A DNA stretch of 32,051 nucleotides from NCBI GenBank assembly GCA_025363655.1, contig JANYDK010000030.1:1-32051 (forward strand). Direction: 5' to 3'. Numbering within the stretch: position 1 is the stretch's first letter; each line of letters starts with the position of its first letter. This document shows positions 1 to 32,051 of the stretch, piece after piece. The position numbers and the translations under genes were made by a program. Source of the DNA: Deltaproteobacteria bacterium (GTDB taxonomy: Bacteria; Myxococcota_A; Polyangia; Polyangiales; JADJMO01). The notes beneath the pieces were generated by a model, which did not search any database, was not told the origin of the DNA, and saw only the letters and a program-made list of their open reading frames with translations.

Positions 1-686
1 GGATCGCGCCGGCCGAGGCCTATGAAATCCAGGTCACCGCGCAGAAGTGGTCGTGGACCTTCCGCTATCCCGACGGCACCGTTTCGCCGGGCAAGCTCGT
101 CATCCCGCGCGGCAAGCCGATTCGCCTGATCATGAGCTCGACCGACGTCCTCCACTCGTTCTACATCCCCGAGTACCGCATCAAGCGCGACGTCATCCCC
201 GGCCAGTACACGATGATCTGGTTCGAGGCGACCGAGGCGCGCTCGACGGTCATCGAGTGCACCGAGTACTGCGGCGCTCCCGAGAAGGAGAACCTCGAGA
301 AGGCCGGTCACTCCGACATGCTCGCCACCGTGCAGGTGATGGAAGAGCCGCAGTTCGCTGCCTGGCTCGAGACCGGCGGCGACGACGTCAAGCTGCCGCC
401 CGCCGAGGCCGGCAAGCTCGCGTACTCGACCTGGAACTGCAACACCTGCCACACGCTCGACGGCGCTGCTGGCACCGGTCCGACGTTCAAGGGTCTCTTC
501 GGTCGCACCGAAGAGATGAGCGACGGCACCAAAATCAAAGTCGACGAGAACTACCTGCGCGAAAGCATCCTGCAGTCGCAGACCAAGCTGGTGAAAGGCT
601 TCGGTCCCGTGATGCCGGTCTTCCAGGGACAGCTCAAGGACAAGAAGGTCGACGACCTCATCGCCTTCATCAAGGAGCAGAAGTAG
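1..686 (+). CDS. coxB: Cytochrome c oxidase subunit II with fused cytochrome c domain (5' truncated)
   Basis: The reading frame is already open at base 3 and runs to TAG at 684-686, so the N-terminal membrane part is outside the window. The remaining part starts in the CuA cupredoxin domain: the first His ligand is in VLHSFY, the Cys pair in ECTEYC (258-272), then His and Met in GHSDM (306-320). A C-terminal class I cytochrome c domain follows, with heme site CNTCH (about 438-452) and a probable axial Met in GPVMPVF. This fusion is typical of caa3-type oxidases, in which the subunit takes electrons from cytochrome c and passes them through CuA to subunit I. There is a nine-residue insertion between the second CuA Cys and the His. 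An internal ATG at 132 lies inside the CuA domain and is not the true start. It is followed 2 bp later by coxA. Confidence 0.95.
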
Positions 687-688
687 CC

Positions 689-2317
689 ATGGCTCAAGCA
701 GTCGCCGATCACCTGCCCGAGGCCCCCTCGGGAGGCACGAACTATCTCAACGCCGAGCGTGGCATCTGGTCATGGCTGACCACCGTCGATCACAAGCGGA
801 TCGGCATGATGTACCTGACGAGCACTCTGATAGCGTTCGGGCTCGGTGGGTTCTTCGCCCTCGCGCTCCGCCTCGAGCTGCTCACCCCGCGCAAGACGTA
901 CATGTCCGCGCAGATGTACAACCAGGCCTTCACGCTCCACGGCGCGCTGATGGTCTTCTTGTTCATCATCCCGTCGATCCCGGGCGCGCTCGGCAACTTC
1001 CTCCTGCCGATCATGGTCGGTGCCAAGGACGTCGCCTTCCCCAAGCTCAATCTCTTGAGCCTCTATCTCTATTGGGCGGGCGCGATCTGCTTCCTCAGCT
1101 CGCTCGTGCTCGGAGGCGTCGACACCGGCTGGACGTTCTACACGCCTTACTCGTCGACCACCGGCGGCGCGGTCGTGCTCGTCACGTTCGGCGCTTTCAT
1201 CCTCGGCTTCTCCAGCATCCTCACCGGCCTCAACTTCATCGTCACGCTGCACAAGCTGCGCGCGCCAGGGATGACCTGGTTCAAGATGCCGCTCCTCTTG
1301 TGGGCGATCTACGCGACCGCGGTGGTGCAGATCCTCGCGACCCCGGTGCTCGCGATCACGCTCTTGCTCCTCATCTTCGAGCGCATCGCCCACATCGGCA
1401 TCTTCGATCCAACGCTCGGCGGCGACCCAGTGCTCTTCCAGCACTTCTTCTGGTTCTACAGCCACCCGGCCGTCTACATCATGATTCTGCCTGGAATGGG
1501 CATCATCAGCGACGTCCTCGCGGTGCACGCGAAGCGCACCATCTTCGGCTACAAGGCCATCGCCTTCTCCAGCATCGCCATCGCGCTCCTCGGCTTCCTC
1601 GTGTGGGGTCACCACATGTTCGTCGCCGGTCAGAGCGAGCTCGCCTCGACGATCTTCTCGGCGCTGACGTTCCTCATCGCCATCCCGTCGGGCATCAAGA
1701 TGTTCAACTGGATTTCGACGCTGTGGGGAGGGTCGATTTCGTATCGGCCGCCGATGCTCTTCGTCTTCTCGTTCCTCTTCCAGTTCGCCATCGGCGGCCT
1801 CACCGGCCTCTTCCTCGGCATGCTGGGCGTCGACCTCCACCTCCACGACACGTACTTCGTCGTCGCGCACTTCCACTACGTGATGATGGGCGGCACCGTG
1901 ACCGCGTTCGTCGCCGGCCTCCACCACTGGTGGCCGAAGATGACGGGCCGGATGTACAACGAGAAGCTCGCGACCGTCTCGGCGGCGCTGATCTTCATCG
2001 GGTTCAACACCACCTTCTTCACGCAGTTCATCCTCGGCAGCCGCGGGATGCCGCGCCGCTACTACAACTACCTCGACCAGTTCCAGCCGCTGCACGCGTT
2101 CTCGACGGTCGGCTCGTGGTTCCTCGGCGTCGGCTTCACGCTCACGCTCTACTACTTGCTCGCGTCGCTGAAGAACGGCGCCAAGGCCCCGAAGAATCCG
2201 TGGGGTGGCAAGAGCCTCGAGTGGCAGGCGGACTCGCCGCCGATCACCGAGAACTTCGCGCACACGCCGCACATCACCGACGGTCCCTACGACTTCATGC
2301 CGGGGAGCAAGCACTGA
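689..2317 (+). CDS. coxA: Cytochrome c oxidase subunit I, A2 subtype
   Basis: 542 residues, about 12 membrane segments. This is the catalytic subunit, which reduces oxygen and pumps protons. Heme a ligands are H84 (TLHGAL) and H396, heme a3 ligand is H394 ([11 protein letters not shown]), and CuB ligands are H259, H308 and H309 (WGHH), with the cross-linked Tyr at 263 (HPAVY). K337 in PSGIKMFNW is the K-channel Lys. The usual D-channel Glu of HPEVY is replaced by Ala and preceded by Tyr-Ser (YSHPAV), the signature of A2-type enzymes such as caa3 oxidases. I chose ATG 689 because it follows the coxB stop by 2 bp and gives the expected N-terminus; the frame is open further upstream only as a shadow of coxB. 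coxC begins 1 bp after its stop. Confidence 0.97.
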
Positions 2318-2318
2318 C

Positions 2319-3008
2319 ATGGGCGCCGCAGCTCACGACGATCACGGGCACGACATCCCCGCCACCGGGGACGGGACGCAGTTCTCGGTCGCGCACCACT
2401 TCGACACCGCCGATCAGCAGTTCAACTCCAACAAGATGGGGATTTGGCTCTTCCTCGTCACGGAGATCCTCTTCTTCGGCGGCCTCTTCTGCGCCTTCTT
2501 CATCTTTCGGAGCTGGTACTACGACAGCTTCGTCGAGGCGCATCACCACCTCGATCGCATCATGGGTGGCATCAACACCCTGGTGCTGATCGGCAGCTCG
2601 CTGACGATGGCGCTCGCGGTTCGCGCGGCCCAGCAGGGCAAGCGGCAGCTGGTGGTGCTCCTCCTCGCGATCACGATCCTCTGCGCCTTCGGCTTCCTCG
2701 CGATCAAGTACCTCGAGTACACGCACAAGTTCCACGACGGGCTCCTGCCAGGGAAGTACTTCCACGCGACAGGCTTCAAGAGCCAGCACCCGGGGATGTT
2801 CTTCGCCGTCTATTTCATGATGACGGGCATCCACGGTCTCCACGTGGTCATCGGCATCGGGCTCATCACCTGGATCCTCCTCCGCGCGCAGAACGGTGAG
2901 TTCGGTCCGCGTTACTACGCACCCGTCGAAGGCGTGGGGCTCTACTGGCACCTCGTCGACCTCGTCTGGATCTACCTCTTCCCGCTCCTCTACTTGGTCG
3001 GGGGTTGA
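2319..3008 (+). CDS. coxC: Cytochrome c oxidase subunit III
   Basis: 229 residues with five predicted membrane segments, beginning at KMGIWLFLVTEILFF. This is the short, five-helix subunit III found in many bacterial caa3 oxidases. Family landmarks are the HPGMFF region, the HGLHVVIG segment and the C-terminal YWHLVDLVWIYLFPLLY, all characteristic of COX3. The protein stabilises subunit I and is thought to help proton uptake. The N-terminal about 40 residues are hydrophilic and His/Asp-rich (HDDHGHD). ATG 2319 was chosen because it lies one base after the coxA stop; an open frame upstream is only a shadow of coxA. The stop at 3006-3008 overlaps a possible TTG start of the next gene. Confidence 0.96.
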   Translation: MGAAAHDDHGHDIPATGDGTQFSVAHHFDTADQQFNSNKMGIWLFLVTEILFFGGLFCAFFIFRSWYYDSFVEAHHHLDRIMGGINTLVLIGSSLTMALAVRAAQQGKRQLVVLLLAITILCAFGFLAIKYLEYTHKFHDGLLPGKYFHATGFKSQHPGMFFAVYFMMTGIHGLHVVIGIGLITWILLRAQNGEFGPRYYAPVEGVGLYWHLVDLVWIYLFPLLYLVGG

Positions 3009-3013
3009 AGAAC

Positions 3014-3694
3014 ATGTCATCGGCCGAACACAGCCACTCCGACGCAGGACACGGCGACGCGCACGCCGGTCACGGGCATCACAGGCCCTCGAAGCACGTG
3101 CCGCACGTGCTCCCGCTCAAGACCTATTTCATCTGCTGGGGCGCGCTGATGGTGCTCACCGCCATCACGGTCGGTGCCAGCTACGTCGACTTCGGCGCCG
3201 CCAACCTGATCATCGCGGTCGTCATCGCGACCATCAAGGCCTCGACGGTCGCGCTGATCTTCATGCATCTTCTCTACGACGAGAAGTTCAACGCGATCAT
3301 CATCGCCAGCTCGATCATCTTCCTCGGCATCTTCGTCGGCTTCACGATGAGCGACACCGAGGGGCGTGGTCTCGGCGAGAAGATCCAGGGCGAGCGTCCG
3401 CAGAACATCTCGCAGCCGTTCGAGCGCACGCACCACGATCAGGTGCTCGTCGACACGTGGGCCCCCAAGGGCTCGACTTCGGCGATGACGGGTCCGCCCG
3501 GCGTCATTCCGCCGAAGCCGTCCGCCTCGGTCGATCCGGTGCCCGTGCCCGTGCCGGTTCCGGCCTCTGCGGCGCCCTCGGATTCGGCGGCTCCTGCTCC
3601 GGAAGGCTCGGTTGCTCCTGCTCCGTCGGCATCGGCTGCACCGAGCGGTTCGGTGAAGCCGGCCCCCTCGACGAAGCCCGACAAGAACCCCTGA
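3014..3694 (+). CDS. coxD: Cytochrome c oxidase subunit IV-like membrane protein with Pro/Ala/Ser tail
   Basis: 226 residues from ATG 3014; a TTG at 3005, overlapping the coxC stop, is an alternative start giving three more residues. A His-rich N-terminus (HSHSDAGHGDAHAGHGHH) is followed by three membrane segments at about residues 38-110, matching the small prokaryotic subunit IV of caa3/bo-type oxidases, including the FMHLLYDEKFN loop. The family is usually about 100 residues. Here about 110 extra residues follow, ending in a low-complexity Pro/Val/Ala/Ser stretch (3520-3690, PVPVPVPVP then SAAP/SVAP units). The tail is probably a disordered extension; its role is unknown. This is the last gene of the oxidase operon before a terminator. 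Confidence 0.88.
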   Translation: MSSAEHSHSDAGHGDAHAGHGHHRPSKHVPHVLPLKTYFICWGALMVLTAITVGASYVDFGAANLIIAVVIATIKASTVALIFMHLLYDEKFNAIIIASSIIFLGIFVGFTMSDTEGRGLGEKIQGERPQNISQPFERTHHDQVLVDTWAPKGSTSAMTGPPGVIPPKPSASVDPVPVPVPVPASAAPSDSAAPAPEGSVAPAPSASAAPSGSVKPAPSTKPDKNP

Positions 3695-3718
3695 GTCGCG
3701 CTGTCACCGTCGACCTCC

Positions 3719-3752
3719 AGCCCCGCGATCGGCCCTGATCGCGGGGCTTTCT
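3719..3752 (+). terminator. Intrinsic terminator of the oxidase operon
   Basis: A perfect 12-bp stem, AGCCCCGCGATC (3719-3730) and GATCGCGGGGCT (3737-3748), with a 6-nt loop and a short T-rich end (CTTTCTC). It lies 25 bp after the subunit IV stop and before regB. The T tract is short, as is common at high G+C. Confidence 0.85.
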
Positions 3753-3813
3753 CGTGTGTACTGGCTTCGCCGCGCCACTTGCCCCACATTGGGCGCGAGC
3801 GCGGGTAGGCACG

Positions 3814-5175
3814 ATGTTCGAGAGGCTGAACGAAGCGCAGGGCGTGTGGTTGGCAGGACGACGAACGTCCTTCCTCCGGCCGACCACGCCCATCGATTGG
3901 CTCATCGGCCTGCGATGGATCGCTGCCTTCGGGATGCTCGCGACGGTGGTCGTGGCGCAGCGGCTGGTGCGTGGGCTCCAGCTCGCGCCGCTGGTGTTGG
4001 TGATCGCCGGCATCAGCGCGGTGAATCTCTTCGTCACGCTCCTGCCGTCTCGCAGTCGACCGATGGTGTCCCGGCAGCTCTCCTTCGACACGCTCACGCT
4101 CGGCGCAGTGCTCTGGCTCGCGGGCGGCGTCGGCAATCCGTTCGCCGTCTTTCTCACGTTCCAAGTCGCGCTCGCGGCGGTGCTCACCGATGGCACGACG
4201 ACCTTGCGGCAGGCGCTCCTCGTCGTCGGCGTCTCGGCGGTGCTCTTCTATGCGCCGCCGATTCCTTGGAGCACGTGCGTCGTCGCCGAGGACGTGGTTC
4301 GTCGTCTCGGGCAGGGCGCTGCGTTGGTCGGCGTGGCCGCGTTCGTCGGCGTGCCGGCGTACGAGTATCGTCAGCGGCTCGACACGCTCCGTGAAGAGCG
4401 GGCGAAGAACGAACGGCTCGCGGTGCTCGGTCGCGTCGCGGGTGGCATGGCCCACGAGATCAACACGCCGCTCGCCACCATCCTCGTCGCCGGTGACGAA
4501 CTGCGCGACGTCGGTGAGACGAGTCACCAACTGGAGGTCGCCAGGCTGGCAGAGGTCATCGTCCAGGAGGCGCAGAGGGCGAGCGACGTCATCGCCATGT
4601 TGCGGGGGCAAATTCGCGCGGCGCGAATGTCCGAGCCGATCGACGTCGAGGCGATGCTGCGCGACCTCGTCCCCCGCGAGCTCGACGCGCTCCACTTCTC
4701 GGGCACGCGGGTCATCAACGCCGAGCCCGATCTCCACGCCTGGGGCGTGCCCGCCGCGATTCGTCAGATCCTCTGGAACGTCCTGAAAAATGCGGTGGAA
4801 GCCACCTCGAGCGCCTCCGGGGCGCGCATCGTCTTGAGCGCGCACGAGCAGGGCGATCGGGTGAACATCGTCCTTCGCGACAACGGCGTCGGCATCGACA
4901 GCGCGCAGCTCGCGCATCTCGGGGAGCCCTTCATCACCACCAAAGAGACGTCGGGAGGGACGGGGCTCGGGCTCTACGTCTCGGGGATCCTCGCCGAGCA
5001 GATGGGGGCTACACTGCACGTCGAGGGCGGCGATGGTGCCGAGACGCGGGTGACGCTCAGCTTGCAGAACGCGCGAGGCGCCGAGGCCGTGCCTCGCTCG
5101 CATCGCTCGAGCAAGGCGCCGGAAGCGCCGCGAGACGACGGCAAGCGCATCCATCGCACAGGAGACGAGGCATGA
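3814..5175 (+). CDS. regB: RegB/PrrB/ActS-like redox sensor histidine kinase
   Basis: 453 residues from ATG 3814; an in-frame GTG at 3754 is possible but lies against the terminator. The N-terminal about 180 residues form some six membrane segments and contain GGVGNPF (residues 104-110), an exact match to the GGxxNPF quinone-binding heptad that defines RegB/PrrB sensors. The dimerisation H-box is GGMAHEINTPLATI with the phospho-acceptor at H214. The ATPase domain follows, with an N-box (ILWNVLKNAVEA), DNGVGI and GGTGLGL. The only Cys is near the last membrane segment (WSTC), so the redox-active Cys reported in the cytosolic part of Rhodobacter RegB is absent. The stop overlaps the regulator start by 4 bp (ATGA), so the two are translationally coupled. 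The position beside the caa3 operon suggests respiratory control (inference). Confidence 0.88.
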   Translation: MFERLNEAQGVWLAGRRTSFLRPTTPIDWLIGLRWIAAFGMLATVVVAQRLVRGLQLAPLVLVIAGISAVNLFVTLLPSRSRPMVSRQLSFDTLTLGAVLWLAGGVGNPFAVFLTFQVALAAVLTDGTTTLRQALLVVGVSAVLFYAPPIPWSTCVVAEDVVRRLGQGAALVGVAAFVGVPAYEYRQRLDTLREERAKNERLAVLGRVAGGMAHEINTPLATILVAGDELRDVGETSHQLEVARLAEVIVQEAQRASDVIAMLRGQIRAARMSEPIDVEAMLRDLVPRELDALHFSGTRVINAEPDLHAWGVPAAIRQILWNVLKNAVEATSSASGARIVLSAHEQGDRVNIVLRDNGVGIDSAQLAHLGEPFITTKETSGGTGLGLYVSGILAEQMGATLHVEGGDGAETRVTLSLQNARGAEAVPRSHRSSKAPEAPRDDGKRIHRTGDEA

Positions 5176-5708
5176 AAATCTTCGAGACCGCGCTCCTCGT
5201 CGACGACGACCACGCGTTCCGCACCACGCTCCAGGCTGCCCTCCGTCGGCGCGGCATCAACACCCGCACGGCGGCTACCGTCGAAGAGGGGCACATCCTC
5301 CTCGAGGAGCAACCCGTCGATCTGGTGATCCTCGACTATCGCCTCCCGCAGGGCGACGGCATCAGCGGGCTCGATCGCTATCGCCGTGCCTGTCCCGAGG
5401 CGGTCATCATCATGCTCACCGGCTTCGGCGACATTCCACTGGCGGTCGAGGCCGTGCGACGCGGCGCCGACTTGTTCCTCACGAAGCCGATCGAGGTCGA
5501 CCGGCTCCTTCGCGACGCCGAGCAAGCGCGCGCCGAGCAGCGGTCGAGTCATCTCCCGGGGCCGACGACGACGCTCAACCTCGACGTCGTCGAGCGCGAC
5601 ACCATCGCCGCAGCGATGCATCAATCAGGGGGCATCGTCGCCCGCGCGGCCAAACTCCTCGGCATCGACCGACGCACTCTGCAGCGGAAATTGCGTCGTC
5701 CGGAATAG
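5172..5708 (+). CDS. regA: RegA/PrrA/ActR-like response regulator
   Basis: 178 residues, the usual length for RegA/PrrA. The receiver domain has its acidic pocket at D11-D13, phospho-acceptor D55 (LVILDYRLPQGDG), a conserved Thr in MLTGFGD and K105 (LTKP). A Pro-containing linker leads to a Fis-type helix-turn-helix (about residues 135-178), ending in the family signature DRRTLQRKLRR. Members activate or repress respiratory, carbon and nitrogen genes according to redox state. It is coupled to the sensor upstream (4-bp overlap). Likely targets, by position, include the oxidase operon; no binding site was identified. Confidence 0.9.
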   Translation: MKIFETALLVDDDHAFRTTLQAALRRRGINTRTAATVEEGHILLEEQPVDLVILDYRLPQGDGISGLDRYRRACPEAVIIMLTGFGDIPLAVEAVRRGADLFLTKPIEVDRLLRDAEQARAEQRSSHLPGPTTTLNLDVVERDTIAAAMHQSGGIVARAAKLLGIDRRTLQRKLRRPE

Positions 5709-5722
5709 TTTGCATACCATGG

Positions 5723-7165
5723 TTATGGTTTGCCTCCGGCCACGTGCAGGCCGTCGTCGGTGATGCCGGTGAAGGCGTCGACCGAGGCGAGCCCGAGCCA
5801 CTTGTCGCTCGCGGGCGTGAGGAAGACCGCGACATAGATCCACTCGTCGAGGCCGGCGAAGGTGCGCAGGTCGGGCATGCCTTCGGAGGGTGCGACTGCG
5901 TGCGCCATCGCGTCGTGGATGGCGCCGTGGAAGACGTACTCGTTGCGCGTGCCTTCGTCGGCGAGCGTCCGTTCGAGTCCGGCGATGCGCGCGTCGATCG
6001 CCGAAGGGTCGATGGGGCTCGCCTTCGCGCCATGAAAATCGAGCGGACGCTGGAGGCTGGCGAGCGTCTTGGTCTCGCTCGAGACCCGGCCATCGGCGAG
6101 ATGAAGGATGCCGATCTGCGACCAGCGCACGAGATCGAACGGCTCCTTGGTGAGCTGCAGACGAGGTTGCCACGCTTGCACCACCGGGCGTTCGACCTTC
6201 GCCTTGGTCATCGTCATCTCGCCGACGTAGAGCGCGGGGAGTCCTACGGGTTGGAATCCGAGAGGGCCACCGAAGGCGACCAGCGACGTGCCCTCGGTCG
6301 GCAGCGGCGGGAGGGGCGCGGCGTCGGCCTGCTTCTTCTCCAAGCCGGCGCTGACGAGGTCCTTGTGCCACGCCTCGGTGAGGGTCGTCACGGCCTTCTC
6401 GTGGTAGGCGGCGATCGCCAGATGCTGGGCTTCGTCGCTGAGCCCACCGCTCGAACGCGCGACGGCGAGCGAGGCCTCGAGCGCGCGACGAAAGGCGCCG
6501 GGACCATAGAGACCAGGGATCGCATCGACCGGGCGACCTCGCGAATCGAGCACGAAATGCAGGCTATTTCCCGTCACCGTGCGCTCGAGGGTGCGACCGT
6601 CGCCGTAGTCGACCGTCAGCTTCGGCACCGGCCGCTCGCTGCTCCAGTGGAGCACGTAGCTCTCGGCGAGCCACTTCGAGAGGGCAGGGTCGGCATAGAG
6701 CGCGAGACGAAAGAGCCGACTGTTGGCGCAGCTCAGCTCTTCGTCGAGACGACCGAGCAGACGAAGGGAGAGAATCGGCTTGCCGCTCGACTTCGCGGCG
6801 GCCTCGGCGCTCTCGAGATCGGTGTACCAGTAGAGGCGCGAGAGCCACGCGTCGCGCTGTGCGGCTACTTGATCGATCGCGCTGCGCAGCTGGAGAATCT
6901 TCGCCTGCTCGGCTCCACCCGCGAGGGCCGAATCGTAGTCAGCGAGGATGCGGGAGAGACCTTCCGGGCCACGTGCGCGAAGGAGGCTGACGCGGGCGGC
7001 GAGTGCTGCGTCGTCGAGCTTGGCCGAGGAGACTTCGAGCGCGACGGCGTCGACGTCCTTGGCCGTACCCGAAGCCGGCCCTGCCATGGGAACGGCGCAC
7101 CCTCCCGAGAGACCCGCAAGACCGACGAGACCCAAGAGACCGAGGAAGCTCGCGAGTGTTTGCAT
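5723..7165 (-). CDS. Exported thioredoxin-fold protein, probable lipoprotein
   Basis: 480 residues. The N-terminus is a hydrophobic signal (LASFLGLLGLVGLAGLSGGC) whose Cys could be lipidated, though SGGC is a loose lipobox. Residues of about 110-250 look like a thioredoxin-like domain of the DUF255/thioredoxin_7 sort: YWYTDLESAEAAAKSSGKP, then strands, and FVLDSRGRPVDAIPGLYGP where a cis-Pro loop is expected. The usual CxxC is lost; one Cys remains (LSCANSR), so ordinary disulfide exchange is doubtful. The remaining about 230 residues match nothing I recognise. The gene is on the same strand as the two-component pair upstream and 75 bp beyond it, so it may be in the same transcript. It converges on regA with only 14 bp between stops. 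No clear ribosome site is visible. Confidence 0.7.
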   Translation of the reverse strand: MQTLASFLGLLGLVGLAGLSGGCAVPMAGPASGTAKDVDAVALEVSSAKLDDAALAARVSLLRARGPEGLSRILADYDSALAGGAEQAKILQLRSAIDQVAAQRDAWLSRLYWYTDLESAEAAAKSSGKPILSLRLLGRLDEELSCANSRLFRLALYADPALSKWLAESYVLHWSSERPVPKLTVDYGDGRTLERTVTGNSLHFVLDSRGRPVDAIPGLYGPGAFRRALEASLAVARSSGGLSDEAQHLAIAAYHEKAVTTLTEAWHKDLVSAGLEKKQADAAPLPPLPTEGTSLVAFGGPLGFQPVGLPALYVGEMTMTKAKVERPVVQAWQPRLQLTKEPFDLVRWSQIGILHLADGRVSSETKTLASLQRPLDFHGAKASPIDPSAIDARIAGLERTLADEGTRNEYVFHGAIHDAMAHAVAPSEGMPDLRTFAGLDEWIYVAVFLTPASDKWLGLASVDAFTGITDDGLHVAGGKP

Positions 7166-7240
7166 GACATGAGCATGCGGCGCGGAGGCCTTCGGTGCGG
7201 TAAGGAGTCAGTAAAGAATTCGCGTAAAATACCGGCAAAA

Positions 7241-9019
7241 TCACGCGCTCGCGGCGGGGCGTAGCGGGAGCGAGACGACGAAGCGGGCGCCGCGCGGCGT
7301 GACATGCTCATGGAGCAAATCCCCGCCATGCGCGACGGCGAGCGCGCGGCTGATCGAGAGACCTAGCCCGATGCCTGCAGGGCCGTCGTCGCGTGTCCCG
7401 CGAGAGAAGGCGTCGAAGAGCGTGCGCGCGAACCCCGCGTCGATGCCGGCGCCGTGATCTTCCACGAAGAGCTGTGCCGAGGTCTTGGTGACCGCGACGC
7501 CGATGCGAATCGCTCGATCGGTCTCCTCACGCGTGTACTTCTCGGCGTTGTCGACGAGGTTCTGCAGCATCTGGAAGAGCGCGTCGGCGTCGAAGGGGAC
7601 GATGAGCTCGTCGGTCTCGACGTCGAGCTCGAAGCTCGCGCCGGCCGCTTCGATGGCGGGGCGGAGGCGCTCGGTGGTTTCGAAGAGCCAGGCGACGAGA
7701 TCGCGGGACTCGGGCTTCACGCGGAGGGCGCCGCGTTCGAGCTGGCTGAAGCCGAGGACGTTGGTGACGACACGTCCAAGGCGCGCTGCCTCCTCGCTGA
7801 TGCGCCTGGCGTAGGTGTGCGTCTGCGCCGGATCGCCGAGGCCGCCTTCGAGCATCTCGCCATAGAGCCGGAGTCCCGCGAGCGGCGTGCGCAGCTCGTG
7901 CGCCGCGGAGGCTGCGAATTGCGAGCGTTGGCGCGCCAGACGTTCGGCTTGGGCGACGACCGCGAGGACGAGCGCGCCGGCGCAGAGCGCAGCGGTGGCG
8001 ATGGGGAGATAGCGGACGAGGAACTCGCGCAGCAGATCGGCGCGCTCGGTGTCGAGTGAGCGAGGATCGACTGGAGGCACCTCGACCGAGAGCGAACCTT
8101 GCGTCAGCGGCAAGACGATGTCGGCCTCGCCTTGCCCCGGAGAGAGCGAAGTGACGAGCTGCGCGCCCTCGAGACCGAGCGAGCGCTCGAGGGCATCGAC
8201 CGCGATGAGAATGCCCTGCGTCACCTTGCCTGCCGGCGTCGTCACCCGACGGAGCGTGAAGAGCCGCGGCACGCCGCCGATCGAGACCACCGCCCAACGA
8301 AGCGGCTCGATGGTGATGAGCACGGTGCCCGGATTCGCCGTCAGGCCGCTCGGATAACCGCTCTCGGGCTTGCCGCCCTTGCTGTTGCCCTTGAGGTTGT
8401 TCTTGAGGCTGCCGTAGATCTCGTTGGCGTTGGCGTTCTGTTGCCAATCGGAGTTGTCGAGCACCTGCTTCGTCTGTTGACCGAAGAACGTCGACTTCGC
8501 CGAGATGGCCACGACGTCGACCTCGGGCGCGTCGACCGCGGCGGCCTCGAGCAGCCGCGCGGAGGGCGCGAGCAGATCGCGGAGACGATGGCCCGCGTCG
8601 GCCGTCTCGCCGTGCGAGAGATCATCGACCTCCCCGTTGTAGGTCGGCACGCTGAGCGCACCGGACGCGTCGACCTGGAAATAGCTGGCGATCAGCGGAT
8701 CGGCGGCGCCGTGGGCGAGGGGCGAGGGGGTGATGGACGCGCCGAGATCGGCGCCCATCGGGTCGTGATAGAGACTTTGATAATGAAAATATGGACGTCG
8801 GGTCTCGACGTCACGGAGCGCGGAGAGACGCACCATCACCCGTCCGCCGAGGGAGCGCGCCTCCAGTCGCCGCGCATCCTCGGCGCGGGCGGCGAGCGCG
8901 CTCTGCGCTTTGTGCACGGCGCTGAGGCCGGTGACGAGCCAGGCCGCGAGCGGTACCAAGAGGCCGACCACCAGGAGCAGCGCCGCGACGACGAAGCGGG
9001 AGCGTCTCGCCATGGTCAC
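7241..9019 (-). CDS. Sensor histidine kinase, two membrane spans with large periplasmic domain
   Basis: 592 residues from GTG 9019; ATG 9013 is an alternative start two codons in. The first membrane span is at residues 9-31. A periplasmic region of about 300 residues follows with no domain I recognise, then a second span at 338-356. The HisKA H-box is AASAAHELRTPLAGL with the phosphorylated His at 374. The ATPase domain shows MLQNLVDNAEKY (N-box), VEDHGAGI, a DAFSRG box and GIGLGLSIS. The gene lies 6-12 bp downstream of the OmpR-type regulator and surely forms its partner. The signal sensed cannot be told from sequence. Confidence 0.92.
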   Translation of the reverse strand: MTMARRSRFVVAALLLVVGLLVPLAAWLVTGLSAVHKAQSALAARAEDARRLEARSLGGRVMVRLSALRDVETRRPYFHYQSLYHDPMGADLGASITPSPLAHGAADPLIASYFQVDASGALSVPTYNGEVDDLSHGETADAGHRLRDLLAPSARLLEAAAVDAPEVDVVAISAKSTFFGQQTKQVLDNSDWQQNANANEIYGSLKNNLKGNSKGGKPESGYPSGLTANPGTVLITIEPLRWAVVSIGGVPRLFTLRRVTTPAGKVTQGILIAVDALERSLGLEGAQLVTSLSPGQGEADIVLPLTQGSLSVEVPPVDPRSLDTERADLLREFLVRYLPIATAALCAGALVLAVVAQAERLARQRSQFAASAAHELRTPLAGLRLYGEMLEGGLGDPAQTHTYARRISEEAARLGRVVTNVLGFSQLERGALRVKPESRDLVAWLFETTERLRPAIEAAGASFELDVETDELIVPFDADALFQMLQNLVDNAEKYTREETDRAIRIGVAVTKTSAQLFVEDHGAGIDAGFARTLFDAFSRGTRDDGPAGIGLGLSISRALAVAHGGDLLHEHVTPRGARFVVSLPLRPAASA

Positions 9020-9025
9020 CGAAGC

Positions 9026-9703
9026 TCAGCTGCCCCAGCCGTAGCCGATGCCCTTGACCGAGACGATGATGCGGGGCTCGGCGGGGTCGCGCTCGATCTT
9101 CTTGCGCAGGTTGGCGATGGTCATGTCGATGGTGCGGGTCTGTAGCGTCGGCGGCGCGTGCCAGACGTGCTCGAGGAGCTCGGCGCGGGAGACGGCGCGT
9201 GCCTTGTGTTGGTGGAGCCAGCGCAGGATGCCGACCTCCCGCGCCGTCAGGTCGAACTCGTCGGCGCCCCTTTTTCCGCGGCATCGCGCGAGATCGAGGA
9301 CGATGCCGTCGACCTCCAGCGCCGTCTCCGCTTCCCCGCTCGCCACCGCGCGCCGGCCGATCGCCTGCACGCGCGCGAGCAGCTCCCGCGCACCGAACGG
9401 CTTCACCACGTAGTCGTCGGCCCCCTCGAGGAGCCCACTCACCTTGTCGTCTTCGGACCCGCGCGCGGTCAGCATCAAGATCGGCAGCGACGGGCGCACC
9501 TTCTTCAATCGCTGACAGACCTGCAGGCCATCGAGCTTGGGCAGCATCAGATCGAGCACCACCAAATCGAAGGCCTCGGCGGTGCCGCGCTCGACCGCGC
9601 TCATCCCATCGCCGACGGCTTCGACCTCGTGTTTGGCGCCGCGGAGAAGATCGCGCACCCCTTCGCGGAGAAGCGGCTCATCTTCGACCAACAGGATTTT
9701 CAT
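9026..9703 (-). CDS. OmpR/PhoB-family response regulator
   Basis: 225 residues. Receiver domain with acidic residues VEDE at 7-9, phospho-acceptor D51 (VVLDLMLP), T79 (MLTARG) and K101 (VVKPFG). The C-terminal winged helix shows FDLTAREVGILRWL, SRAELLEHVW, the recognition helix region TRTIDMTIANLRKKIE and the wing VKGIGYGW. It is the first gene of a regulator-kinase operon. Its promoter appears to lie inside a perfect inverted repeat directly before the ATG, which suggests autoregulation (inference). Target genes are unknown; the thioredoxin-fold gene downstream is one candidate. Confidence 0.95.
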   Translation of the reverse strand: MKILLVEDEPLLREGVRDLLRGAKHEVEAVGDGMSAVERGTAEAFDLVVLDLMLPKLDGLQVCQRLKKVRPSLPILMLTARGSEDDKVSGLLEGADDYVVKPFGARELLARVQAIGRRAVASGEAETALEVDGIVLDLARCRGKRGADEFDLTAREVGILRWLHQHKARAVSRAELLEHVWHAPPTLQTRTIDMTIANLRKKIERDPAEPRIIVSVKGIGYGWGS

Positions 9704-9734
9704 GGCTCGATCGTAGTCTACCCACGATCGAGCC
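9704..9734 (-). promoter_or_regulatory. 11-bp inverted repeat bracketing the probable -10 of the response-regulator gene
   Basis: GGCTCGATCGT (9704-9714) and ACGATCGAGCC (9724-9734) are perfect inverted arms separated by 9 bp. On the minus strand the spacer holds TAGACT, a TAnnnT-type -10, 11 nt before the ATG. The arms start immediately upstream of the start codon. A dimeric regulator bound here would cover the promoter; alternatively, a transcript beginning upstream would form a hairpin over the start. Confidence 0.6.
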
Positions 9735-9804
9735 CATCGCCGTCAAGCGGACGTAAAAGCCGGGAGACCTCGTGAGCTCTCTCTCAGCTCACAGCTCACA
9801 GCTC

Positions 9805-11844
9805 TCAGCGGAAGCTGAGGTAGGTCTGATCTTTCAGGCCGCGTTCGTACTCGTTGAGCAGGCGAATGCCTTCGGTCGGCTTCAGCTTGTCCTGTTTGAT
9901 CGCGGCGTCGACCTGCGCCTTCATCTTCTGCGCGAGGTCGTGCGGCTCGTACTGCGTCATGCGCAGCACCTCGCCGATGGTGTTCCCCTCGATCGTCTCT
10001 TCGAGGTAGTAGCCACAGTCTTCGTCGTCATCGAGGAAGACGTGCACCTCGTTGACGCGGCCGAAGAGGTTGTGGATGTCGCCCATGATGTCTTGGTACG
10101 CACCGGTGAGGAAAACGCCCAGATAATAGGGCTTTCCGTCGGTGATCGCGTGCAGCGGGAGCGTGTCGCGCTGCTCTTCGTGGCGGTCGATGAACTTCGA
10201 GACCTTGCCGTCGGAGTCGCAGGTGATGTCGACGAGCGTGCCCTGCGCCGTCGGCCTCTCGTCGAGGCGGTGGATCGGCACCACCGGGAAGAGCGCGCCG
10301 AACGCCCAGTGATCGAGGAGCGACTGGAAGACCGAGAAGTTGCAGATGTGCTGCGCCGAGAAATGTTGCTCGAGGCCGAGGAGGTCTTCCGGGACGTCTT
10401 TTTGATCGAGGAACTTCACCGCGTTGCGGATTTTCTCGGCGCCCTGCCAGTACAAGGTCTCGACGTGTGCTTTGACGTCGAGCTCGAGGAGGCCGAGCTC
10501 GAACATCTTCTCGCTCTGATCCTTCGCCTGCTGCAGGTCGTGCCAGGATTCGAGGAGGTTGCGCTCGGACGTGTGCTCGATGATCTCGCGGATCGAGGTG
10601 GTGAGCTTGTGCTCCTTGACCTCGAACGTGGGCTCGGAGACAGGACGCTCGATGGCGCCGAAGGCTTCGACGACCAGCACCGTGTGGTGGGCGACGATCG
10701 CGCGGCCCGACTCGGAGACGATGATCGGGTGCGGCACCTTCTCTTCGTCGCAGACGTCGGCGAGGTTCCACACCACGTCGCGCGCGTACTCCTCGACGGA
10801 GTAGTTCATCGAGCTGTGGCTGGTCGAGCGTGAGCCGTCGTAGTCGATGGCGAGACCGCCGCCGACGTCGACGTACTCGATGGGGTGACCGCGACGACGG
10901 AGCTTCGCGTAGTAGCGCGCCGCCTCGCGCACCGCGCGCTTGATGATGAGGATGTCGGGGACCTGCGAGCCGATGTGGAAGTGGAGGAGTCGGAAGGCGT
11001 TCTTCATCCCCGCTTGATCGAGGAGCGACGCTGCTTCCAGGATCTCCGAAGTGGAGAGCCCGAACTTCGAGTGATCGCCGCCCGATTCGGCCCATTTTCC
11101 AGCGCCGCGCGTCACCAGACGGACGCGCATGCCGATCTCCGGCTCGACGCCCATCTCCTTCGAGATGCGGACGATGGCGCGCACTTCACTGAGCTTCTCG
11201 GCGATGAGGATGACCTTCTTGCCGAGCTTGCGGCCGAGGAGCGCGGTGCGAATGTACGCGTCGTCCTTGTAGCCGTTGCAGATGATGAGCGACTCGGGAT
11301 CGCTGTGCACCGCGAGGCCGGCGAAGACCTCGGGCTTGCTTCCGACCTCGATGCCGTAGTGGAAGGGACGACCCGCTTCGAGGATCTCTTCGACGACCTC
11401 GCGCAGTTGGTTCACCTTGATGGGAAAGACGCCGCGATAGGTCGCGCGGTATTTGCTCTCGGCGATGGCGCGGTTGAACGCCTCGTTGAGCACGCGGACG
11501 CGGTGATGGAGCATGTCTTGGAAGCGGATGATGAGGGGCGCCTTGAGGCCTTCCTCTTTCAGCGCGGCTTCCACTACCTCGGGGATGGAGACCTTCTTCC
11601 CCTTCGCGCCGAGCGGGGCGACGACCATCTTGCCGTCTTCCGAGACGTCGAAGTGACCGGCTCCCCACCGGTCGATCATGTAGAGCTCTTTCGCGTCTTC
11701 GATCGTCCAGGGATCGGGCGCAGCTCCACCTTCGGGGGTGACGTGGCTCTCGGGGGCCTTCTCGTCACCCGTCTCGTTCGCGGCGTCGTGGCTGGCGCCG
11801 GTGTGCTCACTGTTCAATGTCGGGCTCTCCTCGGCGGAAATCAT
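9805..11844 (-). CDS. speA: Biosynthetic arginine decarboxylase
   Basis: 679 residues from ATG 11844; a GTG directly before it adds one codon. It converts arginine to agmatine and CO2, the first step of the agmatine route to putrescine, using pyridoxal phosphate. Landmarks of this fold III family are the PLP-lysine segment GVFPIKVNQ, the Gly-rich phosphate loop DVGGGLAIDYDGS, HFHIGSQ, ESGRAIVAHH and the active-site Cys in DITCDSDGK. The length matches the about 630-660 residues of SpeA, plus an acidic N-terminal extension of about 45 residues before the family start at PWTIEDAKELY. No partner speB is in the window. A plausible ribosome site, AGGGTG, lies just before the ATG. Confidence 0.96.
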   Translation of the reverse strand: MISAEESPTLNSEHTGASHDAANETGDEKAPESHVTPEGGAAPDPWTIEDAKELYMIDRWGAGHFDVSEDGKMVVAPLGAKGKKVSIPEVVEAALKEEGLKAPLIIRFQDMLHHRVRVLNEAFNRAIAESKYRATYRGVFPIKVNQLREVVEEILEAGRPFHYGIEVGSKPEVFAGLAVHSDPESLIICNGYKDDAYIRTALLGRKLGKKVILIAEKLSEVRAIVRISKEMGVEPEIGMRVRLVTRGAGKWAESGGDHSKFGLSTSEILEAASLLDQAGMKNAFRLLHFHIGSQVPDILIIKRAVREAARYYAKLRRRGHPIEYVDVGGGLAIDYDGSRSTSHSSMNYSVEEYARDVVWNLADVCDEEKVPHPIIVSESGRAIVAHHTVLVVEAFGAIERPVSEPTFEVKEHKLTTSIREIIEHTSERNLLESWHDLQQAKDQSEKMFELGLLELDVKAHVETLYWQGAEKIRNAVKFLDQKDVPEDLLGLEQHFSAQHICNFSVFQSLLDHWAFGALFPVVPIHRLDERPTAQGTLVDITCDSDGKVSKFIDRHEEQRDTLPLHAITDGKPYYLGVFLTGAYQDIMGDIHNLFGRVNEVHVFLDDDEDCGYYLEETIEGNTIGEVLRMTQYEPHDLAQKMKAQVDAAIKQDKLKPTEGIRLLNEYERGLKDQTYLSFR

Positions 11845-11990
11845 CACCCTGTCTTCGCGGCGGAGACAAGCAGGCGGGCAGAATTCTTCGTCGCCAGTTC
11901 GTCACCTGCCGCCGGCGCGCACGAACGGCCCATTCTTGCCAATCCTGACATCGCGCGCGACGCGACGATGAATCGGCTGAAAAACAAGCC

Positions 11991-12701
11991 TCAGGGCAGC
12001 TTGCGGAAGGCTTCGGCGTCGACCTTCATGTCCGCCCGCCAGCCGGCGCAGCTCCAACCGGGGAAGAGCTCGCGGACGCGCGTGTCGAAACTGGTGACCG
12101 CCTCGCTCAAGTCTTGTCCGGTGTACGTCATCTCGAGGCGCGCGATCGTCGCGTGCGCTTTCGCCGAGTAGACCGAGAAGACGACGATGAACGCGTTGCC
12201 GTCGGTGACGTCGTCGAGCGCATAGGTGCCGCCGGTGGAGCCGGTCTTCGGACCCATGCCATGCATTCCGCCGCCCGACGCGTGGGTGTGCATGACCTGC
12301 GGTTGCTCTTTTTGGCCGACCACCTTCGGCGGCTGTCCCGCGACCTCGACGACGGCGATCGCGTCCGACTCGGCGCCTACCGCGAGGAGCTCGAGGAGCT
12401 CGTCGCTGATGCCATTCTCGCGAGTGTACTTGTCGATGACCTTGGCGGCGTCGGCGTGCTGCTGGGTGAACGACGTGGTGTAGACGGGCGCGCACTTGCC
12501 GAGCGACGCGAGCAGCTTCTCGCCCCAATCGGTCCAGCCCTCGGGCTTGAGCGCGCCGTCACGGAGCACGCCGACGTAGGAGACGGCCCGCGGACCGTCA
12601 TGCGCGCCCGCGGCGAACGCGGAGCGGAACTGCGCAGCGTTCGAGCACGAGGCGAGCGCGCAGAGGGGAACGAGCGGAACGAGCATCCACGCACGGTGCA
12701 T
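11991..12701 (-). CDS. Putative lipoprotein of unknown function
   Basis: 236 residues. A short signal peptide ends in a good lipobox (LCALASC), so the mature protein probably starts at Cys19 and is anchored to a membrane. I do not recognise the family. Visible features are a loop rich in Met, His and Gly (MHTHASGGGMHGMGPK, about 12245-12295) that could bind metal or be flexible, and paired Cys residues (GKCAPVY and GWSCAGW) that could form a disulfide. A TAnnnT hexamer lies 6 nt before the ATG. It is transcribed in the same direction as speA but 146 bp upstream. Confidence 0.7.
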   Translation of the reverse strand: MHRAWMLVPLVPLCALASCSNAAQFRSAFAAGAHDGPRAVSYVGVLRDGALKPEGWTDWGEKLLASLGKCAPVYTTSFTQQHADAAKVIDKYTRENGISDELLELLAVGAESDAIAVVEVAGQPPKVVGQKEQPQVMHTHASGGGMHGMGPKTGSTGGTYALDDVTDGNAFIVVFSVYSAKAHATIARLEMTYTGQDLSEAVTSFDTRVRELFPGWSCAGWRADMKVDAEAFRKLP

Positions 12702-12707
12702 CGACGG

Positions 12708-12713
12708 ACGCTA
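12708..12713 (-). promoter_or_regulatory. TAGCGT -10-like hexamer, 6 nt before ATG
   Basis: On the minus strand TAGCGT is followed by CCGTCG and the ATG of the lipoprotein gene. The spacing puts the transcription start at or next to the ATG, as in leaderless mRNAs. No Shine-Dalgarno sequence is present. Confidence 0.45.
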
Positions 12714-12754
12714 TGTGCGTGCCGCCGCGAGGACAAGCCGTTGCCGGTCTCTCG

Positions 12755-12821
12755 TTTCGCCAAAGATTGCTTCGCAACTTTGGCCGCTTCGGTCAATCTC
12801 GCTCCGCTCGGTTGCCGAAGC
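12755..12821 (-). repeat. 67-bp two-hairpin intergenic repeat, copy 1
   Basis: The reverse complement of this segment matches 31927-31993 over 67 bp with one mismatch. The element holds two hairpins. One has arms GCTTCGG/CCGAAGC about 22 nt apart. The other has arms GCCAAAG/CTTTGGC extended by TTGC/GCAA around a 3-nt loop. The single difference between copies lies in that loop. This copy begins one base after the stop of the SET-domain gene and fills the gap to the lipoprotein gene. Confidence 0.9.
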
Positions 12822-13223
12822 TCATTTCACCTCGAACCACACCGGCCGTCGGTCGCCGATGCCGCCGTTGTAGCTGACGGTGATCTCTTCGCCGGCGGCG
12901 ATGTCACGCAGGGCGACGAAGGCGATGGTGCGGAGGGCGACCTTCTTCACGTACATCGCGTTCGGATCGTGCGCGTGGTTGTAGAGGCTGCCGTAGCCGA
13001 GGGCGATCGCCGAGGCGTCGCCGGTGCCTCCCCAGACGAAGTGGTAGGACTGGAGCACGGTCGCGCAGACGTGGGCGAGCTCCTCCGTCGGAATGACCAC
13101 CACCGGAACTTCCTCGATCAAGGTGCCGCCAGCGATCGGCTCGGTGGCGAAGACGCCTCGTCCGCGTCCCTCGGACTCACGCACTTCGATCGACTGCGGG
13201 GGGCGTAGCGCCTCCGGCTCCAT
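12822..13223 (-). CDS. SET-domain protein, putative lysine methyltransferase
   Basis: 133 residues, essentially a bare SET domain. Motifs in order are GRGRGVFATEPI (SAM-binding N-terminal strand), YGSLYNHAHDPNA (the NHxxxPN motif that forms the pseudoknot and contacts SAM) and AGEEITVSYN (the GEExxxxY motif with the catalytic Tyr). It lacks the Cys-rich post-SET region. The family transfers methyl groups from SAM to protein lysines; the bacterial substrate is unknown. It is divergent from the Gre-like gene with only 24 bp between start codons. Its -10 candidate TATACT lies 9 nt before the ATG. Confidence 0.88.
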   Translation of the reverse strand: MEPEALRPPQSIEVRESEGRGRGVFATEPIAGGTLIEEVPVVVIPTEELAHVCATVLQSYHFVWGGTGDASAIALGYGSLYNHAHDPNAMYVKKVALRTIAFVALRDIAAGEEITVSYNGGIGDRRPVWFEVK

Positions 13224-13232
13224 GGGAACGCG

Positions 13233-13240
13233 AGTATAAC
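13233..13240. promoter_or_regulatory. Overlapping divergent -10 hexamers
   Basis: The 24-bp gap between the divergent SET and Gre-like genes contains AGTATAAC. On the minus strand it reads TATACT (13233-13238), 9 nt before the SET ATG. On the plus strand it reads TATAAC (13235-13240), 7 nt before ATG 13248. The two promoters would share bases and compete for polymerase. Confidence 0.5.
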
Positions 13241-13247
13241 GCCGGAC

Positions 13248-13736
13248 ATGTCACGAATCGACAAGCGCGCCCTCGTCGAGGCCTATCGACGTGACATCCT
13301 CGCGGAGGTCGACACCCTCACGCGCGCCGCTCAAATCGCGCACGAAGAGGCCACCCACGAGGAGGCCAAGCCGGAGAACGACAAGGATACGCGCAGCGTC
13401 GAGGCCGCGTACCTCGCTGGCGCCCAAGCCGAGCGTGTCCGTGATCTCGAGCGTGTCGCCAGCGCGCTCGCGGTCTTGCCGCTCCGTCCCTTCGCGGAGG
13501 CCGATCCGGTCGCACTCTCCGCGATCGTCGAGGTGGCGCATCGAGGAAAGCGCGGGTGGTACTTCGTCGCCCCGGAAGGGGGCGGTCTCCGTGCACGCGT
13601 CGGCGAGCTCGAGGTGCAAATCGTCACTCCCCAATCGCCGCTCGGCGAGGCCTTGGTGCACGCGGTGGTCGGTGAGGAGATCGAGGTCATCACCCCGGCG
13701 GCGACGCGGCTCTACGAGGTGCTCTCGATCGAGTAA
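13248..13736 (+). CDS. GreA/GreB C-terminal-domain-like protein
   Basis: 162 residues. The C-terminal half (about residues 85-162) matches the FKBP-like domain of transcript cleavage factors GreA/GreB: AIVEVAHRGKRGWYFVAPEGGG, then VQIVTPQSPLGEALVHAVVGEEIEV and a closing RLYEVLSIE. The N-terminus is a charged helix of about 75 residues, possibly coiled-coil, but without the acidic-tip hairpin sequence of true Gre factors. It could bind RNA polymerase at the secondary channel as Rnk/Gfh-type relatives do (inference). The ATG is preceded by TATAAC and 7 nt and lacks a ribosome site. The start codon overlaps TGTCACG (13249-13255). Confidence 0.75.
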   Translation: MSRIDKRALVEAYRRDILAEVDTLTRAAQIAHEEATHEEAKPENDKDTRSVEAAYLAGAQAERVRDLERVASALAVLPLRPFAEADPVALSAIVEVAHRGKRGWYFVAPEGGGLRARVGELEVQIVTPQSPLGEALVHAVVGEEIEVITPAATRLYEVLSIE

Positions 13737-13745
13737 TCGAGTGAG

Positions 13746-15059
13746 TCACTTGGCGCGACGTCGCGCACGTTCTGCCGGCTCTTCGGCTTCCAAATCCTCG
13801 ATTTCCGTCTCGCTCGTGCCTTCCACGCGCACGCGTGGCTCGTCGGCCTGCACGACGCGAATCTTCGGCTCGTCGGCCTCTTCATGAACGCGGCCGGCGA
13901 CGACCTCGCGGGCGCGACCGACTGCGGCCACCGCGCGATCGCCGGCGCCGCCGACGCGGCTGGCGGCACGAAGCAGCCCGCGGCCGAAGAAGAGCGAGAG
14001 GATGGTGAGCACCATCGGCACCGCCACCCGTAGCGTCAGCGTGAGGACGAGTTGCACGGCGAAGAGCACCAGCGGCACGAGCACGCGGATGAAGAAGGGA
14101 GCGCGACCATGGCGCGGACGGCGTGACCATTGCTCCTGGCGATGACGGCGGCGCGCAACACGCTCCTCCGCCTCGCGGGCCCGTTCGGCGCTCCGATCAC
14201 GTTTGTCACGTTTGTCACGTTGGCCGCGCGTGTCATGTTTCGTGTCATGTTTGGAGCTGGTCGGGGCGCCGAGACGTGACAAGAGCGGTTCGAGCCGGGC
14301 TGGGCGTCGATCGGGATCGGGGTCGAGCATCGCGCTGAGGACCGAGATCATTTCGCGGCTGCCGCGACGTCCGAGGGCAGCCGCGACGTCGATGCCGAGG
14401 CCCTTGTGCGGCAGGTTCTCCGGCTCTTCGCCGGTCAGCATGTGGAGGGCGGTGGCGCCGAGCGCGTAGACGTCGGTGGCCGGGAGCGCGCGGCCCTGGA
14501 ACTGCTCGGGCGCCATGTAGCCGAAGGTGCCGACGATGGTGCTGCCACCTTCGGGCCGGAGCTTGTCACGTACGGCGCCGAAATCGACGAAGCAGAATCG
14601 ACCATCAGGGCGGCGGATGATGTTTCCCGGCTTGAGATCGCGGTGGATGATCGGTGGGGCTTTGCCGTGAAGATGATCGAGGATGCTCGCCGCGTCACGA
14701 AGGAGCGCGACGACGTCGGCCTCGGCGAGCGCACCGCGCTTCACCAGCGCGCGCACGTTTTCGCCTTCGATTTTCTCCATCACCAGATAGAGCACCGAGC
14801 CCTCTTCGAAGTGCTCGAGGTAGCGCGGGAGGAGGGGATGCGAGAGCGAGGAGAGCACCTTCGCTTCGCGCTCGGCGAGCTCGACGTCTTTCCAAGCCCT
14901 GGCGCCGCGGACGTCGAATCGCTTGATGGCGACGAGGCGCCCCTCGCGTTGGTCGACCGCTTCGAAGGTGGTGCCCTGCGCGCCTTCACCGAGCGTGCCT
15001 GCGAGCGCGTAGCGGCCGTCACGAAGGGTGACGCGGGCGGCCGGCGTGGGCGGAGACAT
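13746..15059 (-). CDS. Membrane-anchored Ser/Thr protein kinase (Hanks type)
   Basis: 437 residues from ATG 15059; an open frame continues upstream but runs into the divergent gene, so I rejected it. The kinase domain spans residues 17-260: P-loop GEGAQGTTFEA, Lys46 (VAIKRF), catalytic HRDLKPGN with D141, DFG at 159-161 and GYMAPEQ. A basic linker (about 268-320) contains KHDTKHDTRGQRDKRDKRDR, whose DNA is a run of the TGTCAYG word. Two membrane segments follow (about 322-358), then an acidic tail of about 80 residues. The topology implies a cytosolic kinase with a short extracytoplasmic loop and a cytosolic tail. It converges on the Gre-like gene with 9 bp between stops. Substrates are unknown. 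Confidence 0.92.
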   Translation of the reverse strand: MSPPTPAARVTLRDGRYALAGTLGEGAQGTTFEAVDQREGRLVAIKRFDVRGARAWKDVELAEREAKVLSSLSHPLLPRYLEHFEEGSVLYLVMEKIEGENVRALVKRGALAEADVVALLRDAASILDHLHGKAPPIIHRDLKPGNIIRRPDGRFCFVDFGAVRDKLRPEGGSTIVGTFGYMAPEQFQGRALPATDVYALGATALHMLTGEEPENLPHKGLGIDVAAALGRRGSREMISVLSAMLDPDPDRRPARLEPLLSRLGAPTSSKHDTKHDTRGQRDKRDKRDRSAERAREAEERVARRRHRQEQWSRRPRHGRAPFFIRVLVPLVLFAVQLVLTLTLRVAVPMVLTILSLFFGRGLLRAASRVGGAGDRAVAAVGRAREVVAGRVHEEADEPKIRVVQADEPRVRVEGTSETEIEDLEAEEPAERARRRAK

Positions 15060-15149
15060 CGAGCCGGGCAATGTGATGTCGCGAGCGCGCGTCGTCCAGC
15101 CTTCGGCACCCGAGCCGAGCGGCCCGTGCTTTGCTGAGGGCACGTGTCG

Positions 15150-15641
15150 ATGGCCATACACGCCCGAGAACCCCTTCATGTCCGGCGATTCGCGCGCGTA
15201 GCCGCTTTCACCGCGGTAGCGACGTTCGCACTCGGCGCCTTCGCACCTGCGCCGGCGAGCGCCTGCGGTCATGGCGGTGGAGGCTACGGGCTCGAGGGGC
15301 TCGCCTACGTCGTCGGCGTCGCCGCGATCACCGTCGTCACCGTCGACGTCGGCTTCGTCGCCCACGACGTCTACGAAGCGACCCAACACAACCGCGTCGG
15401 CAAGACCTTCGCGATCGTCGAGACGATCATCGCCATCCCGCAGCTCCTCATCTTTTACTCGCTGTCACGCGAGAGGTCGTTGGAGACGCCGGCGGTGCTC
15501 TTCGGCCTCGTCCCCACCGGCATGTTCATCCACGGCCTCGCCACCCTCGCCACGCCGGAACATGACACCACCGGCTCCAGCAGCTCCCCCCTCGTCATGA
15601 CCCACGAAGGCGCCGCCCTCACCGCCGTCGGCCACTTCTAG
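15150..15641 (+). CDS. Small exported or membrane protein of unknown function
   Basis: 163 residues from ATG 15150, preceded by TGAGGG at a good distance; GTG 15144 is possible. The N-terminus has an Arg-containing region, a hydrophobic core (AVATFALGAFAPAPASA) and a cleavage-like ASAC, followed by a Gly/His patch (GHGGGGYG). Two or three further hydrophobic segments (AYVVGVAAITVVTVDVGF, IVETIIAIPQLLIFY, LFGLVPTGMFIHGLATL) suggest a membrane protein. I recognise no family. It is divergent from the kinase gene with a 90-bp gap. AACATGACA occurs in its coding sequence at 15559 (residues EHD). Confidence 0.65.
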   Translation: MAIHAREPLHVRRFARVAAFTAVATFALGAFAPAPASACGHGGGGYGLEGLAYVVGVAAITVVTVDVGFVAHDVYEATQHNRVGKTFAIVETIIAIPQLLIFYSLSRERSLETPAVLFGLVPTGMFIHGLATLATPEHDTTGSSSSPLVMTHEGAALTAVGHF

Positions 15642-15676
15642 AATCTCCGTTGCTCCGTTGCTCCTCACGCTCTGGC

Positions 15677-16093
15677 TCACCCCGCAATCGTCACCAAATT
15701 GCGCATGCAGTACTCGATGATCGAGCTCCTACGCACGATCCCCACGAACACCCCTCGATCGTCCACCACCGGCACGAAGTTCTGATCGACGGTCAGGCGA
15801 ATCACGTCCTCGATCTCGGCGCCGATCGGCATCGCCCGGTTGTTCGTCCGCCGCTCGACGTCGGAGACGCGCGTCTCCTCCGCCGCCTCGATCCACCGCT
15901 CGCGCATCGAGCGCTTGATCGCCCAGAGGATGTCGCCCTCGGTCAGCGTCCCGACGTATCGACCTTCGTCGTCGAGAATCGGCACCGCGGCGAAGCGATA
16001 GATCTCCATCTTCTCCATCGCCTGTCGCAACGTCGAGTGCGAGGTGATGTGGATGACGTCGGCCTTGGGGGTGAGGAAGAATGCGAGGTTCAC
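15677..16093 (-). CDS. Two-CBS-domain protein
   Basis: 138 residues made of a Bateman pair. The first CBS unit runs from about residue 8 to 62 (ITSHSTLRQAMEKMEIYRFAAVPILDDEGRYVGTLTEGDI) and the second from about 80 to 135 (DVIRLTVDQNFVPVVDDRGVFVGIVRRSSII). Such stand-alone CBS proteins usually bind adenine nucleotides and regulate a partner. The start is GTG at 16091-16093 with GAGAAGAGA just upstream; this is one of the few genes here with a clear ribosome site. It lies 17 bp downstream of the membrane-protein gene and probably shares its transcript. Confidence 0.9.
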   Translation of the reverse strand: MNLAFFLTPKADVIHITSHSTLRQAMEKMEIYRFAAVPILDDEGRYVGTLTEGDILWAIKRSMRERWIEAAEETRVSDVERRTNNRAMPIGAEIEDVIRLTVDQNFVPVVDDRGVFVGIVRRSSIIEYCMRNLVTIAG

Positions 16094-16110
16094 GTTCTCT
16101 TCTCAGGCTC

Positions 16111-17187
16111 TCATTTTTCCGAGGTCTTTCGCATCTTCGCGATCGCTCCGTCGGCGAGCATTTTCGGATCGTCGAAGAGCTCGCCCTTGCCGTGGAGTCC
16201 GATCCAGACGAGCGGCTGCTTCGGGTTTCCCGGATCGCCGTAGAGCACGAGCTGTTTGCCCTTCTTCTTGTCGTCGAAGGCGACGAGATGGAAGGCGTGC
16301 GTCTCGTCGTCTTTGTAGAGATCGGTGAGCACGCCCCGCGCCTTGTCGAGCGGGAGGCCGGCGATCTCGACCTCGTTCTTCCAATCGCTGGAAAACTCGG
16401 CGCTTTGGCCCTTCGAAGTCATGACCGTCACCCACGCCAGCCGCAGCGCTTCGCCGAGGAGGCGCTTGCTCTTGTGCGGCGCCGCCTGGGTGCGGAGCGA
16501 CATGCGCAGGGTCGCGAGATACGGCACCACCTCGTGGCGCTTCTTCATGTAGCCGACGAACGCCAACACCGTGGTCAGCGCCGCGGCCAAGAGGAGCACG
16601 TAGAGGCGCTTGTGCTTGTGACCGACGTGGTAGCCGATGATCGTCGTCGCCACCGGCATGAGCACGCCGAGGACGAAGAAGGACTCGATGAGGGCGACGA
16701 CGAAGAAGCCCTGCATGAAGGGCCCGAAGCCGAGATCGGGGAGCCACTTGGTGAAGTACTGGTAGACGCTGGTGCCGACGAGGATCACCAGGTTGAGCAC
16801 GGTGTAGCCGCGGAAGAGCATGAACTCTTGGCGCGCCCGCGTGCTGATCAGCCAATAGGGAAAGAGCAGCGGATAGAAGACGTAGTACAGGAACGGCCGC
16901 GGCGTGTTCGCGCGGTAGTAGGCCTCGAAGGCGAGCTGACGCCGCAGCAGACGCGCGACGAGCGGTCTCTTCTCGACCCGCGGGCGGATGAACGCGCCGA
17001 GGAGGAAGAAGACGAGCGCGATGACGATGTTGACGAGCGCGCCGGTGACCGGAAACTTGAGCGCGATGCCGAGGATCGCGAAGGGGATGACGAGGAAATA
17101 GGCGAGCCGAAGGATGAAATCGGGCACCGAGAGCGCGCTGGCGAGGCGCGACGGCGGCGGCGGCTGCACTGAGCTCGGGACGCCCAT
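16111..17187 (-). CDS. Multi-spanning membrane protein of unknown function
   Basis: 358 residues. Five or six hydrophobic segments fill residues of about 22-235 (for example LAYFLVIPFAILGIAL, LVNIVIALVFFLLGAFI, FFVVALIESFFVLGVLM, LYVLLLAAALTTVLAFVGYM), separated by basic loops. A soluble C-terminal region of about 120 residues (from SLRTQAAPHKSKR) has alternating strands and helices and is presumably cytosolic. I recognise no family. A TAAGGT hexamer lies 6 nt before the ATG. The region between this gene and the divergent gene at 17277 carries a 17-bp tandem repeat. Confidence 0.7.
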   Translation of the reverse strand: MGVPSSVQPPPPSRLASALSVPDFILRLAYFLVIPFAILGIALKFPVTGALVNIVIALVFFLLGAFIRPRVEKRPLVARLLRRQLAFEAYYRANTPRPFLYYVFYPLLFPYWLISTRARQEFMLFRGYTVLNLVILVGTSVYQYFTKWLPDLGFGPFMQGFFVVALIESFFVLGVLMPVATTIIGYHVGHKHKRLYVLLLAAALTTVLAFVGYMKKRHEVVPYLATLRMSLRTQAAPHKSKRLLGEALRLAWVTVMTSKGQSAEFSSDWKNEVEIAGLPLDKARGVLTDLYKDDETHAFHLVAFDDKKKGKQLVLYGDPGNPKQPLVWIGLHGKGELFDDPKMLADGAIAKMRKTSEK

Positions 17188-17193
17188 CGCGCG

Positions 17194-17199
17194 ACCTTA
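17194..17199 (-). promoter_or_regulatory. TAAGGT -10-like hexamer, 6 nt before ATG
   Basis: On the minus strand TAAGGT is followed by CGCGCG and the ATG of the membrane-protein gene. No ribosome site lies between them, so a leaderless transcript is likely if this is the promoter. Confidence 0.45.
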
Positions 17200-17205
17200 C
17201 CATCC

Positions 17206-17250
17206 GGTTTCGCGAGCCACCTGGTTTCGCGAGCCACCTGGTTTCGCGAG
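17206..17250. repeat. 17-bp tandem repeat, 2.6 copies, between divergent genes
   Basis: GGTTTCGCGAGCCACCT occurs at 17206-17222 and 17223-17239, with an 11-bp third copy at 17240-17250. It lies between the two leaderless-type -10 hexamers (17194-17199 and 17265-17270), where the -35 regions of both divergent promoters would be, so it may be a regulator-binding array. Confidence 0.85.
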
Positions 17251-17264
17251 GGAGCGAGGCGCGC

Positions 17265-17270
17265 TACGTT
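17265..17270 (+). promoter_or_regulatory. TACGTT -10-like hexamer, 6 nt before ATG
   Basis: TACGTT is followed by CGGGCG and ATG 17277. The arrangement mirrors the divergent gene on the other side of the 17-bp repeat. Confidence 0.4.
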
Positions 17271-17276
17271 CGGGCG

Positions 17277-17684
17277 ATGAGCGAAGGCGGCAAGAAGCTC
17301 CTCAAGGATCTCGCGAGCAAGGTGCGTGAGAAGACGACGCCCACCGGCGAGCCCATCCTCAACGCACGCGGGCTCGCCCTCGTCGACGAGCTGGGGAAAG
17401 AGCTCACGGGTGAAGGAGCGATGCCCGGGCTCCACCTCTTTCGTGACACGCCCGCGAAATTCAGGCTCCAGCGCGAGAAGAAGAACGCCGAGCTGACCAT
17501 CGACTGGCAACGGCCCATCGGCGCGCTGGTGCTGACCGGGGTCGCCCTCGGTCACACCAAGTTCACCCACAACTACGTGTGGGACGAGACCGAACAGCGC
17601 TGGCGCCGCCTCGATTCGCTCGGAGAAATCTGGGAAGATCTGTCGACCGCGCTCGTCGACCTGCTCTATCCCGAGGGCAAATAG
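17277..17684 (+). CDS. Conserved-looking cytosolic protein of unknown function
   Basis: 135 residues, no signal or membrane segment. A basic N-terminal helix (KKLLKDLASKVREK) is followed by a compact alpha/beta region rich in aromatic residues (LTIDWQRPIGALVLTG, FTHNYVWDETEQRWRRLD) and an acidic C-terminal helix. I recognise no family. It is divergent from the membrane-protein gene and 62 bp upstream of a Ser/Thr kinase gene on the same strand. ATG 17277 is supported by the -10-like hexamer at the leaderless spacing. Confidence 0.65.
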   Translation: MSEGGKKLLKDLASKVREKTTPTGEPILNARGLALVDELGKELTGEGAMPGLHLFRDTPAKFRLQREKKNAELTIDWQRPIGALVLTGVALGHTKFTHNYVWDETEQRWRRLDSLGEIWEDLSTALVDLLYPEGK

Positions 17685-17734
17685 TCGCTCGGCGCTCCGT
17701 CATCAGGACATCTTGGCGCGATGTCATGTCCGGC

Positions 17735-17740
17735 TAACAT
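17735..17740 (+). promoter_or_regulatory. TAACAT -10-like hexamer, 6 nt before the kinase ATG
   Basis: TAACAT is followed by GACGTC and ATG 17747. It overlaps the palindrome ACATGACGTCATGT, so a protein bound to the palindrome would block both the -10 and the start codon. Confidence 0.45.
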
Positions 17741-17752
17741 GACGTCATGTCA
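17737..17752. promoter_or_regulatory. TGACGTCA palindrome at the kinase start codon
   Basis: ACATGACGTCATGT (17737-17750) is a perfect 14-bp palindrome over the start codon. The 14-mer ATGACGTCATGTCA (17739-17752) recurs exactly at 20280-20293, just upstream of another gene start. Two TGTCAYG words overlap or flank it (17722-17728 and 17748-17754). Confidence 0.55.
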
Positions 17753-19675
17753 CGTTCGCCTGGAAATACGGACCTCGATGCGGACGCGTCGCTGACGCTC
17801 GTCGAGGTGCAGGTCCCGACGCTCTCGCGTCTCGCACGCGGGCGCTACGCCGCCGAGTCGGGGATCGCGTCGGTCGATCTCTCGCCGCGTCCGTTCGTCG
17901 AGGACGGCTTCTCTGCGCGCTACGAGACGCACGAGGTGCTCGGCCAGGGAGGCATGGGCGAGGTGCACCTCTGTCGCGATCATCGCGTCGGTCGCGAGGT
18001 GGCGATGAAGGTGGTGCGTAAGGACAGCCTCGAGCTCGAGGAGGTCCGCGCCCGGTTCGAGCGTGAAGCGCGCGTGCAAGGGCAGCTCGAACACCCGGCG
18101 ATCGTACCGGTCTACGACATCGGGCTCGGCGACGACGGCTCGGCGTACTTCACGATGAAGCGTATCCGCGGCCGCACCTTCGAGGACATCATCGAGGACC
18201 TCCGCGTCGGCGACGGGGCGACGCTCTCGTCCTTCACCCAACGGAGGCTCCTCGTCGCCTTCAGCCGCGTCTGTCTCGCGCTCGCCTTCGCCCACGCGCG
18301 CGGCGTCATCCATCGCGACCTCAAGCCGGCCAATGTCATGATCGGAGACTTCGGCGAGGTCTACGTCCTCGACTGGGGTCTCGCCAAGCTCAAGGGCGAG
18401 CACGAAGAGGTGCGGCTCATCGACGACGACGACATCACCATCCAGCGGCCGGCGTGGGAGACGATCGTCGGCCGGCTCCTCGGCACCCCGGGTTTCATGG
18501 CGCCCGAGCAGATCAAGAGCGACGTCGAGATCGACGAGCGCATCGACGTCTACGCGCTCGGGGCCACGCTCTTCGAGCTTCTTTCGCTGATGCCGCTGCA
18601 CCCGTTCACCGCGCAGACCAAGCCCCGCGACTTGCTCGGCGCGACGTTGAAAGGCGCCGACGCGCGCTTCTCCACGCGCTGCCCCGGGCGTGACATCGCG
18701 CCCGAGCTGGAGGCGATTTGCGTGAAGGCGACGAAGAGCGATCGTGACGAGCGGTTCGGTTCGGTCAAAGAGATGGCCGACGCCATCGAAGCCTTCCTCG
18801 ACGGTGATCGTGACATGTCACGTCGCAAGACGTTGGCCGGCGAAGCTGCCGCCCGCGCCTTCGCCGCAGCGCAAGGGGCCGGCGTCGATCACGCCCGTCG
18901 TAGCGAGGCCATCCGCGAGGTCAACCACGCGCTCGCGCTCGATCCGGCGCACAAGGGCGCGCTGGCGACGATGGTGCGGCTCCTCCTCGAAGCTCCGAAG
19001 GAGACGCCGCCCGAAGCGTTGACCGCGCTCGAGGTGTCACGCGCCAAACAACGCGCGTACTCGGCGCGCACGGGCTCGTTCTCGTTCCTGACCACGCTCC
19101 TCGTCGTGCCCCTCGTCTTCTGGCTCGGCATCCGCAGCTTCCCCGCCGCCGCCTTCACCGTCGCGGCCATCGCCGCCGCCGTCGTCGCCACCTGGTGGAC
19201 GTCGCGCAATCGCGTCGGCTGGGTGCTCCCCGGCCTCGTCTCCCTCGGCTTCAGCTCGATCGCGATCTGCGCCGCGAGCCTTCTTTTTGGGCCGTTCATC
19301 ATCGTCCCGGGAATGGCGGCGATCAATACGCTCTCGTTCGCCGTCGTCGTCGATCGCGGCGTGCAGCGGAGCTGGGCGACGCTCGCCGGCATCGCCACCG
19401 TCGTCACGCCGCTCCTCCTCGAGCTGGTGGGCGTCCTCCCTCGCTCGATCGACTTCCGCGAAGGTACCATCGCCATCCTCCCGCGCATGACCCACTTCCC
19501 ACCGACGCCGACGATCGTGCTGCTGCTCTTGAGCAGCCTCGTCCTCGTCCTCATCCCCGTGTGGGCGGTGTCACGTTTGTTCGATCGAGTGCAGGAGGCC
19601 GAGCGAAAGACGTTCGTGCATTTGTGGCACTTGCGGCAGCTGTTGCCTGATGAAGCGAAGGCGCAGGTCGGGTGA
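17747..19675 (+). CDS. Ser/Thr protein kinase with multi-span membrane C-terminus
   Basis: 642 residues. The kinase domain spans about 58-352: P-loop GQGGMGEVHL, Lys88 (VAMKVV), HRDLKPAN with D191, DWG instead of DFG at 209-211 (VLDWGLAK, a common variant in large bacterial kinases) and GFMAPEQ. About 90 residues of helical linker follow (ALALDPAHKGAL resembles one TPR helix pair). Then come about six membrane segments (residues 445-610) and a short cytosolic tail. The membrane part is a sensor or anchor of unknown type. ATG 17747 is supported by the -10-like hexamer and the palindrome. It converges on the gene at 19700 with 24 bp between stops. Confidence 0.93.
   Translation: MSRSPGNTDLDADASLTLVEVQVPTLSRLARGRYAAESGIASVDLSPRPFVEDGFSARYETHEVLGQGGMGEVHLCRDHRVGREVAMKVVRKDSLELEEVRARFEREARVQGQLEHPAIVPVYDIGLGDDGSAYFTMKRIRGRTFEDIIEDLRVGDGATLSSFTQRRLLVAFSRVCLALAFAHARGVIHRDLKPANVMIGDFGEVYVLDWGLAKLKGEHEEVRLIDDDDITIQRPAWETIVGRLLGTPGFMAPEQIKSDVEIDERIDVYALGATLFELLSLMPLHPFTAQTKPRDLLGATLKGADARFSTRCPGRDIAPELEAICVKATKSDRDERFGSVKEMADAIEAFLDGDRDMSRRKTLAGEAAARAFAAAQGAGVDHARRSEAIREVNHALALDPAHKGALATMVRLLLEAPKETPPEALTALEVSRAKQRAYSARTGSFSFLTTLLVVPLVFWLGIRSFPAAAFTVAAIAAAVVATWWTSRNRVGWVLPGLVSLGFSSIAICAASLLFGPFIIVPGMAAINTLSFAVVVDRGVQRSWATLAGIATVVTPLLLELVGVLPRSIDFREGTIAILPRMTHFPPTPTIVLLLLSSLVLVLIPVWAVSRLFDRVQEAERKTFVHLWHLRQLLPDEAKAQVG
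18809..18822. repeat. CGTGACATGTCACG palindrome inside the kinase gene
   Basis: A perfect 14-bp palindrome made of two inverted TGTCACG words. It encodes residues 355-360 (RDMSRR) just after the kinase domain and uses the rare Ser codon TCA. Confidence 0.7.
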
Positions 19676-19699
19676 GGAATTTGGGCCCGCGAGCCCTTC

Positions 19700-20272
19700 T
19701 CACTCCTTGAAATCGACCACCGCCCGCAGCGAGTCCTTCGTCCACCGGTCGATCATGACACGGGCCTCGCGTCCGGTGCTCAAACGTAACACTGGGCCGA
19801 GGGTGCCCTCGACGAGGAGGCGGTAGTTGACGTCGTCGAAGTACGGGAAACTCGAGTAGTCGATGGTCGCCGAGCGCGGGCCGACGGTGACGGCGAGTCG
19901 ACCGGGGCCGCGGCGAAGGCGATCCCACATCGTCGGGAGGAGGCGGAGTGCGAACTGCGTGCTCGTCAGGCGGAGGGCGATGCGGAAGAAGTGGTTGACG
20001 CCGAGCTCGGTGCAGCCGTCGAACATCGCCAGCATGCGGCTGCGATCGCCGCGGGCGACGATCTCGGAGACGGCGCTCAGCGCTGCGCGCATCGTCTCTT
20101 CGGGGTACCAACGTGACGTCAGCGGCTCGGCCATCGCGTCGCGATGGGCGGAGGGCATGGCGGCGAGGACCTCGGGATAGAGACGCGGATGCCGCTCGAG
20201 GAGATATCTCCTCGCGGTCACGAACCAGATTCCCTTGACCTCACTCAGCTCGCCCAAGACGACGAGGAACAT
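19700..20272 (-). CDS. DUF2378/TIGR02265-like protein
   Basis: 190 residues, soluble. The pattern GIWFVTARRYLLERHP, then SRWYPEE, a helical middle with FDGCTELGVNHFFRIALRL, RLLPTMWDRLRRGPGRL and a final strand-rich region (VTVGPRSATIDYSSFPYFDD) resembles the Myxococcales-restricted family TIGR02265/DUF2378, whose function is not known. The match is from memory of the family's layout and is moderate. ATG 20272 was chosen as the only start giving the full N-terminus. A TGACGTCA-containing 14-mer lies 7 bp upstream, the same as at the kinase start at 17747. Confidence 0.6.
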   Translation of the reverse strand: MFLVVLGELSEVKGIWFVTARRYLLERHPRLYPEVLAAMPSAHRDAMAEPLTSRWYPEETMRAALSAVSEIVARGDRSRMLAMFDGCTELGVNHFFRIALRLTSTQFALRLLPTMWDRLRRGPGRLAVTVGPRSATIDYSSFPYFDDVNYRLLVEGTLGPVLRLSTGREARVMIDRWTKDSLRAVVDFKE

Positions 20273-20279
20273 AACATCG

Positions 20280-20293
20280 ATGACGTCATGTCA
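20280..20293. promoter_or_regulatory. Second copy of the ATGACGTCATGTCA word
   Basis: Exact 14-nt match to 17739-17752, again next to a start codon (7 bp upstream of the ATG at 20270-20272 on the minus strand). It contains the palindrome ATGACGTCAT. Confidence 0.55.
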
Positions 20294-20338
20294 GAGGTGT
20301 CTCGGTGCTCGTCGCGCCTGCTTCCGCCTTCTTCGGAA

Positions 20339-21289
20339 TCAGACCGGAGGCATCGCGAAGGCGAGGGCCCAGGCGGCGCCGAGAATGCCCACTGTCGCCG
20401 CGGCATACGCGGGCTGGACCCACGATTTCTGGGTGTTGGCGACGCTCGACGTGGAGGCGACGAGCCCGAGAGCCGCGCCCGCGGCGAGCCCGTAGAAGTG
20501 CGCCCAGAGATCGGCCTGAGCGCTCGCACCGAGCATGCCGAGGAGCGCGGCGCCGCCGACCCAAGGACCGACGCGATCGGTCCACTTCTTCGAGCCGTTC
20601 TCTTTGCTGACCTTCACCTGCGTGCCGACGAGGAGGCCGACGGTGGCGAAGACGGCGGTGGAGGCGCCGAGGGAGCTGTGCGGCGCGTGCATCACCCGAT
20701 GGGCGACGGCGTTGGCGAGGTTGCCGACGGTGCCACCGAGGAGCGTGAAGAGCGCGGCGCGCCCGTAGCCGAGACGCGCGCTCGCGGCCCAGAGGAAGAC
20801 GCCGCCGACGGCGACGTTGCCGAGGAGATGTGCTGCGTCGGCGTGCAAGGTGAGCGCGGTGACGGTGCGCCAGGCTTCGCCGTGCATGACACGTTCGCTC
20901 GACGAGATGCCGTCCATGAACCAGGCAGTGCGCGTGGCGACGGGGCCGCTGAAGAGGAACACGATGCCGAGGAGCGCCGCCCAGAAGAAGGAGAGGCGCG
21001 GCGAGCCGCTGTAGGCGAGACGATCACGACGCGCCGGGCGAGGCGGCCAGTTCTGGTTCTCTTGCTCGTACTCGACGAGTGCTCGCTGCGTGCGCTCGAC
21101 CTTGTGCGCGTCGACGACGAAGTAGAAGCCGCCTTCGCGCGCCGAGATGCCGTGCTCGATGCCGAGCGACTTGAGCACCAATTGCAGCTCGGCGAGCCGC
21201 CGCTGATTGCGCACCGGCCCGACCAGCCCGAGCTGCGGGGGCGAGGGACGTGATGTCGCCAGAGAATCGGGATTCGCCACGGCAGCCAT
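20339..21289 (-). CDS. Rhomboid-family intramembrane serine protease
   Basis: 316 residues. About 90 cytosolic N-terminal residues form a small domain (VRNQRRLAELQLVLKSLG...YFVVDAHKVERTQ) like the N-terminal domain of GlpG-type rhomboids. Six to seven membrane segments follow. Rhomboid motifs are HADAAHLLGN (H149 to N158), SLGASTAVF with the nucleophile Ser210 (GAST in place of GxSG) and WAHFYGLAAG with His264 of the Ser-His dyad. It would cleave membrane proteins within the bilayer; the substrate is unknown. GAGGCGAGAG before ATG 21289 is a plausible ribosome site. The gene is 66 bp upstream of the DUF2378-like gene on the same strand. Confidence 0.92.
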   Translation of the reverse strand: MAAVANPDSLATSRPSPPQLGLVGPVRNQRRLAELQLVLKSLGIEHGISAREGGFYFVVDAHKVERTQRALVEYEQENQNWPPRPARRDRLAYSGSPRLSFFWAALLGIVFLFSGPVATRTAWFMDGISSSERVMHGEAWRTVTALTLHADAAHLLGNVAVGGVFLWAASARLGYGRAALFTLLGGTVGNLANAVAHRVMHAPHSSLGASTAVFATVGLLVGTQVKVSKENGSKKWTDRVGPWVGGAALLGMLGASAQADLWAHFYGLAAGAALGLVASTSSVANTQKSWVQPAYAAATVGILGAAWALAFAMPPV

Positions 21290-21417
21290 CTCTCGCCTCG
21301 AGGACTACAGCGTAAGCACGATAGCTTGGCTGTCATCCATCGATGCCGGATGGCGTCGGGACGTTGCGAAGGTCTCGTCCCTCGGATTGGGCGTCCTGAA
21401 CGAGAGCGCGCTCGGGA

Positions 21418-22443
21418 CTACTTCGCCGACGCGCTCGCCGACGGTTTCGGAGCTGCGCTCGCGCTCGGGACGGGCTTGGCGGAAGCGCTGCCGCTCGCCG
21501 AGGCAGAGGCCGTCGGCATCAGGCCCGGAGGCGGCGGATCGATTTGGATCAGCGTCACGTCGAAGACGAGCATGCCCGCGGGCGCGCCTGGCTTGCCCTT
21601 GTAGGCGAGGTCTTGCGGGATCCAGAAGCGGCGGGTCTCGCCTTCGACCATCAACTGAACACCTTCGGTCCAACCGGCGATGACGCCGTCGAGGGGGAAG
21701 GCGATCGGCTCACCGCGGGTGACCGAGCTGTCGAACATCTTTCCGTCGGTGGTCCAGCCCGTGTAGTCGACCTTGACCGTGCTCGTCGACTTCGGGTGCG
21801 CCTTGCCGGTGCCCTTCTTGATGACCATCGAGGCGAGGCCGTCCTTCTCCTTGGTGGCGGAGGCGGGCGGCGCGGCGACGTCGGTGGGCGCGGGGATCGG
21901 CTTCGGGGCCTTCTTGATCTCGAGGAGCTCGACGTCGAAGACGAGCATGCCCGCGGGCGCGCCGGGCTGACCTTTGTAAGCGAGCGCTTCCGGGATCCAG
22001 AAGCGGCGCTTCTCGCCGGCCACCATCAGCTGCACGCCTTCGGTCCATCCGGGGATGACGCCGTTGAGCGGGAACGAGATCGGCTTGCCGTGCACGACCG
22101 AGCTGTCGAACATCTTCCCGTCGGTGGTCCAGCCCGTGTAGTTGACCTTCACGGTGTCCTCGGCCGCGGGATGATCGGCTCCGGTGCCCGGCGTCAGCAC
22201 CTTCGACGCGAGCCCGCTCGGAGTCTTCACCGCATCGGCCGGAGCCGCCGCGACGTCGGCCGGAGCCGGGAGCGCGCCCGGAATGTCATGATTGCTCGCG
22301 CTCGGGGACGCAGTCGGCCGGAACGCCGTCGTCGACGCGGGCGGATCGGATTTGACGCTCAGATCGGGCGGACCCTTCTCGCAGGCGGCGAGGATCGGGG
22401 AGGCGAACGCGAGGAAAGGGATCAGCGCGAGGAGCTTCTTCAT
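21418..22443 (-). CDS. Lipoprotein with two tandem FKBP-type peptidyl-prolyl isomerase domains
   Basis: 341 residues from ATG 22443; the frame is open further upstream but MKKLLALIPFLAFASPILAAC is a clear lipoprotein signal with Cys21 as the anchor. After a Pro/Ala/Ser linker come two FKBP domains (about residues 78-180 and 205-308). They are very similar: both contain VNYTGWTTDGKMFDSS or VDYTGWTTDGKMFDSS, GVIPGWTEGVQLM or GVIAGWTEGVQLM, RRFWIP and GAPAGMLVFDV. The DNA copies are offset by about 375 bp, a recent internal duplication. A Ser/Ala/Pro tail ends the protein. It probably helps fold envelope proteins. The upstream gap is shared with the divergent glycosylase gene. Confidence 0.93.
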   Translation of the reverse strand: MKKLLALIPFLAFASPILAACEKGPPDLSVKSDPPASTTAFRPTASPSASNHDIPGALPAPADVAAAPADAVKTPSGLASKVLTPGTGADHPAAEDTVKVNYTGWTTDGKMFDSSVVHGKPISFPLNGVIPGWTEGVQLMVAGEKRRFWIPEALAYKGQPGAPAGMLVFDVELLEIKKAPKPIPAPTDVAAPPASATKEKDGLASMVIKKGTGKAHPKSTSTVKVDYTGWTTDGKMFDSSVTRGEPIAFPLDGVIAGWTEGVQLMVEGETRRFWIPQDLAYKGKPGAPAGMLVFDVTLIQIDPPPPGLMPTASASASGSASAKPVPSASAAPKPSASASAK

Positions 22444-22493
22444 GCGGGAGAGGGAAAAAGCACGGCTACGCGAGCGGGACAAGCCGGCTTGGG

Positions 22494-22499
22494 TAAGAT
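22494..22499 (+). promoter_or_regulatory. TAAGAT -10-like hexamer, 7 nt before ATG
   Basis: TAAGAT is followed by GGCGGGG and ATG 22507. The hexamer overlaps an earlier in-frame ATG (22498), which argues that 22507 is the real start. GGCGGGG could also act as a weak ribosome site for a longer transcript. Confidence 0.4.
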
Positions 22500-22506
22500 G
22501 GCGGGG

Positions 22507-23454
22507 ATGAAGAAGGACGCGGCTGCGCCCGAGCACGCGCTCCGGGTCGTGCACTCCTTCACACGTAAAGGTCTCGGCGCTGCTTACGACCTCGCGCTGC
22601 AAGTGCGCCCACGCGACGCCCTCGCCGTCGTTCGCGGGGATCCCGATCCCGTCGTCCTCCGCTTCACGGCCGCGCCGAGGGGCGCCACCGTCGACATCCT
22701 CGCGGCCCGTCCCCTCGACGACGCCGACGTGACATCGCTCGAACATGTCGCTTCGGGACTCGCGGGGCTCGGCGACGATCCGGGAGACTTCGCCGATCGC
22801 GTGTCATGTTCGACGCTCCTTCGCGAGCTCCACGGGCACTTCCTCGGCGCGCGCATGACACGTACCGTCACCGTGTGGGAGTCGCTGGCGACGGCGATCA
22901 TCGGGCAGCTCGTGACGTGGATCGAAGCGAAGGACGCGACCCGTCGGATGATTCGTCGCTACGGCGCCCCCATCGCCCACACCGAGCTCCGCGCCTTTCC
23001 CACCGCCTCGTCCATCGCCGCCGCCGCTCCCGCCGACCTGCGCGCGCTCGGCGTCGGAATGCGTCGCGCCACCACCTTGGTCGCCTGTGCCCGCCTCGGC
23101 GCCCGCATCGAGAAGCTCGCCCACCTCGCGATCGACGACGCGATGAAGTGGCTCGTTTCCTTGCGTGGCGTCGGCCCTTGGACGTCACAGACCGTCGCCA
23201 TCGAAGGCCTCGGCCACCCCGATGGCGTCCTCGTCGGCGACGCCGGCGCCCCGTTCGTCGTGACGATGGCCCTCACGGGAGTCGCCGGAGATGACGCCCG
23301 CATGCTGGAGGCGCTGGAGCCGTTTCGCCCGCATCGCGCGCGGGTGCACAAGCTGCTGGGGATGGGGAGCCGATTGCCAGGAGGATTGCCGGGGGTACCG
23401 AGGAGGCCGTTGCCGACGGTGGATCCGCATCGGAGGTGGCCGGGGCGGGGTTGA
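22507..23454 (+). CDS. AlkA-like DNA-3-methyladenine glycosylase (HhH-GPD)
   Basis: 315 residues. The helix-hairpin-helix is LVSLRGVGPWTSQTV (about 216-230), followed by the Gly/Pro region and the catalytic-type Asp at 245 (VLVGDAG). Upstream, VWESLATAIIGQLV (about 123-136) is the conserved helix of this superfamily. Such enzymes remove alkylated bases from DNA in base-excision repair. Ending GRG*, the last about 30 residues are Pro/Arg-rich and probably disordered. Two TGTCATG words lie within the gene (22802 and 22854), one encoding VSCS. It is divergent from the FKBP lipoprotein and is followed 44 bp later by an unknown gene. Confidence 0.87.
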   Translation: MKKDAAAPEHALRVVHSFTRKGLGAAYDLALQVRPRDALAVVRGDPDPVVLRFTAAPRGATVDILAARPLDDADVTSLEHVASGLAGLGDDPGDFADRVSCSTLLRELHGHFLGARMTRTVTVWESLATAIIGQLVTWIEAKDATRRMIRRYGAPIAHTELRAFPTASSIAAAAPADLRALGVGMRRATTLVACARLGARIEKLAHLAIDDAMKWLVSLRGVGPWTSQTVAIEGLGHPDGVLVGDAGAPFVVTMALTGVAGDDARMLEALEPFRPHRARVHKLLGMGSRLPGGLPGVPRRPLPTVDPHRRWPGRG

Positions 23455-23484
23455 TGTCATGTTCGGGCGCAGGCGAAGGCGCGG

Positions 23485-23490
23485 TAGGCT
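23485..23490 (+). promoter_or_regulatory. TAGGCT -10-like hexamer, 8 nt before ATG
   Basis: TAGGCT is followed by GAACCGGA and ATG 23499. A TGTCATGTT word sits 22 bp further upstream (23455-23463), straddling the previous gene's stop. Confidence 0.35.
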
Positions 23491-23498
23491 GAACCGGA

Positions 23499-24164
23499 AT
23501 GTCTCCCCTACGCGGCCACTGGGTGTGCTCCGAGTTGCAGCTGCGCCTCTACTTCGGCTTGGGCGATGCGTTGATGGTGGTGCCCGGCGGCATGGCGTTC
23601 CTCGACGTGTCACTCGAGGCCGACGTGCTGCACACGACGCAACGTCAGTCGGGCGAGGTGCGGCGGACCAAATTGGTGATCGAACATGACACGCTGTCGT
23701 TCGCGCCTGGTACCGACGGATTGGTACAGGATGCGGCGCGCTTCGTTCGGGAAGATCCGCCGCTCGATCCGGAGCTCGCGCTCGTCTCGTTCGGACATCG
23801 CGCCTGTCATCTCGGCGTCCAACTCGCGGATGCTGCGCGTACGCCGCGCTTTCTCCCGACGGTCCTCGGCGTCGGCGTCGAGCACCCCGAAGCGTGGGCC
23901 GCGATGGCCGGCGCGAACCTCGAAGAATCGATCGAGCTGGCCCGCAAGTGGCTCATTTCCCGCGCACCCTCGCTCGAGCGCGCCGGCCTCGTGACCGACG
24001 GCGAAGTCGAACAAGACGGCAGCGTCCTCGACCTCGCGATGGCGACGGTCGCGGTAAGAGGCGTCGGCTCGGCCGCCTTCGCCATGGGGTACGACGCGGA
24101 GAAGAAGATCGTGGGATTTGGACCGACGGTGATCGATCCGTCGGTGAGTTGGGTGAAGCTCTAA
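23499..24164 (+). CDS. Protein of unknown function
   Basis: 221 residues, soluble, no signal peptide. The N-terminal half is strand-rich (WVCSELQLRLYFGLGDALMVVPGGMAFLDVSLEADVLHTTQR). The C-terminal half ends in strands with Gly turns (GVGSAAFAMGYDAEKKIVGFGPTVIDPSVSWVKL). I recognise no family. The TAA stop (24162-24164) overlaps the stop of the converging hydrolase gene by 3 bases. AACATGACA occurs at 23683 and encodes EHD. Confidence 0.65.
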   Translation: MSPLRGHWVCSELQLRLYFGLGDALMVVPGGMAFLDVSLEADVLHTTQRQSGEVRRTKLVIEHDTLSFAPGTDGLVQDAARFVREDPPLDPELALVSFGHRACHLGVQLADAARTPRFLPTVLGVGVEHPEAWAAMAGANLEESIELARKWLISRAPSLERAGLVTDGEVEQDGSVLDLAMATVAVRGVGSAAFAMGYDAEKKIVGFGPTVIDPSVSWVKL

Positions 24165-25162
24165 GCGCCCGCGCCCGCGTGCCTGTTCACGACCCGCGCT
24201 TCCGTCTCTCTCATGTACGCCAACACGGCTTCCTCCAACTGCGCGGTCCCCGGCTGTTCCGTCGGCATGTGACTCGCTCCTTCCAACACCACCATCCTCT
24301 TCTCGCACGCCAACCGATCGAAGAAGCGGCGACTCAGCGCGATGTCCGTCATGCGGTCTTCGCCGGGATGTGCGAGGAGAATCGGGCAGACGTCGAAGTG
24401 CTCCGGTTCGATGTCGGGAGCCGTGGTCATCAAGGTGCGGAGGAAGCGAGCGGGGACCCAGCTGCCGCCGCCGAGCCTGTCACGTTGGACGATTGCGGAC
24501 AGCGCTGGGTCGTTGGAGATGGCGTGCATCTTCGACATCCATGACATCGGCAGCGGGAGGCCGTCGGTGAGGAAGCGGAGGCGATCGAGGAGGTAGAGAC
24601 CGACGCTGCCGAGGAGGGGGTGACGGGCGAAGTCACGACGGACGGCGGGCTCGCGGGGATCGGCGAGGGTCGTGGCGATGAGGCCGACGACCTTGCGCGA
24701 GCGCGCGGCGGCTTGGTACGCGAGGAGACCACCGAGGCTGACGCCGAAGAGGACGACGGGTTTTCCGTCGCGCGCGAGCTCGTGCTCGATCAGATCGACG
24801 ACGCAGTCGACCCACAGGCCGTAGTCGAAGTCTTTGCGAGGAACCGCGGTCAAACCGTAGCCGGGGAGATCGGGCGCGACCGTCTCGTAGCCGTACTGTC
24901 GCGCGAGCACGGCGGCGGGCGCCATGACGCGGCCGTAGGCGCCGGCGCCGTGGAGGACGATGACCTTGAGCTTCGACGGCTTCGGTCCGATCGAGTCGAG
25001 GCGATCGAGGTGCACCGGGAGACCGCGCCAGGACCAGCGCTCTTCGCGCGGGGTGCTCGCCGCCGTGACACGCCAGGGGGCGGGGAAGAATGGTTGGTAG
25101 GCGCGCCAGGCGAGGTTCGTGTCGTAGCTGCCGTTCATGACTTGGTGGGTGACTTGGTTCAT
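24161..25162 (-). CDS. Alpha/beta hydrolase
   Basis: 333 residues from ATG 25162; GTG 25198 is an alternative start giving 345. The fold shows VIVLHGAGAYGR (oxyanion loop HG), APDLPGYG, the nucleophile elbow GVSLGG, a probable acid Asp in PGEDRMTD and the catalytic His in GASHMPTEQ. The triad is therefore complete. These features fit esterases and lipases of the broad AB_hydrolase group; the substrate cannot be told. It has no signal peptide. The AraC regulator gene lies upstream on the same strand and could control it. Its stop codon overlaps the stop of the convergent unknown gene. Confidence 0.88.
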   Translation of the reverse strand: MNQVTHQVMNGSYDTNLAWRAYQPFFPAPWRVTAASTPREERWSWRGLPVHLDRLDSIGPKPSKLKVIVLHGAGAYGRVMAPAAVLARQYGYETVAPDLPGYGLTAVPRKDFDYGLWVDCVVDLIEHELARDGKPVVLFGVSLGGLLAYQAAARSRKVVGLIATTLADPREPAVRRDFARHPLLGSVGLYLLDRLRFLTDGLPLPMSWMSKMHAISNDPALSAIVQRDRLGGGSWVPARFLRTLMTTAPDIEPEHFDVCPILLAHPGEDRMTDIALSRRFFDRLACEKRMVVLEGASHMPTEQPGTAQLEEAVLAYMRETEARVVNRHAGAGA

Positions 25163-25230
25163 GACAGTCAAGATGCGAGCGGTGGTGGGGCTGCGCACTG
25201 ACCGCTGACGACAACCGAATGACTCGCGCG

Positions 25231-26283
25231 TCAGGCCGGCGCCGAGCGAAGTCGCTCGCGGCTCTCCAACGGCGTGAGGCCGGTCCAGCGCTTGAACGCC
25301 CGGAAGAACGCGCTCGGCTCGGAGAAACCGAGGAGGAACGAGATCTCGGCGATCGACAACTCGCCCCGCAAATAGCCATCGGCGAGCTCGCGGCGGACCT
25401 CTTCGCGGAGGTTCTGCAGCGAGGTCCCTTCTTCCCGCAAGCGGCGCTGGAGGCTGCGTGGGGTGAGGCCGAGGCGCTTGGCGATGGGTTCGATCTGCGC
25501 GTCGTCATTGCGCAACGCCTCGCGGAGAATCCGACGGAGCTGCGCGGTGAGCGGTGGCGCGTCGCGTTCGCGTGCCACCAGCTCGCCCTCGGCATAGCGA
25601 CCGAGGATCTCCGAGAGGCCAGGGTCGGCGGTGGCCAAGCGGCCGTCGAGCACCGAACGTGACATGACGAGCTGGGTCCGCGCCGCGCCGAACATGACAC
25701 GGGCGTCGAACCATCGGCGATAGCTCGCTTCGTCGTGACTCGTGCGGTTTTCGCCCTTCGCCAGCGGCGCGCGGTGGGCGAACTCGACCGAGGTGGCGCG
25801 GAACGGCATCGCGCAGAGGCGGCGGGCGTGGCTCACCACCAACGCGAAGCAGAGCTCGTGGGACGCCGGCGCCGGCGCTTCGCTCTCGACGAGCACGCGC
25901 AGGTACCCGAAGTCGCCTTCGTAGACGAGCCCGACCTCGACCGCGTCGTCGAGCAGGTTCAAGTAACGGACCCAGCGGCGGAGCGCTTCCCCGAGCGTCG
26001 GCGCGCTGCGACAGACGTATTCGACGACCCCGAATGCGCCTGCGGGCGTCGCCTCGGCGATGGCGAGGGCGAGCTGCGGGTTCTTCGTCAGGCGAATCAC
26101 TTCGGCCCAGGCGACGCAAAATTGAGCGGCCGTGACGCGGGCATCGCTGTCGGCGACGATCTCCGGCGTGAGATCGGTCGCGCCGTAGAACGCAGCCAGA
26201 TCGGCCGGTGCACTGGCGCCGGCGAGGAGCGCGGTCACGAGGGGCCGCAAGAGCAGCGTGCTGACGGTGCCGGCCGAAGGCAT
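25231..26283 (-). CDS. AraC-family transcriptional regulator
   Basis: 350 residues. The N-terminal about 210 residues match the arabinose-binding-like domain (PF12625) of OruR/ArgR-type regulators, with VVEYVCRSAPTLGEALRRWVRYLNLL as its hallmark. The C-terminal HTH_18 region includes IAKRLGLTPRSLQRRLREEGTSLQ and ISFLLGFSEPSAFFRAFKRWTGLTP. The family senses small molecules and often controls adjacent catabolic genes; the hydrolase gene 68 bp downstream is the obvious candidate. A TAGACT hexamer lies 6 nt before ATG 26283. Confidence 0.93.
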   Translation of the reverse strand: MPSAGTVSTLLLRPLVTALLAGASAPADLAAFYGATDLTPEIVADSDARVTAAQFCVAWAEVIRLTKNPQLALAIAEATPAGAFGVVEYVCRSAPTLGEALRRWVRYLNLLDDAVEVGLVYEGDFGYLRVLVESEAPAPASHELCFALVVSHARRLCAMPFRATSVEFAHRAPLAKGENRTSHDEASYRRWFDARVMFGAARTQLVMSRSVLDGRLATADPGLSEILGRYAEGELVARERDAPPLTAQLRRILREALRNDDAQIEPIAKRLGLTPRSLQRRLREEGTSLQNLREEVRRELADGYLRGELSIAEISFLLGFSEPSAFFRAFKRWTGLTPLESRERLRSAPA

Positions 26284-26289
26284 GACCCG

Positions 26290-26295
26290 AGTCTA
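26290..26295 (-). promoter_or_regulatory. TAGACT -10-like hexamer, 6 nt before ATG
   Basis: On the minus strand TAGACT is followed by CGGGTC and the ATG of the AraC-type gene. It overlaps the stop codon of the membrane-protein gene at 26293. Confidence 0.45.
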
Positions 26296-26685
26296 CCGAG
26301 TCTGCTGCATGACCGCGAAGACGACGATCCACGCCGCCCCGCCGGTCACCGCGAAGAGCGCCGAGGTGATCGCCGCGCGGTCGATCCCCGCCCTCTTCAC
26401 CAGGGGAAGCGAGATGGAGAAGAGATCGCCGGCGTCCATCGCCGCGTTGAAGAGGAAGAGGAACGCCGCCGTCTCCGGGTGCCGCGCCGCGTAGAAGGCG
26501 AGGACGCCGAGCCCGATGTCACGAACGCCGAACATCCGCGCCATGATTCGGGTGGTCGGATTGTCATGTTCGGCGGGGAAACCGAGGAGCCGCGAGCTGG
26601 CGCCGGCGGCGACGAAGGGCGCGAGCCCGATGACGATGCGCATCACGCCCATGGCGTGGACGACGAAGAAGAGAGTCGGGCTCAT
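26293..26685 (-). CDS. Small four-span membrane protein of unknown function
   Basis: 130 residues from ATG 26685; the frame is open 29 codons further but the hydrophobic first helix starts at MSPTLFFVVHAMGVMRIVIG. There are four hydrophobic segments, with DIGLGVLAFYAARHPETAAFLFLFNAAMDAGDLFSI in the middle and a last segment ITSALFAVTGGAAWIVVFAVM. The charged Asp residues within helices resemble the DUF4267 type of small membrane proteins, but I am not certain. It is divergent from the formaldehyde dehydrogenase gene (85-bp gap) and lies 9 bp upstream of the AraC gene on the same strand. Confidence 0.65.
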   Translation of the reverse strand: MSPTLFFVVHAMGVMRIVIGLAPFVAAGASSRLLGFPAEHDNPTTRIMARMFGVRDIGLGVLAFYAARHPETAAFLFLFNAAMDAGDLFSISLPLVKRAGIDRAAITSALFAVTGGAAWIVVFAVMQQTR

Positions 26686-26756
26686 GGGAGGAGAAGGTGC
26701 GCCGCCCTCGGGGAGACGGCACTGACCGCGCGCGACAAATGAGTGACGTGCTGACG

Positions 26757-26762
26757 TATACT
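26757..26762 (+). promoter_or_regulatory. TATACT -10 hexamer, 8 nt before ATG
   Basis: A near-perfect -10 (TATACT) is followed by CCCCGGCC and ATG 26771. Transcription would begin within one or two bases of the ATG, so the mRNA is likely leaderless. No convincing TTGACA lies 16-18 bp upstream. Confidence 0.55.
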
Positions 26763-26770
26763 CCCCGGCC

Positions 26771-27880
26771 ATGAAAACCCGCGCCGCCGTCGCTTACGCC
26801 GCTGGAAAGCCCCTCGTCGTCGAAACCGTCGAGCTCGAGGGCCCGAAAGCCGGCGAGGTCCTCGTCGAGATGAAGGCGACGGGCGTCTGTCACACCGACG
26901 AGTTCACGCGGTCGGGCGCCGACCCCGAAGGGCTCTTCCCCGTCATCTTCGGTCACGAGGGTGCAGGCGTCGTCGTCGACGTCGGGGCCGGTGTCACGTC
27001 GCTCGCCAAGGGCGATCATGTCATTCCGCTCTACACGCCGGAATGTCGGCAGTGCAAATCGTGTCTCAGTCACAAGACCAACCTCTGCACCGCCATCCGC
27101 GCGACGCAGGGCAAGGGTGTCATGCCCGACGGCACCAGCCGCTTCTCCATCGGCAAAGAGAAGATTCATCACTACATGGGCTGCTCCACCTTCGCGCAGC
27201 ACTCGGTGCTCCCCGAGATCGCCCTCGCGAAGATTCGCAAAGACGCGCCGTTCGAGAAGGTTTGTTACATCGGCTGCGGCGTCACCACCGGCATCGGCGC
27301 GGTCATCAACACCGCCAAGGTCGAACCAGGCGCCAGCGTCGTCGTCTTCGGGCTCGGTGGCATCGGGCTCAACGTCGTGCAGGGGGCGCGCATCGCCGGC
27401 GCCGACAAGATCATCGGCGTCGATCTCAACCCCGGCCGAGAAGCGCTCGCGCGCAAATTCGGGCTCACCCACTTCGTCAACCCGAAGGACGTCGCCGGCG
27501 ATCTCGTCGCCCACCTCGTCGAGCTCACCGGCGGCGGCGCCGACTACAGCTTCGAGTGCGTCGGCAGCGTCGAGCTCATGCGACAGGCGCTCGAGTGCTG
27601 CCATCGCGGCTGGGGCGTCTCCGTCATCATCGGCGTCGCCGGCGCCGGACAAGAGATCAAGACGCGTCCGTTCCAGCTCGTCACCGGCCGCGTCTGGAAG
27701 GGCACGGCGTTCGGCGGCGCGCGTGGTCGCACCGACGTGCCGAAGATCGTCGATTGGTACATGGACAAGAAGATCGACATCGACAGCCTCATCACGCACG
27801 TGCTCCCGCTCGAACGCATCAACGAGTCGTTCGACTTGATGCACTCGGGCGCCTCCATCCGCACCGTGGTGACCTTCTGA
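26771..27880 (+). CDS. frmA: S-(hydroxymethyl)glutathione dehydrogenase / class III alcohol dehydrogenase
   Basis: 369 residues, the family length. It oxidises the glutathione adduct of formaldehyde using NAD. Catalytic zinc ligands are C40 (GVCHTDEF), H62 (FGHEGAG) and C169 (YIGCGVTTG). Structural zinc ligands are C92, C95, C98 and C106. The Rossmann motif is GLGGIG (195-200) with the NAD-selecting Asp in [11 protein letters not shown] 26771 sits 8 nt after a TATACT hexamer. Its stop overlaps the start of the VOC gene (TGATG), so the two are coupled. No esterase frmB is adjacent; the hydrolase at 24161-25162 does not look like one. Confidence 0.97.
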
Positions 27881-28254
27881 TGCTCGCCGACGCCACGCCC
27901 ATCTGCTTCGTCGCCACCGCCGACGCCGCGCGTGCTCGCGCGTTCTACGTCGACGTCCTCGGCCTCGAGCTCGTCGAAGACTCGCCGTTCGCGCTCGTCT
28001 TCGACGCCGCCGGCACCATGCTCCGTGTGCAGAAGGTCGAGGCGGTGACCCCGCACCCGTACACGTCGCTCGGCTGGAAGGTGGCGAACATGACATTCGC
28101 CGTCGAGGCCCTCGTCGAACGCGGTGTCACGTTCGAGAGGTTTCCTGGCATGACGCAGGACGCGCTCGGCGTCTGGTCGACGCCTTCCGGCGCGAAGGTG
28201 GCGTGGTTCAAGGATCCGGACGGGAACCTGCTGTCGCTGACCAGCGACGGCTGA
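27880..28254 (+). CDS. VOC (glyoxalase/bleomycin-resistance) family protein
   Basis: 124 residues, one VOC domain with two beta-alpha-beta-beta-beta halves: FVATADAARARAFYVDVLGLELVED and FAVEALVERGVTFERF...WFKDPDGNLLSLTS. The ending DPDGNLLSL is the family hallmark and contains a metal-ligand position. The ATG overlaps the frmA stop (TGATG), so translation is coupled. The pairing suggests a role near aldehyde or glutathione chemistry, but the substrate is not known. AACATGACA (28087) lies within it and encodes NMT. Confidence 0.9.
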   Translation: MLADATPICFVATADAARARAFYVDVLGLELVEDSPFALVFDAAGTMLRVQKVEAVTPHPYTSLGWKVANMTFAVEALVERGVTFERFPGMTQDALGVWSTPSGAKVAWFKDPDGNLLSLTSDG

Positions 28255-28277
28255 ACTTGCCCAACCAGAGACGCGCT

Positions 28278-28643
28278 CTAGATGCCCATCTCTTTGAGCG
28301 CGGTGCCGTAGATCTGCATCCGCTTCATCATCGTGTCGCCGGTGTCCAAGGTGCGGACGCTGAGCGACGACGAGATGAGCGAGACGCGGCTGACGCTGCG
28401 ACGGAAATCGTCGGAGGCGAGGAACTCGCCGATTTGCTTGTCGCTGCCCTCGAAGACGACGAAGCCGGCCGAGCTGCCGATGGGGCCGGTGTTGGTGCCG
28501 TAGACGCGGAACTCGCCGATGCGGCCCTTCGCCTTCAGCTCGCTCCACCATTGCACGTGCGAGAAGAACTCTTCGAGTGCCTTCGTCTCGCGACCCGGAG
28601 TGGGCATCCCCCACTCGACCATCAACGCGGTGTCATGTGTCAT
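28278..28643 (-). CDS. Small DGPF/YCII-like domain protein of unknown function
   Basis: 121 residues from ATG 28643, chosen because a strong purine-rich site (GAGGGGGGG) precedes it and because the earlier frame is low complexity. The protein is a single small alpha/beta domain: MVEWGMPTPGRETKALEEFFSHVQWW, FRVYGTNTGPIGSSAGFVVFEGSDKQ, FLASDDFRRSVSRVSLISSSLSV. The layout resembles dimeric ferredoxin-fold proteins (YCII or NIPSNAP-like), but this is a weak assignment. Two TGTCATG words (28631-28637 and 28638-28644) overlap its first codons. It converges on the VOC gene with 23 bp between stops. Confidence 0.7.
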   Translation of the reverse strand: MTHDTALMVEWGMPTPGRETKALEEFFSHVQWWSELKAKGRIGEFRVYGTNTGPIGSSAGFVVFEGSDKQIGEFLASDDFRRSVSRVSLISSSLSVRTLDTGDTMMKRMQIYGTALKEMGI

Positions 28644-28788
28644 GTCGTCCCCCCCTCGAGGCCCAATTCGGTCTCGAGGGGAGCTGGCGTATCGGGATGA
28701 AGAAGCGCTGTCCAGCGAAGTTAGAACAATCTTCTCGAGACGTTCTCGACGCGACGCGGTAACGCGGGACGACTCCTTCTTTGCCTGA

Positions 28789-31700
28789 TCAACCGCGACG
28801 ACGACGACGCGCCGCGACGAACGCGATCGCGCCGGCCGCTGCGAGCCAGACGACGTTGCTCGGCGTGGTGTGCGAGCCGCCGACCACGGTGCAATTGCAA
28901 GCGCCGTCGTCCTCGGCGACGGGGACCTCGCCCGCGTCACCTCCGTCGATGCTGGCGTCGTCGCTGGCGTCCGCGCCGCCGTCGGTCTTGCCGCTGTCGG
29001 TCTTCGCGTCGGCCGCGTCGGCGCCAGCGTCGGTGCTGGTGTCGGTCGGTGTCACGTCGGCGCCTGCGTCGGTCGTGTCGGCAGCGGCGTCGCTCGCACC
29101 GTCGTCGATCGTGTCATGTGTCTCGTCGGCGTCCGACGTGACATCGCCGGCGTCGCCACCATCGCCACCGTCGTCGATCGCGCTGTCGGTCGTGTCGGCG
29201 ACGTCGGAGCCAGCATCGGTCGTGTCGGGCGGGACGGCGGTGTCAGCCGTGTCGGCCACGTCCGCGGTGTCGGCAGTGTCTGCGGTATCCGCAGTGTCGG
29301 CCGTATCGGCGGCGTCGGTGCCGGCGTCGGCATCGGCGTCCGAACCGGCATCGGTGCAGGCGCCGGCATCGCTCGGCGTGCCCGCGTTGCAGGTGCCGCT
29401 GCCGTTGCAGGTCTCGAGCCCGTTGCAGAGGTTGCCGTCGTCGCACGAGAAGCCGCTCGACTGCGGCGGGAACGAGCACCCGCTGGCGGGGATGCAGTTG
29501 TCGGACGTGCACACGTTGCCGTCGTTGCAGACGAGCGTGATGCCGGCGGTGCAGGCGCCCGAGCCGTTGCAGGTCTCGAGCCCGTTGCACTTGTTGCCGT
29601 CGGTACAGGACACGCCGGCGCCGACGTTGGAGTGCTGACAGCCGAGCGCCGACTCGCAGGAGTCGGCGGTGCAGGGGTTGCCGTCGTCGCAGGAGAGCGC
29701 GGTGCCCGCGACGCAGGCGCCGGAGCCGTTGCAGTGTTCGACGCCGTTGCAGGCGAAGCCGTCGCTGCAGGTGGTGGTGACGGGCGAGCCGACGTTCTTG
29801 CAGCCGGAGGCCGGGTCGCAGGAGTCGTCGGTGCACGCGTTGCCGTCGCCGCACGAGAGCGGCGTGCCGGTGCCGCACGCGCCCGCGCCGTTGCACATCT
29901 CGACGCCGTTGCAGGCGTTGCCATCGGAACATGACACCGTCGACGAGACCGACGTGTGCTGGCAACCCAACGCGACATCGCAGGAGTCGGCGGTGCAAGG
30001 ATTGGCGTCGTCGCAGGAGATCGCGGTTCCCGTTCCGCAGCCGCCGGCGCCGTTGCAGGCCTCGACGCCGTTGCAGGGGTTGCCGTCCGAACATGACACG
30101 GCGCCGCCGAGGTTGGTGTGCCCGCAGCCGGTGACCGTGTCGCACGAGTCGGCGGTGCACACGTTGGCGTCGTCGCAGGAGAGCGCGGTGCCGGCGGAAC
30201 AAGCGCCTGAGCCGTTGCAGGTCTCGGCGCCGTTGCAGACCGTGCTGTCTGGGCAAGGCGTACCGGGGCTCGGGGTGAAGGTGCACCCGGTCGCCGCTGC
30301 GCAGCCGTCGGTGGTGCAAGGGTTGGTATCGGTGCACGTCGGCGCCGTTCCGGCGACGCACGTTCCGGCCGCAGTGCACGTCTCGTCGCCGTTGCACTTG
30401 TCGGTGTCGGGACAGGCGCTGCCGGCCGTCTTCGGGTCGCACGAGTTGAGCGCGCCGCAGGTGTAACAGACGCCCTTCGCCGAACAATCGCTGGCCGCGA
30501 CACAATTGACGCCGAGATCGGCGAAGTCGACGCTGCAATCGTCGGTGTCCGCGGTGGTCGTGGTGCGCGCGAGGACCTTGTCGGAGCCCGGCGTTCCGGT
30601 CTTCGACGTGATGCCGGCGTAGACGCCCGTGCCGTAGACGACGACGTCGATGAGCTGCGTTTTGCCGTCGAAGAGCAGGATTTCGTCGCCGCCATTGGCG
30701 AGCGCCCAAGCGCCCGGCGAGGCGGTGAATCCAGTGTACTTCGTCAGGTCGGGGGTCAGCGGATCGTTGGTGCCGGCGACGAACTCCGCGTCGGCGCGTT
30801 TGCCGAAACGGGTGAAGTAGTCGCCGCCGTTCTGCGCGATGACGAGGCTCGCGCCCGGCGTCAGGGTCGTCCCGCTCGGGAGCGAGTACATGCTCTCGGT
30901 GCCGTTGATGGTCTCCTCGTCGCCGATGCGATAGCCGCTCAGCGACACGTTGTTCGGGGACACGTTGGTGATCGCCACCCATTCGGCGTTGGCCGTCGGC
31001 GTCACGGGCGCGGCGACGAAGCGGTTGATCGCGATGGGTGCGTAGACCTCGCCGTTCGTGTCGAACGTGACATCGGCCCAGAAGTCGATGACCTGATCGG
31101 ACACCTCGGCGAAAGTGTTGGGGACCGCCGCCAGCGTCGGGTTGCCGTTGTCGGTCACCACGTCGAGCGCGTTGGAGACCGTGGAGTCACCGATCGACGC
31201 GGTGTTGCCGCTGCCGTCCTCGCGGAACGTGGCGACGGTGAAGCGAAGCGGCGTCGTCGGCGGCGCGGAGAGCCCGAGCTGCGCCCAGGTCACGAACATC
31301 TCGACGTTGGTGCTGCTGGCGCTCGCCCCGAGGGAGGTGGTGACGCTGCCTACCGTTGCGAAGGACTTGTCGAGGAGGCGCGCGGTCGTCGCTCCCGACT
31401 GGGTCTGCACGAGGTATTCCCAGCGCGCGGCGTCGTTCACCTTGGTGTCGGCGAAGCCGGCGAGAAAATCGGTGCCGCTGCCGGCCGCGCGATCGGTGTC
31501 GATCGCCACCTGCACCTGGAGCGGACCGGAGGCCGTTCCTGCCGTCTTGACGAGGATGGCGAGGCCCGTCGACGTGGCCGTGTATTGAACTTGGCTGATG
31601 TCTGCGAGCGTCTCGGCGGCCGGAGAGGAGAGATCGGTGCGGGAGTCGCCCGCCGCGTCGAAGAAGATGTATTCGCCGGTGCCGCCGGCAGCGCGCGCCG

Positions 31701-31839
31701 TGATGCCGAGGTTGCGCACCACGGTGGTGCGCGCGGACCAATCGGTCACCAACCCGTCGACGGTGACCGAGTGGGCCGAGGCGCTGGCAGCGCCGAAGAG
31801 GAGCGTGGCGAGGGTGGCAAAAGCGACCGGTTTCCGCAT
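28789..31839 (-). CDS. Surface protein: CBM9-like domain, lamin-tail domain, Cys-rich repeats, MYXO-CTERM tail
   Basis: 1016 residues. A signal peptide (1-22) is followed by a CBM9/DOMON-like beta domain (about 25-250, opening VDGLVTDW) and a lamin-tail domain (about 283-426: EWVAITNVSPNNVSLSGYRI ... GGDEILLFDG). The Cys-rich region (about 433-825) has seven units containing CNGxExCxGxGxC, each preceded by CxDxNxCTxDxC; it resembles Dickkopf-like repeats common in myxobacterial secreted proteins. An Asp/Ala/Thr stalk (about 826-980) includes seven TAD-type triplets. The end is Cys-Asn-Cys, a hydrophobic helix (NVVWLAAAGAIAFVAA) and RRRRRG, a MYXO-CTERM-type sorting signal. The protein is therefore probably processed by a myxosortase and displayed on the surface. 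TAACGA, an imperfect -10, lies 6 nt before the ATG. Confidence 0.93.
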   Translation of the reverse strand: MRKPVAFATLATLLFGAASASAHSVTVDGLVTDWSARTTVVRNLGITARAAGGTGEYIFFDAAGDSRTDLSSPAAETLADISQVQYTATSTGLAILVKTAGTASGPLQVQVAIDTDRAAGSGTDFLAGFADTKVNDAARWEYLVQTQSGATTARLLDKSFATVGSVTTSLGASASSTNVEMFVTWAQLGLSAPPTTPLRFTVATFREDGSGNTASIGDSTVSNALDVVTDNGNPTLAAVPNTFAEVSDQVIDFWADVTFDTNGEVYAPIAINRFVAAPVTPTANAEWVAITNVSPNNVSLSGYRIGDEETINGTESMYSLPSGTTLTPGASLVIAQNGGDYFTRFGKRADAEFVAGTNDPLTPDLTKYTGFTASPGAWALANGGDEILLFDGKTQLIDVVVYGTGVYAGITSKTGTPGSDKVLARTTTTADTDDCSVDFADLGVNCVAASDCSAKGVCYTCGALNSCDPKTAGSACPDTDKCNGDETCTAAGTCVAGTAPTCTDTNPCTTDGCAAATGCTFTPSPGTPCPDSTVCNGAETCNGSGACSAGTALSCDDANVCTADSCDTVTGCGHTNLGGAVSCSDGNPCNGVEACNGAGGCGTGTAISCDDANPCTADSCDVALGCQHTSVSSTVSCSDGNACNGVEMCNGAGACGTGTPLSCGDGNACTDDSCDPASGCKNVGSPVTTTCSDGFACNGVEHCNGSGACVAGTALSCDDGNPCTADSCESALGCQHSNVGAGVSCTDGNKCNGLETCNGSGACTAGITLVCNDGNVCTSDNCIPASGCSFPPQSSGFSCDDGNLCNGLETCNGSGTCNAGTPSDAGACTDAGSDADADAGTDAADTADTADTADTADTADVADTADTAVPPDTTDAGSDVADTTDSAIDDGGDGGDAGDVTSDADETHDTIDDGASDAAADTTDAGADVTPTDTSTDAGADAADAKTDSGKTDGGADASDDASIDGGDAGEVPVAEDDGACNCTVVGGSHTTPSNVVWLAAAGAIAFVAARRRRRG
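29236..29330 (-). repeat. Short tandem repeat encoding the Asp/Ala/Thr stalk
   Basis: About seven near-identical 9-bp units (GTGTCGGCN on the plus strand) encode ADT triplets in the stalk of the surface protein. Such arrays vary in length easily. Confidence 0.7.
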
Positions 31840-31926
31840 CCGGCCTCGTTAGCGTGCAGAGCCTCGCGCATCACTTGCCCATTCGGCCATTCTGTCCATG
31901 GTCCCGCCCCACACCGGCGACATTTT

Positions 31927-31993
31927 GCTTCGGCAACCGAGCGGAGCGAGATTGACCGAAGCGGCCAAAGTTGCGCAGCAATCTTTGGCGAAA
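31927..31993 (+). repeat. 67-bp two-hairpin repeat, copy 2
   Basis: Matches the reverse complement of 12755-12821 with one mismatch, located in the loop of the second hairpin. Hairpin arms are 31927-31933 with 31956-31962, and 31964-31970 with 31983-31989. It starts 87 bp upstream of the surface-protein gene start. Confidence 0.9.
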
Positions 31994-31999
31994 TGGAAT

Positions 32000-32051
32000 G
32001 CTTCGACAACCGAGCGGAGCGAGATTGACCGAAGCGGCCAAAGTTGCGCAG
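32000..32051 (+). repeat. 67-bp repeat, copy 3 (cut by window end)
   Basis: The first 52 bp of the element recur 73 bp after the start of copy 2, with one change (CTTCGAC for CTTCGGC) in the first hairpin arm. The sequence runs off the window, so the tandem array may continue. Confidence 0.85.

Follow-up and report, generated by a model that had tools for sequence, protein, structure and literature searches.

A dispersed two-hairpin, REP-like repeat that adjoins stop codons in a deltaproteobacterial genome

A 73-bp unit recurs in the window

What is the short two-hairpin repeat that lies in inverted and tandem copies in a 32,051-nt stretch of deltaproteobacterial DNA (the window, contig C61 of the assembly G000), and how could such a repeat spread? 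An earlier note had described a 67-bp element at 12755-12821 that returns inverted at 31927-31993, and our comparison bears this out, since 66 of the 67 positions are identical. The single difference (GCGAAGC versus GCGCAGC) does fall in a loop, as had been claimed, being the middle base of the hairpin-B triloop, that is, the N of its cap. The further copy with a 73-bp period was also found: 32000-32051 is a third copy, 73 bp on and ended by the contig end, with an additional G-to-A change in stem A. While the presence of the repeat was thus confirmed, its length of 67 bp had to be corrected. The true unit is 73 bp long (AGCTTCGG...CGAGA; 12750-12822, minus strand), and exact 73-74 bp matches to copy 1 exist elsewhere in the genome. 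The features of the three copies are as follows.

12750-12822, minus strand: copy 1, the full 73-bp unit (AGCTTCGGCAACC...GAAACGAGA), matched by the covariance model R1 at 12752-12823 (102.7 bits) and by other sites in the genome
12786-12821, minus strand: hairpin A of copy 1, with a 7-bp outer stem, a bulged A on the 3' side, a 3-bp upper stem, a CGAG/CGAG interior and a GCGGAGC cap (from fold and covariation)
12759-12784, minus strand: hairpin B of copy 1, with a 7-bp outer stem, a bulged T on the 3' side, a 4-bp upper stem and a GCGAAGC cap (from fold and covariation; core AGTTGCGNAGCAATCT)
12750-12758, minus strand: conserved, unpaired 3' tail GAAACGAGA
12822-12824, minus strand: TGA stop of the adjoining SET-domain gene, the final A of which is the first base of the element
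12822-13223, minus strand: gene that precedes copy 1 on the same strand, encoding a 133-aa SET-domain protein (PF00856, 59.6 bits)
31926-31998, plus strand: copy 2, a complete unit with a GAAATGGAA tail, the first of a tandem array
31927-31962, plus strand: hairpin A of copy 2
31964-31989, plus strand: hairpin B of copy 2, with the cap GCGCAGC
31999-32051, plus strand: copy 3, with the 73-bp period, ended by the contig end; the array probably runs on into contig C48

Rfam gave no matches in the window at the gathering threshold. Other repeats in the window are five 162-bp direct repeats at 29332-30249 (65-76% identity to the reference copy), which represent a 54-residue protein repeat and fall within a 1016-aa minus-strand reading frame (28789-31839), and two 241-bp copies at 21541-22156, 84% identical and 375 bp apart, around a 442-aa minus-strand gene (21418-22746).

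The element is abundant in its host and nearly confined to the host lineage

The host assembly is a 9.0 Mb draft of 150 contigs, 96% complete. BLAST gave 51 matches to the element in this genome, mostly at 95-100% identity where full length, and a strict core pattern gave 55 matches, compared to none for the reversed-pattern control; the matches are not due to chance. Using the covariance model R1, which was built from 52 copies (alignment A1), at least 151 copies were found, and they are present in both orientations across the genome. The copies first noticed in the window are therefore accompanied by many others.

The same model detected seven divergent copies in the relative G002 and two in G004, and none in the relatives G001 and G003. 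Note that the E-values of these home-made models are rough. Of the hairpin-B core AGTTGCGNAGCAATCT there are 82 occurrences in the host genome and four in one sister-genus genome, and it is absent from the 182 other genomes of the order. A second model, of 74 more divergent copies, added one copy in the genome G123, which belongs to a different family within the order; this single, full copy (L194:1501-1571, contig C246; 65-71 bits) could be the result of horizontal transfer or contamination. A match in Neobacillus, from a wider contig scan that otherwise returned the sister genome only, lies within coding sequence and was judged to be chance, and the viral contigs searched gave no match to the element. 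The element is nearly confined to the host lineage.

Two hairpins of one plan with compensatory changes

Hairpins A and B lie one base apart on the same strand (GCTTCGG...GAAACGA) and are built to a common plan: each has an outer stem of about 7 bp, then a single base bulged out on the 3' side, and an upper stem that carries a GCGNAGC cap. In hairpin A, CGAG also stands opposite CGAG, and these could form tandem G-A pairs. For the RNA fold, the z values of the two strands were -5.0 and -3.9.

The outer stems vary with compensation between subfamilies. The pairs CTTCGG/CCGAAG (59 full copies) and GTCCGG/CCGGAC (about 18) are accompanied by TTTCGG/CCGAAA, GCCCGG/CCGGGC and CTTCCG/CGGAAG, among others. 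In alignment A1, two-sided changes were present in 7 of the 24 pairs, a value reached by none of 500 shuffles, with 0-2 pairs in the slid controls. In alignment A3, which was fitted to the covariance model and therefore leans towards structure, they involved 19 of the 24 pairs and 115 cells, again with none of 500 shuffles reaching this level and with 6-14 pairs and 9-20 cells in the slid controls. Compensatory changes among the copies are thus many. Neither of the two outcomes that the earlier note had named as refuting it, a lack of further genomic copies and a lack of compensatory changes, was therefore obtained.

Positions left out of Watson-Crick pairing are also conserved: G15, A16, G24 and A25 are nearly fixed (124-127 of 127 copies), and the freely varying positions are both cap Ns, in the triloops, and the hairpin-B bulge. 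An intact GCGNAGC is found in hairpin A of 97 of the 127 copies, in hairpin B of 110 and in both hairpins of 85. As DNA, mini-hairpins with a GNA loop (GCGAAGC, for example) have an exceptionally high stability (PMC4686876). Since a DNA energy model gave equal stability for both strands and hence does not separate them, our argument about the strand is drawn from the conservation of the cap and CGAG motifs and from the published GNA-loop data. These suggest that the strand with the GCGNAGC caps acts as single-stranded DNA, as its complement would not carry the GNA loop.

A REP-like element and the search for its transposase

The earlier note had proposed a REP-like or MITE-like element, and the many dispersed copies, the hairpins, the intergenic placement at gene 3' ends and the compensatory changes all agree with this proposal. 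Because its dispersal, its bulged and capped hairpins on one strand and its docking at gene ends resemble those of REPs, we think that the element is probably a non-autonomous, REP-like mobile ssDNA-hairpin element, composed of two head-to-tail hairpins and moved in trans by a Y1/HUH-type enzyme. Mobility is deduced here from the dispersal of the copies in one genome of the genus.

A linked REP-associated transposase (RAYT), which had been anticipated, was not found. The host genome has one Y1_Tnp protein (138 aa, contig C70, Pfam 72.9 bits), scoring above the NCBIfam cut-off as IS200-type and below it as REP-type. We first assumed that this protein was the cognate transposase, and then rejected it: its gene (L035:4270-4930, about 53270-53930 on C70) is bordered on both sides by perfect 63-bp inverted repeats (GGGACCGCGGGCTAGAAGCCCACGGCATCGAGATCTTCAAGACCCGGCTTCGCCGGGCTTCGC) that are unrelated to the 73-bp element and occur only twice in the genome. 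The likeness to TIRYTs is consequently that of the C70 transposase unit, not of the 73-bp element. No element was found in the 9 kb around this gene, nor near any of 11 Y1 genes in four family relatives. A mobilising gene may be unassembled, in an assembly that is 96% complete and whose contigs break at arrays.

Could the element nevertheless truly belong to the GTAG-REP/RAYT (REPtron) system, the cognate RAYT having been lost or left unassembled? GTAG REPs in other bacteria supply TAG stops and adjoin gene ends, and the loss of a REPtron with persistence of its REPs has been described (PMC3733652). As occurs with GTAG REPs, REPINs and BIMEs, the genome contains more than 100 dispersed intergenic palindromes, near gene 3' ends, often supplying a TAG stop, sometimes in tandem clusters, and in sequence types that differ in their stems (PMC3733652, PMC2817692). 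The same kind of placement and clustering, together with the one Y1 transposase in the genome, would fit such membership. However, GTAG or GTGG is present within 4 nt of a hairpin foot in only 13 of 130 copies and is not conserved, the hairpins form a fixed direct pair, and the resident Y1 gene lies, as in TIRYTs, between unrelated inverted repeats that exist in two copies only. Unlike GTAG REPs, the element is 73 bp long, has two direct hairpins one base apart with GCGNAGC caps in both, and lacks both the conserved tetranucleotide tag and a RAYT flanked by the repeat. Membership is a separate claim, and on this evidence a possible but rather unlikely one. In the broad sense of a REP, the element is a high-copy dispersed palindrome, mainly extragenic and towards gene 3' ends, but with two adjacent hairpins in 73 bp instead of one in 20-40 bp; it appears to be a new relative of the known REP repeats, one with two hairpins.

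Other known systems resemble this REP-like element in part. CGTC REPs are likewise dispersed in the manner of REPs while having no dedicated transposase linked to them (PMC3733652). They have a CGTC tag, 8-9 bp stems and 4-5 base loops and occur mostly as head-to-head dimers, whereas the element has bulged outer stems of about 7 bp, triloop caps, the tail GAAACGAGA and head-to-tail arrays, and so falls outside this group. With the ends of IS200/IS605 elements and the non-autonomous elements derived from them, it shares imperfect bulged hairpins (the known ones are recognised as ssDNA) and a left and a right hairpin flanking the unit; in contrast to them, its two hairpins enclose no transposase gene, and it has no demonstrated cleavage or guide motif.

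Copies adjoin stop codons without truncating genes

By gene calls from a codon-usage script trained on these loci rather than a standard annotator, 15 of 140 distinct copies overlap genes. In 38 of the 62 usable cases with an upstream gene pointing towards the element, the 5' edge of the element lies between -4 and +3 nt from the stop codon, while uniform placement in the same gaps gave a mean of 11.2 and a maximum of 20 in 2000 trials. Edges that face start codons showed no spike, as none of the 48 was found at 3 nt or less from the start. A TAG or TGA stop can be completed by the AG with which the unit begins, and since this AG can thus complete a T, TAG is in excess at the abutted stops (19 of 39, compared to 74 of 311 overall; p = 0.002). 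A simple TGA/TAG target was rejected as the whole explanation, as the bases preceding copies away from stops look random (TAG in 6 of 90).

Truncation of genes by insertion was also discarded, because the C-termini reach the ends of family profiles and orthologues. The proteins of abutting genes, among them thiolase, ParB, serine hydroxymethyltransferase, phosphogluconate dehydrogenase and a ClpB-type protein, extend to the ends of their profiles or close to them. The parB orthologues of four relatives, from sister genera, stop at most one residue away from the same position, at a TGA and without the element, and glyA is likewise free of the element in three relatives, in two of which it ends at the same residue. 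Purifying selection alone is no obvious explanation for a contact with the stop codon that is exact to the base.

This exact placement after stop codons would also fit a regulatory RNA of mRNA 3' ends, acting by ribosome stalling, 3'-end protection or 3' processing and spread by gene conversion as useful. In support of this, the RNA fold is strong, copies are enriched in convergent gaps (22 of 111, versus 6% of intergenic bases), and in E. coli a lowering of translation has been reported for REPs that lie no more than 15 nt from a stop codon (PMC12306157). Orientation with respect to the upstream gene, however, is near-even (64:53, p = 0.36), and 20 copies lie between divergent genes, in gaps that are mildly depleted. 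The structured RNA suggested by the earlier note thus keeps its fold but is weakened as the main function, and an RNA effect could be additional, arising after insertion, rather than the cause of the spread. We consider a regulatory RNA to be an unlikely origin of the family.

Tandem arrays and exchange of hairpin A

Units repeat head-to-tail, and contigs break at the arrays. Nine of the ten tandem pairs of near-full copies that were measured are 94-100% identical within the pair, versus 84% between loci, and several pairs have private changes in common, such as an extra T in both units at C70:85656-85801. These similarities speak for local duplication. The array at the end of the window (31926-32051) and the start of contig C48 have a private GAAATGGAAT variant in common: the window contig stops within a GAAATGGAAT-variant array and C48 starts with one. 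The repeat therefore continues beyond the window, as had been suspected, and the window contig and C48 are probably adjacent in the genome. A GCTAAACGTGC variant is likewise common to contigs C35 and C70.

Hairpin B and its GAAA tail were also observed after short unrelated hairpins, at L138:1428-1477 and L124:971-1024 (CGTCTCGCCAATGAGACG; GTCACCGAGCTTGGTGAC). In the sister genome (L059:1450-1650, G002:C780), an 89-bp tandem unit contains hairpin B (GCGAGAGTTGCGAAGCAATCTCTCGC) after a different hairpin, and this composite begins directly at a stop codon (TGAGGGGCGGAGC). In that genome, a larger composite repeat with TGAGGGGCGGAGC at its start was considered and dropped, having only 4 exact copies. 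Since other hairpins precede hairpin B and the GAAA tail in the sister genus and in some copies of the element, hairpin B looks like a constant module, which suggests that hairpin A is exchangeable. A more specific model would be a two-hairpin ssDNA element with an insertion preference for stop codons, its first bases rebuilding the stop, moved by a non-RAYT enzyme that recognises the bulged GCGNAGC hairpin B and the GAAA tail as its constant module, with hairpin A exchangeable; in this full form we regard the model as speculative and quite unlikely.

Short, dispersed and non-coding, the element could in principle also be a MITE that belongs to an ordinary insertion sequence, of DDE or other type, the full-length partner of which is missing from the draft assembly and, as contigs break at arrays, could be unassembled. 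However, neither terminal inverted repeats nor target duplications were recognisable in the flanks of occupied sites, and the unit termini tend instead to have a short direct repeat in common (AGCTT or CTGTC). Moreover, no longer element with its two halves apart was seen, the half matches adjoining full copies, and this explanation appears improbable to us. Finally, although the hairpins lie directly 3' of genes and are enriched between convergent ones, the repeated intrinsic transcription terminator that the earlier note had also considered is hardly credible, as the GC-rich hairpin followed by a T run is not found (TTTT in 5 of 130 tails) and there is no terminator-like site around copy 1.

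A model for the spread of the element

The loops and stem irregularities of folded single-stranded hairpins are the features by which TnpA-REP and IS200/IS605 enzymes recognise them (PMC8266576). For the REP-like, trans-mobilised element that we favour, we propose a comparable route. When the strand GCTTCGG...GAAACGA becomes single-stranded, during replication or repair, both hairpins would form. A putative Y1/HUH-type enzyme, supplied in trans, would recognise the bulges and the d(GCGNAGC) caps, cut beside the hairpins and join the single strand elsewhere, and replication would turn the new copy double-stranded. Insertions would persist mainly where they spare the genes. Most of all this would apply to stop codons, at which the unit's first AG can complete TAG or TGA, so that selection would be the cause of the stop-codon bias. 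Inserted units would then amplify locally to give the tandem arrays.

These results extend REP-like elements to an uncultured deltaproteobacterial lineage without an explanatory linked transposase. For the question of how REP-like repeats spread, this family offers more than 150 copies in one genome, with many natural compensatory mutants. With two hairpins of the same plan and near base-exact docking at stop codons, the rules of recognition and the cause of the stop-codon preference become directly testable.
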